Shown here piece by piece: positions 1 to 64,000 of a stretch of DNA of 64,000 nucleotides. The DNA is from Sulfuracidifex tepidarius (GTDB lineage Archaea > Thermoproteota > Thermoprotei_A > Sulfolobales > Sulfolobaceae). Under the pieces are notes generated by a model, which was not told the origin of the DNA, made no database searches, and saw nothing but the letters and a program-made list of their open reading frames with translations. The position numbers were made by a program, and so were the translations under genes. How positions within the stretch are numbered: the stretch's first letter is position 1; each line of letters opens with the position of its first letter. Location: positions 1,130,875-1,194,874 of the forward strand of contig NZ_AP018929.1 in assembly GCF_008326425.1 (NCBI RefSeq), written 5' to 3'.

Positions 1-605
1 GACTCCAGTCTTTCCAGCCCCATTGAAATATATCTTCCTATTAAAATTATAGCTACAACAATCGCAATCACTTCAACCGTGGAGATAACGATATGGCTTA
101 TGTCTTGAAGAATTGCAAACATCACAACTGCAATTATTTCGTCTATTATGACTTGGTAAAACAGATAGTTTCCTTGTAACCTCTTGCTCATCCCTACATC
201 GATCAGAAGTCTAGTTAGAGGTCCAGCACTGCTCATAGCTAAGGGGACAGATATTAGAAGGATGTTGTCGAAACCTCCTAATGCGTACAGACTCAAGACT
301 ATTATTAAGAAAGGGAAGGAAAGTTGCAGTATAGCGGAAAGGAAGAACTTCTTCTCAATTTTAGTCTTGATTTCGAACTCTTCAGCCCCAGCTAAAAAAA
401 GGAGGAAGACTATACCCAGAGATGTGATGAAAGAAATGATACTGTTTACATGAACTATCCCTAGTCCACCTTCTCCCATCACTATTCCAGTGACTATAGA
501 GCCTACGAAGGGGACTAGTCCTATCCTCCTGAATCCCTCTTCTAGTGCTTTCGCTATGAAGAGCAGTATTCCTATGAAGAGTAAAGAAGTGACTTCAATA
601 GACAT
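1..605 (-). CDS. Kef/NhaP-type cation:proton antiporter, C-terminus outside window
   Basis: Membrane antiporter of the CPA superfamily, expected to exchange Na+ or K+ for H+ across the cytoplasmic membrane. The translation starts MSIEVTSLLFIGILLF and gives about five to six hydrophobic segments. It carries motifs typical of the family: 'LVPFVGSIVTGIVMG' in the first part, then 'FLLFLAGAEEF' and 'SAGPLTRLLIDVGMSK'. About 201 residues are present, and the rest lies beyond the left edge. The ATG at 603-605 is the first in-frame ATG. Identification comes from sequence pattern only; the transported ion cannot be told. Confidence 0.8.
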   Translation of the reverse strand, partial: MSIEVTSLLFIGILLFIAKALEEGFRRIGLVPFVGSIVTGIVMGEGGLGIVHVNSIISFITSLGIVFLLFLAGAEEFEIKTKIEKKFFLSAILQLSFPFLIIVLSLYALGGFDNILLISVPLAMSSAGPLTRLLIDVGMSKRLQGNYLFYQVIIDEIIAVVMFAILQDISHIVISTVEVIAIVVAIILIGRYISMGLERLE

Positions 606-832
606 TTGCGTAGAGATGGCTTTTGGGTCAAATATCTTTACTTATCATGTAAAATGGTTTACTTATAGCAGTTAGGAATTTCTTGATATTAAATGAAATA
701 ATTTATAAATATTATAAATATTTTATTATATGCTTTTAAAAATAATTCGTAAGAATAATCCAAGATCCTTCAAGCCTATGTTCGTTCTAGAGAATAGTAG
801 TGCTTATATTTTTTAGACAATATAAACAAACC
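606..832. other. AT-rich divergent intergenic region
   Basis: The region between the leftward antiporter and the rightward acryloyl-CoA reductase is very AT-rich (about 680-750) with several TATA-like stretches such as ttataaata. Promoters for both genes are expected here. No RNA gene or repeat was recognised. Confidence 0.4.
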
Positions 833-1834
833 ATGAAAGCTGTAGTAGTAACTGGACACAAACAAGGGTATAAAGTTCAGGACGTCAGCGACCCTAAACC
901 AGAGAAAGGGGAATTGGTAGTGAAAGTAGATAGGGCTGCACTTTGTTACAGGGACACACTCCAGCTAAAGGGTTTCTATCCCAGGATGAAATACCCAGTA
1001 ATCTTAGGTCATGAGGTAGTAGGTACTGTGGAACAAGTTGGCGAAGACGTGACCCAATTTAAAGAAGGAGATAAGGTAATATCCCTGCTTTACGCTCCTG
1101 ATGGAGAATGTGAGTATTGTAGAGCTGGAGAGGAGGCTTATTGCCATCATAGGCTCGGGTACTCAGAAGAACTAGACGGGTTCTTCGCAGAGAAGGCAAA
1201 GCTGAAAGTCACGAGCGTGATCAAGGTTCCTTCAGGTGCATCTGACGAAGGGGCAGTTTTAGTCCCTTGTGTCACAGGTATGGTGTATAGAGGTCTCACA
1301 AGGGCAAAACTGAAGAAAGGAGAAACTATCCTAGTCACAGGAGCCAGCGGAGGGGTAGGCATACACGCTATACAAGTCGCGAAGGCTATGGGAGCCAAAG
1401 TGATAGGTGTGACCACTTCGCAGGAAAAGGCTGATGCTGTAGGCAAATTCGCAGATCATGTCATAGTAGGTAAAGAATTTTCTTCTGAAGCAAAAAAGAT
1501 TTCCGATATAAATGTAATTGTAGATACGGTAGGTACGCCTACTCTGGAGGAAGACCTCAAGTCCCTTTGGATGGGTGGAAGGATAGTTCAGATCGGCAAC
1601 GTTGATCCGTCAGCTCCTTTCAATTTGAAGCTAGGTTACGTAATACTGAAGGATATAGAAATCATAGGGCATGCGTCGGCAACTAAGAAGGACGCTGAGG
1701 GGGCCCTGAAACTTACAGCTGAGGGTAAGATAAATCCAGTGATAGCAGGCACTCTTCCTTTGGAAGAAGTAGATAAGGGGTATGAGCTACTTAAGGATAA
1801 ATCCAAAGTGGGCAAAGTCTTGTTGAAGCCTTGA
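833..1834 (+). CDS. acryloyl-CoA reductase (NADPH), zinc-type MDR family
   Basis: Reduces acryloyl-CoA to propionyl-CoA in the 3-hydroxypropionate/4-hydroxybutyrate CO2-fixation cycle of Sulfolobales. The 333-residue protein closely resembles the characterised Sulfolobales enzyme as I remember it, for example 'ALCYRDTLQLKGFYPRMKYP' and 'LWMGGRIVQIGNVDPS'. It has the MDR catalytic GHE motif, a cysteine cluster GECEYCRAGEEAYC (structural zinc in this superfamily) and a Rossmann motif GASGGVGIHAIQVAK. The start at 833 (MKAVVV) matches the family. An in-frame TTG-type start upstream would add residues with no family support. Other alcohol-dehydrogenase activities are the alternative. Confidence 0.85.
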   Translation: MKAVVVTGHKQGYKVQDVSDPKPEKGELVVKVDRAALCYRDTLQLKGFYPRMKYPVILGHEVVGTVEQVGEDVTQFKEGDKVISLLYAPDGECEYCRAGEEAYCHHRLGYSEELDGFFAEKAKLKVTSVIKVPSGASDEGAVLVPCVTGMVYRGLTRAKLKKGETILVTGASGGVGIHAIQVAKAMGAKVIGVTTSQEKADAVGKFADHVIVGKEFSSEAKKISDINVIVDTVGTPTLEEDLKSLWMGGRIVQIGNVDPSAPFNLKLGYVILKDIEIIGHASATKKDAEGALKLTAEGKINPVIAGTLPLEEVDKGYELLKDKSKVGKVLLKP

Positions 1835-1844
1835 CGTTAAATTA

Positions 1845-1871
1845 GATATAACTTAAAGGATATAACTTAAA
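1845..1871. repeat. 13-nt tandem direct repeat
   Basis: Two exact copies of gatataacttaaa at 1845-1857 and 1859-1871, separated by one base, just after the reductase stop. Short and of unknown meaning. It could be a regulator half-site pair or chance in AT-rich DNA. Confidence 0.5.
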
Positions 1872-1999
1872 CGTAGATAGTATTACTAAAACCAGTGTTT
1901 TTTCACTTATTTATTCAGTAATTCATTTTTTAAAGAAAGGAGAAAGTATTTGGTTGGGTTTCAGCAATCTCGAGATCTAGTCATTAAGAGATCTGAATG

Positions 2000-2009
2000 T
2001 TTTTAAAAG
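2000..2009 (+). promoter_or_regulatory. TATA box upstream of mini-ORF and amidase
   Basis: tttttaaaag is centred about 27 nt before the ATG at 2032, the usual distance from TATA to transcription start in Sulfolobales. The transcript would therefore begin at that ATG (leaderless), not at the amidase ATG at 2099. Confidence 0.5.
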
Positions 2010-2031
2010 GTTTATCGACTAAATTAAGTAC

Positions 2032-2151
2032 ATGGAGAAAGAGATCGATGACCCTCTATCTATAAAAATGCCCCCTCCACTCTTCTGCATGACCGAAGAT
2101 GACGTTAGAAGAATTAAACTCGAAATACAATGCATTCATAACATTTCATGA
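2032..2151 (+). CDS. possible 39-aa leaderless mini-ORF overlapping the amidase start
   Basis: An ATG sits exactly where the TATA box at 2000-2009 predicts the transcript 5' end. It opens a 39-codon frame (MEKEIDDPLSIKMPPPLFCM, then TEDDVRRIKLEIQ) that ends at TGA 2149-2151, out of frame with the amidase that begins at 2099. The segment TEDDVRRI resembles the start of GatC-type proteins, but the frame stops soon after. It may be a regulatory upstream ORF, a real micropeptide, or the true amidase N-terminus separated by a +1 shift. Confidence 0.35.
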   Translation: MEKEIDDPLSIKMPPPLFCMTEDDVRRIKLEIQCIHNIS

Positions 2152-3298
2152 GATCCCCCCTGAAAAGGAAGGGTCACTGTCAGGCCTCACGTTTGGAGTT
2201 AAGGACATTTTCCTTACAAAGGGAGTAAGAACTACAGCTGGATCTAGGGTATTAAAGGACTACGTGCCTAAAGAGAACGCTTATGTTGTGGATCAAATTT
2301 TAAAGAACGGTGGTAAGATAATTGGAAAGACCAACACACACGAGTTCGCCCTTGGAGCGACTAACACGTCTTCTATAGCAGGCCCGGCTAGGAATCCCCA
2401 TGACCCAACTAGGATAAGTGGAGGTTCGAGTGGAGGTTCAGCTGTAGCTGTAGCTCTAGACATGGTGGACGTAGGAATTGGATCCGATACTGGAGGGTCA
2501 ACGCGAATACCTGCGTCTCTGTGTGGTGTCATAGGTTTCAAGCCTACCACTGGCCTGATACCATTAGACGGTGTCATTCCTTTCAGTTGGTCCATGGATA
2601 CGGTAGGCATACTGTCTAAGGCATTTGACAAGATATTGTTAACTTTCAATTCATTATTACCTTACGATAAGAGGAAAGTCTTAGTTTCTCAAATGCCCTC
2701 CAAACTTAAAATAGGAGTTTACCTCTTCGGGGACGACCAAGGCTCCTCATCACTCTCTAGAGTGTTAGATAAGATCTCTTCTGAATTCGAAGTGAAACAA
2801 GTCAATCTCAATATGCTTACATACTTCGGAGGTCAAGTCAGACAGACCATAGCCGTAGCTGAGGCTTCCTCGTATCATAAGGAGTGGATAAATTCGTACG
2901 CAGGCCTCTACTTTGATGATACGAAGAACATTCTCCTTTCAGGATTTAAGATATCTGCTGTAGACTATGTAGATGCCATGAGAGCTAGGAGGGCATTACT
3001 AGAGGAGTACCTAAGGGCCTTTAGGGACGTAGACGTGATAATATCCCCTACAACCAAGATAGTTGCACCCAAAATAGATGAGGTCAAAGGAAGGGAATCT
3101 CAGTTCAGGTACCAACTCATTTCAAACACAGAACTATTCAGCGTAGTTGGAGCACCATCAATTTCGATACCGTTAGGATCAGGACCAGAAGGACTTCCTT
3201 TAGGGCTTATGGTTAGCGGTGAGCCGTTTGAGGATGGGAAATTACTCAGGATAGCGTCCTTTCTTAATGAGCAATTTGGTTCTAAGCAAGTTTCTTAA
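2099..3298 (+). CDS. amidase-signature family hydrolase
   Basis: The 399-residue amidase-signature enzyme cleaves carbon-nitrogen amide bonds; the substrate is unknown. The Ser-cisSer-Lys triad is visible: Lys in 'FGVKDIF', and the serines in the glycine-rich blocks 'GGSSGGSAVAVA' and 'GSDTGGSTRIPAS', followed by 'GVIGFKPT'. GatA of the tRNA amidotransferase is the closest well-known relative, but this protein is shorter than GatA and no complete gatC or gatB is beside it. The start at 2099 is the first ATG after an in-frame TGA at 2090-2092. It has no clear Shine-Dalgarno. Confidence 0.8.
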   Translation: MTLEELNSKYNAFITFHEIPPEKEGSLSGLTFGVKDIFLTKGVRTTAGSRVLKDYVPKENAYVVDQILKNGGKIIGKTNTHEFALGATNTSSIAGPARNPHDPTRISGGSSGGSAVAVALDMVDVGIGSDTGGSTRIPASLCGVIGFKPTTGLIPLDGVIPFSWSMDTVGILSKAFDKILLTFNSLLPYDKRKVLVSQMPSKLKIGVYLFGDDQGSSSLSRVLDKISSEFEVKQVNLNMLTYFGGQVRQTIAVAEASSYHKEWINSYAGLYFDDTKNILLSGFKISAVDYVDAMRARRALLEEYLRAFRDVDVIISPTTKIVAPKIDEVKGRESQFRYQLISNTELFSVVGAPSISIPLGSGPEGLPLGLMVSGEPFEDGKLLRIASFLNEQFGSKQVS

Positions 3299-3313
3299 GC
3301 TTTCAAGATAATC

Positions 3314-3973
3314 ATGACTAGGTGCATCTATAACTTGAGCGAAGTTAACTTGAAAGACAAGATATTAAAGGGAACTACAACAGTAGGACTGAAAGTTAGA
3401 GACGGAGTTGTACTAGCTGCTGACAGAAGGGCTAGCGCTGGAGTCTATGTAGCTCATAAATTTGTGAGGAAAGTGCTTTACGTTACTGATACCATAGGAG
3501 TTACTACAGCAGGGAGTGTTGCAGATATACAATTTGTATATAATATTTTAAAGAATATATATAACTATAATAGGATAAGCGGTAGCGGTCCAATAACGGT
3601 GAAAGGACTAGCCATGTACCTAGGTACCATGCTTTCAAGAAATAAATACTTCCCTTACGTAGTGCAGATCCTTTTAGGCGGATATGACAGTAACGGCTCA
3701 TCTCTATATAATTTAGATTACATAGGCGATGTCACAGAGGAACGTTACACCGCTACAGGTTCAGGATCCCCAGTAGCTGTAGGTGTATTAGAGGATGGCT
3801 ATAGGGAAGACCTATCCTTAGATGAGGCTGCAGACCTAGCTAGAAGAGCAGTTTTCTCCGCAATAAAGAGAGATTCCTTCACTGGTACTGGAGTTATAGT
3901 TACAAAGCTAAGCAAATCAGGTCATGAAGAGAGGGAGTTCTACATCAAGAAAGGGATAACAGAGGGGCAGTAG
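3314..3973 (+). CDS. psmB: 20S proteasome beta subunit, active type
   Basis: Catalytic beta subunit of the archaeal 20S proteasome, which degrades proteins fed by PAN or Cdc48 ATPases. The translation has a 20-residue propeptide ending in Gly20, followed by Thr21 (TTTVGLK). Counted from Thr21 as residue 1, the catalytic partners Asp17 (in LAADRR) and Lys33 (in KFVRK) are both present, so this is a proteolytically competent subunit. Sulfolobales usually encode two beta subunits; the other is not in this window. The gene starts 15 nt after the amidase stop. Confidence 0.93.
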
Positions 3974-4006
3974 CGTTTTTATAACGAGTTTTTATATATA
4001 TCTTAT

Positions 4007-4450
4007 ATGATAGTAAAATCGGTTTTCAAAGAAGGGGAATTTATTCCATCGAAGTACACGTGTGATGGTGAAGATATCTCTCCGAAGCTTTCATGGGATA
4101 AGGTCGAGAACGCTAAGTCTTATGCCCTCATCATGGAGGATCCGGACGCTCCTTCAGGGATTTTCATCCACTGGATAGCCTATAACATGAAGTCGAATTC
4201 CTTAGACGAAGGTGTACCTAGAAGGGAGAAGATCGGTGAGATGATACAAGGGGAAAACGATTTCGGAAACGTGGGCTATGGTGGGCCATGCCCACCGAGG
4301 TCTCACGACGCTCATAGGTACTTCATCAGAGTTTATGCCCTAGATTCCGATGTAGGCAGGAAGATGACGTTAGAGGAGCTCAGAGAATTCATCGGAGCTC
4401 ATAAGATAGATGAAGGATATATAATGGGGAAATACAAGAGAGCAAAATGA
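4007..4450 (+). CDS. YbhB/YbcL (PEBP, Raf-kinase-inhibitor-like) family protein
   Basis: 147 residues, the usual length of prokaryotic PEBP proteins. Family hallmarks are present: 'CDGEDISPKLSW', 'IMEDPDAPSGIFIHWIAYN', and 'GYGGPCPPRSHDAHRYFIRVYALD'. These form the anion-binding pocket. The cellular role in archaea is unknown. The upstream sequence 'tttttatatatcttatATG' gives a TATA-like element close to the start, though the best promoter spacing is unclear. Confidence 0.85.
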   Translation: MIVKSVFKEGEFIPSKYTCDGEDISPKLSWDKVENAKSYALIMEDPDAPSGIFIHWIAYNMKSNSLDEGVPRREKIGEMIQGENDFGNVGYGGPCPPRSHDAHRYFIRVYALDSDVGRKMTLEELREFIGAHKIDEGYIMGKYKRAK

Positions 4451-4880
4451 ATATATAGAGAGATAAGATCACAAGTTGTCAAGACTCTGAAATAATCTCT
4501 CATTAGATGTGCGTGACGGCCTAAATCTGCTTTTTCTTTCCAGATTTCTTTAATGTCTGGTGATAAATGGCCAGATCTATCGGCCGATTCAGGTCTACAT
4601 TGCAGATTGTAATTATGGCAAGAAAACAGATCGAATAAGGGAAATTGTTAAGCCTGAATCCTTACTAACCCATACGTTCTTTCGATTAAATTCATTCTAT
4701 TTCGATAAATAAACTGAATTCGCAAAGGAGACGTGAATCTCCCGATCTGTCGATAAAGATAGCTTTGTTTCACCTCAAGAGGAGAAGTTGGAAATTATGA
4801 TAGAGCCTTGATCCTGTCGAACGTTTCAGGCGTGGTGTATAGAGTCTTGAATCTATGGGCCCTCTAAAAAGTGAAGAAGA
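4451..4880. other. 430-bp gene-free stretch with inverted repeats and a possible relic
   Basis: No convincing gene. There is an inverted repeat ccaga...tctgg around 4540-4560, and GGCC-containing dyads near 4568-4586. On the minus strand 4795-4863 reads as a 22-codon peptide tail (RAHRFKTLYTTPETFDRIKA, then LS and stop). This looks protein-like but is cut by an in-frame TAG upstream. It may be a decayed gene downstream of the ABC cassette. Confidence 0.35.
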
Positions 4881-5531
4881 TCAGGCAATCAATTTGTCCG
4901 GTTTTATGGATCTACCTAACACGAACGTGAGGACTATCGCGAGGATCAATGTGGAGACCCCTACATAAAGCATGGCTTGGCTTATGGCACTGCTTCTCAC
5001 TGCAACTCCTAGGTAAATATATGAGAAGAGGATTACATATCCGATGTATGTGCCTAGGGGAGATCTAGAGGAACCCACATTAGCCTGAAAATACGAAATA
5101 TACAGCGATATAGGTACTACTATCCATGAGATTCCGATAGCATTGATTAGAATGATCAAGGTGTAATACAAGTTATTTAGCAGGAGTCCCAGTAGAGCTG
5201 ATACTACTATTGTAGTTGGAATTGATATTAGGAGGAAGCTGTAGATGTAACTAACGTAAAGTTTCGCTGGAGAGAGGCCTTGCGAAACCAAGAACTCTAA
5301 AAGCCCTGACTGTCTGTCGTCATTGAAGAGCGATATCACTAGAGACGAGAACGTTATCCCGAAGAACGAGGGAGATAGAACCAATGAGCTCAAGAGGAAG
5401 TACGCATCCTCTCTGATCCTGAATATCTCGTAGAGGTTCAGCAGGAGCATCACAGCGGACGCCGCGATTAGATACACTGTGGTGGTCTTGCTTCTCCTTA
5501 CAGTTCTCTTGAGGAAAGTTAAAGGTATCAT
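4881..5531 (-). CDS. ABC-2 type transporter permease
   Basis: 216-residue integral membrane protein with about six hydrophobic segments after a basic N-terminus (FLKRTVRRSK). It includes the short polar loop 'FNDDRQSGLLEFLVSQGLSP', which is typical of ABC-2 permeases: a coupling helix after the second transmembrane segment. It is the last gene of a leftward cassette and begins 4 nt after the ATPase stop, so it is the obvious partner of that ATPase. The cargo is unknown. The peptide gene upstream in the same cassette makes peptide export or self-protection the first guess (inference). Confidence 0.8.
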   Translation of the reverse strand: MIPLTFLKRTVRRSKTTTVYLIAASAVMLLLNLYEIFRIREDAYFLLSSLVLSPSFFGITFSSLVISLFNDDRQSGLLEFLVSQGLSPAKLYVSYIYSFLLISIPTTIVVSALLGLLLNNLYYTLIILINAIGISWIVVPISLYISYFQANVGSSRSPLGTYIGYVILFSYIYLGVAVRSSAISQAMLYVGVSTLILAIVLTFVLGRSIKPDKLIA

Positions 5532-5535
5532 GAGA

Positions 5536-6339
5536 TCACCTGAGCAGGTCCTCGAGAGGGTTACTCATTTCCTTTATCTCGTATATCTTGATATTCTTGT
5601 TCATAATTTTCTGGATGATCGGATTTACTTCTTCTGGGTCCTTTAATTTTATCACGAAATAATCTCCTCTCTTAGTACAGTCTACTATGCCGGAGATGTC
5701 CTCTGAAGCCCTTATTCCTATCTCGTAATCCGATGTCCTCAACTCGCTTATAGGGAGGAAGGTTGAGATCTTTCCTTCGTTAAGAACGATTACGAACCTA
5801 CCCAGTTCTCTAGCTTCATATAAGTTGTGTGATGTATAGAGTATCACTTTGTCCTTGGAGAGTTGCGTTATCCTCTGCCTGAGCTTAGACGCGACCTCAG
5901 GATCCAAGTTCTCAGTAGGTTCGTCCATGAGGATGACGTTGTAGTCCAGCATCATAGACTTGGCTATGCTTACCCTCTTCTTTTGACCTTGAGAGAGCTG
6001 AGATATCTTCTTGTCCAACAAGGGTTGAAGCTCCAAGTCTTGGATTACCTTATCCTGATCGCCGCCTATCATTTCCTTGAAGAACGATAATGCTTCCCTC
6101 ACAGTCATCTCTTGAGGTAGTCCTAGTGAATGGGAAAGGTAGCCTACCCTCTTTCCCTCAACTGAGACCGAACCTCTCCACGGGGAAAGGATTCACGCTA
6201 TTACCCTAAGGGTCGTGGTCTTTCCAGCCCCGTTCTTTCCCAGGAGTACATATATCCCTGGCTCGTTTAAAGACATACTTACCCCGTGAAGAACTTCTTT
6301 GTTGCCGTAACCGGCGTAAACGTCTTTTAGGGAGATCAC
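5536..6339 (-). pseudogene. ABC transporter ATP-binding protein interrupted by an in-frame TGA
   Basis: From GTG 6337-6339 the frame reads ISLKDVYAGYG..., with Walker A 'GKNGAGKT' at residues 34-41, then LRVIA and a TGA at 6193-6195. The frame resumes with ILSPWRGSVSVEG, Q-loop region, signature 'LSQGQKKR', Walker B 'VILMDEP' and a C-terminal extension to 5536. ABC ATPases normally have 'AGIL' here, so GGA to TGA is a single-base change. The start is supported by an ideal Shine-Dalgarno ggaggtga that overlaps the upstream stop. A restart at ATG 6106-6108 would lack Walker A. A nonsense mutation, readthrough, or a base-call error could explain it. Confidence 0.8.
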
Positions 6340-6343
6340 AATA

Positions 6344-6577
6344 TCACCTCCTTCTCGGAAGGAAGATCAGCGAGACTACGAAGGTGAGAACTCCTACCAT
6401 TATCATGAAAGGATAGCCGGAGAAACCTAAGATTTCCATAACCCCACTAAGTACAAGAAGAGCCACGCCTACCTTCTTGTTAGGCTTTACCTTAACTACG
6501 TAAATTATCAGAGGCACGGCTAAGAACACAGCTAAGGGCAGAACGAAAAAAGTGATCTCTTGGCTCAAGGTAGGCAT
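6344..6577 (-). CDS. 77-aa membrane protein of the ABC cassette
   Basis: Small protein starting MPTLSQEITFF with about three hydrophobic segments and a basic C-terminal tail (PRRR). The ATG at 6575-6577 is preceded by GGTG at a good distance; an upstream ATG in the same frame would run through the peptide gene in the wrong frame. It sits between the cysteine-rich peptide and the ABC ATPase, and its stop overlaps the ATPase Shine-Dalgarno. Size and position resemble immunity or accessory membrane proteins of peptide-export operons, but no family was recognised. Confidence 0.65.
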   Translation of the reverse strand: MPTLSQEITFFVLPLAVFLAVPLIIYVVKVKPNKKVGVALLVLSGVMEILGFSGYPFMIMVGVLTFVVSLIFLPRRR

Positions 6578-6587
6578 TACGTTACAC

Positions 6588-6737
6588 CTAGCAGAAAATT
6601 TCGCATGCGGATATCGCTGCTGCTTCGCCTGCGCATACATATCCGCACTCTAGGTTATCAGTTACTATTTCATAGGGGTTTCCGTCGCACTCTATGTCGA
6701 TGCAACCGATATATGCTTCAGCGTCTAAATAAGGCAT
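6588..6737 (-). CDS. 49-aa acidic six-cysteine peptide
   Basis: The ATG at 6735-6737 follows directly on the TAA of the upstream gene (6738-6740) and has GGGTGA about 8 nt before it. The stop is TAG 6588-6590. The peptide has Cys at 12, 17, 31, 35, 45 and 49 (pattern C-x4-C-x13-C-x3-C-x9-C-x3-C, last residue Cys), ten Asp/Glu, and no Lys, Arg or His. There is no signal peptide. It is co-directional and tightly packed with an ABC transporter. Possible roles are a disulfide-rich or modified secreted peptide, or a metal-binding peptide. No known family was recognised. Confidence 0.65.
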   Translation of the reverse strand: MPYLDAEAYIGCIDIECDGNPYEIVTDNLECGYVCAGEAAAISACEIFC

Positions 6738-7187
6738 TTAGCTCACCCTCTCCACATGTACAAAACTGAACCCCTCGGTTCTTATTTTTTCTGCAAGTTC
6801 TTCTCCCTCAAATTTATTCTTAGATAGTTTGTATCTGCCATCAACTATTTTTACTAGCTTAGTCCCGTCCTCAAGCATTTTCATTACCTTCATGTTAGTT
6901 TCTATGGAATCAGCTCTCCTTTCGGTTTTCCAGAATTTCTCTAGTATCATGGTCAATTTTTCTCCAAATTTAGTCACAACTACAACGAAGTGAGTTCCAT
7001 TACCTGCGTCTATAGTTACTTCATAACCCTCTGCTTTTTCGCTAATTACATGACCTATCTCAAATTCATCCATCTTTACTGAACCATAGTCTATTATTTT
7101 GAAGTTATTGGGTCTATATAAAATATTTCCTTTTATCTTTTCAAAAATATCTCCATTTTGAGTTATATCTTCGGTTTTTATTTCCAT
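6738..7187 (-). CDS. 149-aa orphan, first gene of the peptide/ABC cassette
   Basis: Starts MEIKTEDITQNG at ATG 7185-7187, with GGTGAT about 9 nt upstream. Earlier in-frame starts would read through an A-tract and look non-coding. The protein is soluble and rich in Lys/Glu, with a central beta-rich stretch ('GYEVTIDAGNGTHFVVVVTKFG') and a helical second half. No motif or family was recognised. Its stop abuts the peptide ATG, so the two are probably translated from one message. It could be a binding partner, modification factor or regulator of the peptide (inference). Confidence 0.6.
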   Translation of the reverse strand: MEIKTEDITQNGDIFEKIKGNILYRPNNFKIIDYGSVKMDEFEIGHVISEKAEGYEVTIDAGNGTHFVVVVTKFGEKLTMILEKFWKTERRADSIETNMKVMKMLEDGTKLVKIVDGRYKLSKNKFEGEELAEKIRTEGFSFVHVERVS

Positions 7188-7219
7188 CTTATCACCTAAT
7201 AGATAGGTAGACTTCTGCG

Positions 7220-7230
7220 TTTTTTTTTTT
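7220..7230. repeat. 11-base homopolymer T tract
   Basis: Eleven consecutive T on the plus strand (A on the minus strand), about 35 nt upstream of the 149-aa gene start and inside its likely promoter or leader. Such tracts are prone to slippage. On the plus strand the tract could also act as a terminator-like sequence, but no plus-strand gene ends here. Confidence 0.6.
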
Positions 7231-7475
7231 GCTGGTAATACTGAGCATGTCAAATCTGAAGAGGAGTATCACTTTTACTAAATAGAGGACTTTAACTGAA
7301 TAGTCTTCATGTTAACAACAATTTCTGAAAGGAAAACTTCTAATCTCGTTTATAGGTAGAATTATATAGACAAATAGTGCGTTTTAACTGAAATCTCTTT
7401 CATGACCTTTTTGATTCTCCTTGTGATCTTTAAGGCAGGATACATTAATAGGCATATCAATTAAAACAATAACAC

Positions 7476-8471
7476 ATGAGTACTCTTGAAGATGCTTTAT
7501 GGACCGAGAAGTACAGACCTAGAACTCTAAGCGAAGTAGTTAACCAGAAGGAGATAGTGGAGAGGTTGAAGAGGTTTATCTCAGAGAAGAACATGCCGCA
7601 CCTCCTTTTCGCGGGGTCACCAGGCACGGGAAAGACAACCATAGCTCTTGCCCTAGTCCGTGGCATGTTCGGGGAGAACTTTAGGGATTATTTCTTAGAG
7701 CTCAACGCTAGTGACGAGAGGGGAATAGACGTGATACGTAATAAAGTGAAAGAGTTCGCTAGAGCCTTGCCTGGCAAGGAAGTTCCTTTCAAAGTGATAC
7801 TCCTTGATGAAGCGGACAACATGACCTCAGATGCACAGCAAGCCCTCAGGAGGACGATGGAACTTTTCACCTCTACCACTAGGTTCATACTGGCTTGTAA
7901 TTACCTGAGCAAGATAATCGAGCCTATCCAATCGAGGACGGCGTTATTTAGGTTCTATCCGTTGAAAAAGGAGGATGTAGTTGCCCGGCTGATGTATATT
8001 GCAAACAAGGAAAAGGTATCTTACGACGAGGAAGCATTGAACGCAATATATGACGTCACCATGGGAGACATGAGGAAATCGATAAACCTGCTTCAGGCGT
8101 CATCTGCCTACGGCAAGGTCACGGTCGAATCGGTCTACAAGGTACTTGGTCTAGCTAAACCTAAGGAAATAGAGGAAATGATGAACTATGCGATCCAAGG
8201 TGATTTCACTAACGCCAGAAGCAAGTTAAGGGAACTTCTGATCACTTACGGCCTCTCGGGAGAGGATATAGTGAAACAAATGCACCGCGAGATAGTGGGA
8301 GGTAATTCCCTGAAGATACCTGAGGAGCTGAAGGTAGTCATCGCAGACTATTTGGGAGAGGCAGAGTTTAGAATAATAGAAGGAGCTGATGATGATATTC
8401 AGCTAAGTGCAGTTTTAGCTAAACTTTCCATATTGGGAAGCAAATATGTGGGAGAGAGTGTGCATAAGTGA
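7476..8471 (+). CDS. rfcS: replication factor C small subunit
   Basis: ATPase subunit of the clamp loader, which opens PCNA and places it on primed DNA. 331 residues with RFC boxes in order: '[13 protein letters not shown]', Walker A 'GSPGTGKTT' near residue 48, Walker B 'LLDEADNM', and sensor/arginine-finger region 'QQALRRTME'. The gene ends in a 4-nt overlap with rfcL (GTGA), so the two subunits are translationally coupled. Confidence 0.97.
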
Positions 8472-9748
8472 GCAACCTTCAATGGTTCATAAAGTATAGA
8501 CCTAAGTCACTGTCAGAAGTGGAAAACCAGGAGGAGGCCAAGGAAGAGCTGAAGTCTTGGATAGAGAGCTGGATTCAAGGGAAGCCTAAATACAAGGCGG
8601 TTCTGCTTAACGGCCCTCCTGGAGTAGGGAAGACTACCATTGCTGAGGCATTAGCGAGGGATTACAACATGGAACTCTTGGAGATGAATGCGAGCGATTC
8701 CAGGAGGCTTAACGACATTAGAGAAATAGCCGAGAGGGCTTCCACCTCAAGTAGCTTGTTCGGAAAGGGAGGAAGGTTAATTCTCCTGGACGAAGTTGAC
8801 GGGATAAACAGTAGGCAAGACGCTGGGGCGATACCAGGAATATTAGATGTTATAGAAAGATCTAGGTTCCCGATAATTCTGACCGCAAACAATGCGTGGG
8901 ATCCGTCGTTAAGGGAACTTAGGACAGCTACAAAGATGATAGACTTACAGAGGTTAGGCAAGATACCTTTGAAGAAAATATTGGAAAGGATATGCAAGGC
9001 GGAAAAGGTGATTTGTGATCCTAAAGGGATAGGTGCAATAGCGGATCTCAGTGAAGGTGACGCTAGGTACGCCATCAACATGTTGCAAAGCGTAGCGGAG
9101 GTTTATAGGAAAGTCACGGAGGATCTAGTCAAAGACCTAGTCAGGAAAAAGGACAGGACTTTAGATCCATTCGAAACGTTAAGGGGAATATTTTGGGCCA
9201 AATACTTCTGGCAGGCTAGGGTGGCCGCAACTACTTCAGAGGTAGACTACGAATTGTTGCTGAGATGGCTTTCTGAGAACGTCCCAATTCAGTTCGACGA
9301 CATGGGGGACGTTTTCAGGGGGTTCGATGCTCTCAGTAGGGCGTCAGTTTTCCTGAAGAGGTCTAAGCTAGGTGACTGGGACCTCCTCAGTTACGTGTTT
9401 GACCTCATGGGGCCAGGTGTAGCTTTCGCAGAGTACTCTAAGTTGGGTGGACAATGGAAAGCTAAATGGAAGAAATACCAGTTCCCTACATACGTACAGC
9501 AGATGTCTAAAAGTAAGGACAGTAGGGACGCGCTGAAGACAGCTTCAGAGAAGATAGCGAAGGCCACTCATTGCTCATCCGATAAGGTCATAACGGACTA
9601 CGTCCCTTTCATGAAATTCATGAAGGTTGAGGGCTTCTCTCCTGAGGAAATCAAAGTCATGGGAAACTTGGAAGGACGGGAAACGGATGAGCACGAAGAA
9701 GGGAAGGAAAGGACAACGAGAGCCAGGAGAACTAGGAAGAGGACTTAA
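8468..9748 (+). CDS. rfcL: replication factor C large subunit
   Basis: Large subunit of the same clamp loader. 426 residues with GTG start overlapping the rfcS stop. Motifs: '[14 protein letters not shown]', Walker A 'GPPGVGKTT', Walker B '[10 protein letters not shown]'. The very basic C-terminus (RARRTRKRT) follows an acidic stretch; archaeal RfcL proteins commonly end in a PCNA-binding tail, but a clear PIP box is not seen here. The 3' end overlaps convergent moaC by 17 nt. Confidence 0.96.
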
Positions 9749-10178
9749 CCTTTTTTACTACTTCTATGTCCTCGATTTTAGTCTCCGGATACTGACCCTC
9801 AGGATCCTTTTCGTATTTCTTTACCATATCCCATACCGTGAGCAAGGCTACTGACACACCGGTTAGGGCTTCCATCTCGACTCCGGTCTTGTAGTGTGCT
9901 AAGACTTCACAAGTAACCTCCACGAAATCGTCTCCTATATTCAACTCCACATCAACATGTTCTAAAGGTATAGGATGACACATAGGTATCAAGTCCGCTG
10001 TCCTCTTCACCGCCAATATACCTGCTGTCTTCGAGACGTTTACAACGTCTCCCTTCTCAACTTGATTGTTCCTTATAAGCTCAATTGTGCTCCTCCTAAG
10101 TCTTATTCTTCCCTTAGCTATAGCTTCCCTTCTCACTTCCTTCTTTTGCGATATATCGACCATCTTAGTTTCTGCCAT
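9732..10178 (-). CDS. moaC: cyclic pyranopterin monophosphate synthase
   Basis: Acts with MoaA in the first step of molybdenum/tungsten cofactor synthesis, converting the GTP-derived intermediate to cPMP. 148 residues with family motifs '[15 protein letters not shown]' and '[22 protein letters not shown]'. The N-terminus [14 protein letters not shown] is typical, preceded by four residues if the first ATG is used. Its position between rfcL and orc1-2 is, as I recall, conserved in Sulfolobales. Confidence 0.95.
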
Positions 10179-10223
10179 GTTTAGACACTTGACTTCTATT
10201 TTTTAAAAACTTTCTAATTAAAA

Positions 10224-10475
10224 TCACTCAAAGATATCCTTAACTTCCTCTATCAAGTCCTTTAGAATTATGACCTTCGGGTTGGAATAGTTGAGCCTTA
10301 TCACCTTTGCCCTGCTTTCTCCGGATATTACTTCGACGATTCCTTTCTTCTCTAGGAAATCGATCTCGCTCCTCAGCACGTCGTATCTCATTGAGCATTT
10401 CTTCGACAGTTTAGTGATGTTTGTGTCCCCTTCTTCAAATAAGGTCAGTATCACTTTCCATCTCGATGTGGTCAT
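10224..10475 (-). CDS. small winged-helix protein coupled to orc1-2
   Basis: 83 residues that look like a single winged helix-turn-helix domain: 'WKVILTLFEEGDTNITKLSKKCSMRYDVLRSEIDFLEKKGIVEVI' reads as helices plus a wing (SGESRAKVIRLN). The ATG at 10473-10475 overlaps the end of orc1-2 by 4 nt, so it is made from the same message. It is probably a DNA-binding regulator or accessory factor linked to Orc1-2. No specific family was recognised. Confidence 0.7.
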   Translation of the reverse strand: MTTSRWKVILTLFEEGDTNITKLSKKCSMRYDVLRSEIDFLEKKGIVEVISGESRAKVIRLNYSNPKVIILKDLIEEVKDIFE

Positions 10476-11743
10476 CGTGATGACATTCTCCCCCTTATTT
10501 GAGAGTTGACGAAGTCCTCGAACTTTGAGTCTAGAGGTAAAGTGAAAGAGATCAACGTAGTCCTCCCCCGCATACCCTTTCCGCTCTGTCTTGTGTTGAG
10601 GACTCCGTACTGCCTGAGCCTCCTTATATTCTCATATATCTGTGTGTGCTTCCTGGGCTCCTCTCCAAAGTCGATACAAAGCTTTTGGTATTCGTTCTCC
10701 AAAGTACCCATCTGCACTTCCTCGTTTCTGTTTCTCTTCACGAGCTGAATCAACGCCTTGATGATCAGGAGCTGGTGCAGATCAGCGTCTACCAAGTTAT
10801 CCAAGATCTGTGGAACTTCTGGGTTCACGCTCCCATTTGCCTCTTTTGCATGTTCTACAGTTACCATGAACGCACCTTGTTTTTCAGCTATCTCCCCCGC
10901 TACTACTAGGGTCTCTATCGCGGCTCTAGCGTTTCCGCTTCCTCCCTTATCTTGCCCGTAGATGTCGGAAATGAACCTTAATGCATCGTCTAATATCGCG
11001 CCTTTAACGAAAGCCTCCTCAGTCCTTGCTTTCAGTATGTCGAAGAGCTCGTTCGAAGAATAAGGAGAAAACTCTATTACACGCTGTACTATATGATCTT
11101 TTATTGACTTATCTAACCTATAAAGTGAATACGGGTCATTTACGATAAAAATATAACTAATTCTTTTTGTAGTAGCAGATATTTCGTCGTAGATCCTAGC
11201 TAGGAAATAGATCTCCTCCTGCGGTGCGGTATCTATGAATTGGTTGAACTCGTCCAAGGTGAGTATCAAATGCATGTTTCTCTTCTCGAGGTAATCATGA
11301 ATTATCTTGAAAATTTCTTGAGAGGACAGCCCTCTAGTGGGAACCGGTAACCTCAGTCTGTTCGCTATTTCCAAGCTTATCAGGTAAAGCGTCCTCTGCT
11401 TATGGCAATTCACGTGAACGATTTCTACCTTAGAGCCCCTTTCGTTAGCAATCTTTTTGAACTCGTTCTCGAAAGCTGACGTCGTGGCAGTCTTCCCGGT
11501 ACCAGTCTTCCCCATCACGACAGTCCTTATTGACCTAATGTAGCCGTCGTTGAGGATGTCCTTGAAGACTATTCCCAGTTCCTTTATTTTATCCTCCCTA
11601 TGAGGGAGGAAACTGGGCACGTAGTCGAGCTCTAATTTCTTTCTACATGAGAAAATTGAAGACTGAGAGCTGATCACGTCGTTCAGGATATCCTTAGTTG
11701 TAGGTCTGCTATTTTCCCCATTGCTGTTCAGCAAAAGTTTCAC
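10472..11743 (-). CDS. orc1-2: Orc1/Cdc6 family protein, Orc1-2 type
   Basis: AAA+ initiator-family protein of 423 residues: Walker A 'GKTGTGKTAT', Walker B 'LILTLDEFNQ', sensor region 'SYIFIVNDPYS', and a C-terminal winged helix. The neighbourhood (rfc-moaC-orc-gins23-mcm) is that of Sulfolobales cdc6-2/orc1-2, not of the oriC1-linked orc1-1. Orc1-2 is known as a DNA-damage-induced regulator rather than an essential initiator. GTG start at 11741-11743. A TATA-like ttaaatatc (minus strand, near 11771-11779) lies inside the 3' end of the upstream THUMP gene. Confidence 0.9.
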   Translation of the reverse strand: MKLLLNSNGENSRPTTKDILNDVISSQSSIFSCRKKLELDYVPSFLPHREDKIKELGIVFKDILNDGYIRSIRTVVMGKTGTGKTATTSAFENEFKKIANERGSKVEIVHVNCHKQRTLYLISLEIANRLRLPVPTRGLSSQEIFKIIHDYLEKRNMHLILTLDEFNQFIDTAPQEEIYFLARIYDEISATTKRISYIFIVNDPYSLYRLDKSIKDHIVQRVIEFSPYSSNELFDILKARTEEAFVKGAILDDALRFISDIYGQDKGGSGNARAAIETLVVAGEIAEKQGAFMVTVEHAKEANGSVNPEVPQILDNLVDADLHQLLIIKALIQLVKRNRNEEVQMGTLENEYQKLCIDFGEEPRKHTQIYENIRRLRQYGVLNTRQSGKGMRGRTTLISFTLPLDSKFEDFVNSQIRGRMSSR

Positions 11744-11768
11744 CCTTATGTTGATAAGGATTGTTTTT

Positions 11769-12278
11769 TCAGATATTTAACTTAAGAGTGGAAGCCGAAA
11801 GTTTTTCTTGACCCTTTTTAAGCACAGAGAGCCCGATGAAATTTCTCATCACGTTTATGAACAACACCGAGTCTGGATCGGTGTAGTTCACAGTCCCCTT
11901 TCCTCTCATCCCCATACCTATGCCGATTTCCAGTTCTCTACAGTTTATCTCCCCTCCTCTTTTATAACACTCAACATAGAACTTCTGTATCTTTTTATTT
12001 TCCAGCGTGATGATACCTTCTTTTATAGCCTCTTTAGCGTCAGCCCCAGTTGTTGTCATTAAGGGGAATATCTTGAATGCAGAAGAAGGGGGAGCAGAAC
12101 GCAGAAGCCCGTATAAAGTAAGCGGGTCCAACTTAGAATACACTGAGATCACGTTTCTAACTTCCTCTTCAACTCTCGCATTCTCGTCATAAGGGATTAC
12201 CCTGTTTAAAACCTCCGCTGCGCACTTCCTTCCCTTGTTGTTACCCGTCGTGAGTATAACTTTCGGATAAGAGTTCAC
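11769..12278 (-). CDS. THUMP-domain RNA-binding protein (Tan1-like)
   Basis: 169 residues starting at GTG 12276-12278. The pattern 'PKVILTTGNNKGRKCAAEVL' followed later by 'RGGEINCRELEIGIGMGM' and 'DPDSVLFINVMRNFIGLSVL' fits the THUMP domain found in tRNA-modifying enzymes such as Tan1 (tRNA acetylation partner). There is no catalytic domain, so it would act as an RNA-binding partner. It is divergent from gins23 with only 33 nt between starts, and is followed by orc1-2 after 25 nt. Confidence 0.7.
   Translation of the reverse strand: MNSYPKVILTTGNNKGRKCAAEVLNRVIPYDENARVEEEVRNVISVYSKLDPLTLYGLLRSAPPSSAFKIFPLMTTTGADAKEAIKEGIITLENKKIQKFYVECYKRGGEINCRELEIGIGMGMRGKGTVNYTDPDSVLFINVMRNFIGLSVLKKGQEKLSASTLKLNI
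11797..11802 (-). promoter_or_regulatory. possible UV-response hexamer upstream of orc1-2
   Basis: ACTTTC on the minus strand matches the ANTTTC hexamer found ahead of TATA boxes in UV-induced Sulfolobales genes. It lies about 20 nt upstream of the TATA-like element at 11771-11779, which is correctly spaced from the orc1-2 start. A six-base match is weak evidence on its own. Confidence 0.3.
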
Positions 12279-12311
12279 AGTTATTATCTTTCAGCTACCT
12301 AGCTTAATATA

Positions 12312-12854
12312 ATGATGCTGACGAAGATCAAGGCTATAAGGAGTTCTTTGCTCTCGGATTCGAGGAAAGTGATGGTGCTTGAAGAATGGGGACCAAGGCA
12401 GACAATTCACGGAGAGATCCATCTGAACAAGGGGAGTGAGGCAGAGCTTCCGGACTGGTTGGCTAAGAGGCTACAGAAGGATGGAATAGTGAAGATAATT
12501 GATTATTTAACCTTAGACGACCTCGGGAGGATATTATTTCAGGAGAAGCAGAAACCCAACGTCCCAGCTTCTCTTACGAAGACTGACGAGAGAATATATC
12601 AGAAAGTGAAAGAACTGGTCTATTCCCTGAAGGAGAAGAACGACATCGAGTCACTTGAGCAAGTAAGAAAGGTAACATCGATGGCGACGGAGATCTCTAT
12701 GGTGAGAATTAGAAAGGTAGTCCAGTTGAGCCTCCTTGGTATAAACGACGAGAAAGTTATGGAGAAGATGACAGAGGAAGAGCTTTTAATATTTCGCTCT
12801 ATAAGAGAAATACTATGCTCTATTAGCGGTGAAATATATGGAAAAACAGATTGA
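12312..12854 (+). CDS. gins23: GINS complex subunit Gins23
   Basis: Part of the archaeal GINS complex that joins MCM and GAN/Cdc45 into the replicative helicase assembly. 180 residues with the domain order of the Psf2/Psf3 type: N-terminal beta-rich B domain ('VLEEWGPRQTIHGEIHLNKG', 'ELPDWLAKRL') then the helical A domain. The 3' end overlaps the mcm start, as in other Sulfolobales, which supports the assignment. Two ATGs in tandem (12312, 12315) leave the exact first residue open. Confidence 0.9.
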   Translation: MMLTKIKAIRSSLLSDSRKVMVLEEWGPRQTIHGEIHLNKGSEAELPDWLAKRLQKDGIVKIIDYLTLDDLGRILFQEKQKPNVPASLTKTDERIYQKVKELVYSLKEKNDIESLEQVRKVTSMATEISMVRIRKVVQLSLLGINDEKVMEKMTEEELLIFRSIREILCSISGEIYGKTD

Positions 12855-14895
12855 CATAGGAGATTCGTTCATAGACTTCATAACGTCGTTCACAGACAGG
12901 AGGGGGGAAAGGAAATACGTTGAAAAGATAAATAAAATGATAGGTTACAGGAACAAGAGCATCGAAGTAGACTTCAACGATGTCCTGTCATATAGCGAAG
13001 ACCTAGCAAATGTCATGATTGTAGACGCGAAACACGCAATTCCGTTAGCCGAGAGGAAGCTCTTCGACCACATAGCAGAAATTGACCCCGACTACCAACT
13101 TGAAGTAAATAAGGTGCATGTAAGGCTGGTTAATGTACCTAGGTCTATTCAGCTCAGGAAGATACGTAGTGATGACATCAACAAGCTGATTAGCGTTGAG
13201 GGGATACTGGTCAGAGCGACGCCAGTGAAAGAAAGGGTCGTTAGAATATGGCTTCAACACATACCTCCAGGATGTGGAGAGGAGTTCGAGTGGCCCGCTG
13301 ACGGGGAAGAGTTGCAAGAGACCATTGAAATGCCCGCGATGTGTCCTAAGTGTGGCAAACCGGGTCAGTTTAAGTGGATCAAAGAGAAATCCGAAATAGT
13401 TGACTGGCAAAAAGTAGTAATTCAGGAAAAACCCGAGGAAATACCTGCAGGTCAATTGCCCAGGCAGTTAGAGGCAATCCTAGAGGACGACCTGGTGGAC
13501 TCAGCGAGGCCAGGTGATAGGATAAAAATGGTAGGTGTGTTAGAAATAAAAGAAGACTCCCCCATTAAGAGGGGTATTAGGTCGGTTTTCGACTTTCATA
13601 TGAAGGTAAACAGCGTTGAGATCTCACAGAAAGTTTTAGACGAAGTAATGATTTCGAAGGAGGACGAGGAGAAAATCAAGGATCTAGCGAAAGATCCGTG
13701 GATAAAGGAGAGAATAATTTCGTCCATATCCCCATCAATCTACGGGCATTATGAGATAAAGGAAGCCGTAGCATTAGCGTTGTTTGGAGGAGTCCCTAAG
13801 GTAATGCAGGACGGAACTAGGATAAGGGGAGACATACACCTTCTGATAATAGGCGACCCGGGTACCGCAAAGTCACAGACGTTACAGTTCGCAGCGAGGG
13901 TAGCCCCAAGGTCAGTATACACCACGGGGAAGGGGTCAACCGCAGCAGGTCTCACTGCAGCAGTGGTGAGGGAGAAGAACACCGGAGACTATTACCTTGA
14001 GGCGGGAGCCCTAGTTCTAGCTGACGGAGGGATAGCGGTCATAGACGAAATAGACAAGATGAGGGACGAGGACAGGGTAGCAATCCATGAGGCTATGGAA
14101 CAACAGACTGTCTCAATAGCTAAGGCAGGCATAGTGGCCAAGTTAAATGCTAGGGCTACTATCATAGCTGCAGGCAACCCGAAGCTGGGGCGTTACATCT
14201 CGGAGAGGTCTATCTCCGATAATATAAACCTTCAACCCACTATACTTTCAAGGTTCGACTTGATATTCATTTTGATAGACAAGCCAAGCGATAACGATAA
14301 GCTACTCGCGGACTACATACTTAACGTACATAGAGGACAGGGGTTAGAGGGCTTCATAGATATAGACATGTTGAAAAAATATATAGCTTATGCAAGGAAG
14401 TACGTAACCCCTGTAGTCTCGGACGAAGCTAAGGAACTAATCCAAAGCTTCTTCGTGGAAATGAGAAAGAAGAGTAGCGAGAGTCCTGACTCTCCTATCC
14501 TGATAACACCGAGACAGCTGGAAGCCCTGATAAGGATGAGCGAAGCCTACGCTAAGATGTCGCTCAGAAACGTAGTCACCCGTGACGACGCAGAGAGGGC
14601 GATAAACATCATGAGAATATTCCTTGAGAACGTAGGTTTGGACGTGGAGTCGGGGAAGATGGACATAGACACGATTATGACCGGGAAACCGAAGAGTGCT
14701 AGGGACAAGATGACCGCAGTTTTGGAGATAATAAACGACATATCGTCCATGGAGGAATGCGCTAAGTTAAGCAAAATAGAGAGGGAAGCAGAAAAGCGTT
14801 CTTTAGATAGAGACAGCGTTCATAAGGTGGTCCAAGACATGAAGAAGAGCGGGCTAATTTATGAAAGCAAACCGGACTGTTACAAGACGGTGTAA
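12829..14895 (+). CDS. mcm: replicative helicase MCM
   Basis: Hexameric 3'-5' DNA helicase of the replication fork. 688 residues: N-terminal domain with zinc-binding residues (CG near 'PPGCGEEFEW' and 'CPKCGKPGQF'), Walker A 'GDPGTAKSQ' near residue 343, Walker B 'AVIDEIDKM', arginine finger 'LSRFDLIF', and a C-terminal winged helix. The alternative ATG start at 12838 (MEKQID) looks more like the family than the GTG at 12829. The overlap with gins23 implies coupled translation. Confidence 0.97.
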   Translation: MKYMEKQIDIGDSFIDFITSFTDRRGERKYVEKINKMIGYRNKSIEVDFNDVLSYSEDLANVMIVDAKHAIPLAERKLFDHIAEIDPDYQLEVNKVHVRLVNVPRSIQLRKIRSDDINKLISVEGILVRATPVKERVVRIWLQHIPPGCGEEFEWPADGEELQETIEMPAMCPKCGKPGQFKWIKEKSEIVDWQKVVIQEKPEEIPAGQLPRQLEAILEDDLVDSARPGDRIKMVGVLEIKEDSPIKRGIRSVFDFHMKVNSVEISQKVLDEVMISKEDEEKIKDLAKDPWIKERIISSISPSIYGHYEIKEAVALALFGGVPKVMQDGTRIRGDIHLLIIGDPGTAKSQTLQFAARVAPRSVYTTGKGSTAAGLTAAVVREKNTGDYYLEAGALVLADGGIAVIDEIDKMRDEDRVAIHEAMEQQTVSIAKAGIVAKLNARATIIAAGNPKLGRYISERSISDNINLQPTILSRFDLIFILIDKPSDNDKLLADYILNVHRGQGLEGFIDIDMLKKYIAYARKYVTPVVSDEAKELIQSFFVEMRKKSSESPDSPILITPRQLEALIRMSEAYAKMSLRNVVTRDDAERAINIMRIFLENVGLDVESGKMDIDTIMTGKPKSARDKMTAVLEIINDISSMEECAKLSKIEREAEKRSLDRDSVHKVVQDMKKSGLIYESKPDCYKTV

Positions 14896-15126
14896 CGGTT
14901 CATAAGGGAAATCTCTCTATGAGCTAAGACCACTCTGCACGCTTCTCCATCTTGACCGGTTGGTTTTTCCTTGAAACTTGTCGGAAACATGGTAAAAGCC
15001 ATTCAGCAATAAGTTTAGTATTTATGCTCATATCTCCTTGTTACATATCTAGAGTTTTTTATAGCTAGATGTACCTTTTTAAAGAAAATTTATTAAGTAG
15101 TACTCAGTAAGTTTTCTGGAGGAAAC

Positions 15127-15285
15127 ATGTCAACAGAAGAGATCGTAAAGGTATCAAGAAATTATCAAATTACTATACCAGCAAGGATAAGGCAAAGGGT
15201 GGAAGTGAAGGAAGGAGATCTAGTGAAGATAGTATACGACGAGAGCACCAACCAATTAAAGTTGAACATACTTAAGGTATCATAA
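15127..15285 (+). CDS. Sso7c4-like AbrB-fold chromatin protein, 52 aa
   Basis: ATG 15127 has ggagg 8 nt upstream. The translation STEEIVKVSRNYQITIPARI and the following 'RQRVEVKEGDLVKIVYDES' are a swapped-hairpin AbrB/SpoVT DNA-binding domain. It closely resembles Sso7c4, a small DNA-bending chromatin protein of Sulfolobus. A TATA-like 'ctttttaaag' near 15070-15080 and a T-rich end support an independent gene. An antitoxin of a VapBC pair is the alternative, but no toxin gene is adjacent. Confidence 0.85.
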   Translation: MSTEEIVKVSRNYQITIPARIRQRVEVKEGDLVKIVYDESTNQLKLNILKVS

Positions 15286-15309
15286 TTTTTTATAAAATTT
15301 TCTTCTTTG
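15286..15309 (+). terminator. T-rich terminator after the Sso7c4-like gene
   Basis: ttttttataaaattttcttcttt follows the TAA directly. Runs of T on the coding strand are the usual archaeal termination signal. Confidence 0.5.
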
Positions 15310-15690
15310 TGTTAAATTTGAGTTTTTCTTCCTCTCTCCTTTTGAGTCCAGGGTTCCTTTAAATAGTATAAGAAACGGCAATAATCATGTGAGCATGAGG
15401 AAGCTTGTGAAAAAAGGAGCTCAACTAGGTAGAAGTCTTAAGACTCAAACTCATTACCCAAGTAACATGAATGAATTTAATTGAAAGCTATGTATGGAAT
15501 AGAAGGACTCACGCTTAACAATTTCCTTTATCTGATCCACTTTTGCCATAATTACAATTTGCAATGGTAACCTGAATTGCCCTTATAAAACCTATTGAGC
15601 CTGAAGAAACAAGAAGAGGAGACAAAAATACGTATAATATACATATACAGAGAGATAGTTGCAATCCCTGCTTTCAATCACGGGTTGAGA
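15310..15690. other. gene-free stretch
   Basis: About 380 bp with no supported gene. A 29-codon frame starting ATG AGG AAG CTT near 15395 has no homology signal or good ribosome site. The 3' end of the leftward 71-aa gene follows. No RNA fold stood out. Confidence 0.35.
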
Positions 15691-15906
15691 TTAAGTCCTC
15701 TTATAGATCGATATTGGAGTCCACATTACCCATGCAGGGACTTGTTTTATCAGCTCATACGCCTCCTCCCAGCTAGTTAGTCCAAGTCTTCTGGTCATCT
15801 CTTCGAGGGTTATCTGTGTCCTTACGTATTCATTCAATACTGTGACTGCTTCCTCGTTTATCTCAACTTCTCTGCCGGAAGAAAGTTTGACCTTGAAAGA
15901 TTCCAT
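15691..15906 (-). CDS. 71-aa conserved-looking small protein
   Basis: Starts MESFKVKLSSGREVEINEEA at ATG 15904-15906, with GGTGAT about 10 nt upstream; a longer start would overlap the upstream membrane gene. The sequence has a beta-hairpin-like N-terminus and a helical part ('TLEEMTRRLGLTSWEEAYELIKQV') that could be a small helix-turn-helix. It is the last gene of the leftward recA-paralogue/carS operon. Function unknown. Confidence 0.6.
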   Translation of the reverse strand: MESFKVKLSSGREVEINEEAVTVLNEYVRTQITLEEMTRRLGLTSWEEAYELIKQVPAWVMWTPISIYKRT

Positions 15907-15925
15907 TTCTATCACCAGTTCTCTT

Positions 15926-16261
15926 TCAGGTGTGGAATATAGAATTAACCATCTGTACACCATATATGCTCCATACCATGATAGTGAGGATTATCATAGC
16001 GGTTATTATGGCGAATGAAGCGAGGTCGTTCTGTTTCCTTTCCATGAGCAGGATACTAGTAAGAATAATGATTATCACTATTACACCAACTGTTAGGTAC
16101 TGTGCAGAGGAGAACGCCCCGCTTGATAATGGCGATATGTAATATGGAAACGCGATGACTCCCATTATTCCGACCAGGAGTAAAAGCACGAGGACGATCG
16201 TAGTGTAACTTGAGATAACTTGGCTGTAAAACTTGCTCTGTTCCCTTGGAGGCTTTGGCAT
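15926..16261 (-). CDS. 111-aa membrane protein downstream of carS
   Basis: Starts MPKPPREQSKFYSQ (ATG 16259-16261). It has three predicted hydrophobic segments: near residues 25-45, 60-77 and 85-105. No family recognised. It starts just after the carS stop (16270), so it is expected on the same message. A membrane protein beside a lipid-synthesis enzyme could share a role in the membrane, but nothing in the sequence shows it. Confidence 0.65.
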   Translation of the reverse strand: MPKPPREQSKFYSQVISSYTTIVLVLLLLVGIMGVIAFPYYISPLSSGAFSSAQYLTVGVIVIIIILTSILLMERKQNDLASFAIITAMIILTIMVWSIYGVQMVNSIFHT

Positions 16262-16269
16262 TGATACTA

Positions 16270-16764
16270 TTACCACGGAACAGTTTTAATTTTTAATCGA
16301 TATGCTTCGTAGTTCGTCGCCATGTGCATGAGGAAAGCTATAAACGCGACGAAGGCGAACTGGAAAAGCGTCGGCACTTCCCCCAGGATTACTAGGGCTA
16401 GAGTGGAACCCAAGACGAAGTCCAGCTGGTCCAAGCCCCAAGCCCTTCCCCCACGTGGTATGTTGAGCCTCCTCTTTATGAAAGCACCAGTCATGTCCCC
16501 TACCATAGCGAAGACGGACTCCACAAAGCCTATCCATATCCAGTGCGGCCCAAGGAACCTGGATATGATTATCCCAACGTCAGTCCCGAAGGTGATTGAG
16601 AGCAGCAACCCTTCGAACGACTTTCCGTCCCCAAAAACCCTTCTCCCATCTGTGAAGTTCCTGTGGAAGTCTATTGGAGTGCCGTTCCTAACGAAAGTCG
16701 CCCCTCCGTTAGCTGCAAATGCAGGGAGGTACATGACCAAACCTATCAGGAGGCTTATAAGCAT
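16270..16764 (-). CDS. carS: CDP-archaeol synthase
   Basis: Transfers CMP from CTP to digeranylgeranylglyceryl phosphate, making the activated intermediate for archaeal phospholipids. 164 residues, mostly membrane-embedded, with the CarS pattern: '[20 protein letters not shown]', '[14 protein letters not shown]', '[14 protein letters not shown]', '[14 protein letters not shown]'. The 5' end overlaps the RecA-paralogue gene by 10 nt. Other genes for the same pathway occur in the window: a UbiA prenyltransferase (51669-52571) and a CDP-alcohol phosphatidyltransferase (29849-30439). Confidence 0.92.
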
Positions 16765-17267
16765 CCTATCACTTTATCTCGATATATCTTGAACCTGCAT
16801 TCCCTTAAATTTCCTATCAAACTGGTCCCTGTAATGAGAATGACGTCGTCCGAGACCCTTCTCATGAATTTTTCTCCGCTTACTTGATTTCCCCATGTCA
16901 TTTCCCACGAAAGGAGGACTTTTACACCTGACAACGATACGGAAGTGAGTAACGTCATTAGCTTCATGAAGTCCATGTAATCTCTTTCCCTCCTGTATGA
17001 CCTATTTACGGGGTCTATAACTAACAACCTCATGCCAGAGACCCCTTGTACTGCAGCCTTCGCTATTTCGAAAGTCGAGGAGACCTCAACGAACTTCGTT
17101 TTAGAGCTTAACACGGGTTTCCTCATGTAATCGTTACCTTCTGAAATGAAAAGCGAAGGACAGACCTCGTTAGTCACCTGAAGCGACAGTGACGTCTTCC
17201 CAGCCCCAGCTTTTCCGTATATAGAGACCAGGTTTCCCTTGGAGAAGATGAACTCTGATATCTTCAA
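16755..17267 (-). CDS. RecA/RadA paralogue (short ATPase)
   Basis: 170 residues with Walker A '[14 protein letters not shown]' near residue 18 and a Walker B-like strand '[16 protein letters not shown]'. The fold matches the core of RadB/RadC-type RadA paralogues, without the N-terminal helix-hairpin-helix domain. Such proteins modulate RadA recombination or act in DNA repair. It is coupled to carS, which has no obvious link. The ATP-binding site looks intact. Confidence 0.75.
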
Positions 17268-17321
17268 TACTGTTCGACTTTTTACTGAAAGTATTTAAAA
17301 CGTTATTCCCTTAATTAATCT

Positions 17322-17882
17322 GTGGTAGATGGAATCACCATAAACGTAAGAGACCCTAAGCTATATCATGCCCTCCTTATGGAACTCAAATCAAAGGGGT
17401 ATAGAGTGGTCAACGACGGAAACATAGTCCTAACTGACGGGGACGATAAGGGGTTTGAAGCTACCGTGAAGGTCAGGTCTGAAGACGACATTCTTCCGGC
17501 TATCGGGAAGGTCGCAGTGCTCAGCAGGAGAAAGGAGAAGTTCAACGAGCTCCTAATAGGGGTCGATACCAATCCCCCTTACAACACGGTTGCAATAGTC
17601 GGAGACGGAGAACTAATAGATTACTACGTCAGGATCGACATTGAGTCCCTATGCACGCTGTTCGCCAAGGTGATATCGGCGTACCCGCACAAGAGATATT
17701 TAATAGGAATAGGTACCGGGAACGTGTTCGGTCATGAAGTCCTCAGCTTCACGAGAGAGTTCTTCCCCGACGCTAAGAAAGTGAACGAGTTCAAGTCTAG
17801 TTCAAGGAACCACTTCAACAACATAAAGGACGCTGATTTAAGGGCAGCTTTCGCGATAGCTATCAGGGCTTCCAGGGAATGA
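17322..17882 (+). CDS. orphan with a possible RNase H/RuvC-like core
   Basis: 186 residues from a GTG start about 30 nt after a TATA-like tatttaaaac. The second half begins 'LLIGVDTNPPYNTVAIVGDG', a strand-Asp-strand pattern seen in RNase H-fold nucleases. It continues with 'KRYLIGIGTGNVFGHEV' and ends 'IKDADLRAAFAIAIRASRE', where a terminal Asp on a helix is the usual third acidic position. The N-terminal part ('MVDGITINVRDPKLYHALLMELKSKGYRVV') may be a separate small domain. This is inference from pattern only. It lies between a RecA paralogue and thymidylate kinase. Confidence 0.6.
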   Translation: MVDGITINVRDPKLYHALLMELKSKGYRVVNDGNIVLTDGDDKGFEATVKVRSEDDILPAIGKVAVLSRRKEKFNELLIGVDTNPPYNTVAIVGDGELIDYYVRIDIESLCTLFAKVISAYPHKRYLIGIGTGNVFGHEVLSFTREFFPDAKKVNEFKSSSRNHFNNIKDADLRAAFAIAIRASRE

Positions 17883-17959
17883 GGAAGTCGAGTCTCGTGT
17901 GTCCATTTACTCTTAGCTAACCGAAAACCATATTACGTCTGTTTCCCACATTTAACAGA

Positions 17960-18523
17960 TTGTTCCTAGTCTCTATAGAGGGAATAGACGGGTCGGGGAA
18001 GACCACGTTAGCTTTGAAGCTAGTGGAGAGGTTACAGAAGACCGGGAGGAGGTCTCTTTACACTAAAGAGCCTTTCACTCCAGAGCTAACCGGGATGATT
18101 GAAAGGCTCGGGTGGAACGACCCCGTAGCATTGACGTTGCTCTTCTCTGCAGATAGGAGGATACACGTGAAGTGGATGGAGGAACAGAACGCAGAGGTCG
18201 TGATCACAGATAGGTACGTACACTCCACCATAGCGTATCAAAGCGCGATGGGTATAGAGAAAGAGTGGATAGCTCTGGTCAACTCTAAATTTCCTCAACC
18301 ACAACTGACGGTTCTCTTGGACGTTGACCCTAACGTAGCAGTGTCGAGAATAAAGAAGGGGGACATCTTCGATTTCCCGGAAAAAAGAAGGTTGCTTGAA
18401 AAGGTCAGGGAGAAATACCTTGAGTTAGCTAGAGGGGACACGTTCCTGGTAGTCGACGCTAACAGGCCAATCGAGGAAATCCAGGAGAGGGTCTTCACTT
18501 ACCTCCTTGAGAGGTTACCTTAA
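17960..18523 (+). CDS. tmk: thymidylate kinase
   Basis: Phosphorylates dTMP to dTDP. 187 residues starting at TTG 17960 directly before 'FLVSIEGIDGSGKTT' (P-loop). The DR(Y/H) motif 'ITDRYVHSTIAYQ' and the LID-region 'FPEKRRLLEKVREKYLEL' are present. Sulfolobales often carry two tmk-like genes; this one looks complete. Its 3' end overlaps the convergent UPF0148 gene by 29 nt. Confidence 0.92.
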   Translation: MFLVSIEGIDGSGKTTLALKLVERLQKTGRRSLYTKEPFTPELTGMIERLGWNDPVALTLLFSADRRIHVKWMEEQNAEVVITDRYVHSTIAYQSAMGIEKEWIALVNSKFPQPQLTVLLDVDPNVAVSRIKKGDIFDFPEKRRLLEKVREKYLELARGDTFLVVDANRPIEEIQERVFTYLLERLP

Positions 18524-18854
18524 CTCTCCTTATTCTCTCTATTGCATCAAGGTATCTAATTACCTGCATGAGGGAGTCCTGATCCATCGGGTCTTCCTTT
18601 ACCTTGCTTGAAAGGTAGTACAAATTATTCACGAGGATGTCTTCCACCTTGTCCATGGTCACGTTCTTCTTTATTGCCTCTTCCTCTTCATCGCTCTTCA
18701 CCAAGTAAATTTTGCCGTGAGTAGGACACAAAACGTCCCCGTTCTTCAGCCTGAAGAGCGGCATCCCGCACTGGGGGCAAGCGTCGCTCAGCATGGTAGC
18801 GCCTTGTCTTAAAAGATCTGCCGCTTTCTTAACATTCTGTTCTGTGCTGGACAT
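18495..18854 (-). CDS. UPF0148 zinc-ribbon protein (Sjogren autoantigen p27-like)
   Basis: 119 residues. An N-terminal helix 'AADLLRQGATMLSDACPQCG' leads into a zinc ribbon: 'CPQCGMPLFRLKNGDVLCPTHG' has Cys-x2-Cys and Cys-x2-His. A long helical C-terminal half follows. This layout is that of the UPF0148 family, whose function is unknown. It is divergent from the UPF0147 gene with 45 nt between starts. Confidence 0.88.
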   Translation of the reverse strand: MSSTEQNVKKAADLLRQGATMLSDACPQCGMPLFRLKNGDVLCPTHGKIYLVKSDEEEEAIKKNVTMDKVEDILVNNLYYLSSKVKEDPMDQDSLMQVIRYLDAIERIRRVKVTSQGGK

Positions 18855-18899
18855 AAATAAACCTAAAACTCAGTAGATAAAAAATAGTATGGTGAAAAC

Positions 18900-19169
18900 A
18901 TGGCATCCCCCTACGATAACGAGGCTAAGCTAAAGCAAGCTGTGATCCTTCTTCAAAAGATAGTGAACGACACAAGCGTTCCGAGGAATATAAGAAGAGC
19001 TGCAACAGACGCAATAAGGAACCTACAGGACAACGGAATAAGTCACGCCGTTAGAGCTGCAAACGCTATAGGAATACTAGAGGACATAAGTCAAGACCCT
19101 AACATGCCCATGCACGCTAGAATTTCCATATGGAACGTTGTATCCGTGCTAGAAACGATAAGAGATTAA
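18900..19169 (+). CDS. UPF0147 family helical protein
   Basis: 89 residues, all helical: '[29 protein letters not shown]' and '[17 protein letters not shown]' are hallmarks of UPF0147, a small archaeal family without known function. ATG 18900-18902. It is followed after 35 nt by tRNA-Leu, whose TATA box lies just past the stop. Confidence 0.9.
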
Positions 19170-19170
19170 T

Positions 19171-19180
19171 CTTTAAATAC
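19171..19180 (+). promoter_or_regulatory. TATA box of tRNA-Leu
   Basis: ctttaaatac centred 29 nt upstream of the tRNA 5' end. Confidence 0.6.
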
Positions 19181-19204
19181 AGTGAGGAGAAGTATTTTTG
19201 GAGA

Positions 19205-19289
19205 GCGGGGGTGCCCGAGTTAGGCCAAAGGGGACAGGCTTAGGCCCTGTTGGAGCAGTCCTGCGTGGGTCCAAATCCCACCCCCCGCA
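19205..19289 (+). tRNA. tRNA-Leu (anticodon TAG)
   Basis: 85 nt with a 7-bp acceptor stem gcggggg/cccccgc and discriminator A. The anticodon stem is acagg/cctgt with loop cttaggc, so the anticodon is TAG, reading CUA-type leucine codons. It has the long variable arm of class II tRNAs and a T arm gtggg/cccac with tccaaat. No intron and no encoded CCA. Confidence 0.93.
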
Positions 19290-19334
19290 TCTTTTTAATT
19301 TCCTTGAGGTTTTCGCTTCTGTCCAAGGCATTAA

Positions 19335-19343
19335 CTTTAAAGC
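19335..19343 (+). promoter_or_regulatory. TATA box of tRNA-Glu
   Basis: ctttaaagc lies about 31 nt upstream of the tRNA-Glu 5' end. Confidence 0.5.
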
Positions 19344-19369
19344 ATAGACGTTACAAGATGATAGTGGTT

Positions 19370-19466
19370 GCCGCGGTAGTATAGACCGGTCATGCAAGTT
19401 CGTCCTGCGCTGAAAGTATGCGGGCCTTTCGAGCCCGTGACCCGGGTTCAAATCCCGGCCGCGGCA
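19370..19466 (+). tRNA. tRNA-Glu (anticodon TTC) with probable D-loop intron
   Basis: Acceptor gccgcgg/ccgcggc, anticodon stem cgggc/gcccg with loop ctttcga (anticodon TTC), T stem ccggg/cccgg, discriminator A. The gene is 97 nt, about 22 nt too long, and the extra bases fall after ccggtc in the D loop (about 19392-19413). Inside the extra part, tgca pairs with tgcg around a small loop. This is the central 4-bp helix of a bulge-helix-bulge splice motif. Removing about 22 nt restores a normal D arm. Exact splice sites are uncertain. Confidence 0.85.
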
Positions 19467-19780
19467 CTAATTCTTCCTAAGGAACTTAATTAACTTTTCA
19501 ACTCAACAAATCTTTATCTCGAAGAAGACTTAGGAGTACATTCTCTGAATACTTCTTCAAGACTCTCTGTACACTGTTGAAGCTCTTCCTAGGTGATTCA
19601 GGTTTTCCATATAGGTTAACAGTCGAGTACAATACCTACTTGACTAATAAAGGCATTTTGAAGGTCAGATATAAAAGATCAGAATTGCCCGCAACATGTT
19701 TGTACATGTATATAGACTATATGAGTTATATACAAAAAGGATTTAAGTCTTCTTATTTTTATTTTTAGATAAATATCACA
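19467..19780. other. gene-free stretch downstream of tRNA-Glu
   Basis: AT-rich DNA with no supported gene. A 63-codon frame at 19577-19768 lacks a ribosome site and family signal. I looked for a second copy of the tRNA-Glu 3' end, which would mark an integrated element, and found none. Confidence 0.35.
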
Positions 19781-20084
19781 GGAAGAGGAATTAACTCAAG
19801 CTTTAATTAAATTGGGCATGTCGAGAGATGAAGTAGCTGGGATATATGGGGTGATAGCAGCCCTCGCGTTGCAGATAGCTGAGATAGTCTAGAACGCTTT
19901 GTGCATAGAGCAGAAATGGGGGTTATTTAGCAGGAAGTCTTATGCTACTTACGTACCCGCAGTCCTGGTTTCCTACACAATAAACAAGGCCACTTACAAC
20001 CAGCTAGCCACAGGGGACGTCCAGCAGAGCAACTCGTCCCTGTTGAAGAAGCCGGCTAAACAGGGGATCGTGGTGTTTAGCTGA
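19781..20084 (+). pseudogene. gene relic with in-frame TAG
   Basis: After a stop near 19770 one frame reads EEELTQALIKLGMSRDEVAG, then 'IYGVIAALALQIAEIV', a TAG at 19890-19892, and continues in the same frame 'NALCIEQKWGLFSRKSYATY' to a TGA at 20082-20084 (…KQGIVVFS). The residue composition is protein-like on both sides of the TAG. No start codon with ribosome site is seen, so it is probably a decayed gene. The family is not recognised. It lies downstream of a tRNA gene, a common integration site in Sulfolobales. Confidence 0.45.
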
Positions 20085-20332
20085 ATAATGTTTTAAGATA
20101 GTTTATTATAATTGACCACATAATATTCACATAATAATTTAGTTTATATTTGCTATATGATAGTAATAGAACTAGGCGCATTATAAATTCATTTTTTCCG
20201 TGTAAACACTTTTGTTTCCTCACACGGTAACGTGAATTCCGTTTTTGGAGTGATTAATCAGGTTTGTGACTAGAGGAACCAGCCTAAGCACGAAAGATCG
20301 GTATTTTTAAAGAGTACTTACTTCTTATCCTC

Positions 20333-21433
20333 ATGAGGTTGATTCTGGGAAATTTGCTTTTGACGATTTCCCAGTGGTATTCCTTCTTCCTAGTTTCCCA
20401 GCTTTCCCTCTTCATCTTCCCTGTTTTTTGCGGTGTGGCAATATTCGCCTTAGGTTTCGTAGGAAGGATAGCAGGAAGTATGATATTCGGTTACATTGGA
20501 GATAAGGTCAACAGGAAGGTAGCTTTGTTTCTGACCACAGCAATACTAGTGGTTTCCTCTTTATTAATAATTCTAGTATACAACTATTACTCTATCATAG
20601 CCTTCAGGTTCCTTCAAGGTCTAAGCTTGGGAGGTGAATGGGGAGGAGCTAGCACGGTCATAGCCGAGGCATACGGCGAATCTAAGTTCAGAGGACTTGC
20701 AACTAGCATGATTCAATTAGCTGTTCCGATCTCAGTAATCTTGTCTTCCTTTTCAATATTCCTTCTCTCAACCTCGTCATCGGGAGAGTGGAGGTTTTCT
20801 TTGATATTCCCCATAATTATCTCTTTGTTTTCCATTTCGCTCGTCAGGGATATGAAAAGCGTTGATATGGAAAATAACTCTGGCATCCCTATCCTTAATG
20901 CTATAAGGAATGACTGGAGTAACGTGTTAAAAGCTATAGGAATAAAAATAAGTGAAAGCGCAAATTTTTACATCTTTACTTCCTTTGTCTTTTCACAGTC
21001 CATCTCTGCTGGTGCAGTCTCCATGGTTGTCATAATAGCCGTATCATTACAACTAATTCTAATGCCCATGTTCGGGTATTTGAGCGATGTAATAGGCAGA
21101 CGAATGGTAGTCCTCATCGGAGCAGGGATCATGCTCTTTGGATCCATTCTATTTCCTTCTAACTTCGTGCTGGGAGAAATGTTGCTTTCAGTTTCTGACG
21201 CGTCTCTATATGCGCCACAGTCGTCGATATTCACTGAATTATTTGATAAGAAATACCGCTTTACAGTGTCCAATTTCTCTTATCAGGTGGCAAGCATAAT
21301 AGGTGGGACAGTTGCCCCGGCGGTTTTGAGGGTTACAAATTACGGAGTATCAGTAGTAGCTTTGCCTTACATCGCTGTCACATTACTGAGCCTTACTTTA
21401 GTGGCAGAAACTAAGGGTAAGAGAATGCAGTGA
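20333..21433 (+). CDS. major facilitator superfamily transporter
   Basis: 366-residue polytopic membrane protein with the MFS signatures 'GYIGDKVNRKVALFLTTAIL' (motif A between helices 2 and 3), 'RFLQGLSLGGEWGGASTVIAEAY' (helix 4-5 region of the metabolite:H+ symporter group) and a second-half motif A 'GYLSDVIGRRMVVLIGAGIM'. The length is somewhat short, so one helix may be missing. The ATG at 20333 follows a TATA-like 'tatttttaaag'. The substrate cannot be told; this subgroup carries organic acids, sugars or proline-type solutes. Confidence 0.85.
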   Translation: MRLILGNLLLTISQWYSFFLVSQLSLFIFPVFCGVAIFALGFVGRIAGSMIFGYIGDKVNRKVALFLTTAILVVSSLLIILVYNYYSIIAFRFLQGLSLGGEWGGASTVIAEAYGESKFRGLATSMIQLAVPISVILSSFSIFLLSTSSSGEWRFSLIFPIIISLFSISLVRDMKSVDMENNSGIPILNAIRNDWSNVLKAIGIKISESANFYIFTSFVFSQSISAGAVSMVVIIAVSLQLILMPMFGYLSDVIGRRMVVLIGAGIMLFGSILFPSNFVLGEMLLSVSDASLYAPQSSIFTELFDKKYRFTVSNFSYQVASIIGGTVAPAVLRVTNYGVSVVALPYIAVTLLSLTLVAETKGKRMQ

Positions 21434-21530
21434 AACCGTGAGAGACTAATTTTCATGTTGCTGTGCATACGCTGAATACAATAGATAGAAAGAGACATAC
21501 ACTCGCCACGGAGCATGAGAATTTACCTGC

Positions 21531-22649
21531 CTAAAGTTGTATTACTCTGTTACACAGAGGAATTATGTCATCGTCATTAGTAGTGATTATGACTCCCCTT
21601 CCTTCTTCTAATACGCCCTGTAGGATTGACCTGAACTCCAACAACGAGAAGCCGTCCAGTCCTGACGCTGGTTCGTCCAGAGCTATTACCCTCGACTTTG
21701 ACGAGATGGCTGACCCTATGAGGACCTTCATTTTCTCCCCGTGGCTTAGGGAATAAGGGCTCCTATCAGCCTCCTTCCATAGCCCCAATCTTTTCATTAC
21801 CTCTGGGTCCTTCATCTCTTCTCTTACTGTTTGATTAAAAAATTGTAGATCAGGGTTTTGAAAGATTACATACACGTCCTTCTTTCCTATTAGTCCTTTG
21901 AGAGTCGTGGTCTTCCCTGAACCGTTCTTTCCCTTTATACATAACGATTCGCCCTTGTGTAGAAACTCGTTAGACCCTTTGACCCTGAACTGTGTCAGCA
22001 CCTCCTGTGAAGGTTTGGTCTCTAATGGATCTATCTCAAACCCCCTCAATCCTTCTCTCCTCAGGAAGTTGTTTTCGAGGAAAGCTCCCTTATCCTTTTC
22101 CACGAGGTTTCCGTCCTTTATTAGGTAACTTCTATCAATAAGCGATAAGGTCTGCTTTACTCTGTGTTCTGAAAGCAAAGTTCCTCTTGGGATGACCTTC
22201 ACTAACGTCGATATCCCCTCTTCGTCTAAATTAGCGAAAGGTTCGTCAATCAGGAGGTACTCAGGGTGGGTAGACAGTGCTGACGAAAGGACGAACCTCT
22301 TCTTGTACCCGTCCGAGAGCCTCTTGAAAGGGACAGAGAAGAAATCTCCCATTAATTTCCTCGCTATCTCTCGATCTGAATCCACGAAGTTGGAAAGTAT
22401 CTCTATCTCATCCTCACAAGTCTCTCCTAGGACTTGTGAGTTAGGGTTCTGGGACACATATCCAATCCTTGTATAGTCGGGCTTAGCGCAGAAGTCCTCT
22501 CCATTTAGGTTGACCTTACCCTCCATTAGACATAAAGCGGTCATCATCACTGTTGTCTTACCAGCTCCATTCCTTCCGAACAAGCCTACAACCTCGTCTT
22601 TCTGGAGCTCAATCCTTCCCTTCAGAAATGAAGGCTCAACGACAAGCAA
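21531..22649 (-). CDS. ECF transporter ATPase, two ABC domains in one chain
   Basis: 372 residues with two complete but short ABC domains. The first has Walker A 'GRNGAGKTT', signature 'LSDGYKKR' and Walker B 'LLIDEPFANLDEE'. The second has Walker A 'GKNGSGKTT', Q-loop 'IFQNPDLQFFNQTV', signature 'LSHGEKMK' and Walker B 'IALDEPASGLDG'. This is a fused EcfA-EcfA' energising module for vitamin or metal uptake. It overlaps the EcfT gene by 28 nt. The substrate would be set by the S component two genes upstream. Confidence 0.88.
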   Translation of the reverse strand: MLVVEPSFLKGRIELQKDEVVGLFGRNGAGKTTVMMTALCLMEGKVNLNGEDFCAKPDYTRIGYVSQNPNSQVLGETCEDEIEILSNFVDSDREIARKLMGDFFSVPFKRLSDGYKKRFVLSSALSTHPEYLLIDEPFANLDEEGISTLVKVIPRGTLLSEHRVKQTLSLIDRSYLIKDGNLVEKDKGAFLENNFLRREGLRGFEIDPLETKPSQEVLTQFRVKGSNEFLHKGESLCIKGKNGSGKTTTLKGLIGKKDVYVIFQNPDLQFFNQTVREEMKDPEVMKRLGLWKEADRSPYSLSHGEKMKVLIGSAISSKSRVIALDEPASGLDGFSLLEFRSILQGVLEEGRGVIITTNDDDIIPLCNRVIQL

Positions 22650-23194
22650 ATAGTTCCGACCCCGTAGACCAGCAGTATAATATCGTTTCTCCTGGGTCTT
22701 ATTTCGAATTTTCCTTTATATTTACCGTTCAGCTTCAATGTCATTGTAAGGTAGAGGTCTTCAGCTGTCTTGACTATGAACACGATTATGGGTAATAGGA
22801 TTTTGTCTATTCTGTATATTTTAACTCTTCTAGCTTTGGCGTAGTTCACTATGTCCTTCACGACCTCGTAAAAATAGGGGTAATACGCCATCGCAACTAT
22901 CACCGGGACTGCCTTCCCCTTTGTTAGGCTTATCAAAGACTTGATGTCGATCAACTGTGAGGAGATGAGGTAAAGGTTGACTAGCGTGATTACCCTTAAG
23001 GTGAATGACACTAAGTAAACCTTACCTAGATAGAAAAGGATCACTGATGACAAGACAGCTATTATTACCTCTATGACGGAAACCCTTTTCCTGTTCCAGA
23101 TCAAGGTGCTCGCGAAGGCGATCAAAGGTTGAAAAAGGGATGAAATATAAATTAGCAAGGCGAGAGAGATCACGTATGGAAAGGAGGCTTTCAA
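22622..23194 (-). CDS. ECF transporter transmembrane subunit EcfT
   Basis: 190-residue membrane protein with about four to five hydrophobic segments. A cytosolic basic region ('YAKARRVKIYRIDKILLPII') contains the Ala-Arg-x pattern seen in EcfT coupling helices. Position between the double ATPase and the probable S component, overlapping both neighbours by a few bases, supports the call. The sequence is short for EcfT, and its own similarity is weak. Confidence 0.75.
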   Translation of the reverse strand: MKASFPYVISLALLIYISSLFQPLIAFASTLIWNRKRVSVIEVIIAVLSSVILFYLGKVYLVSFTLRVITLVNLYLISSQLIDIKSLISLTKGKAVPVIVAMAYYPYFYEVVKDIVNYAKARRVKIYRIDKILLPIIVFIVKTAEDLYLTMTLKLNGKYKGKFEIRPRRNDIILLVYGVGTICLSLSLHF

Positions 23195-23760
23195 CGACGG
23201 TTCACTTTGTTTTCCTGTGCCTTCTTTCTCTCTTCTTTTATTACCCCACTCCTTATTACGTAATTACCTACCTTAAACGAGATCGCTCCCATCGCAGCGC
23301 TTTCAATTGCCATGATAACTGAGAAGACCACCCAATCCAACAACCCTGGCATTGGAACCGGGACCTTTACCATGAAGTAAGCTAGGTAAGTGCTCAGTAT
23401 GCCTTCTCCTGTTCCTGCTATTGTAGTGTAAGTAATAACCGCGCTCAGGCTCCTATAACCAATTTTTCTTGTTACGATTTCCACTATTATACCTACGGCG
23501 AGGAGGGAAACTGAGAGGAAGGGAAGGAAAGCTATTGTGTAAAGCAACGCACTGATTAAAGCTATGAGTATAGGACCGTATTTCTCATTTATTATTTGTA
23601 TTCCAATAGCAAGAATTATTAAAGGTAAAGTCAGGTTAGCTATCGGGTCTGCAAACGCGTTTATTGCATATCCGTTGAAGGTAGTAGCAATCGCAGCTGC
23701 GGCAGCGAAGGAAGCCACAGAGAATACAGAAGCATATAGAACTTTTTTCCTCGTCTCCAT
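23191..23760 (-). CDS. probable ECF substrate-binding (S) component
   Basis: About 189 residues from METRKKVLYASVFSV (ATG 23758-23760) with roughly six hydrophobic segments and a basic Lys/Arg-rich tail. Organisation and size fit an S component that captures a vitamin or ion and docks on EcfT. An in-frame start seven codons earlier is possible. The ligand is unknown: no thiamine, biotin, riboflavin or cobalt signature was recognised, and no riboswitch is seen upstream. Confidence 0.7.
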   Translation of the reverse strand: METRKKVLYASVFSVASFAAAAAIATTFNGYAINAFADPIANLTLPLIILAIGIQIINEKYGPILIALISALLYTIAFLPFLSVSLLAVGIIVEIVTRKIGYRSLSAVITYTTIAGTGEGILSTYLAYFMVKVPVPMPGLLDWVVFSVIMAIESAAMGAISFKVGNYVIRSGVIKEERKKAQENKVNRR

Positions 23761-23818
23761 AATACGGAGATTTATTTTCAACAGTTTAAAAATTATCTTT
23801 AATGATCCTTCCTTTGTG

Positions 23819-24046
23819 TTACTTTCTAGATATTAACATTATTAAACCTATATAAGCTAAGTAACCGAAGATGCCTAAGATTATGAGGAAATTTAATACC
23901 TTTATGAAATATTTAGCTACGTCCACATCTCCAACTGTGAGATGGAAGTTCAAGAAAATGATTCCGAACGATAAGAACACAATAAATACGGAAATTACAA
24001 GGAGCGAGACGCCAATTAATTTAATTTTCACGTTTCCTATATCCAT
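23819..24046 (-). CDS. 75-aa two-helix membrane protein
   Basis: Starts [16 protein letters not shown]. It has two clear hydrophobic segments (about 10-32 and 48-70) separated by a short polar loop. The start lies inside the 3' end of the epimerase gene (26-nt overlap), so it is likely translated from the same message. It ends 59 nt before the ECF S-component start. No family recognised. Confidence 0.6.
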
Positions 24047-24941
24047 GAATTAAGTCCCTCGTTGCTAACCTAACCGCATCGCTTGACGTTAACCTCGGTC
24101 TCCACCCGAGAGAAGTAATCTTCATGCAATCTAATAGCATGAACCTTACGTCTCCCTTCCATCCCCTACCTTCTAGCTCATCCTTGTACACGTGAGCTGG
24201 CTTTAACTTCATTTCCTCTTCTATTATTTGAGCTATCTCATTTACGGTTATCCAGTCCTCGTTGCCCACGTTGAATTCGTCATACTTACCTTTGTAATAA
24301 CTTTCGAGGAAAATGAGGGAATCGACAGCGTCTTCTATGTAGATATAGCTTTTCCTTTGCTTACCGTTTCCAAGTATCTCAAGCTTTGAAGGATCCCTCC
24401 TTAGCTTCTCGATGAAGTCCTTTACAACACCGTGAGATACCCTTCCTCCAGTGACGTTAGCGTACCTCACCGAGATACCTCTTATTCCATAGTTGTTGGA
24501 GTAAAACCTTAACATGTCTTCTCCCATGACCTTGAAGAGGCCGTAGTTGGAAATTGGTTTTATAGGAGCCCATTCAGGAGTTGGTATTCTAGACTCACCG
24601 TACACCGTGGAAGACGAAGCGAATATCACAGTTTTTACGTCATTTTTCCTAGCTATTTCCAGTAGGTTGAATGTAGCCTTCACGTCTCTGTCGAAGTGTT
24701 CTATGGAATCCATCATGGAAGTTCTTACGTCTGGGTTCGCAGCTAGGTGATAGATTACGTCAACCCCATCAAGCTTCAGGTCGTTCCCTCCTCTTAGGTC
24801 AAATCTCTTAAGTTCTGCCTTGGGATGAACATATGTTCCTGATGACAAGTCATCTATTATCATCACGTCATATCCTTCGTCAATTAATGTATCAGTTAAA
24901 TGCCCGCCTATGTACCCTGCTCCTCCGGTTATGGCGATCAT
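24021..24941 (-). CDS. NAD-dependent sugar-nucleotide epimerase (GalE-like)
   Basis: 306 residues of the extended short-chain dehydrogenase family: NAD motif '[10 protein letters not shown]' at the N-terminus, '[10 protein letters not shown]', catalytic Ser/Thr in '[10 protein letters not shown]', and Tyr-x3-Lys as 'YGLFKVMGE'. Probably acts on a UDP- or dTDP-sugar for cell-surface glycosylation or exopolysaccharide. UDP-glucose 4-epimerase is the best guess, but dehydratases and decarboxylases share these motifs. Confidence 0.85.
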
Positions 24942-24993
24942 GTGCTTACTGTGTTATGATCATTTTAAAATTATTATCGGAATCTCATCAAAT

Positions 24994-25593
24994 CTAGGTG
25001 GATTTTACATTTTTTAAAAGGAAGAAGGAGAAGGCGTTCTCTTCTCCGTACCAAAGCTGCTGGAACCCGTGAGAAGTTAGCTCTCTCTTCATTTTGCCCC
25101 TGAAAATGAAGTTGTCAACTACCACGAATTTACCGTCTTGAGTCAGAACCCTTCTGGTTTCCTCTAAAAGCAAGTCTCTCCTCTCCTTCGGGACGTTGAA
25201 GAGGAACATAACTGAATACACAGCATCGAAATGGTTGTCCTTATATGGTAAGCCTTGATCTTGTTTCATTTCTCCTATTTCGAGTTCCACCTTATCTATA
25301 CTTGCGTTCCTCTTCGCCGTATCCACGCTCATTTCCTTCCATTCATCAATTACGAAAATCTTTGACGAAATCAACTTAGCTATTAGGGTAGCTATTAAAC
25401 AATTTCCACACCCTATGTCAAGTATGTCTCTGGAGCCCTGAAGTAGAGGAGAGATCCTCCTCGCAAGGTAGATCATGTCATCGTGTGAAATTCCCATCCT
25501 CATGAGCGTTGGATATCTCTTCTCCATCTCAGGTATCTCTATTCCAAGCCTCTTCAGCTCGGGATGCGTCTCCTTAAAGAATTCGCTCGACAT
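24994..25593 (-). CDS. class I SAM-dependent methyltransferase
   Basis: 199 residues with motif I 'ILDIGCGNCLIATLIAKL', an acidic residue at the end of strand 2 ('IFVIDEWKEM') and motif IV region 'DNHFDAVYSVMFLFNV'. It resembles small-molecule or UbiE/arsenite-type methyltransferases more than tRNA enzymes. The N-terminal helical part (MSSEFFKETHPELKRLGIEI) is distinctive. The substrate is unknown. It is a single gene between the epimerase and tRNA-Arg. Confidence 0.78.
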   Translation of the reverse strand: MSSEFFKETHPELKRLGIEIPEMEKRYPTLMRMGISHDDMIYLARRISPLLQGSRDILDIGCGNCLIATLIAKLISSKIFVIDEWKEMSVDTAKRNASIDKVELEIGEMKQDQGLPYKDNHFDAVYSVMFLFNVPKERRDLLLEETRRVLTQDGKFVVVDNFIFRGKMKRELTSHGFQQLWYGEENAFSFFLLKNVKST

Positions 25594-25652
25594 AAATTTT
25601 AGTTATAAAATATAATTTTTAAAATTTTTGTTAAAACATGTAAAAGAACCAG

Positions 25653-25727
25653 CGGGCCCGGGGGGATTTGAACCCCCGACCTGAGGCTCCGAAGGCCCCC
25701 GCTCTACCCTAGCTGAGCCACGGGCCC
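25653..25727 (-). tRNA. tRNA-Arg (anticodon TCG)
   Basis: Minus-strand acceptor gggcccg/cgggccc, discriminator G, D stem gctc/gagc, anticodon stem ggggc/gcctc with loop cttcgga (anticodon TCG), T stem ggggg/ccccc with ttcaaat. 75 nt, no intron, no encoded CCA. Only 47 nt separate its 5' end from the divergent polB1 ATG. Confidence 0.95.
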
Positions 25728-25734
25728 TCTTAAA

Positions 25735-25758
25735 GCTTATAGAGTATTTCTTATAAAG
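25735..25758. promoter_or_regulatory. overlapping divergent promoters of tRNA-Arg and polB1
   Basis: On the minus strand ctttataag (25750-25758) is centred 27 nt from the tRNA-Arg 5' end. On the plus strand gcttataga (25735-25743) is centred about 26 nt from the TTG at 25766. The two TATA elements thus sit inside each other's initiation regions. Confidence 0.5.
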
Positions 25759-25765
25759 ATATATA

Positions 25766-28441
25766 TTGTTACAGATGTCCAGACAACTTACTTTATTTGA
25801 CGTAATTACATCACAGGAAGAGAGCAAGAAGGAGAAACAAGACAAGAATAATGGCAAAAACGAGAATCGAAACGCTAAAGAAGTTAAAGAGAGATCACAA
25901 GTCTCAGCTCCTAGGAGAAAAACCAAAAGCTGGATGAGTGAAGCTCAGGAGGGCAAGGTATATTTCCTTCTGCAGGTGGACTATGACGGTGAGAAAGGTA
26001 AGGCAGTCTGTAGGCTTTACGATAAAGAGACTCAAAAGATCTATTACCTTTACGACAATACTCACCACAAATCCTATTTCTTAGTAGACCTCGACCCAGA
26101 CAAGGTAAACAAGATCACCAAGATAACGAAGGATCCTTCTTTCGACCATATGGAGAGAGTAGTTAAAATAGATCCATACACGCAGGGTAAGATAACGTTG
26201 ACGAAGATAGTAGTCAAAGACCCTTTAGCAGTAAAGAGGATGAGGGACCATGTACCTAAGGCATATGAGGCCCATATAAAGTATTTCAATAACTACATTT
26301 ATGATTTAGGTCTCATACCAGGGATGCCTTACGTTGTGAAGAACATGAGCTTGAGGGAGGCTAAACCCTCTCTTTCTGACGAAGAGGTTCAAGAAGTGGA
26401 GAAAGCTTTCAGCGACTCTGACCAGATGACTAAAGATACCTCAAAGGAATGGATGCCCATTTTCGAGTCAGAGGTCCCAGATCTGAAGAGGGTTGCCATA
26501 GACATTGAAGTGTTTACGCCTATAGAAGGAAGGGTTCCTGACCCTGAGGAGGCGGAATTCCCTATAATAAGCATAGCCCTAGCTGGAAACGACGGGAAAA
26601 AGATAGTGCTAGCGCTAAACAGAGAAGACGTATCACTCGGGGACGAATCAGTTCCAGACGGAGTAGAGGTCAGGACTTTCAATACGGAATTTGATCTACT
26701 TAATGAGTTCTTCAATCTAGTGGTAGATTACCCAGTCCTTTTGACATTTAATGGGGACGACTTCGATGTACCTTACATATTCTTCAGGGCATTGAAGCTA
26801 GGGTATTTCCCTGAGGAAGTCCCCTTTGAGATAAACCCTGACGACACGAAATACTTGGCGGGAATTCATATCGATTTATACAGATTTTATTTTAATAAGG
26901 CTGTAAAGACTTACGCTTTCGACGGAAAATATAACGAGTATAGCTTAGACGCGGTAGCGTCTTCGATGCTCGGCCTGAGTAAGGTCAAGCTGGACAAGTC
27001 AATTTCTGCTCTCGACGTAAGGAAGTTAATAGAATACAACTACAGAGACTCAGAAATAACACTTAAGCTAACTACCTTTAATAATAACATAACAATGAAA
27101 CTTATTATCCTCCTTGCTAGGATGTCGAGGATGGGGATAGAGGAACTTACAAGGACGGAGGTATCTACGTGGATAAAGAACCTTTACTACTGGGAGCATA
27201 GGAGAAGGAATTGGTTGATTCCATTAAAGGAGGACATTAAAGAGAGGTCGTCCGCCATAAAGACGGCTTCGGTGATCAAGGGTAAGGGATATAAGGGAGC
27301 AGTTGTAATAGATCCGCCTGCAGGAGTATTCTTCAACGTGGTCGTCTTAGACTTCGCTTCCCTGTATCCATCGATAATAAGAACTTGGAACATAAGCTAC
27401 GAGACAGTAGACTTGAACCAATGTAGGAATATTAAAGAAGTAAAAGACGAGACAGGTAACGTTCTTCACACCATCTGTTTCGATAGACCCGGGATAACAG
27501 CAGTAATCACCGGGTTATTGAGGGACTTTAGAGTCAAAATTTACAAGAAGAAGGCTAAACAGGCGAAAGACGTTGAGCAAAAGACTTTCTACGATGTAGT
27601 TCAGCGCGCAATGAAAGTGTTCATTAATGCTACGTATGGGGTCTTCGGGGCTGAAACCTTCCCACTTTATGCTCCCGCAGTAGCTGAGAGTGTCACAGCA
27701 CTGGGGAGATACGTAATTACGAGTACAGTATCTCACGCTAGGTCATTGGGAGTCAGGGTTCTTTACGGAGATACTGACTCACTGTTTCTCTACAATCCTA
27801 CGAAGGAGATAGTAGATGGTATGATAAAGTGGGTAAAAGACACCTTCGGGCTCGACATAGAGATAGACAAGTCTTACAAATTCGTAGCTTTCTCCGGTCT
27901 CAAGAAGAACTACTTCGGCGTTTACCCAGACGGTAAAGTAGACATAAAAGGTATGTTAGTGAAAAAGAGGAATACCCCCGAATTCCTTAAGAAATCTTTT
28001 GCTGAAGTAAAAGATATCCTTGTGAAGGTTAATACACCAGAGGAAATGAAGGGTGTGAAGCAAGAAGTTACTGATAAAGTGAGGAGCATTTACACAGGTC
28101 TGAAGAATAAAGACTACAATCTGGACGAGTTAGCATTTAAAATAATGTTGTCAAGAAGCGTAGAGCATTACAAGAAGACCACCCCACAACACGTTAAGGC
28201 CGCAGAGCAATTAAAGGAAGCAGGGGTCCAAGTTCTACCGAGGGACATAATCATGTTCGTCAAGGTCAAAACTAAGGACGGAGTCAAGGCCGTACAACTC
28301 GCTAAGTTGAACGAGATAGATTCTGATAAGTACCTTGATGCGGTGAGGTCCACGTTCGAGCAAATACTTAAGGCTTTAGGAGTAAGCTGGGACGAAATAG
28401 CTTCTGGCCTTTCGATAGATAGCTTCTTTAGCGGATTTTAG
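25766..28441 (+). CDS. polB1: family B DNA polymerase PolB1 (replicative)
   Basis: Main replicative polymerase of Sulfolobales, with 3'-5' exonuclease. 891 residues from TTG 25766, or 888 from ATG 25775. 'QLTLFDV' right at the N-terminus is a PIP box for PCNA. Exonuclease: Exo I '[10 protein letters not shown]', Exo II '[12 protein letters not shown]', Exo III '[10 protein letters not shown]'. Polymerase: motif A '[11 protein letters not shown]', motif B around '[11 protein letters not shown]', motif C 'YGDTDSL'. All catalytic acids are present. The TATA spacing favours a leaderless start at the TTG. Confidence 0.97.
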
Positions 28442-28470
28442 GCTCGAATCGATTCTAGAATAAGATAAGT

Positions 28471-28488
28471 GTTTTTTAAAAATTTTTG
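28471..28488 (+). terminator. T-rich terminator after polB1
   Basis: gttttttaaaaatttttg lies 30 nt past the polB1 stop. It is two-sided, so it may also serve the convergent DUF2286 gene. Confidence 0.45.
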
Positions 28489-28547
28489 GCAAGTCCTATC
28501 TTGATTTTTATTTAGTTTGGTAAAAATGCATTTTTTCCTATGTAGCC

Positions 28548-28997
28548 TCAGAGTTCCTCGTCTTCTTCCTCTTCGATCTCAGCCTCCTGTTCCTTCTCTT
28601 CTTTCTCAGGAGAAGTGAGTTTCACCGCATCCTCCATTAGCTCCTGTTTGGTCTTGTCGTCAAGGAAGTACGAAACCACATAAACTTTTCTATCTATAGA
28701 GTCATTGTCCATCCATAAATTATCGAAACTTATAACATAAGATGGTATTTTCACTATTGCGAATTTCTCTTGCTTGCTCATTGAGAACTTCTTCAGTACA
28801 TCATACATTTTCGGATTGAGAGGAAGCGGAATTCTTACTTCATGAAAGTCTTTTATGATAATGAAGTCTGAGGACTCTTCGTTCCACTCTGAAAGTGCCT
28901 TATTCGCTGTGTCTTTCACTACCTGACCTATTTCTCCTTCTACGGTTTCGTCAGAAGTTATTTTACCGTCTTCGCTTTTCAACACCAATATTTTCAT
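28548..28997 (-). CDS. DUF2286-type protein with acidic tail
   Basis: 149 residues. The body ('MKILVLKSEDGKITSDETVE', 'FHEVRIPLPLNPKMYDVL', 'VYVVSYFLDDKTKQELM') looks like the crenarchaeal DUF2286 family, of unknown function. The last 25 residues are almost all Glu/Asp (EEKEQEAEIEEEEDEEL), a pattern seen in proteins that contact basic partners. It is the second gene downstream of a lysine methyltransferase on the same strand, with 10 nt between them. Confidence 0.7.
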   Translation of the reverse strand: MKILVLKSEDGKITSDETVEGEIGQVVKDTANKALSEWNEESSDFIIIKDFHEVRIPLPLNPKMYDVLKKFSMSKQEKFAIVKIPSYVISFDNLWMDNDSIDRKVYVVSYFLDDKTKQELMEDAVKLTSPEKEEKEQEAEIEEEEDEEL

Positions 28998-29007
28998 TTA
29001 ATCACCG

Positions 29008-29496
29008 CTACCCTTTGTTTTCCCCGATAATATAAAGGTAAACTGTGTGGTTCATATTTCCGTCCTCAACCTTTATCACTTCCTTCGGTATCCATTCCCT
29101 CATCTCGAACTCGTGAGATACTATCCTGGTTCCTGGCTTCAGATCTCTCTCGAGCTTCGGCTTGAGCATTTCATTTACGTTTGGCAATAAGAACATTGTT
29201 AGCACGGAAGCCTCAGAAAGAGGAGCCTCAAAGAAGCTTCCCTTCACTATGGAAACTCTTCCCACAACTCCGTTTTTCTCTATGTTAGAATTAGTCTCCT
29301 TTATCCTCTCATCATTTATTTCTATACATACTGCCTTCTTAGCGTTGAATTCTTTCACAGCAGTTATAACTATTCTTCCATCCCCGCATCCCATATCGTA
29401 AACTATGTCGTCTTCTTTAGTCTTAGCTAACTCTAACATCGCTTTAACTACTTTCTCTGGTGTAGGCACGTAAGGTACAGTGCTCAAAACTATCAC
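29008..29496 (-). CDS. protein-lysine methyltransferase, aKMT4 type
   Basis: 162 residues of a compact class I SAM methyltransferase. 'VPYVPTPEKVVKAMLELAK' precedes motif I 'VYDMGCGDGRIVITAVKEF', then 'CIEINDERIKET', and the end 'VIKVEDGNMNHTVYLYIIGE'. This matches, as I recall, the broad-specificity protein lysine methyltransferase aKMT4 of Sulfolobus, which methylates many cellular proteins including Cren7 and other chromatin proteins. GTG start at 29496, or TTG three codons later. Confidence 0.82.
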   Translation of the reverse strand: MIVLSTVPYVPTPEKVVKAMLELAKTKEDDIVYDMGCGDGRIVITAVKEFNAKKAVCIEINDERIKETNSNIEKNGVVGRVSIVKGSFFEAPLSEASVLTMFLLPNVNEMLKPKLERDLKPGTRIVSHEFEMREWIPKEVIKVEDGNMNHTVYLYIIGENKG

Positions 29497-29510
29497 TTAT
29501 GCTATTGCGT

Positions 29511-29813
29511 CTATGAGTTTTTAACTTTACTAAGAGCCTCTAATTTGGCCTTCTCCTTGTCTGGCTTAAGTGAGTCGTTGAAAGGTATTGACGTTAGAAT
29601 GGGCTTTATAGACCCGTCCTCTTGAAGGAAAAGTTGAGGTAACCAAGGCATTCCGAACTCGTCTTTTTCTCCGTAATCAGTTACGAAGGCGTAGTCCTCC
29701 TTCCTAACTTCGCTCTCTATTCCTACCTCCTTTGAGACCTCGTCAGTTATCTCTAAAAATAATTTATGCATGGGGTGAGATTCCGTTGTTACTAAAATCA
29801 ACTTTTTAGCCAT
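29511..29813 (-). CDS. 100-aa protein of unknown function
   Basis: Starts MAKKLILVTTESHPMHKLFL. The alternating strands and helices ('EITDEVSKEVGIESEVRKED', 'YAFVTDYGEKDEFGMPWLPQ', then 'LFLQEDGSIKPIL') suggest a small thioredoxin-like fold: a cis-Pro-like 'MPWLPQLFLQ' follows a central strand. No Cys pair is present, so no redox role is implied. It is co-directional with the aKMT4 and DUF2286 genes, 14 nt apart. Confidence 0.6.
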   Translation of the reverse strand: MAKKLILVTTESHPMHKLFLEITDEVSKEVGIESEVRKEDYAFVTDYGEKDEFGMPWLPQLFLQEDGSIKPILTSIPFNDSLKPDKEKAKLEALSKVKNS

Positions 29814-29848
29814 TTATGGAGGAGTTGATGAAGTAACTTAAATCAGTA

Positions 29849-30439
29849 GTGGTTAGCTTGATCACAAAGCTAAGGAAGCAGTCAAAGAAAATCCTCACAC
29901 CGGTCGCGAAGTCTATCGCTAAAAGTAATGTGTCGGCAAACTCTATAACAGTCACGGGTTTAGCTCTATCAGGAGTTTACGCCTTATTGCTCTTTCTGAC
30001 GAGAAACCCTCTCTTAGGTATCTTGATTATAGCGATCTCCTCTTTCATGGACGCGTTAGACGGAGAAGTTGCGAGGGTGAAAGGTGAGACCTCGAATTTC
30101 GGAGCTTTCCTTGACTCTAGCTTCGATAGAATAGAAGATATCTTCTTCATTTCCCCTCTCATCTTCCTCGGCTTTAATCCCTTCTTAGTGTCTACCTTAG
30201 TAGGTTTCTCTCTCACTATCTCTTATTTGCGATCTAAAGCGGAGCTCGTAGGTATTAAAATGGAAGGTAAAGGAATAATTGAAAGAGGGGAGAGAATAAT
30301 CTTCATTGTGGTTATACTGCTGGCTTTCTTTCTCGACCATTTCGCCGGGTTAATGGTCTTCTACATCCTTTACTTTCTTTCTATCGTCACCGTGGTTCAA
30401 AGGTTCTACGCTGTGGCCACTTCTAAAGACAAGTTGTAG
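29849..30439 (+). CDS. CDP-alcohol phosphatidyltransferase (archaetidylinositol phosphate synthase-like)
   Basis: 196-residue membrane enzyme carrying the family motif as 'DALDGEVARVKGETSNFGAF' followed by 'LDSSFDR' (D-x2-D-G-x2-A-R-x8-G-x3-D-x3-D). It transfers an alcohol phosphate to CDP-archaeol; in archaea the closest role is myo-inositol phosphate transfer to make archaetidylinositol phosphate. GTG start. The product of CarS (16270-16764) would be its substrate. Its last 90 nt overlap the convergent priL. Confidence 0.8.
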   Translation: MVSLITKLRKQSKKILTPVAKSIAKSNVSANSITVTGLALSGVYALLLFLTRNPLLGILIIAISSFMDALDGEVARVKGETSNFGAFLDSSFDRIEDIFFISPLIFLGFNPFLVSTLVGFSLTISYLRSKAELVGIKMEGKGIIERGERIIFIVVILLAFFLDHFAGLMVFYILYFLSIVTVVQRFYAVATSKDKL

Positions 30440-31255
30440 AGGGTTCTTCACTCCACAGTCCGCTACGCATAGTCCTTTCTCTTTCATTTTCTCACAGGAG
30501 TAAACTATGACTTTCGAACCGTTGATTTCCTCTCCCATATCAATCATGTATGCTTTGAGAACTCGTGTCTCCTCTTCAGTTAGGCTTTCCTTCTCCTTTT
30601 TTTCTCTTAACTTCTTGATACACGGCGGAGTGTTAGTTGATCTTCCCCTTACCATGTCTTCAAGGGTCTTCGGGACCGAGACCTTCAACGGTCTTAGTGT
30701 CTCTTGTAACTTTGTCTTCAGTATTCTTTTCAAGATGACTGAGAGATAATGTTTGTTGAAATATACGTTTCCGTGTGTCAAGATTTGCTTTGATAGTTTA
30801 GCCTCAGTACCCTTTGAGGCCCTGATGTAAGTCACGAAGTCGGAACAAAGCTCTAGGGATATCGTTACCTTATCGTTCAGGTAACTGATCTTCTCACAAC
30901 GTTTAGCGTTGAAACCAAGTATGTGGGAGAGTTCGAGTAAGTCTTCCTCGTTTTCCTTTTCCATGAGCCTTGAGAACATTTCAACTTCGGCGTTCACGTA
31001 TTTCGAGGCTATTTCGTCATCCTTTATTGCCGCTAGAGCTAGGAGCGTAGTGTAAAACATTAGGACTGGGTTCCTTACGTTGAGATAGGGTTTTGCCTTC
31101 CCGTGTTCTACAGTTTCCTTAATCCTTCTCTTGACTTGTTCCAATAGCTCGCTATCACTCGCTAACACGTCAGATAATCTAACAGATGAGCCGTAGGTTC
31201 TTCTGAGTTCAGCATCAGGACTTTTAATGAAAGGATATTTATATTCGTCAAGCAT
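30350..31255 (-). CDS. priL: DNA primase large subunit
   Basis: Regulatory and Fe-S subunit of the archaeal primase, partner of PriS (not in the window). 301 residues. The helical N-terminal domain is followed by the C-terminal cluster region: Cys in 'TPPCIKKLRE', then 'YSCEKMKEKGLCVADCGVKN' supplies the other three ligands. A polar tail of about 28 residues (GHSVEPLNHGDDRKK...) follows the cluster and is encoded only by the part overlapping the convergent phosphatidyltransferase gene. Confidence 0.93.
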   Translation of the reverse strand: MLDEYKYPFIKSPDAELRRTYGSSVRLSDVLASDSELLEQVKRRIKETVEHGKAKPYLNVRNPVLMFYTTLLALAAIKDDEIASKYVNAEVEMFSRLMEKENEEDLLELSHILGFNAKRCEKISYLNDKVTISLELCSDFVTYIRASKGTEAKLSKQILTHGNVYFNKHYLSVILKRILKTKLQETLRPLKVSVPKTLEDMVRGRSTNTPPCIKKLREKKEKESLTEEETRVLKAYMIDMGEEINGSKVIVYSCEKMKEKGLCVADCGVKNPLQLVFRSGHSVEPLNHGDDRKKVKDVEDH

Positions 31256-31304
31256 CGCTGTTGCCTCAATTTATTTTTTAACCTTGTAACTAGTTAAGCT
31301 CTAA

Positions 31305-32993
31305 ATGAAAATCTTTGTGGCTTCAGCTTGGCCTTACGTGAACGCTGTACCTCACTTAGGCAATATGATAGGGTCGGTCCTATCAGCTGATGTATTCGCA
31401 AGATATGCTAGGTTGAAGTACGGTAAGGACAACGTAGTTTTCGTAAGTGGTAGCGATGAACACGGAACGCCGATTGAGGTCGAGGCACTAAAGAGGAAGG
31501 TCAGCCCTAAGGAACTGACAGACCAAGCACATGAGTATGATAAGAAGCTCTTCATCGACGTCTGGGAGATAAGCTATGATAATTACACCCGAACTGAGTC
31601 AGAGGTTCACAAGAAGTTTGTGAGGGACTTCCTTCTGTCAATTCAGAGATATGTCAAGACCCAGGAAGAAGTTCTCCCTTATTGTGAAAACGACAAGATA
31701 TTCCTCCCCGATAGGTTCGTAAAGGGGAAATGTCCTTACTGCGGTTTTGAGGACGCTAGGGGGGATCAATGCGACAACTGCGGTAGGTTGCTCACGCCTT
31801 CCTCGTTAATTGATCCTAAGTGTTCCATCTGCGGTTCTAAGCCAGTTTTGAAGAACACTACACATTGGTTCTTTGATTTAAGCCAATTCAATGACAAGAT
31901 AGCCGATTGGATAAAATCATCTAAGACTATGCCCGACTCAGTTAAGGCTGTAGCACTGAGCTGGGTAAGTGAGGGGTTGAAACCCAGGGCGATCACGAGA
32001 GATAACTCGTGGGGAATACCAGCACCTTTTGATGGAGCAGAGAAGAAAACAATATACGTGTGGTTTGAAGCCCTTCTGGGATACATTTCTGCTACAATAG
32101 AGGTCAATCCAGAATCATGGGAGAACTTTTGGGCTCACGACGATGTTACAAGCTATTACTTCATTGGAAAGGACAATATCCCCTTCCACGCTGTTATCTT
32201 CCCAGCCATGTTGATGGCTTCAGGGAAGTATCATCTGCCTGACGTAATAGGCGCGACTGAGTACCTTCTCTATGAAGGTCAGAAGTTCAGCAAGAGCAGG
32301 AAAATAGGAATATGGGTAGACGAAGCCCAATCGATCATGGACATAGAGTACTGGAGATACGTTTTAATCAGGCTTAGACCAGAGGAAAGGGATACTAACT
32401 TCACTTGGAGGGAAGTGGTGAGGATAGTGAACACGGAACTCAATGACGACATTGGAAACTTGTCGAATAGGACTCTGACGATGATAAAGCGCTATTTCAA
32501 TGGAGAAATACCAAGGGTTCACTACGATTTGCTCGATGAGAGGGATAAGTCGCTAATATCGCTCATGAATGAAGCACCATTGAAGATGGGAGAACAATTC
32601 GAGAAAGGTAAGCTCAAGGCCGGAACTGATGAGCTTCTACGTTTGGCTAGAGAGAACAACGCATATATCAACTCGAAAGCACCGTGGGAGTTGGCTAAGA
32701 CTGACGTGAAGAGACTTTCCAACGTTTTAGCAATATCAGCTGGAGTATCGTATACATTATCTCTCATGTTGTACCCATTGATGCCTAAACATAGCGAGAG
32801 ATTGATGGAGATGCTGAACGTTAAAGTCAATTCCTGGGAACCGGTTAATCTGGACTCTCTAGCTGGTAATAGGATAGGTAAAGTTGAACCGCTCTTCTCC
32901 AAGTTACCTGCTGACATAGAAAGCAAGATATCTGAAATTCTTAAAGAAACTAGAGATAAAGTTGAAAAAAATAGACCTATTTTACTCAAGTGA
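31305..32993 (+). CDS. metG: methionyl-tRNA synthetase
   Basis: Charges tRNA-Met. 562 residues. HIGH motif as 'VPHLGNMIGSVLSADVFARY', connective-peptide zinc knuckles 'CPYCGFEDARGDQCDNCG' and 'CSICGSKP', KMSKS as 'KFSKSR', and helical anticodon-binding domain. There is no C-terminal EMAP-like domain, normal for this group. The ATG follows a tttttaac TATA-like element at leaderless spacing. The last 12 nt overlap convergent atpI. Confidence 0.97.
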   Translation: MKIFVASAWPYVNAVPHLGNMIGSVLSADVFARYARLKYGKDNVVFVSGSDEHGTPIEVEALKRKVSPKELTDQAHEYDKKLFIDVWEISYDNYTRTESEVHKKFVRDFLLSIQRYVKTQEEVLPYCENDKIFLPDRFVKGKCPYCGFEDARGDQCDNCGRLLTPSSLIDPKCSICGSKPVLKNTTHWFFDLSQFNDKIADWIKSSKTMPDSVKAVALSWVSEGLKPRAITRDNSWGIPAPFDGAEKKTIYVWFEALLGYISATIEVNPESWENFWAHDDVTSYYFIGKDNIPFHAVIFPAMLMASGKYHLPDVIGATEYLLYEGQKFSKSRKIGIWVDEAQSIMDIEYWRYVLIRLRPEERDTNFTWREVVRIVNTELNDDIGNLSNRTLTMIKRYFNGEIPRVHYDLLDERDKSLISLMNEAPLKMGEQFEKGKLKAGTDELLRLARENNAYINSKAPWELAKTDVKRLSNVLAISAGVSYTLSLMLYPLMPKHSERLMEMLNVKVNSWEPVNLDSLAGNRIGKVEPLFSKLPADIESKISEILKETRDKVEKNRPILLK

Positions 32994-35090
32994 AACATAA
33001 GCTACTGCAGGCTCGAACTTCTTACCTTTTCCTTCATAGAACTTGCTGAACATTTCGTAAAAGTGAAGCCTCATATCCTGAATGAAGACTACTAAGCCCT
33101 CGAGACCTATTGCTAGGAGGTTCCCAATCAGTATCAGGATTATACCGAGAGGATTGATCAACACGCTTATTGTAGAAGTCGTAGCTCCCACGAATGGCTC
33201 GCTGGCGAAGTATGCCATGAACGAGAAAGCATCTAGGATATAGTAGTGTGCCAGAGCGAATACCAAAACTCTTACGAAGGATATAGTATTGGAGAGAAGG
33301 AGCAACCCACCTTCGAAGCCACCGTCTATGAACCCGAATATGAGAGACCCTCCTGTGGAAGCGTTCTCATACCTCTTTAATAAGATTGCTTTAGAAGCCC
33401 AGTTGAATAGTAGCGTGAACGCTGTGTACCAGATTATCAAATATCCTGCTAAGTTAGACGAGATGGGCTTCAGGAGTAATGCATTAAGTACTTCTCCCAA
33501 TATGGATTCGTCAGCGTCGAAGAACCCTGTAGTACTTGGTAATTTAGGCAAACCCCACATGAATATGACTAAAGGAACAATATATATTAGGAATGTTGGA
33601 AGTTTCTCGAAGAGTAAGAAGTCCTTGTCCTTTTTCCTTATTGCGTTAACTAAGCCTAAAAGTCCGCTTGCGAAGAGGAGGATAGCCCCTATCATTATTG
33701 AAAATATTATAGCGTAGTCTATGCTAACGTTAGTTGCAAACTCACCGAAGGGAAGTAAGAAACTTATAGCCTTGTCGACCGAAGGAGGTACTGGCCACAC
33801 GCTGTAAAGAGGACCTACGGAATACTTAGAAGAGGCAAATATCTCTCTAAGACCTCCTACAGGCAGAGGTCCGAAGAAGTCCCTAGCGAACAGTCCTGTA
33901 ATCATTGCGACTACGCTAGAATATATTAAGACCAGCGAGAGTTTAGGTATGTTGTCACTCCCTTTCCTTTTCCCATATTTGTAGAACCAGATAGAGAACA
34001 AGAATACTACTATAGCGTCTCCGAGATCTGGGAACATCAGTCCGAAGAGAATAGGGAAAGTTATTACCAAGAAAACTGTGGGTGAGATCTCCCAGTATGA
34101 AGGAGTACCGTATATTTCCACGACTGACTCTAGAGCACTTATGCTCTTCGGCATTCTGATGTAGACTGGAGGTTCTTCCTTCTCTCCAAACCTCTTGGGT
34201 CTCTCACTGCTCACATGAGCGTCGTCCTTTAGTTGTTCCGCGTATTTCTTGAAATCCTTCTCCGGAACATATCCTTCCAGCTGAACGAAGAACTCTGAGA
34301 CCTTAACCTTTGACATTATTGTAAGGGCGCTGATCACTGTAAGTAACTTTCCATATATTGTAGTGAACTCCTTCTGGTCTTCCTTGGCGGACTTGGAAAG
34401 TTCTTCTCTACTTTTAGAAATTAATTCAGTTATTTTGTCGACCTTCCTTTTGGTTTCTATGTATATAGTAGCAGGAGCCTTTCCCTCTTCTAGCTCTAAC
34501 CTCTGTATTCCGATCTGCTTAGCTTTCTCAATTATCCCGTCCTTTTTCGATCCTATAACGAGGATAGCCTCCTCTTTTTCATTTAATGGGTAAGACCAGA
34601 AGTATACGTTCTTAGTCTCTGACCTGAGTTTATCTGCTTTTTCCTTACTTCCTATGGCTATCAGAATATCGAAGAAGTTCATGTTATAAGCGTTCGAAAG
34701 AGGTACGTCAATATCCTTGAATGGTTCTATTTGCTTCATCTGCTCCGCAAGCAGGTCCCTCTCAGCCCTCAGCTTATTGATCTCCTCTAACAAGTCTTTG
34801 TACCTCTCTTCCAGTTTCGATGCCAATACTGATACTTCGTCTGACGCCTCTAACCAGTCTTTCACTTTCATTGAACCAGATGGCTGTACCGTTATCTTGC
34901 TTATGTCCATGATCGACTTTATCTTGTTCAGTTGTTCCTGTAGCACCCCGAGCTTTCTCCTAGCATCCTCTAACCTGCCTTCTCCTATAGGATTCCTAGG
35001 CTCCTCTGGTTGAAACGACCCTATTTTGACTATCTTTTTCACTACGCTGTTGAGCCTTTTCTTATCTGCTATTATTTCAACTCTTAACAT
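32982..35090 (-). CDS. atpI: A-type ATP synthase subunit I (a)
   Basis: Membrane stator subunit that forms the proton half-channels against the K ring. About 702 residues from MLRVEIIADKK; a GTG six codons upstream (35106-35108) is possible. The N-terminal cytosolic half is helical and charged (stalk contacts). The C-terminal half has about seven to eight transmembrane segments, with conserved 'MFPDLGDAIVVFLFS' and 'NTISFVRVLVFALAHYYI' carrying the channel arginine. It is transcribed divergently from the rest of the operon. Confidence 0.93.
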   Translation of the reverse strand: MLRVEIIADKKRLNSVVKKIVKIGSFQPEEPRNPIGEGRLEDARRKLGVLQEQLNKIKSIMDISKITVQPSGSMKVKDWLEASDEVSVLASKLEERYKDLLEEINKLRAERDLLAEQMKQIEPFKDIDVPLSNAYNMNFFDILIAIGSKEKADKLRSETKNVYFWSYPLNEKEEAILVIGSKKDGIIEKAKQIGIQRLELEEGKAPATIYIETKRKVDKITELISKSREELSKSAKEDQKEFTTIYGKLLTVISALTIMSKVKVSEFFVQLEGYVPEKDFKKYAEQLKDDAHVSSERPKRFGEKEEPPVYIRMPKSISALESVVEIYGTPSYWEISPTVFLVITFPILFGLMFPDLGDAIVVFLFSIWFYKYGKRKGSDNIPKLSLVLIYSSVVAMITGLFARDFFGPLPVGGLREIFASSKYSVGPLYSVWPVPPSVDKAISFLLPFGEFATNVSIDYAIIFSIMIGAILLFASGLLGLVNAIRKKDKDFLLFEKLPTFLIYIVPLVIFMWGLPKLPSTTGFFDADESILGEVLNALLLKPISSNLAGYLIIWYTAFTLLFNWASKAILLKRYENASTGGSLIFGFIDGGFEGGLLLLSNTISFVRVLVFALAHYYILDAFSFMAYFASEPFVGATTSTISVLINPLGIILILIGNLLAIGLEGLVVFIQDMRLHFYEMFSKFYEGKGKKFEPAVAYVSLE

Positions 35091-35141
35091 GTTCTCTGGA
35101 AAGAGCACAGTCTAGTTCACAACATTCTTAATTACAGATAC

Positions 35142-35149
35142 CTTATAAG
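35142..35149. promoter_or_regulatory. palindromic TATA box between atpI and atpF
   Basis: cttataag is a perfect palindrome. About 26 nt to the right gives a start near 35171, 9 nt before the atpF ATG. About 26 nt to the left gives a start near 35119, 11-29 nt before atpI. One element could therefore serve both directions. Confidence 0.5.
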
Positions 35150-35179
35150 TATTTAACCTCTGTAACAAAAGTACCTCCG

Positions 35180-35482
35180 ATGGGGAAAGTAGTTCTAGTA
35201 GGCGATAAATACACGGTAAACCTCTTCAAGATGATGGGAGCTGAAGGAACTATAGTAGAAGACCCTTTAGCTTTACCTCAAATTATAAACGAAGTCAAGA
35301 AGAGGCAAGACGTAGATCTGGTTCTAATAACCAAAGACATATATAATCCGGTAAGGGAGAGCGTTGACAGCATAATTCTCAATCAAAAGAAACCTTTAAT
35401 AACAATCATTCCTTCACCTTTTAGCGAGGCTGAGGCATTGGACGTAAAGAGAATGATAATGGCAGCCTTAGGTTTCGGGTGA
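35180..35482 (+). CDS. atpF: A-type ATP synthase subunit F
   Basis: 100-residue Rossmann-like subunit of the central stalk: 'KVVLVGDKYTVNLFKMMGAEG' and 'QKKPLITIIPSPF' are typical. First gene of the rightward F-E-A-B-D-(small)-K operon. Stop overlaps the region that provides the Shine-Dalgarno for atpE. Confidence 0.93.
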   Translation: MGKVVLVGDKYTVNLFKMMGAEGTIVEDPLALPQIINEVKKRQDVDLVLITKDIYNPVRESVDSIILNQKKPLITIIPSPFSEAEALDVKRMIMAALGFG

Positions 35483-35487
35483 TAGTA

Positions 35488-36063
35488 ATGGAAATAGAGG
35501 AACTATTTAATAGAGTGGTGAAGGAGGAACTTGAGGGTGACACGCTAAACGAGATAGAGAAGGCATTTGAAGAGGCTAAAAAGATAGTTGAGGACAACTA
35601 TAGGAAAATCGAAGCAGAATATCTAGGCAAAGTCGATAGCTATGTGAAAAAGAGTATTGAAGAGATAGAAGGAGAGAGAGCCAAGTTAGAAGTCGAGAAC
35701 AAGAGAGCTATTCTTTCTGAGAAGGAATTCTGGATAAACAGGGTTTATGAGGAAGCCATGAAGAGGATAGAGAAGGTAGTTGGGTCTCAACAGTACAAGG
35801 AATCACTTTCAAACATCCTTAAGAGAGAGGCTACCCAGAAGAGCATAGTATATTGCTCAAAGAGGGACGTTCAGACAGTCAAGTCTGCCTTGAAGGGTTT
35901 GAAGTTGAATGCCGAAGTCTCAGAAGCAGACATGATAGGCGGTCTGAAGATCATGAATAAGGAAACGGGGGAAGTGAAAGATTATTCATTAAAGCTTTTC
36001 TTAGATCAGGTATTTGATAATATGAGAGGAAAACTCTCGGATATCCTGTTCGGTGATTTATAA
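35488..36063 (+). CDS. atpE: A-type ATP synthase subunit E (peripheral stalk)
   Basis: 191 residues from MEIEELFNRV (ATG 35488, with gggtgat upstream; a GTG at 35479 is less likely). The N-terminal two thirds form a long charged helix for the right-handed coiled-coil peripheral stalk. The C-terminal globular part ('IVYCSKRDVQTVKSALKGL', 'IGGLKIMNKE') binds subunit B. Its expected coiled-coil partner is the 53-aa protein encoded between atpD and atpK. Confidence 0.92.
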   Translation: MEIEELFNRVVKEELEGDTLNEIEKAFEEAKKIVEDNYRKIEAEYLGKVDSYVKKSIEEIEGERAKLEVENKRAILSEKEFWINRVYEEAMKRIEKVVGSQQYKESLSNILKREATQKSIVYCSKRDVQTVKSALKGLKLNAEVSEADMIGGLKIMNKETGEVKDYSLKLFLDQVFDNMRGKLSDILFGDL

Positions 36064-37842
36064 ATGGAAAATGGTAGAATAATAAGGGTAAATGGGCCTC
36101 TGGTTGTCGCAGACAACATGAGGTCAGCCTTAATGTACGAGGTAGTCCAGATAGGAGAAGGAAGGCTAGTGGGAGAAATAACCAGAATCGAAGGGGACAG
36201 AGCCTTCATACAAGTATATGAAGACACGTCAGGTGTGAAACCAGGAGAGGCAGTATACCGTACTGGGTCTCCACTTTCCGTAGACCTCGCTCCGGGTCTT
36301 ATGGGTAGACTATTCGACGGACTAGAGAGGCCATTAGATACCATAGCGTTAACTTCTAACTCCCCATTCGTGAGCAAGGGAATAAAGGTAAGTCCTCTGG
36401 ACGAAAATAGAAAATGGCATTTCATTCCCTCAGTGAAGAAAGGTGACAAAGTAGAGGAGGGAGATATAATAGGCGTCGTACCTGAGACCGGGTTAGTGGA
36501 ACATAAAGTGATGGTTCCACCCGGTATTCATGGGACAGTGAAGGAGGTCGTCCAAGAAGGAGACTATACGATCAAGGAGAATGTCCTCATCTTAGACATG
36601 GAAGGAGATGAGAAGCCGATTTCCATGTTACAACGCTGGCCTGTAAGAATTCCAAGGCCTTATAAGGAGAAGCTGGAACCTACAGAGCCACTTTTGACAG
36701 GAGTGAGGGTCCTAGATACGATATTTCCCTTGGCTAAAGGAGGGACAGCTGCAATTCCTGGGCCTTTCGGAAGCGGAAAGACGGTCACACTGCAGAGTTT
36801 AGCTAAATGGAGTGCTGCCAAGATAGTGATCTACGTAGGTTGTGGTGAAAGAGGGAACGAAATGACAGACGAACTTAGGGCTTTCCCCAAGCTGAAGGAT
36901 CCGTGGACTGGAAAACCCCTACTTGAAAGGTCAATACTTATAGCCAACACGAGTAACATGCCTGTAGCTGCTAGGGAAGCGAGTATCTATGTTGGTGCAA
37001 CCATAGCAGAGTACTTCAGGGATCAAGGTTATGACGTCTTGCTGGTTGCAGACTCCACCACCAGATGGGCTGAAGCTCTGAGGGATCTTGGAGGGAGAAT
37101 GGAGGAAATGCCAGCAGAGGAAGGATTTCCGAGCTATCTTCCTTCAAGGCTAGCAGAATACTACGAAAGGGGAGGGAGAGTAAAGACCCTAGGAAAGCCC
37201 GAGAGAATAGGGTCTTTATCCTTGGCTTCAGCAGTCTCTCCACCTGGAGGAGACTTCACTGAGCCAGTTACAAGCAACACGTTAAGGTTCGTTAAGGTCT
37301 TCTGGCCTTTAGACGTGTCTTTAGCACATGCAAGGCATTTCCCCGCCATAAACTGGCTTCAAGGTTTCTCGGCTTACGTAGACCTAGTGGCTAAATGGTG
37401 GAACACCAACATTGATCCGAAATGGAAGGAAATGAGGGAGATCATAGTTAATGATTTGATAAGAGAGGACCAACTGAAGCAGATAGTCAGGCTCGTAGGT
37501 CCCGACTCTTTGGCAGAGAAGGATAAGTTGACCCTTGAGAGTGCTAAGTTCATAAAGGAGGCGTTTTTGAAGCAAAACGCCTTTGACGACATTGATGCCT
37601 TCTCATCTCCTCAGAAGATGGCTAAGATAATGAACGCCCTCGTTCTCTTCCACGAAAGAGGCTTAAAGCTGACAGAGAAGGGATTCTCGGTGAAGGATAT
37701 AGTGGAAAAAGCAACACCAGTGATGACCGAGATAATAAAGTCCAAAGCAATAATTAAGAATAACGAACTTCAGAAGTACGACGAGCTCATAGCAAAGCTT
37801 AACTCGGTCTTTGACTCTATGGAGAAAGGTGGTTCTTCATGA
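36064..37842 (+). CDS. atpA: A-type ATP synthase catalytic subunit A
   Basis: 592 residues; hydrolyses or makes ATP at the A/B interfaces. P-loop '[18 protein letters not shown]' (near residue 235), '[19 protein letters not shown]', and the A-subunit insertion ('non-homologous region') between residues about 110 and 190. It starts directly after the atpE stop and overlaps atpB by 4 nt. Confidence 0.97.
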
Positions 37843-39227
37843 TGAACGTGAGAGAGTATTCGAAAATATCCACGATAAAAGGAACTCTGATGGCGGTAGA
37901 GGGAGTGTCAGATGCATCCTATAACGAACTTGTTGAGATAGAGACTTCCTCAGGTAAGAAAAGAGGAATAGTTGTGGACTCTCAGCTAGGTGTATCAATA
38001 GTTCAGGTATTCGAGGGGACTACCGGAATTTCCCCAACCGGTACTAAGGTCAGGATGCTTGGAAGGGGTCTCGAGGTAAAGATATCAGAAGAAATGTTAG
38101 GGAGGATATTCAATCCTCTAGGCGACCCTTTAGATAACGGTCCAGAGATAATCAAAGGAGAGCGCAGGGACATAAACGGCGAACCAATAAACCCAGCAAT
38201 GAGGGAATACCCAGAGGAGTTCATTCAAACTGGAATATCGGCAATTGATGGACTTAACCCTCTAGTGAGAGGACAGAAGCTTCCAATTTTCAGCGGAAGT
38301 GGAATGCCCTCAAATCTCCTCGCAGCTCAGATAGCCAAACAAGCCACAGTTAGGGGAGAAGAAGGGAGTTTCGCTGTCGTGTTTTCAGCTATAGGTGCCA
38401 GATACGACGACGCAGTTTTCTTCAGGAAATTCTTCGAAGAGACCGGTGCAATAAACAGAGTTGCAATGGTGGTTAGCCTAGCTAACGAACCTCCAGTCAT
38501 GAAAATACTTGCACCTAGAACAGCGTTAACGCTGGCAGAGTATCTAGCGTTTGAGAAGGATATGCACGTTCTAGCAATTCTCATTGATATGACGAACTAC
38601 TGCGAAGCTCTCAGAGAAATAAGCGCTTCGAAGGAGGAAGTTCCAGGAAGGGGTGGGTACCCAGGTTACATGTACAGTGATCTAGCTACGATATATGAGA
38701 GAGCAGGGAAAGTTAAGGGTAAGAAAGGGTCTATAACGCAGATGCCGATCCTCACAATGCCAAACGACGACATGACTCATCCAATACCTGACCTCACTGG
38801 TTACATCACTGAGGGCCAAATAACCTTTGACAGATCTCTTTACAACAAGGGTATATATCCTCCCATAAATGTACTACTCAGTTTATCCAGGTTAGGAAAG
38901 GACGGAATAGGAGAAGGGAAAACTAGGGAAGATCATCCTAACGTGATGAACCAGCTCTTTGCAGCGTACGCTAGGGCAGTGGATACAAGAGGGTTGGCAG
39001 CAATCATAGGTGAGGACTCCCTCACTGAAATGGACAAGAAGTATCTCCTCTTCGGCGAGATGTTCGAAAGGAAGCTTATAAATCAAGGGTTGAACGAAAA
39101 CAGGAGCATAGAGACCACGCTGGACATAGGATGGGATTTACTTTCTGTATTCCCCGAAAGCGAGCTGACCAACATCAAGGCAGAATACATCAAGAAGTAC
39201 TATCCTCCATATCGTGGTAAGAAATGA
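37839..39227 (+). CDS. atpB: A-type ATP synthase regulatory subunit B
   Basis: 462 residues. The degenerate nucleotide site reads '[19 protein letters not shown]', lacking the P-loop lysine as expected for B subunits. '[21 protein letters not shown]' and '[18 protein letters not shown]' are highly conserved in the family. Start ATG 37839 or 37842, with ggtgg upstream. The stop overlaps atpD by 4 nt. Confidence 0.97.
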
Positions 39228-39865
39228 GCCAGAGAGTTCTCCCAACTAAGATAAATTTAGTACAGTTGAAGAATCAAGTCAAGGTAGTAAGGAACATAAA
39301 GAGGCTGCTTGAGAACAAGAGGGAAGTCCTCTTACTTTACCTCAGAAACTACGCTGCCGAATACGAGAAACTCTACAATGAGGTGAACGAGACCCTTAGC
39401 GTGGTTTATACGAGTTATCTCAAGGCTGTCAGCGCTGAGGGGTTGGGAAACATAGAGACAATTGCGGAATCTCAATCTCAATCACTTTCAGTGTCATCGT
39501 CTACCAAAGTAATATTTGGAGTTAAAATTCCTATTATTCAACTAAATTCAGACACGATACCTCCTAAACCTTTCAGCGAAGTCGAGACTTCACCCTACCT
39601 TTCTGAGTCCTATGATAGAATGAAGGATGCTCTGGTGAAAGTCATGGAATTAGTAGAGCTCGAGTCTACTATAAGAGCTTTAGTTGCGGAACTTAAGAAA
39701 ACTCAGAGGTTAATCAACTCTATAGATACGTCGATTTTACCTTTCTACACTAGGTCAATAAAATACATAAAGCAAGTGTTAGACGATAGGGCTAGAGAGG
39801 ACTTTATAAGATTAAAGGTAATTAGAAAGATCTTGCAGAGGAAGAAGACATATGCAGGCATATGA
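39224..39865 (+). CDS. atpD: A-type ATP synthase subunit D (central rotor shaft)
   Basis: 213 residues. The N- and C-terminal helices form the rotor coiled coil: '[20 protein letters not shown]' at the start, and '[20 protein letters not shown]' plus '[19 protein letters not shown]' at the end are typical of subunit D. Overlaps the 53-aa gene by 14 nt. Confidence 0.94.
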
Positions 39866-40013
39866 GAACCTTAAGAAAAGCCTCTCGGTTTCACTAGAAC
39901 AAAAGAAGAATGAAATAATACAGAATCTAACCAAGCAACACGATGAAATTTTGTCCAAGAGGAAGAGAGAGCTAGAAGAGCTAGGCAGAAAGGTTTTAAA
40001 GGAATTGTCATGA
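39852..40013 (+). CDS. 53-aa coiled-coil ATP synthase subunit (epsilon/G/H-like)
   Basis: The ATG at 39852 lies inside the end of atpD, and the frame ends at TGA 40011-40013, 19 nt before atpK. The product begins [20 protein letters not shown] and is one charged helix with heptad-like spacing. Sulfolobus acidocaldarius has a small epsilon subunit at this operon position. By size and sequence type it should pair with subunit E in the peripheral stalk, the role of subunit G/H elsewhere. It is easily missed because of its length. Confidence 0.8.
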
Positions 40014-40032
40014 TATATCGGTGGGATTGAAT

Positions 40033-40338
40033 ATGAAGAGAACAACCCTTCTAGCTTTGTTACTTCCTATACTAGTTTCAGGTGTAATAGCAGGAGCGCA
40101 GACTGCTGGTAGCTCGGGTGTAGGATTTGCAGGGCTTAACGTCGGAGCAGGTCTTTCAATAGGTCTAGCTGCAATAGGAGCAGGAGTAGCAGTAGGCATG
40201 GCTGCCGCAGCTGGAATAGGCGTTTTGACTGAAAGGAGAGACATGTTCGGTACCGTTCTAATCTTCGTTGCAATAGGTGAAGGAATAGCAGTATATGGTA
40301 TCTTGTTCGCAGTCCTCATGATATTCGTGGGCAAGTAA
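40033..40338 (+). CDS. atpK: A-type ATP synthase proteolipid (K/c ring)
   Basis: 101 residues from ATG 40033 with cggtggg upstream. A cleavable hydrophobic leader ([20 protein letters not shown]) is followed by two transmembrane helices very rich in Gly/Ala ('[20 protein letters not shown]' and '[20 protein letters not shown]'). The Glu in 'IGEGIAV' is the proton-binding residue. It ends the operon, followed by a T-run. Confidence 0.95.
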
Positions 40339-40350
40339 AAAGTCAAGAAG

Positions 40351-40366
40351 ATTTTTTATTTTGTAT
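40351..40366 (+). terminator. T-rich terminator after the ATP synthase operon
   Basis: attttttattttgtat starts 13 nt past the atpK stop and 32 nt before the proS start. The terminator and proS promoter must share this short gap. Confidence 0.5.
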
Positions 40367-40382
40367 TAATTCGTTTTCTATC

Positions 40383-41828
40383 GTGAAGGTAACTAGAGAA
40401 AAGTGGTCTAAAAATTTCAGTGAATGGTTTGACAGGGTTTTAGCAGAAGGGGAATTTTACGATTATGGAAGATACCCTGTCAAAGGAGTGGGAGTATGGA
40501 TGCCGTATGGTTTCAGGTTAAGACAAAATGTAGTATCCTTGATTAGAAGGATGCTCGATTCAACGGGTCATGAGGAGATCCTTCTGCCATTGCTCATACC
40601 TCAGGAATTGCTCAGCAGAGAAACACAACACATAAAGGGTTTCGAGTCTGAAGTCTTCTGGGTCACCAAGGGAGGTTCTCAGGAGTTGGACGTCAAAGTC
40701 TCGTTGAGACCTACAAGTGAAGTCGCCATAACGTACATGGAGTCCCTTTGGCTTAATAGCTACAAACAGCTTCCTAAGAAATACTATCAGATAGTGAGCG
40801 TGTTCAGGTATGAGACCAAGGCTACAAGACCTATGATAAGGTTAAGGGAAATAACTACCTTTAAGGAAGCCCACACAGTTCATGAAACATATGAGGACGC
40901 ACAGAAACAAGTGGAAGAAGCTATATCCATTTACAGCAAGTTCTTTGATGAGTTAGGTATACCATACCTGCTTTCCGAGAGGCCAGAGTGGGATAGGTTT
41001 GCAGGGGCTTTGCACACATACGCCTTCGACACTTTGATGCCCGACGGGAAAGTGATACAGATAGGTACAGCCCATCATCTAGGACAGAACTTCACTAAAG
41101 CGTTAGACTTCAAAGTTCAAAGGCGTGACGGTTCCCTTTGTCATCCTCACCAAACCAGTTATGGAATATCTGACAGGGTAGTAGCTGTAATCATATCCAT
41201 GAATGGGGATGACCACGGTCCGATAATCTCGCCAAAGGTAGCCCCGATAAAAGTTGTGGTAGTCCCGATCCCTTCAAAGGACGACGAAGAGGTAACAAAG
41301 CGGGTCTTTGAGTACTCCAAGAAAGTAGGGGATATGCTGAGAGAATCTGGAATTGAAAGCGTTGTAGATCTGGACCCTGAAAAAACTCCTGGAGAGAAAT
41401 ATTACGTATGGGAATTGAAGGGAGTTCCGTTGAGGGCTGAAGTGGGCCCTAAGGAATTGGAAAAGAACTCAATATTTCTGAAAAGAAGAGATACCTTTCA
41501 AGGAAAATCAGTTCCTTTAGAGGATGTAATCGAAGCTGTAACGGAGACCTTGAATTCCATGTTCTTGGATCTCAGGAAGAACGCGGAGTCCTTCCTATTG
41601 AACAATGTGAAGTACGAGAAAGATCCAGACAAGGCTAAGTCCCTTCTAAGCTCTGGAGGAATAATAGAGATACCTTGGTGCGGAGATAATACGTGTGGAA
41701 TGAAACTAGAGGAGATCACTGATGCTAGAGTACTAGGATATCCATTGCAGGACAGAAAAGTGAACGACCCATGTGCTATCTGTGGAAAGCCTGCTAAAAC
41801 AGTACTTAGAGTGGCAAAAACTTATTAG
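40383..41828 (+). CDS. proS: prolyl-tRNA synthetase, archaeal type
   Basis: 481 residues from GTG 40383. Class II motifs: motif 2 '[20 protein letters not shown]' and motif 3 '[17 protein letters not shown]' (in place of the usual GxGxxR helix). The C-terminal zinc-binding extension of the eukaryal/archaeal group is seen as '[15 protein letters not shown]' and '[18 protein letters not shown]'. All catalytic blocks appear intact. Confidence 0.96.
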
Positions 41829-41831
41829 ACA

Positions 41832-41840
41832 TTATATAAG
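41832..41840 (+). promoter_or_regulatory. TATA box of the eS26 gene
   Basis: ttatataag is centred 27 nt upstream of the TTG start codon, predicting a leaderless message and supporting TTG 41863 as the start. Confidence 0.55.
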
Positions 41841-41862
41841 CTATTGAAATAGGGTTATAAAC

Positions 41863-42150
41863 TTGCCAAAGAAGAGGGAAAACAGAGGTCGCAGGAAAGG
41901 CGACAAAGGCCACGTAGGCTATATTTTCTGTGATAACTGTGGTGCTAGAGTACCTGAGGATAAGGCGATATGTACGACTAGAATGTACAGTCCAGTTGAA
42001 CCTGCTTTAGCTCAGGAGCTGGAGAAGAAAGGGGCTATAATAACAAGGTACCCTATAACTAAGTGCTACTGTGTTAACTGTGCAGTGCATTTCGGGATAG
42101 TCAAGATAAGAGCTGAAAACGAGCGTAAAAGCACTCGACCTAGGTTTTAA
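41863..42150 (+). CDS. rps26e: 30S ribosomal protein eS26
   Basis: 95 residues: basic N-terminus PKKRENRGRRKGDKGHVGYI, zinc-binding 'CDNCGARVPEDKAICTTRMY' with a second pair 'KCYCVNCAVHFGIVKIR'. This is the eS26 ribosomal protein, found in eukaryotes and some crenarchaea, located at the mRNA exit channel. TTG start, leaderless by TATA spacing. Confidence 0.95.
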   Translation: MPKKRENRGRRKGDKGHVGYIFCDNCGARVPEDKAICTTRMYSPVEPALAQELEKKGAIITRYPITKCYCVNCAVHFGIVKIRAENERKSTRPRF

Positions 42151-42346
42151 AGAAGACCTAATTGCTCTATTTCTATGAAGCTTTAAGGGAAGATTTTAGA
42201 AAGGTTTGGTTTACATTCCTGATTGAAGGTTGAAATAGTCTGAATTTTATAAAAGTATTTTTATTTGATTGATATAAATTATTTAAGGCAATATACGGGA
42301 ACAAGATTTAATAAAAGCTTAAAATTTTTGCTCATACTTGATCATT

Positions 42347-43360
42347 ATGAGACTGTACGAACTCTCGTTCTCAGAAGTGGAAGACTACTTCTATAAGCTT
42401 GCTGAGGTCAGAGATTCTCTTAAGGATCAGGGGTTACTAACAGAAATGCCAGAACTGAAATCTAACTTGAAGATTGCAGAAGGCACAACCATGGTGAAAC
42501 ATGCATTCCCTATATTTCAAAAGGGAGGAGTCGTCATGGATGTCACAAATGTAAAGCAGGCTGAAATAGCGGAAGAAGGAGGCGCAGTTTCCGTCATGGT
42601 TCTGGACAAACTCCCTTATGATGTAAGGAAGATGGGAGGGGTAGCTAGGATGGCCGATCCAAAGATAATAGAGGAAGTGATGTCTTCTATAACAATACCA
42701 GTTATGGCGAAAGTCAGAATAGGTCACTTTTACGAAGCTAAGGTATTGGAGGCTCTAGACGTGGACATGATAGACGAAAGCGAGGTATTGACTCCTGCAG
42801 ACGAAACCCATCACATAAACAAGTGGCTCTTCAAAGTTCCATTTGTTAACGGAGCTAGGAGTTTAGCGGAGGCGTTGAGGAGAATATCTGAAGGAGCATC
42901 AATGATAAGGACTAAGGGAGAACCAGGCACAGGAAACGTGAGTGAAGCAGTAAGACATATGAAGCTCATAAACAGTGAGCTGAGGTCACTTGTGTCCATG
43001 TCCGAAGAAGATAGGAACATGAAGGCAAGGGAATATCAAGTTTCATACCAACTTTTAGAGTTAGTAGCTAAACTTGGTAGGCTTCCCATAGTGAACTTCG
43101 CAGCAGGAGGGATAGCAACTCCAGCAGACGCAGCGCTTATGATGTGGCTTGGATCTGACGGTTTGTTTGTAGGCTCAGGTATATTCAAGAGTGAAGACCC
43201 CGAAGTCAGAGCTAGGGCCATAGTCATGGCAGCCTCAGCATGGGAATACCCGGAAGTGGTATTGGAAGCTCAAAAAATGATAAGTGAGCAGAAGACCATG
43301 ATGGGTATAGACATCAAGTCCTTACCCCCAGAACAGCTTTTGCAGGTGAGGGATACATGA
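42347..43360 (+). CDS. pdxS: pyridoxal 5'-phosphate synthase, synthase subunit
   Basis: 337 residues from ATG 42347. Makes PLP from ribose 5-phosphate, glyceraldehyde 3-phosphate and ammonia. Active-site lysine regions '[20 protein letters not shown]' and '[20 protein letters not shown]' and the phosphate-binding '[20 protein letters not shown]' are present. Overlaps pdxT by 4 nt, so synthase and glutaminase are made together. A longer frame opening at TTG 42338 is unlikely. Confidence 0.96.
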
Positions 43361-43944
43361 GGATAGGAATAATAGCATATCAAGGTAGCTTTGAGGAGCA
43401 TGCCCTCCAAACTAAGAGAGCTATGGGTACAGGAGACATAGTACCCGTAAAGACTTCAAAGGATATGAGACAACTTGACGGCATAATAATCCCTGGAGGA
43501 GAGAGCACCACGATAGGCATGTTAGCGTCTAAGCTGGGAATAATCGATGAACTTAGAGAACAAATATCCTCAGGCCTTCCGGTACTCGGAACTTGTGCTG
43601 GAGCTATATTTCTAGCTAAAGAAGCTTCAGACTCCAAGGTGAAGAAACAGCAGGATTTGCTTAAAGTAATGGATATTACGGTAGTTAGGAACTACTACGG
43701 CAGACAAAGGGAGAGCTTCGAGGCTGAGGTAGATCTCTCAGAGATAGGAGAAGAGAAAGCAAGAGTAGTCTTCATAAGGTCCCCTGCGATCACTAAGGTA
43801 TGGGGAAACAGCAAGTCCCTATCTAAACTCAACGGTGTCACGATCATGGCACAGGAAGGAGGGATTCTAGCTACTACGTTCCATCCAGAACTTTCCAATA
43901 CCTTGGCTGTACACAAGTACTTCCTTTCCTTAGTGAAAAAGTAA
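43357..43944 (+). CDS. pdxT: pyridoxal 5'-phosphate synthase, glutaminase subunit
   Basis: 195 residues of a class I glutamine amidotransferase that feeds ammonia to PdxS. '[12 protein letters not shown]' binds glutamine; the nucleophile Cys is in '[13 protein letters not shown]'; the His-x-Glu pair is 'TTFHPELS'. Catalytic triad complete. Confidence 0.95.
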
Positions 43945-43955
43945 GTTTTTTTATT
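43945..43955 (+). terminator. T-run terminator after pdxT
   Basis: gtttttttatt follows the pdxT stop directly. Confidence 0.45.
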
Positions 43956-43994
43956 CAAATCGTCCTAATATTTCATCAAACGGGGAATCACGTT

Positions 43995-45515
43995 TTGAAA
44001 GATTTGATGCTAGACAAGAGTTCTCTCCTGAATGGCGTGTCGAGATACCTCGAAAAGAATGTGATATACGGAAACATCCTGATCCATAAATCTCTGGTCA
44101 GAGAGCTAGAGGAAGAGAGCCGAGACGGAATGGTGAGCGGAGACATAGCACTTGAGGAGATAAACAAAGTGAAGGAAATGTCCGAGAGGCTCCTCATAGG
44201 TTTCGACATAGTAGGAGATGGAACAAAGGAGTCTGACGTTGCATTAAGGGAATTTTGCCAATCTAAAGGCTGTACAGTGGTCACTTCCGACGACCTCCAG
44301 AGGAAAATGTGCGACTTAATGAAGGTTCAATGCATTCTTCTTCAACCACTTCCTGAAGATAGGATATCCATTGAAACTTACTTCGATGAAAACACTATGA
44401 GCGTTCACCTTAAAGAAGACTCCAAGCCTAAAGCTAAGAGGGGGAAACCAGGAGAATGGGAATTCGTGGAGCTTTCCAGCGACCCTCTCACGAAAGCGGA
44501 CATGAAAAGGATTGTTTCAGATGTCGTAAATAGCGTTCGTTTCGTTAAAGGATCTTTTATAGAAATAGAAAGAAAGGGCTCTATGATTATTCAGTTGGGT
44601 AACTATAGGATAGTTGTAACTCGCCCACCTTTGAGCGATGGGTGGGAAATGACTATCACCAGACCCGTAGCCAGGAGGTCCATGGACGACTACTCCCTGG
44701 ATCAGAGGCTTCTCGATAAGTTCCGCGACCACGCTGAAGGAATAGTGATAGCCGGGTCCCCTGGGATGGGAAAGACGACTTTCGCCCAAGCCTTGGCGGA
44801 GTACTACATGAGGCTCGGGAAGATAGTGAAGACCATAGAAAGCCCCAGGGACATGCACTTACCCCCTGACATAACTCAGTACTCGAAGAACTACGCTGAA
44901 ATAGGTGAGCTTCACGACATACTTCTGTTGAGCAGACCAGACTACACAGTTTACGACGAAATGAGGAACGATGAGGACTTCAAACTCTATACTGACCTGA
45001 GGCTAGCTGGAATAGGAATGATAGGAGTAGTTCACGCTACTTCTCCTATAGACGCAATTCATAGGTTCGTTAGTAGGGTTGATCTCGGAACTATACCTAA
45101 CATTTTAGATACTGTCGTATTCATTAGAAATGGGACAGTAGAGAAGGTTTATTCGTTAGAGATGATTGTTAAGGTTCCCTCTGGCTTGAGGGAAGCAGAC
45201 CTAGCAAGACCAGTAGTGGAGATAAAGGATTTCCTGAGCGACAAGGCTGAATACGAAATGTATGTGTTTGGAGAACAAACAATGATAGTTCCAGTTAAAT
45301 CCGCGTCAGGAAAGGGAGGAGACTCTATGGAGAGTAGACTTAACAGGATAGTGGAAAACATAATTCCCGACGCATCTGTAAAATATGAGGAAGGGGAATA
45401 TGTTGTTAACATACCTAAAGAACAAATAGGAAAGTTCAACAGGAAATTGACATCCAGACTGAGAAAGCTGGAGAAGAAACACAATATTAAGATAAGGATA
45501 AGGCTATCAGAATGA
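43995..45515 (+). CDS. PIN-domain / secretion-type ATPase / KH-domain protein
   Basis: 506 residues from TTG 43995 (ATG four codons later also possible). Residues 1-130 look like a PIN nuclease ('MLDKSSLLNGVSRYL', 'GFDIVGDGTKESDVAL', 'GCTVVTSDDLQRK' with the acidic positions). Residues about 250-400 form a PilT/VirB11-like ATPase: Walker A 'GSPGMGKTT', 'YDEMRNDEDF', 'GVVHATSPIDAIHRFV'. The end (about 440-506) resembles a KH RNA-binding domain. This is a known archaeal architecture, presumed to act on RNA; its substrate is unknown. Confidence 0.85.
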   Translation: MKDLMLDKSSLLNGVSRYLEKNVIYGNILIHKSLVRELEEESRDGMVSGDIALEEINKVKEMSERLLIGFDIVGDGTKESDVALREFCQSKGCTVVTSDDLQRKMCDLMKVQCILLQPLPEDRISIETYFDENTMSVHLKEDSKPKAKRGKPGEWEFVELSSDPLTKADMKRIVSDVVNSVRFVKGSFIEIERKGSMIIQLGNYRIVVTRPPLSDGWEMTITRPVARRSMDDYSLDQRLLDKFRDHAEGIVIAGSPGMGKTTFAQALAEYYMRLGKIVKTIESPRDMHLPPDITQYSKNYAEIGELHDILLLSRPDYTVYDEMRNDEDFKLYTDLRLAGIGMIGVVHATSPIDAIHRFVSRVDLGTIPNILDTVVFIRNGTVEKVYSLEMIVKVPSGLREADLARPVVEIKDFLSDKAEYEMYVFGEQTMIVPVKSASGKGGDSMESRLNRIVENIIPDASVKYEEGEYVVNIPKEQIGKFNRKLTSRLRKLEKKHNIKIRIRLSE

Positions 45516-45729
45516 TCTATTAGATGTAAACAATAACTAAGTATATCTAAAAAGTGAAATTTATAAATTCAGACACTAATTCTGTATAAAATATAAATTA
45601 TTAAAAACTCTTTTTCACACTTGAGGAAGATAAAAGGAAGAGGAATGACATTCCCTTGTAGTATTAAATGTTGTAGTACTAAATGTTGTAGGTATGAAAA
45701 ACCTTAAACCAGTTTTTCTTCTAATGCCA
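45516..45729. repeat. convergent intergenic region with 15-bp imperfect tandem repeat
   Basis: Between two convergent genes. 45658-45672 and 45673-45687 read gtagtattaaatgtt and gtagtactaaatgtt, differing by one base, with gtag starting a third unit. T-runs near 45609-45614 can terminate the PIN/ATPase message. No gene seen. Confidence 0.45.
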
Positions 45730-46185
45730 TCATCCATTATTTCCATCAGCAAAGAACGTATCTAGCGAAATTCCCAGCTTGTTATCTACGAACTTCAGGA
45801 GATCCTCAAAGGAGAGACCCTCCTTATCTACAGTAGGCTCATCTGCGACGTAGTTGCCTCCTTTAGTTGATCTAAGTTTCGAGAAGTCTAAGAACTTAAA
45901 CGTGGATGGAGTCTTTATTCCCAGGAAAAGATAACCTCCACTTTTATCCGCAAATTCTTTAGCTCCTTCAGCCTGTTCCTTACTGACGTATATCTTGCCT
46001 TCTTTGGATCGGCTCTTTAATTCAATGAGGACAATAATCCCTTTCTTCATAGCTATTATATCAGGTATGGGATCCTTTCTCTTACTCCCGCTTGCTGGAG
46101 CTCTAGTTACTGCAAACCCCTTGTCTCTAAGTTTCTTGAAAAGAAATAGTTCTACCGAAGTCCCTTTCCTTTTTCTGGGGTTCAC
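45730..46185 (-). CDS. hjc: Holliday junction resolvase Hjc
   Basis: 151 residues. Resolves four-way junctions. The nuclease core is complete: 'RKGTSVELFLFKKLRDKGFA' (Glu), 'RAPASGSKRKDPIPDIIAMK' (Asp), 'IVLIELKSRSKEGKIYVSKE' (Glu-x-Lys). Slightly longer C-terminus than the Saccharolobus protein. The GTG start at 46183-46185 is 27 nt from the centre of a TATA element (46204-46218), so the message is probably leaderless and separate from ilvC. Confidence 0.95.
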   Translation of the reverse strand: MNPRKRKGTSVELFLFKKLRDKGFAVTRAPASGSKRKDPIPDIIAMKKGIIVLIELKSRSKEGKIYVSKEQAEGAKEFADKSGGYLFLGIKTPSTFKFLDFSKLRSTKGGNYVADEPTVDKEGLSFEDLLKFVDNKLGISLDTFFADGNNG

Positions 46186-46203
46186 AACCTAAAAAGGTGT
46201 AAT

Positions 46204-46218
46204 GTATATATTTATATA
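46204..46218 (-). promoter_or_regulatory. TATA box of hjc
   Basis: Minus-strand tatataaatatatac, centred 27 nt upstream of the hjc GTG. Confidence 0.55.
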
Positions 46219-46228
46219 TTGTTATTGA

Positions 46229-47583
<1,355 letters not shown>

Positions 47584-47606
<23 letters not shown>

Positions 47607-49302
47607 TTACGATCACCTGCTTAAGTCTTCCTCCTGGTGGTAAGGTTGGTAATGCCAGCTCCTGTTTGTCTATAGGCACTCTTATTAGTGCTGGATGGTT
47701 TTCCTTTATTGCGCTCTTTATTGACTTCTCTATCTCCTCATAGGTCGTTGCGTTATATCCTAGAGCTCCGAATGACTCTGCGAACTTCACTAGATCTGGA
47801 GACGGGCCATAGTCTACACCTACTACACGTTTATTGAAGAATAAATCTTGTACTTGCCTCACTAGACCTAAGGATCTGTTGTCGAACACTATTGAAATGA
47901 CTGGTATATGCTCGTCTACCGCAGTGGCGAAGTTCGTTCCTGTCATCATCATTGAACCGTCTCCGTCTAGGTCTACTACTACCTTGTCAGGTCTGGCTAA
48001 TTTAGCCCCTATTGCGGCAGGTAAACCGAATCCCATAGTTCCCATTCCAGTGGAGCTTAGGAACGTCCTAGGCTCGAGCACTTCCCAGAACACTTCTGCC
48101 CACATTTGATGTTGCCCAACTCCAGTGGTAACTATTGCATCACGTGGTAGGCTCTGTCTTATAGTCTTCAATACCTTCCAAGGCCTTAGCTTAGTATTGT
48201 CGTCATTGAAGTAAAACTGTGAGTAGTACTCTTTCAGCTCTTTCACTCTCTTCATCCACGCTGAATGGTCGTTCTTCTTTCCCAACTTGAGTACCGCGTT
48301 ATAGATTTCCCTCAGTAGGATTTTCGCATCTCCGTATAAGGACACATCCATCTTTATTGTTCTTTCAGAATCTGTTGGATCGATATTTATCATGATGAAT
48401 TTCTTGCGAGTCTCTACCATTTCATCGTAGGAAGTGAAAGTCCTGTCGCTCAGTCTAGCTCCTATCACGAACATTAAATCAGATTCTAAGGCAGCCATTG
48501 AAGCTTCCGCTCTGCCGTAGTAGCCCATTGCACCTAAGTAGAGCGGATGGTCATGCGGTATGGCTGACTTTCCTGGTAAGGTTGAGACTATAGGTGCTAT
48601 CAATGTCTCAGCTAAGTCCAATACTTCCTTCGTCGCGTTAGACCATACTACTCCTGTACCTGTCATTATTACCGGTCTTTCGGCGTTTATCAACATCTCA
48701 GCTGCTCTCTTGATCGAGATTGGATCTATAATTGTTCTGAAAGGTCTATATCCCTTGATTGTGGGCTTCTCAGGCCATTTGATCTCGTCTGACTTCTCGT
48801 AGAATATATCACGTGGTATGTCTACAACTACAGGTCCAGGTCTTCCAGTACTTGCAACATAGAAGGCATTCTTTATTGCTGCAGGAATTTCATCAAATTT
48901 TCTAACTTGATAGGCATACTTTACTACATCCTCGGTCGAACCTACAGCGTCTGCCTCCTGGAAGGACATTTTGCCTATGGTAGATCTAGGCACTTGCCCA
49001 GTTATCGCAACTACCGGAGAGCTATCCCAGTACGCAGTTATCAGTCCAGTCACTAGATTCGTGGCTCCTGGACCAGATGTAGCTGTACATACCCCCGGTA
49101 TTCCAGAAGCCCTTGCATATCCGTCAGCTGCATGCGCTGCTGCTTGTTCATGTCTCATCAATACGTGCCTTAACTCGCCATTCATTAGGTCCTCAACGAA
49201 AGCATCGTAGAGTTGCATATTAGATAGGCCAGGTATTCCGAAAATGACCTTTGTTCCTTCTCTTTTTAAAGCATCTATAGTTAATCTAGCTCCTGTTGGC
49301 AT
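47584..49302 (-). CDS. ilvB: acetolactate synthase large subunit
   Basis: 572 residues; condenses pyruvate with pyruvate or 2-oxobutyrate using thiamine diphosphate. 'IFGIPGLSNMQLYDA' and 'LMRHEQAAAHAADGYARASG' (activating Glu), FAD-region 'YGRAEASMAALESDLMFVIG', and TPP/Mg motif 'VDLDGDGSMMMTGTNFATAV' are intact. ATG 49300-49302 has gaggtga upstream. First gene of ilvB-ilvN-ilvC, preceded by a structured leader. Confidence 0.96.
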
Positions 49303-49337
49303 TCCCTTTCACCTCTTTTATATAGTTCTTTTCCAAT

Positions 49338-49425
49338 TGACCCCACGAAGGGGTTTCCTTTAGAAGGAGTTTTGAATTTAGTATCCGACTTGGAGGATAC
49401 GGCCACCCATCATCCTTTTTCACTG
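49338..49425 (-). promoter_or_regulatory. structured 5' leader of ilvB (possible regulatory RNA)
   Basis: On the minus strand, hairpin 1 is gtatcc-n8-ggatac (49381-49400, 6 bp) and hairpin 2 is acccc-n5-ggggt (49340-49354, 5 bp). They lie 40-100 nt before the ilvB start, next to a purine-rich ggatgatgggtggcc (49409-49423). Both stems are perfect and GC-rich for this region. An RNA-level switch, a small stable RNA or a regulator site are possible. No known archaeal riboswitch was recognised. Confidence 0.4.
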
Positions 49426-49503
49426 GAAGTAAGTGAAGAGTAATCAGTTTTAAGCATTACTATATCTTCGGATTAAGATATATGATATTATTTTAAAAAT
49501 CAT

Positions 49504-49995
49504 TCAATCCTCTTGCTCTAAAATTTTAAACATGTCCATATGATCTTGAATATCGTGCCACATTTCCATGCATTGTATTCCAGGTAAGTAAAGCCATACG
49601 TTTCCGAAATGAATCCTTCTATCATCAACGAAGACGACTTCTTCTCTCCTTACGTTAAGACCTCTTCTCCTAAGTTCTATGAGGATATCACCTAACATTA
49701 TGAACTTGTATGGAAAAGGTCTGGAAATGATTACGTCGAAGAAGTCTTGAAGCTCTAATGTTCTGAGAACTTGGGATGTCTTCTCAGGTAAGTTCCACGT
49801 AGCCATACCTGTTATGAAGCCTCTCCTTTTAAGCTCCTGAAGCGAAGATCTAACATGAGGGAACAACTTTAGTTTGTTTCCTGTAGAATCTTCTACTTCG
49901 TCAGTAGAAATTCTCTTCAGAGGTTCGACGAACTCAGAAATGTTATAGTGGTCCCAAAGTGTTTTATCAGCGTCGAAGACTACTACTTTAGCCAT
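49504..49995 (-). CDS. HAD-superfamily phosphatase (MDP-1-like)
   Basis: 163 residues with the HAD motif I 'VVVFDADKTLWDHYN' (Asp nucleophile and Asp+2), motif II 'GMATWN', and motif IV 'VVFVDDRRIHFGN'. The layout without a large cap fits magnesium-dependent phosphatase 1, thought to act on sugar phosphates or protein tyrosine phosphate. It begins 4 nt after the stop of the GTPase gene, so the two are co-transcribed. Confidence 0.85.
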   Translation of the reverse strand: MAKVVVFDADKTLWDHYNISEFVEPLKRISTDEVEDSTGNKLKLFPHVRSSLQELKRRGFITGMATWNLPEKTSQVLRTLELQDFFDVIISRPFPYKFIMLGDILIELRRRGLNVRREEVVFVDDRRIHFGNVWLYLPGIQCMEMWHDIQDHMDMFKILEQED

Positions 49996-49999
49996 CAGG

Positions 50000-50764
50000 T
50001 CATTCTGGGGGAAGAGTATAATAAGTTATTTTTCCGTTATGATAGTCCTTAATTACCGTCTTAGCAGCAAGGTCTACGTCAGGTTCCTTGTCGCTCCTGT
50101 CTATCCATCCTCTATGTTTTGCTAAGTCTTGAAGGAACTGCATAGGGGAAATATAATTGACCTTGTATGTGGTTTCGAGTAGCGCTGGGGATATTTGAAA
50201 TGCTTTCTCAAGAATCGAGACAGCAGGAGGAATAGGATTATCTAGGTTATCTGGATTAGTTCCTCTTATCGCTTTTTCAAACGGATTTCCGTGTGGGGGA
50301 ATCACTCCAGGAGTATCAATTGCATATATCTTAGAGTCTATCTTAACTAACTGTATTCCCTTGGTGAAACCAGTTGACATGGGTTGTGTGGAAACAGAGG
50401 CAGCTTTCTTCCCCTTGAGTACGTTGATGATAGACGACTTACCGGTCTTTGGATACCCAACGAAGGCGACCTTTCCTTCCCCTTTTAGGGATTCCTTTAT
50501 TGTATCCCTGAGTATCCTAGTTCCCTGTCTCATCCTTGTGGAGACGTATATGGTGGGAAAGTCCTTCGAGAGGTAGTCCTTCCATCTGTCTGCTACCTCT
50601 CTCGGAATGAGGTCTATCTTATTAAGTACGAGTATCACTTGTTTCCCGTTCTTTATGGCATATCCTTCTATCTCCCTAGATCTAGTTAAGTCGGGTTCCC
50701 TAGAATCAAGGACCTCAACTATGGCATCTACTCTCCTTATTGAAGCGAGGACTTTGCTCAACAT
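50000..50764 (-). CDS. circularly permuted GTPase (YlqF/Nog2/Lsg1 family)
   Basis: 254 residues. The G motifs occur in permuted order: G4 'LVLNKIDLI', then G1 'GYPKTGKSSIINVLKGKK', G2/G3 'STGFTKGIQLVKI' and 'AIDTPGVIPP'. Members of this family act in late large-subunit ribosome assembly. The N-terminal 'IRRVDAIVEVLDSREPDLTR' is the typical family opening. Confidence 0.92.
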   Translation of the reverse strand: MLSKVLASIRRVDAIVEVLDSREPDLTRSREIEGYAIKNGKQVILVLNKIDLIPREVADRWKDYLSKDFPTIYVSTRMRQGTRILRDTIKESLKGEGKVAFVGYPKTGKSSIINVLKGKKAASVSTQPMSTGFTKGIQLVKIDSKIYAIDTPGVIPPHGNPFEKAIRGTNPDNLDNPIPPAVSILEKAFQISPALLETTYKVNYISPMQFLQDLAKHRGWIDRSDKEPDVDLAAKTVIKDYHNGKITYYTLPPE

Positions 50765-50797
50765 TCATTTTATTTTGTCTATTCCAGACTTTAATAT

Positions 50798-51739
50798 ATG
50801 CCGAAAGGAGACTTACCACTATTTGACAAGGGCTGTTTTAACGGTTCGATCGAAGTTCAATCTTTTACTAAAGGGATCAGTTTAAGGGATTCAAACAGGA
50901 GCGTGTCTTATACGTTTGAGCTTGAAAAAGAACCCTTAAAGCTTTACATGATAGCTTCAGCTGAGAGGAGCTTCACGGTGATGCCGAAGCTTCGAATATG
51001 GCTCAATGACTTTTCTCTAAGCAAGGAATTCAAACCAAACGTTGAGATAACCGACGGCAATAGTGTTTTCTCCACGATAATTTACGATATTTCACCTTTT
51101 GGGAAGAAGGGTAGGAATGAGCTGAACTTTGTAAGATCCTCTAACGATTCCATGAACATAATTAACGTTACTGTTGTCTCCTTCTACAAAGACGACGATC
51201 TGAAAACGGACTACAAGCTTAACGCAGGGACAGTCATGCTAGGAAACAGGGAGACTATGGAGCTGGAGAATATAGGTAAGGGGATTTTGGTTTTAGGAGG
51301 AAAGAAAGGTTCAGCTAAGGTGTTCACGGCTAAGGACGTCCTCACCTCAAGTTACTTTATGGAGTCTGACGAGCTTGAGATAACCACGGAGGGCAAATTG
51401 AAGGTAGCTAATGAGGAAGGTAACTCTACGCTGGTGTTCTTTTATGGCACTTTTTCAGTTGCTTCGCCTGAAATTAGGATAAGCCCTCAAGTGACCCACA
51501 AGGACGGTTCCATTTTTTTGAGCGTTAGAAACGAAAGTGATGTCCAATTAGACAAAATGGTCATGAATCTAACTGTAAATGGCGTTACTAAATTCTTCAA
51601 GGTTTACTCGTCGGTGAAACCAAACGAGGAGTTGAGGGAGAAAGTGGACAAGGCGGGGGAGAAGTTACTCAATGTAAATTTGAGGGTAGTAGGAGTAAAA
51701 TCTGGAATGAGAATTGTAATAGATAAGCCTCTGGAATAG
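50798..51739 (+). CDS. 313-aa beta-rich protein of unknown function
   Basis: No signal peptide or transmembrane segment and almost entirely predicted beta strands with short turns, e.g. 'KLRIWLNDFSLSKEFKPNVE', 'RNELNFVRSSNDSMNIINVT', 'DGSIFLSVRNESDVQLDKMV', 'NLTVNGVTKFFKVYSSVKPN'. This looks like two or three immunoglobulin- or CARDB-like sandwiches. ATG 50798 is 33 nt from the divergent GTPase start. The last 71 nt overlap the convergent prenyltransferase. No family recognised. Confidence 0.6.
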   Translation: MPKGDLPLFDKGCFNGSIEVQSFTKGISLRDSNRSVSYTFELEKEPLKLYMIASAERSFTVMPKLRIWLNDFSLSKEFKPNVEITDGNSVFSTIIYDISPFGKKGRNELNFVRSSNDSMNIINVTVVSFYKDDDLKTDYKLNAGTVMLGNRETMELENIGKGILVLGGKKGSAKVFTAKDVLTSSYFMESDELEITTEGKLKVANEEGNSTLVFFYGTFSVASPEIRISPQVTHKDGSIFLSVRNESDVQLDKMVMNLTVNGVTKFFKVYSSVKPNEELREKVDKAGEKLLNVNLRVVGVKSGMRIVIDKPLE

Positions 51740-52571
51740 GGATACTACCAAATAGAAACGCAAGTATCCCAGTGAGCATAGATATCTTTAGATATCCTCT
51801 GGCTTTAGAGGCAGAGCTTATAGAAGGTTTTTGCATGATAGAGATTATCACTGATGGAATGAAAGCCAGGACAAGTATAGCGAGATAAATGAAGTTGAAC
51901 CCGAAGAAAATTGGTAAAGGTGAGATAACAAGGACTAATACAAGAAAGGTCTTACTTATCGTCCATGCTTTTTCGACCCCTGAAGTTACAGCTAGTGTCC
52001 TAACGTTATTGGCCTTGTCTCCTTCGTAGTCTTCTATCCCTTTTACAAACTCCCTTACAAGTGTGAGGAAGAAAGAGTAGAACGAGGGGAGGACGACTCT
52101 AATAAACCACTCTCCTTCCATGAAGGCCGCTCCACCGTAGAATATTGAAAGTCCGTTAGTTAACGCGACGGTCAAGTTTCCGGGTACTCCTGTCTTCTTT
52201 AGGTCCTTCGCGTAGAAATACAGCATTATAGAGGTAAATAATGCCAAAGCCAAAGGCAGAGGGCCTAACATTATGGAAAATGCGTCTCCCAACACGAACA
52301 TGCCCAGTGCAAGGACCATAGCAGTCCTTTCACTTATTTTACCTGAAGGTAGAGGCCTATCAGGCTTGTTTATCCTATCTATTTCTATATCGAAGTAGTC
52401 ATTTATAACGTAGCCTCCTGCGGCAACTAGACCAACTACGGCCATGGAAACGACGACCTTGAAAGGGTCTATGTTCCAAAAAGATGACACCAGATACCCC
52501 ATGAGATCTCCTAACATAGCTCCTATGACGTTGTGTATCCTCACAAGTCTAAGTAATGCCTTAAGATCCAC
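51669..52571 (-). CDS. UbiA prenyltransferase, probable digeranylgeranylglyceryl phosphate synthase
   Basis: 300-residue membrane enzyme expected to attach the second geranylgeranyl chain to geranylgeranylglyceryl phosphate, the step before CarS. The first Asp-rich motif is 'NDYFDIEIDRINKPDRPLPS' and the second is 'KGIEDYEGDKANNVRTLAV' (D-x3-D types). About eight to nine hydrophobic segments. Heme-O or quinone prenyltransferases share the fold, but the motif wording matches the archaeal lipid enzyme. The C-terminal 24 residues are encoded in the overlap with the convergent orphan. Confidence 0.85.
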   Translation of the reverse strand: MDLKALLRLVRIHNVIGAMLGDLMGYLVSSFWNIDPFKVVVSMAVVGLVAAGGYVINDYFDIEIDRINKPDRPLPSGKISERTAMVLALGMFVLGDAFSIMLGPLPLALALFTSIMLYFYAKDLKKTGVPGNLTVALTNGLSIFYGGAAFMEGEWFIRVVLPSFYSFFLTLVREFVKGIEDYEGDKANNVRTLAVTSGVEKAWTISKTFLVLVLVISPLPIFFGFNFIYLAILVLAFIPSVIISIMQKPSISSASKARGYLKISMLTGILAFLFGSIPIPEAYLLQFSFQILLLLPSNLH

Positions 52572-52607
52572 GAAAACGTTAAATCACGCAGACCTTAAAA
52601 GTTTGTT

Positions 52608-52808
52608 ATGTTGACAGAGAAGGAAATTGAGGTTGCTAAGAAATACTTTTCTACCTATATTTCCGTTGGAGAAATAATTGCTGTAAAGGAACTCAGAACC
52701 CAAGGCATCAGGAACCCAGAAGAGGTCATCTCGAAACTCATTCAGGAAGGTTTCATAGAGAAAGGGGAAGGCTGTTATAACCTAGTGAGGAATAGAGGGA
52801 AGAAGTGA
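52608..52808 (+). CDS. 66-aa winged-helix-like protein
   Basis: Reads as one small helix-turn-helix: '[20 protein letters not shown]', '[20 protein letters not shown]', '[20 protein letters not shown]'. ATG 52608 is 36 nt from the divergent prenyltransferase. Its last 27 nt overlap the convergent oxidoreductase gene. Possibly a DNA-binding regulator of its neighbours; no family recognised. Confidence 0.6.
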
Positions 52809-53708
52809 ATGAAAGTCGAACTCTTCGTATGCTCTTATTGTCCTCCCGTTGAAGAACCTTAAACTGAGGAGGGCTAACTTCCATGTCTTCTCGAGGACGG
52901 AAGTTAGCCTGAACTGTTTTTCTATTTCTCCCGAGAGTTTCTTATATTCAGTTTCATATTCTTCTCTATCTCCTTCTATTATATAACGTACCAGAGGGTC
53001 AGCTAGCATAGAAATTCCGAATATGCCCCCTCCCGTAAATGTTTTAATGTTCCCAGTCACATCTCCTAAAGATTTTCCGCTCAACTTTTTGGGTTTAGGT
53101 CTTGGAATAGCGCCTCCGTGTATTTCGGTTACCCTTCCATCAACCTTAGGGAGAAACGCTCTAGGATCTCCATATGAGATAGCTCCTACTAGAGACCCGT
53201 AAGGTAATGGTACTATCCATGAGAAGCCTGCGGTGTTCCTCTCATCTAGGTAAACCCTTATGTCTTCGCCTAAATCTTTGTCAACTAGTAATTCTATTGC
53301 CTTGATCCACTTCGCACTACCTTTCCAACCAGAGCAATCTACCACCTCACCTTCATAGGACTGCCCGTCTGCATTAACTCCTCTTTGTGTTATTGTAGCG
53401 TTTCTCCTCTCTATTTTCAGGTTCCTTGAAACTTCACTCTCAAATTTAGCTCTATTGAACCTGACAACGTTAGTAGAAATGAAAACTTCATTCTTCTTAT
53501 AATTTATAATGATGTTTTTGAATTCTCTATCTATGAATTCATTGCTAACTCCAAGTTTGGAGAAAGTTGACTGGCTTATTACTCCAGTACACTTTTTACC
53601 AGAGAATCTTCTTCTATCAAAAACTATTGTGGAAAAACCTTGATTTTGAAGCTTGGATGCAAGTAGGACTCCTGCTATTCCTCCTCCTATTATTAAAACT
53701 CCGATGAT
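52782..53708 (-). CDS. FAD-dependent oxidoreductase, geranylgeranyl-reductase-like, no canonical start
   Basis: Reading back from 52782 the frame stays open to a TAG at 53709-53711 and begins [20 protein letters not shown], the FAD-binding Rossmann motif. It continues '...[15 protein letters not shown]', '[12 protein letters not shown]', '[20 protein letters not shown]' and '[16 protein letters not shown]', as in geranylgeranyl reductases, though at 308 aa it is shorter than usual. The first 121 codons contain no ATG, GTG or TTG. GTG 53343-53345 would remove the FAD site. Initiation at ATC 53706-53708 (gagg 7 nt upstream) or a shift from speD is needed. Confidence 0.7.
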
Positions 53709-54067
53709 CTATCAGCCTCTTTTATCTCATATCTCTCACTTTTTAGTTCTTCCGCAATATAATAGAAGGCTTTCTTCGGATCTGTGTGAGCTCCACATGA
53801 ATAAACATCCACTGTAGCGAACTTGTATTCAGGCCAAGTATGGATTGTGATGTGGCTTTCCAGTATTATCGCAACTACGCTTACTCCCTCTCCTATCTTC
53901 CATGATTTTATGTCTAACAGAGTCATATTGCCCTCTTTTGATGCTTGTCTTACGATCTCCTGTAGTTTTTGAGTATCCTTTAAAACGTCTTCATCGCATT
54001 CGTAAAGGCTCCCATATACTTGCTTCCCTACCACCTTAGGAACATATTTTACCTCTGCCCCCATCAT
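53693..54067 (-). CDS. speD: S-adenosylmethionine decarboxylase proenzyme
   Basis: 124 residues, class I prokaryotic type. Provides decarboxylated AdoMet for polyamine synthesis. The self-cleavage site is Glu70-Ser71 in '[20 protein letters not shown]', where Ser71 becomes the pyruvoyl group; catalytic Cys in 'VDVYSCG'. The first two codons are both ATG. Its stop lies inside the next gene (16-nt overlap). Confidence 0.95.
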
Positions 54068-54377
54068 ATTCTCTCACCCCCCGATGCTATCTTATAGCGT
54101 ACCCCCCTTCCTATTTAAAGTTAATTGATGATTTTCTTTTTTAACGTGACATTTCAGATAATGTTTGCTTAAAAGATGTCGCTTGTTTAAAGGTAATAAC
54201 TTAATGATCTTTTTACTTAAGAGCTAGTAATCTATCTACTTTGATATTAATCCTGTATAATATATAATCTACTTTATTTCTATAAATACAGTTAAAATCT
54301 TATCTTACTAGGCGTGAGCCTACAGTTGTGGAAAACTTTTAACGTAGACAGCGAAATATATTATCATCTGATGTGAG
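54068..54377. other. 310-bp AT-rich divergent promoter region
   Basis: Between the leftward speD and the rightward DUF211 gene. Contains polypyrimidine runs near speD (54070-54110) and several TATA-like elements (around 54255-54275). The sequence 'gcgtgagcctacagttgtgg' near 54311 is more GC-rich, but no stem or RNA gene could be shown. Confidence 0.4.
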
Positions 54378-54668
54378 TTGGCTATAAAACGACTTGTTCT
54401 GGATGTTCTGAAACCCATTAAAGGGATATCAATCGTTGAATTGGCAGAAAAGATAGTTGAACATCGTGGTATAGATGGAGTAAACATAAGCGTAACTGAC
54501 ATGGACGTAGAGACCATGGGTCTCATGATAGTGGTTGAGGGTGAAAACATAGATTTCGATAACGTAAAGAACACCCTTGAAGAGGAAGGCTGTGCAATTC
54601 ACAGTATAGATGAAGTTGTAAGCGGATCGAAAATGGTTGAGGGCAGGAGAGGAAGGGATGAAATGTGA
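54378..54668 (+). CDS. DUF211 family protein
   Basis: 96 residues from TTG 54378. '[20 protein letters not shown]', '[20 protein letters not shown]' and '[20 protein letters not shown]' match the DUF211 family of small archaeal ferredoxin-like-fold (ACT-like) proteins. Function unknown. The stop overlaps the next gene by 11 nt, so it may be a partner in tRNA thiolation, though this is only positional. Confidence 0.82.
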
Positions 54669-55623
54669 AGTGTGTGGTAAGGAAGAGGCAGTTATATTTC
54701 AGGCGCACACTGGCAGGTCTCTATGTAAAGAATGCTTCTTTAACGATATAAAAAAGAGAGTCGCCGAGGAAGCTAAGAAACAAGGCATAACCGAAGCAAG
54801 GAAAGTATTGCTGGCAGTTTCAGGAGGCAAAGACAGCCTAGTGTTGGTGGACACTCTCTCCTCCCTTATTTCGCCGTCTAAGATAGTCGCGTTCAATATA
54901 GTCGAGGGTATCTCTGGTTACAACAGAAAGGAACAAGCGGATAAATTAGCAAGCTATATGAAAGGTCTGGGCGTTGAACTGATATCCACCTCGTTCAAGA
55001 AGGACGTAGGGTTTACACTAGACGAGATGGTGAACTCTTCCAACGCTAAAGGACTGAATGTTTCCCCTTGTACTTTCTGTGGAGGTTTCAGGAGGAAGCT
55101 CATAAACAATGCCGGTAAGCTTGCAGGCGCAGACCTCGTGGCAACTGGACATAACCTTGACGATGAGGTACAGACAATCATGATAAACCTAATAAGAGGA
55201 GACCTAACCAGGCTGGTGAGGATAGGAGATAGCCCAATGAAGGTGAGCGAAAATTTCGTTACTAGGGTTAAGCCATTGAGGAAAATATATGAGTGGGAGA
55301 CGACTATGTACGCCTATTTGAAAGGTTACTCCTTCCAGGAGGTGGAGTGTCCTCACATAATTACTAGGCCAACGCTGAGGGCCAAGGTGAGAGAGCTCAT
55401 GTATTCCCTTGAGGAGCAAAGACCGGGCACTCTACTCAACATCATAGATGAGTTCGATAAAGTGTCCGAGAGTATTAGGTCTTCCTCAAAGTTTGAGGAA
55501 CTACCTAGATGCGAAATATGCGGAGACCCCACAAGTTATGGTAGGAAAATTTGCAAGAACTGTGAACTCTTAATACGATCTGGGTTACTCCCCCAATATC
55601 AGAAGTACCTTCCAATGTCGTGA
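54658..55623 (+). CDS. tRNA 2-thiolation enzyme, CTU1/NcsA/TtcA family
   Basis: 321 residues from ATG 54658. N-terminal zinc finger '[10 protein letters not shown]' and '[10 protein letters not shown]', PP-loop '[16 protein letters not shown]', catalytic/Fe-S cysteines in '[12 protein letters not shown]' and further on, and a C-terminal second zinc finger '[20 protein letters not shown]'. This is the layout of the archaeal/eukaryal enzymes that put sulfur on U34 of tRNA. TtcA-like thiolation of C32 is the alternative. Overlaps the convergent cobalamin gene by 25 nt. Confidence 0.88.
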
Positions 55624-56126
55624 ATCCTCTCTTGCACGTTATCTCTCTTGTTAGATGCTGTAGCCATTGAGAAAAGCATTGATGAAGCCCTGTTGAGGTA
55701 GACTATTATCCACTTGTTGAAAGGTTCTAGCTCCTTTGAGTACTTGACTGCATTCCTCTCAACTCTCCTGCAGACAGCCCTAGCCACGTGAATTGAAGCC
55801 CCACTTTCACTTCCTCCGGGTATAACGAAGAGCCTTACCGGTCCGGTTTCCTTTCTATACTCTATTGTCCTTTCCTCTATCCATTTCACGAAGTCTTGGT
55901 TTACTTTATTTGACCCTGTTGACGCGTCCTCACCTATTATGAAGATCTCATCCTGCATTCTGCCTATATCGTTCCTCATGTCGTCCCATTTAGTCCTTAA
56001 GTAAGCCAACCCCAAGAAAGAGTTAAGCTCGTCTAGATCTCCCAAGAAGTTAACTAAAGGAGAGTCTTTCCCTACTCTCTTTCTTATTACGTCTGTCTCT
56101 CCCGAGTCTCCCTTTTTAGTGAACAT
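55599..56126 (-). CDS. cob(I)alamin adenosyltransferase, PduO type
   Basis: 175 residues; adds the adenosyl group to cobalamin. Family motifs: '[20 protein letters not shown]' (ATP site, usually TGDxGxT), '[16 protein letters not shown]', '[20 protein letters not shown]', 'VCRRVERN', '[13 protein letters not shown]'. Adenosylcobalamin is needed for methylmalonyl-CoA mutase of the 3HP/4HB cycle, which ties in with the acryloyl-CoA reductase at 833. Confidence 0.92.
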
Positions 56127-56206
56127 TATATGAATAGGAAATATAATGTTTATAATTTATTTGCATTACTTCACTATGGTGACGAGTAATCTCATCAAGC
56201 GAGTTT

Positions 56207-59041
56207 ATAAGCTTCCTGAATTCGATAGCTCCTAAATGGCAGGAGGAGTGGGATAAGCAACGAGTTTACCAAGGTAACCCTGATCCGTCTAAACCTAAGT
56301 TCTACTCTACTGCTGCGTTTCCCTATCCCAATAGCCCTATGCATATAGGTCACGGAAGATCCTACGTCACTGCTGACGTGTATTCGCGTTTCAAGAGGAT
56401 GGCCGGTTACAACGTGCTATTTCCCATGGCTTTTCACTTCACCGGTACGCCGATCATAGCCATGGCAGATGACGTTGCGAAGGGTGATAAGGAGCTAATC
56501 TCCATATTTAAGGAAATATACGAAATCCCAGACAGCGTAATACCGAAGCTTTCGGAACCTCTGTTTATGGCTACATACTTTAAGGAAGACATAAAGAAGG
56601 CAATGAAGGAACTCGGGCTAGGCATCGATTGGAGAAGAGAATTCACTACCATTGATCCAGAATTCTCTACTTTCGTGTTATGGCAATTCCAAAAATTGCA
56701 TGATAAAGGGTATATCGTAAGGGATACTCATCCCGTCGGTTGGTGTCCAGTTCATAACATCCCCGTGGGCATGCATGATACGAAAGGAGACATGGAGCCG
56801 GAAATAGGGGAGTATGTTCTGATATACTTTAACTCAGGCGACTTAGTCCTCCCGGCCGCCACATTGAGACCCGAAACTGTTTTCGGTGTTGTAGCAATCT
56901 GGATAAACCCTAACGAGAAGTATAAGGTAATTGAGGCATACGGGAAGAAAATGTTGGTGTCAGAAAGGGCTGCGCTGAAATTCTCCTTCCAAACCGATAA
57001 CGTGAAAGAGATAGACGAGATCAAGGGCTCAGAACTGAAAGGAAGAGAAGCTGTGAACCCTGTGACTGGTTCAAAGGTTCCCATACTCGGAGCTGACTTC
57101 GTTGATCCTATGATGGGGACAGGAGTGGTCATGAGCGTTCCAGCGCATGCACCCTTTGACTACTTCTACGTCAAAAAAGTAAAACCAGATTTAAAGATTA
57201 TTCCAGTTGTTAAATTAGATGGATACTCGGAAATACCAGCAAGTGACCTGGTTGAGAAGAACAACCCGTCTGGGAAAGAGGACCTACAGAAGCTTACTGA
57301 ACAGTTATACAGGCAGGAATACAACAAAGGAAAGGTCAGGGATGACGTCCTCAATCTAGCTAAAGCAGAATACGTCGAGAGCCTAAAGCCCATAGTAGGG
57401 ATGAGTGTACCCGAAGCGAGGAAGCTAGTGACGGACTTCATAATATCTTCAGGTCTTGGTAGAAAAATATACGAGATAATGAACAGACCGGTCTACTGTA
57501 GGTGCGGAAATGAGGTTGTAGTGAAGATATTAAAGGATCAATGGTTCCTAGACTACGGAAACGAGGAGTGGAAGTCCTTAGCCAGGAAACTTCTCTATTC
57601 AATGAGGGTAATTCCAGAAGAGGCGAGAAAAGAGTTCGAGTATGCTTTAGGCTGGCTAGAGAAGAGGGCATGCGCAAGGACGCGTGGATTGGGGACTCCT
57701 TTACCTTGGGACAAGAAGTGGATAATCGAGAGTCTGAGCGATTCTACCATTTACATGGCGTTCTATACCGTAGCTCACAAAATAAGGGAGTATAAGATCC
57801 TTCCGTCTCAGATGAAGACCGAATTCTGGGACTATGTGATGCTAGGGATAGGAGACTTGGACGAAATATCATCCATCACCGGGATAAATAAGGACGTAAT
57901 AGAGGAACTAAGGAAGGAGTTCAACTATTGGTATCCACTAGATTTCAGGCACAGTGGAAGAGACTTGGTTCCGAACCACTTGAGCTTCTTCATATTCAAT
58001 CATGCAGGGATATTTCCAGAGGAGAAGTGGCCCAGGGGCGTTGCTGTGAACGGTCTTTTACTCTATGAAGGGAAGAAGATGAGTAAGAGCCTTAGAAACA
58101 TAGTCCCGCTTAGAAAGAGCATAAGAATGTACAGCGCCGACCTAGTTAGGGCTGTTCTCTCTGCAACGGCAGATATGGGAAGCGACGTCAACTTCTCTGA
58201 AAGCCTAGTGAAGAGCATAGGTGACTCTTACAGATATTTCCTCCAACTGGCGGAACAGTTGAGCTCTTTCACATCAGATCAGCACGGATTTCCAGAGAGG
58301 TGGATCTCATCCGTGTTCAACTCCATGGAAAGAGACGTGACTAAGTACATGGAGGAGATGAATTTCAGAGACGCGTTCAATGAGGCGGTCTTCGTGTTGA
58401 ATTCACAACTTCAGGAGTACTTCGAATTAGTTAAGAGCGAAGGAAGGTCTCCAAACGGCGAGCTTATGAGGCACATCGTCTCTGACTGGGTGAAAATCAT
58501 AGCTCCCTTCTCGCCCCACTTCGCCGAGGAGATGTGGCATAAGCTGGGAAACAAATCTCTAGTTGTAACCGAACCCTGGGTGAAACCAGATCTCAAATTA
58601 ATTGACGAGGTAGCTGAAATGGAACATGAATATCTGGAGAGGCTAGTCTACGACGTGAAATCCATTCTCTCTATCTATAAGGGGAAGCCTAACAAGGCAA
58701 CTATACTGGTCTCGAACGAAGGTCAGTTCAGGATGTTGAGGGAAGCGATTATGTCTATAGAGAGAGGAGAAGGAATGAAAGGCTTCATGGGCAGTGTTAA
58801 GCCATCCAAGGCTGAGATGAAGTATGCCCAAAAGGTTTTCAACTACGCTATGACCATGGATGAGAAGTTGAAGAAGTTCATCAAGCTTCAATTCAATGAG
58901 ATCGATATAGCTAAGGAGATATCTCCTTACCTAAAGGCTAAGCTGGGAATAGAAGTGGAGATAAGGTCTTACGATAAGGAAGACTTGGAGAAGTTCAAGA
59001 AGGAACCTTTACCCATGAAGCCTGCCATTATTATCGATTGA
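56207..59041 (+). CDS. leuS: leucyl-tRNA synthetase, start codon not canonical
   Basis: The open frame has no ATG/GTG/TTG between the stop at 56180-56182 and the ATG at 56339, which lies inside the HIGH motif ('[14 protein letters not shown]') and cannot be the start. The family N-terminus (M-x-FLN-IA-KWQ) aligns with ATA 56207: (I)[17 protein letters not shown]. From there 944 residues follow: editing domain, zinc region '[20 protein letters not shown]', KMSKS '[11 protein letters not shown]', anticodon domain. An out-of-frame leaderless ATG at 56176 could reach it by a +1 shift. Sulfolobales have two LeuRS paralogues; which this is cannot be told. Confidence 0.88.
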
Positions 59042-59608
59042 GACTCGGTTCCCCTCTATCCTGATCATGCCCATTTTCTTCATCCTAAAAAGGACCTGTC
59101 TAATCTCGTCCCTACTTGTCTTAGCTCTGGGCGACAGCACGTCACAGATTTCTTTTATAGTGGAAGTGCCGAACTCGCCTAAAAAAGATAGGACTTCATT
59201 CTCGATGGAGCTAAGCTCTGCGTCAACTATATTTCCGTTTAAAATCCTGAATCTAAATCCTTCTTCGCTAGAAGCGAAATACAAGTTCTGTCCTATTTTA
59301 TCCACGCTGATCTCCGTCACATTCTTGAATTTCAACCTTCTATCGAAAGTGGTGAGTATGAAAAATCTGTTAGGGACTAAAGCCTTGTCCTCAATCTCGT
59401 AAGCTAGGACTGTAGAGGTTTCGTCGCACTGGATGGGGAATTCTAGGTCTACGTTTTTGCTCAAATTATCCCCGTTGACGATGCAAACTTTTTCACCTTT
59501 ATCGTGAAGTGCTTTTCCCACGTTCACAACGACTGCGGTGTTAACTAGCTTATAGTACGAATATATCACGCTAGCCCTTTGTCCCAGGATGAAGTCTATG
59601 AACTTCAT
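59009..59608 (-). CDS. 199-aa orphan with C-terminal winged helix
   Basis: The last 65 residues ('[20 protein letters not shown]', '[20 protein letters not shown]', '[16 protein letters not shown]') form a clear winged helix-turn-helix. The first 130 residues are alpha/beta ('[20 protein letters not shown]', '[16 protein letters not shown]', '[15 protein letters not shown]') and could be a degenerate nucleotide- or ligand-binding domain without a P-loop. Possibly a transcription regulator. Divergent from hisC and overlapping the leuS end by 33 nt. Confidence 0.6.
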
Positions 59609-59668
59609 GTATAAAATAAATGAGGGAAAAAGACAAAAATCATTCTACCTGTCTTGGGTTTCTCGTAA

Positions 59669-60781
59669 GTGCATGCTAGTAACATTTTTAAGCAAAGAGA
59701 AAGAATAGGGGACGGGTTTGTTATTGCACCAACCGAGATAAAAGATAAAATAAAACCTTGGCTTCTACAAGCTAAGGAATACGACTTCACGGATATAAAG
59801 GAAGGAATACGACTTCACCTAAATGAATCTCCCTATAGACCTCCAGATGTAGTGCTTGAGGAAGCGTCAAAGGCAATGGTGAACTGTAATAGATATCAAC
59901 ATCCTGAATTGGTACAGAATTTCAGGGAGTTAGTTTCTGAGTATAACCACGTAGACTTCAACATGGTCTATCCCTCCCCTGGAGCCGACGGATCCCTCAG
60001 GTCTATTTTCTACAATTTCCTTTCCCCTGGATCAAAAATTGTCATCAACAACCCATCTTACAGCATGTACAAGGTCTATTCATCTGTGATGGGGCTTAAA
60101 GTGACAAACATAGCCTTGAGACCGGAAGGAGAATGGTGGGTCGAGGGAGAAGAGCTAACTAAGGAGAGCACTGACGCCGAAATGGTGATAATCGATAATC
60201 CCAATAATCCCACCGGGTCGCCCTTACTTGACAAATCAAAGGTTAAGGAACTAGCTGAAACCACAAAGGGTTTCGTACTGATAGATGAAGCATACTTTGA
60301 GTTCTACGGAAGTACCGTATCTGACCTAGTGAATGAGTATCCCAACCTTATGATAGTGAGGACTCTCAGCAAGGCTTTCTCCATGGCGTCTTTCAGGGTC
60401 GGATACACGATTGCGCATGAGGACGTGGTCAAGGCTCTTCTCAAGAGCTCCACACCATTCGATATAGCGCTTCCTTCCATAGTTGCCGGGATAAAGGCCA
60501 TGGAAAACAGATGGTACGTTAATGATGTCGTCAAACAAGTGAAAGAAAACAGAGAGGTTCTCCTCAAAGGCTTGAGGAACCTAGGGTTGAGGGTATACAA
60601 TTCAGTGACCAACTTCCTTTTGGTCGACACTGATAAGGACTTATGGACTCCTCTATGGAACCATGGTATAGCCATAAGGAGGCTAGGGAAGTACTACAGG
60701 ATCAGCGTTGGGACTAGAGAAGAAGTAAACCTCCTATTGAAAGTGCTAGGTGATTTCCTTGAGAATAGCAATACCAAATAA
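59669..60781 (+). CDS. hisC: histidinol-phosphate aminotransferase
   Basis: PLP enzyme of histidine synthesis. Up to 370 residues from GTG 59669; the family-like part begins near 'PWLLQAKEYDFTDIKEGIRL', 'HLNESPY'. PLP sites: 'PSPGADGSLRSIF', 'VIIDNPNNPTGSP', 'FVLIDEAYFEFYG', and the lysine in 'VRTLSKAFSMASFRVGY'. First gene of hisC-G-A-B-F-D. A TATA-like atttttaagc at 59684-59693 lies inside the N-terminal codons, and no canonical start follows it. The true start is therefore uncertain. Confidence 0.9.
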   Translation: MHASNIFKQRERIGDGFVIAPTEIKDKIKPWLLQAKEYDFTDIKEGIRLHLNESPYRPPDVVLEEASKAMVNCNRYQHPELVQNFRELVSEYNHVDFNMVYPSPGADGSLRSIFYNFLSPGSKIVINNPSYSMYKVYSSVMGLKVTNIALRPEGEWWVEGEELTKESTDAEMVIIDNPNNPTGSPLLDKSKVKELAETTKGFVLIDEAYFEFYGSTVSDLVNEYPNLMIVRTLSKAFSMASFRVGYTIAHEDVVKALLKSSTPFDIALPSIVAGIKAMENRWYVNDVVKQVKENREVLLKGLRNLGLRVYNSVTNFLLVDTDKDLWTPLWNHGIAIRRLGKYYRISVGTREEVNLLLKVLGDFLENSNTK

Positions 60782-61619
60782 GGGTAGACTTAAGGAGCCT
60801 TCTTTGCAGTTTCTCATCGATGTAGGGATCAGACCTCTTGCGAGTGACGATAGAGCGTTAATGATACCGACAAGCTGGGAGAACACCGAGCTGGTCATGA
60901 TAAGGACAGAGGACATACCAAGTATAGTCGAAGCGGGGGCAGCAGATCTAGGAATAACGGGAGTTGATTACATAAAGGAGGCAGGGGCAAACGTTGAGGA
61001 ACTCATCAGGTTGGACTTTGGTAAGTCTAGGATAGTTTTGGCCGTTCCTTCCTCCTGGGACGTGAATGACATTGAAGATCTGAGAGGAAGAGAGATAAGG
61101 ATAGCCACGAAGTACTACAACATCACCAGGTCTTATCTAGAGGAGAAAGGGCTTCACGCTAAGATAGTCAAGATAAGCGGTGCAGCTGAGGTAATGCCAC
61201 TCTTGGGTGCAGCTGACTGTATAGTGGATGTGACAAGTACAGGTACCACTTTGAGGCTTCACGGCCTGAAGCCTATCGACGTCGTGATGGAGTCCTATGC
61301 GTCTGTCATAGGTAACGAGAGGTGGATGAAAGGCTCAGAGTCGGAGAGAGTGAACTTGCTTCTAACTATCATGAAGGGAACTCTCAGCGGGAAAGGGAAG
61401 AAGATGATCTTCATGAACGTGGAGGACAGTAAACTGGACTCCGTTATAAGATCGCTTCCTGCGATGCTCGCTCCATCTATATCGAAATTAGGAGGAACTA
61501 ATGCATGGGAAGTGATGACGGTAGCAGAGGAGAAGGATATACCAGAGATAGTATCCAAGGTAAAGAATAACGGTGCCAGGGATATAGTTATCCTAGATAT
61601 AGAGAAGGTGATAAAGTGA
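60759..61619 (+). CDS. hisG: ATP phosphoribosyltransferase
   Basis: First committed step of histidine synthesis. 286 residues of the long form: 'RIAIPNKGRLKEPSLQFL', 'TEDIPSIVEAGAADLGITGV', 'RIATKYYNITRSYLEEKG', PRPP loop region 'CIVDVTSTGTTLRLHGLKPI', and a C-terminal ACT-like regulatory domain. Start set at TTG 60759 because aggtgat sits 4 nt upstream; the frame extends to GTG 60750. Overlaps hisC by 23 nt. Confidence 0.94.
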   Translation: MRIAIPNKGRLKEPSLQFLIDVGIRPLASDDRALMIPTSWENTELVMIRTEDIPSIVEAGAADLGITGVDYIKEAGANVEELIRLDFGKSRIVLAVPSSWDVNDIEDLRGREIRIATKYYNITRSYLEEKGLHAKIVKISGAAEVMPLLGAADCIVDVTSTGTTLRLHGLKPIDVVMESYASVIGNERWMKGSESERVNLLLTIMKGTLSGKGKKMIFMNVEDSKLDSVIRSLPAMLAPSISKLGGTNAWEVMTVAEEKDIPEIVSKVKNNGARDIVILDIEKVIK

Positions 61620-62318
61620 ATGAAGGTAATTCCCAGTATAGACATTAGCGAAGGCAAGGCTGTGAAAAGGATCAGAGGTAAGTCAGGTTCTGGAATTGAA
61701 GTAGGAGACCCGTTTGAGGTCGCAGAGCAGATTTTCAGCATGGGTTACGATTCAGTTCACGTTGTAGACCTTGACGGCGCTGAGGGGAAGGGTAGGAATC
61801 TCTCGGTCATTAAGAGAATATGTGAGATAGGATTCTCCTCAATTCAAGTGGGAGGAGGAATACGTGACATAGAGTCTGCCTCGTCCATTATAAAAGCAGG
61901 TGCGTCTTCGATAGTCATGTCGACTCTCCCGTTTCAAGACGAAAACAAATTTCTGGAGATCAAGAGGAACATAGGAGACGAGAAGATCCTCGTTTCACTG
62001 GACTACAACTCTGAAGGGAACATCATGGTCAGGGGGTGGTCGACAGCCGTAAACGTTTCCTTGGTCGAAGCAATAGAGAGGTCCAATCGATGGAACCTGA
62101 GGGGGGTAATTTTCACCTACGTGGAAAACGAAGGCACTAAGAAGGGGATCGACGTGAACTTAGGGAGATATACCCACCTAGTTAAGGGTATTAAGGAGTA
62201 TGCAGGAGGTATTTCCACAATGGAAGATCTGAAAACCTTGAAGGGTGCAAGAATTGATTACGCAATAGTAGGCATGGCATTTTACACTAACTCTCTTAAG
62301 GGTGTAATAGATGTCTAG
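61620..62318 (+). CDS. hisA: ProFAR isomerase
   Basis: 232-residue TIM barrel that isomerises phosphoribosylformimino-AICAR phosphate. N-terminal catalytic Asp in 'VIPSIDISEGKAVKRIRGKS', the phosphate loops 'SIQVGGGIRDIESA' and 'YAGGISTMEDLKTLKGARID'. It begins directly at the hisG stop and overlaps hisB by 8 nt. Confidence 0.94.
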   Translation: MKVIPSIDISEGKAVKRIRGKSGSGIEVGDPFEVAEQIFSMGYDSVHVVDLDGAEGKGRNLSVIKRICEIGFSSIQVGGGIRDIESASSIIKAGASSIVMSTLPFQDENKFLEIKRNIGDEKILVSLDYNSEGNIMVRGWSTAVNVSLVEAIERSNRWNLRGVIFTYVENEGTKKGIDVNLGRYTHLVKGIKEYAGGISTMEDLKTLKGARIDYAIVGMAFYTNSLKGVIDV

Positions 62319-62892
62319 ATCTGTTCATAAGGAAAGGGAGACCAAGGAGACTCGCATATCAGTTTACCTGGATCTAGACGTGAAGGGTGATGTTCAGGTG
62401 ACCACACCAGTTCCTTTTTTCAATCATATGCTATATTCCATGCTGTTTTATATGAACTCTAGCGCCAAAATAGACGCTGAGGATAAACAAAGCTTTGACG
62501 ATCACCACGTGGTAGAGGACGTAGCTATAGTTCTCGGTGATTCAATTGCAGAGATACTCGGAGACAGGAAAGGGATAAGGAGGTTTTCCAGTGTTATACT
62601 CCCCATGGACGAAACTTTAGTTCTGGTATCTCTTGATATTTCGGGTAGGGGGGCTTCGTATGTTAGGCTCAAGTTGAGAAGGGATTCCGTTGGAGGACTT
62701 TCGATGGAGAACGTCCCGCATTTTCTAGACACACTTTCGAAGCACGCAGGCTTTACCTTGCACGTAGAGCAAATGAGAGGGAAGAACTCCCATCATATAG
62801 TAGAGGCAGTGTTCAAGGGGTTAGGTATGTCAATTTATGAAGCTACTAGAGTTGTCTCAAACGAGGTTAGGAGCACTAAGGGGTCTTTATGA
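62311..62892 (+). CDS. hisB: imidazoleglycerol-phosphate dehydratase
   Basis: 193 residues, manganese enzyme. Metal-binding repeats '[14 protein letters not shown]', '[15 protein letters not shown]', '[18 protein letters not shown]', '[20 protein letters not shown]' are all present. Monofunctional (hisBd) with no phosphatase domain. Overlaps hisF by 4 nt. Confidence 0.95.
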
Positions 62893-63638
62893 AAAGGATA
62901 ATAGCATGTCTTGACGTAAAGAACGGAAGAGTAGTTAAGGGTGTGAACTTCCTTAACTTAAGAGATAAAGGAGACCCGGTGGAGCTGGCATCTAAATACG
63001 AAGAAGAGGGGGCTGATGAGATAGTGTTCCTAGATATATCAGCTACGATTGAAGAGAGGAAGACGCTTTTCAACGTCGTGAAGGATACTGCAAGCGTTTT
63101 ATCAATACCTCTCACAGTTGGAGGAGGAATACGTTCATATGAGGATTTCAGACATGCGTTGTCATCAGGAGCTGACAAGGTGAGCATAAATACTGCAGCA
63201 ATAGAAAACCCAGCTCTTATCACTAGAGCGTCTCAGGACTTCGGAGCTCAGGCAGTAGTAGTGGCTATAGACGCTAAGAGAGTAGGGAACAGTTGGAGAG
63301 TGTTTACTAAGTCTGGATCATATGACACTAAACTGGACGCTATCAGTTGGGCAACGGAAGTTGTCGACCTTGGTGCGGGAGAAATTCTTCTCACCAGCAT
63401 TGACAGAGACGGAACTAGAAAGGGGTATGATATAGAACTTACGAGGGAGATATCCTCGAGAGTGAGGATCCCTGTCATAGCAAGCGGGGGCGCAGGGAAA
63501 CCAGAACATTTCCTTGATGTCTTCAACTCAGGTTTGGCAGACGCTGCATTAGCTGCGGGAATCTTCCATGACGGGACAGTGAAAATAGAGGAGCTTAAAA
63601 TCTACCTGAAAGAGAAAGGTGTCGAGGTAAGACTTTGA
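62889..63638 (+). CDS. hisF: imidazole glycerol phosphate synthase cyclase subunit
   Basis: 249-residue TIM barrel. '[20 protein letters not shown]' and the second catalytic Asp in '[20 protein letters not shown]', phosphate loops '[13 protein letters not shown]' and '[18 protein letters not shown]'. Partner HisH is expected further downstream. Overlaps hisD by 4 nt. Confidence 0.96.
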
Positions 63639-64000
63639 TACATGATAAATTGCCTGAAGTAAGGCCGAACAGTTTAGAACCTTTCCTTGATAAGGTCAAG
63701 GAAATAATAAACGACGTAGTAAGAGACGGAGACCAAGGCCTGATAGACTTAACCGCAAAATTTGACAACGTGAGGCTTTCTTCTGTGAAAGCCTCTGACG
63801 AGGAAATCAAGGAGTCCTCTGAGTCTCTTCCTGAGGAAGTTAAGAGTTCCATTGACATGATATGGGATCAGTTAAAGAACTTCCACGAATCTGCAAAGCC
63901 ACCTAACTTCGGTGGAGGAAGAAACGGAATTTCGTTCGGAATAATGTGGAAGCCTATAGACAGGGTAGGGATTTACGTCCCTGGCGGTCTGAAATCTTAT
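63635..64000 (+). CDS. hisD: histidinol dehydrogenase, N-terminal part
   Basis: Starts at TTG 63635, overlapping the hisF TGA. 122 codons are in the window: [20 protein letters not shown], '[19 protein letters not shown]', '[20 protein letters not shown]', 'PGGLKSY' — the start of the HisD NAD-binding domain. The rest lies beyond the right edge. Catalyses the last two steps of histidine synthesis. Confidence 0.92.

What the first reader, a model, noticed from the sequence alone, without database searches (positions are those of the whole stretch)
4881..7187. Cysteine-rich acidic peptide in a tight cassette with an ABC transporter and two orphan genes
Seen: five leftward genes with gaps of 0-10 nt and good Shine-Dalgarno sites: a 149-aa orphan, a 49-aa peptide with six Cys (last residue Cys) and ten acidic but no basic residues, a 77-aa membrane protein, an ABC ATPase and an ABC-2 permease. 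Known: ABC-2 transporters plus small membrane proteins often export, or protect against, ribosomally made peptides. Inference: this may be an archaeal secreted, disulfide-bonded or modified peptide system, or a metal-handling peptide. I know of no described Sulfolobales system with this make-up; the sulfolobicin genes look different.
Basis: partly seen in the sequence, partly recalled or inferred. Interest (0 to 1): 0.72.

Follow-up and report, generated by a model that had tools for sequence, protein, structure and literature searches.

The report
Archaeal cysteine-rich peptide and exporter cassette
A small mobile gene cassette in heat- and acid-loving archaea pairs a conserved six-cysteine mini-protein with an unknown partner protein and a dedicated membrane pump; it looks like a bacteriocin-type weapon-and-immunity set, but in this strain the pump's motor gene is interrupted by a stop codon.

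Summary
The five leftward genes are real (gaps 0, 10, 4, 4 nt; a GGTG-type Shine-Dalgarno before each). One correction: the ABC ATPase is interrupted by an in-frame TGA (6193-6195) at codon 49, where relatives have Gly, so this copy is damaged or misread. The cassette is a ~2.9 kb insertion between two genes (PEBP, rfcS) that are adjacent in four relatives; a sister genome keeps only a broken fragment of the first gene. The same five-gene order recurs in three genomes of two other genera. The 49-aa peptide is 45% identical there, all six Cys conserved, with dN/dS 0.1-0.3 within that clade. A wider partner+peptide family, without transporter, occurs in further genomes and is often decayed; in two genomes it lies ~1 kb from a halocin C8-like precursor. 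The membrane-protein/ATPase/permease module also occurs in two lineages beside a different Cys-rich microprotein. Best reading: a leaderless, bacteriocin-like Cys-rich peptide with a partner (immunity or chaperone) protein and an ABC export/immunity pump. Profile tests found no homology to halocin C8; the genome has no YcaO. No activity is shown.

The parts
6738..7187 (-). orf149: soluble 149-aa orphan (27 acidic, 24 basic, no Cys, no membrane segment), proposed immunity/chaperone partner of the peptide
   Evidence: relatives in 10 of 31 family genomes; no Pfam, NCBIfam or PADLOC family; 34% GC against 43% for the window
6588..6737 (-). pep49: 49-aa acidic six-Cys peptide without a signal sequence
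   Evidence: all six Cys kept in three orthologs; dN/dS 0.11-0.32 within the G078/G125/G090 group
6344..6577 (-). 77-aa membrane protein (hydrophobic segments, C-terminal PRRR), proposed pump accessory
   Evidence: ortholog in G078, G125, G090
5536..6339 (-). ABC transporter ATPase (GTG start), interrupted by an in-frame stop
   Evidence: PF00005 E = 4.6e-25 when read through; 56-57% identical to relatives
6193..6195 (-). in-frame TGA at codon 49 of the ATPase, Gly in relatives
4881..5531 (-). ABC-2-like permease, 216 aa
   Evidence: 48-49% identical to relatives; no Pfam match
4451..7475 (.). inserted segment between PEBP (ends 4450) and rfcS (starts 7476)
   Evidence: the two genes are 160 bp apart in G066 and are neighbours without cassette in G078, G042 and G022
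4640..4744 (-). copy of an interspersed repeat about 140 bp downstream of the permease; related copies also follow the permease in G125 and G078
   Evidence: whether it belongs to the cassette is not known

Best explanation
The cassette encodes a leaderless, cysteine-rich, bacteriocin-like (antagonistic) peptide, pep49, together with a soluble partner (orf149) that keeps it harmless or folded inside the cell, and an ABC pump (77-aa membrane protein + ATPase + permease) that exports the peptide and/or keeps it out of the producer's membrane. Shown: conserved gene order, conserved Cys, purifying selection on the peptide, insertion as a unit, association of the same transporter family with a second Cys-rich microprotein, and proximity of a paralog to a halocin C8-like precursor. 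Inferred: export of the peptide by this pump, disulfide bonding, the immunity/chaperone role of orf149, and killing or growth inhibition. In this strain the ATPase nonsense codon probably disables the pump (or is a read error), so this copy may be decaying.
For: Five-gene order in G078, G125, G090. Peptide Cys pattern and dN/dS. No signal-like hydrophobic segment in pep49, so any export needs a dedicated route. Patchy, mobile, often decayed distribution typical of weapon/immunity genes: empty site in relatives, remnant in G183, partner+peptide family in 10 of 31 genomes with several broken copies. Pair without pump in G066. Paralog about 1 kb from a TIGR04449 halocin C8-like precursor in two genomes. 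Same transporter family beside another Cys-rich microprotein in G042 and G203.
Against: No antimicrobial activity, secretion or modification is shown. orf149 and pep49 are not homologous to halocin C8 or its N-domain by profile comparison. The peptide is acidic, whereas many bacteriocins are cationic. Weaker relatives of the pump in G502 and G509 have no Cys-rich peptide nearby. The pair occurs without a pump in several genomes. The ATPase of this copy is interrupted. The halocin-adjacent arrangement is shared by descent between the two genomes and counts once.
Confidence: 0.5

Rival explanations
1. Signalling peptide: pep49 is an exported pheromone, the ABC pump is its exporter, and orf149 is a cytosolic chaperone or sensor.
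For: Same anatomy: leaderless small peptide plus dedicated pump; purifying selection rather than rapid diversification among the close orthologs.
Against: No receptor or regulator gene in the cassette. Patchy, often decayed distribution, and a paralog next to a halocin C8-like precursor, fit conflict genes better.
Confidence: 0.17
2. Metal- or redox-handling: pep49 is a metallothionein-like or Fe-S/Cu-binding peptide and the ABC pump exports metal or thiol conjugates.
For: Six Cys and ten acidic residues in 49 aa; acidic hot springs are metal-rich (general knowledge).
Against: No CxC or CxxC motif (spacings 4, 13, 3, 9, 3 residues), no His, no metal-regulated gene next to the cassettes, patchy and decaying distribution.
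Confidence: 0.12
3. Intracellular pair: orf149 and pep49 form a toxin-antitoxin-like or enzyme-regulator complex that stays in the cytosol; the pump serves another substrate.
For: orf149 and pep49 are joined without a gap and occur together without the pump in G066 and others.
Against: The pump is linked to the pair in three genomes of two other genera plus this one, and the same pump family accompanies another Cys-rich microprotein.
Confidence: 0.16
4. In this strain the cassette is a decaying remnant without function, whatever the system does elsewhere (compatible with the best explanation).
For: Nonsense codon in the ATPase; the sister genome has lost all but a broken orf149; a second partner/peptide copy in this genome is broken.
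Against: The other four genes are intact with intact Shine-Dalgarno sites, all ATPase motifs outside the stop are preserved, and a sequencing error cannot be excluded.
Confidence: 0.45

Closest known systems
Halocin C8 / HalI of haloarchaea (NCBIfam TIGR04449 halocin_C8_dom)
   Same: Archaeal Cys-rich small peptide made together with a partner that gives immunity (PMC11509114, PMC8628083); TIGR04449-type precursors occur in this very genome, one of them next to a paralog of the orf149+peptide pair.
   Different: Halocin C8 is the C-terminal part of one precursor exported by the Tat route (PMC11509114); here peptide and partner are separate genes, without signal sequence, with an ABC pump. No sequence or profile homology.
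Leaderless bacteriocins with ABC transporter (enterocin DD14, aureocin A53)
   Same: Small peptide without leader, accessory proteins and a multi-component ABC transporter for export and, in some cases, immunity (PMC8657885).
   Different: No homology of the peptides was sought or seen; pep49 is Cys-rich and acidic; the PH-domain accessory proteins of those clusters are not matched by orf149 or the 77-aa protein.
Sulfolobicin of Sulfolobus
   Same: Proposed role: antagonism between Sulfolobales.
   Different: Sulfolobicin is described as two proteins with signal peptides (PMC8628083); pep49 has none and is much smaller. Sequences were not compared here.
Thermoacidophisin TOMM clusters of Sulfolobus
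   Same: Peptide cluster with ABC transporters described in S. acidocaldarius and S. islandicus (PMC4603692).
   Different: TOMM clusters need a YcaO cyclodehydratase; this genome has none, nor has G078, and in G042 and G090 the YcaO gene lies over 100 kb from the loci studied here.

Membership tests
Halocin C8 family (TIGR04449) | Halocin C8-like Cys domain over the curated cut-off | tested here: not met
   pep49 and its relatives have no TIGR04449 match; profile-profile with the Sulfolobaceae TIGR04449 domains finds no relation
Halocin C8 family (TIGR04449) | Partner/immunity domain homologous to the precursor's N-domain | tested here: not met
   orf149 profile against the N-domain of the halocin C8-like precursors of this family: probability 0.1%. 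Compared only with the Sulfolobaceae N-domain, not with haloarchaeal HalI.
Leaderless bacteriocin | Peptide without leader or signal sequence | tested here: met
   49 aa, no hydrophobic segment over the threshold; Cys region starts at residue 12. Absence of processing is not shown.
Leaderless bacteriocin | Antimicrobial activity | not testable with these tools
   needs a bench assay
TOMM (azole RiPP) | YcaO cyclodehydratase in the cluster or at least in the genome | tested here: not met
   no PF02624 match in G000
ABC transporter | ABC_tran domain with Walker A, signature, Walker B and H-loop | tested here: met
   PF00005 E = 4.6e-25 on the read-through frame and all motifs present, but the frame is interrupted at codon 49
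ABC transporter | Known ABC-2 permease family | tested here: not met
   no Pfam or NCBIfam match over a cut-off for the permease; call it ABC-2-like by size and gene context only
Lantibiotic-protection or bacteriocin-export ABC ATPase (TIGR03740, TIGR03608) | Score over the curated cut-off | tested here: not met
   95.1 and 87.7 bits against cut-offs of 309.75 and 254.85
Metallothionein-like peptide | CxC or CxxC clusters | tested here: not met
   Cys spacings are 4, 13, 3, 9 and 3 residues

The most novel reading that the evidence does not exclude
orf149+pep49 is the founding pair of a new archaeal class of leaderless, disulfide-rich antagonistic peptides with a dedicated soluble partner protein. 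It has spread through at least five genera of one thermoacidophile family and can plug into a shared membrane-protein/ATPase/permease export-immunity module that also serves a second, unrelated Cys-rich microprotein.
Probability: 0.3. Interest if true: 0.7.

Novelty: new variant of a known kind. Interest (0 to 1): 0.5.

Why it matters
Sulfolobicin was described in 2021 as the only characterised toxin of the Sulfolobales (PMC8628083). A conserved, mobile peptide/partner/pump cassette, with a related transporter locus in a genome that by its size is the genetically tractable S. acidocaldarius, would make peptide-based antagonism in thermoacidophilic archaea directly testable and would give a sequence signature for finding more such systems.

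Tried and rejected
Membership in halocin C8: tested by family models and profile-profile comparison, rejected. In one search one relative (G175) was read in a wrong frame; the comparison was repeated correctly. TOMM: no YcaO in this genome. PepSY-like fold for orf149: only E = 0.1 against PDB 9vy3 and no Pfam PepSY match, not claimed. Viral, phage or plasmid carriage: no relatives of orf149 in viral contigs, plasmids or phages, nor of the permease in viral contigs or plasmids. Single-sequence structure predictions were uninformative (orf149 pLDDT 33, pep49 pLDDT 50), so no fold search was run; relatives were not sent to the predictor because its stated rule does not list loci of that origin. 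Rfam: nothing near the cassette. The main survey of archaeal antimicrobial peptides (Makarova et al. 2019, mBio) is not held, so prior description there cannot be excluded.

Full report
OBSERVATION. The window (G000:C1:1130875-1194874 of a 2.56-Mb genome) has, on the minus strand, orf149 (7187-6738), pep49 (6737-6588), a 77-aa membrane protein (6577-6344), an ABC ATPase (6339-5536) and a permease (5531-4881). Gaps are 0, 10, 4 and 4 nt, and GGTG/GGTGA precedes all five starts. pep49 has 6 Cys, 10 acidic and no basic residues. The 56-57% identical relatives have Gly there, and every ATPase motif outside it is intact, so it is either a single recent nonsense change or a sequence error.

INSERTION. 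psmB, PEBP and rfcS are neighbours here, with the cassette between PEBP and rfcS on the opposite strand. In G066 (same genus) PEBP and rfcS are 160 bp apart with no cassette, and they are also close neighbours in G078, G042 and G022. In the near sister G183 (rfcS 97% identical) the site holds only a broken orf149 remnant. The simplest reading is that the cassette was inserted here as a ~2.9-kb unit before G000 and G183 split, and was then mostly lost in G183. orf149 is 34% GC against 43% for the window; the other four genes are 44-46%.

RECURRENCE. The full five-gene order is found in G078 and G125 (one genus) and G090 (another genus): ATPase 56-57%, permease 48-49%, peptide 45%, membrane protein about 36%, orf149 30-39% identity. 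In G125 the permease and in G090 orf149 are frameshifted. All six window Cys are kept in these three peptides. Between G078, G125 and G090 the peptide gene shows dN/dS 0.11-0.32; the excess of synonymous change has p = 0.003 (G078-G125), 0.02 (G078-G090) and 0.07 (G125-G090). Against the window copy synonymous sites are near saturation, so those ratios are rough.

WIDER FAMILY. A profile of orf149 matches 10 of 31 family genomes at E < 1e-7, and a profile of the peptide matches 8 at E < 0.01; some of these genomes supplied the profiles. G066 has an intact pair (150 aa + 60 aa) without a transporter nearby. In G175, G151, G136, G084 and in a second copy in this genome the genes are only partly intact. 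Two partner genes have ATA, behind a Shine-Dalgarno-like site, where others have ATG. The pair thus seems to be the core, and the pump optional.

LINK TO KNOWN BACTERIOCINS. The second copy in this genome, and its match in G175, lie about 1 kb downstream of a precursor with a halocin C8-type Cys domain (TIGR04449, 18-22 bits, just under the 24-bit cut-off), with a membrane protein between. A second TIGR04449 precursor in this genome is over the cut-off, and others occur in G022, G090, G131 and G146. Profile-profile comparison nevertheless shows no homology of orf149 to the precursor's N-domain, or of pep49 to its Cys domain. The two arrangements look alike through shared descent, so they count once.

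TRANSPORTER. Outside the cassettes the permease profile finds intact members in G042 and G203 and degraded copies in G131 and G136. In G042 and G203 the ATPase-permease pair, with a 74- or 84-aa membrane protein beside it, shares a locus with a different Cys-rich microprotein (G203: MPLTDLAAFLTCCSDCDCCGTATGAAICGTFAAGVSAATGDPIIIGTNNR; G042: the similar PLTDGIAYADCLCCGTVVGAVGCAGVAIAASAVSEDLVIEEE, lacking an ATG), an orphan protein and a second ABC-2 transporter. The 143-aa orphan of G042 is not related to orf149 by profile comparison. Weaker relatives of the pump in other Thermoproteota (G502, G509) have no such peptide nearby. G042 is 2,225,959 bp, which I recall as the size of S. acidocaldarius DSM 639; G078 is 2,694,756 bp, which I recall as Sulfurisphaera tokodaii 7. 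These names rest on memory only.

MECHANISM. Shown: cassette order in relatives, selection on the peptide, insertion as a unit, and association of the transporter family with two Cys-rich microproteins. Inferred: pep49 is made without a leader, held inactive or folded by orf149, exported and/or kept out of the membrane by the pump, and stabilised by disulfides in hot acid. In bacteria, leaderless bacteriocins depend on ABC pumps and accessory proteins (PMC8657885); in haloarchaea, halocin C8 is made with its own immunity partner (PMC11509114, PMC8628083). In this strain the pump is probably off unless the TGA is an error.

NOVELTY. No Pfam, NCBIfam or PADLOC family fits orf149, pep49 or the 77-aa protein; PHROGs gives only a weak match of orf149 to a family of unknown function (E = 0.0013 over 39 residues). 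No paper found describes the cassette, but the main survey of archaeal antimicrobial peptides was not readable. I rate it a new variant of a known kind.

Noticed in passing
window 4640-4744 (-); partial copy 15469-15526: Interspersed repeat of at least ~105 bp (conserved CACGTCTCCTTTGCGAATTCAGTTTATTT core), with over 20 copies in this genome and many in other Sulfolobaceae genomes. Shorter related copies also follow the cassette permease by about 200 bp in G125 and G078, so it may travel with the cassette or be a common 3' element.
   Followed up: partly
L070 6069-6728 (-) and L057 4960-5676 (+) (G000:C1:980574-980825 and 937415-937669): Two halocin C8-like precursor genes in the window's own genome, each followed by a 180-203-aa membrane protein; one over and one under the TIGR04449 cut-off.
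   Followed up: partly
L103 (G042) 5184-9353 and L104 (G203) 483-5539: Locus with two ABC transporters, an orphan protein and a CCGT-type Cys-rich microprotein (about 45-50 aa), in two distant archaeal families; it looks like another peptide export/immunity locus.
   Followed up: partly
L054 6183, L057 (paralog of orf149), L103 about 7157: ATA or ATT at the expected start codon of partner or peptide genes, behind Shine-Dalgarno-like sites: either decay or non-standard initiation.
   Followed up: no
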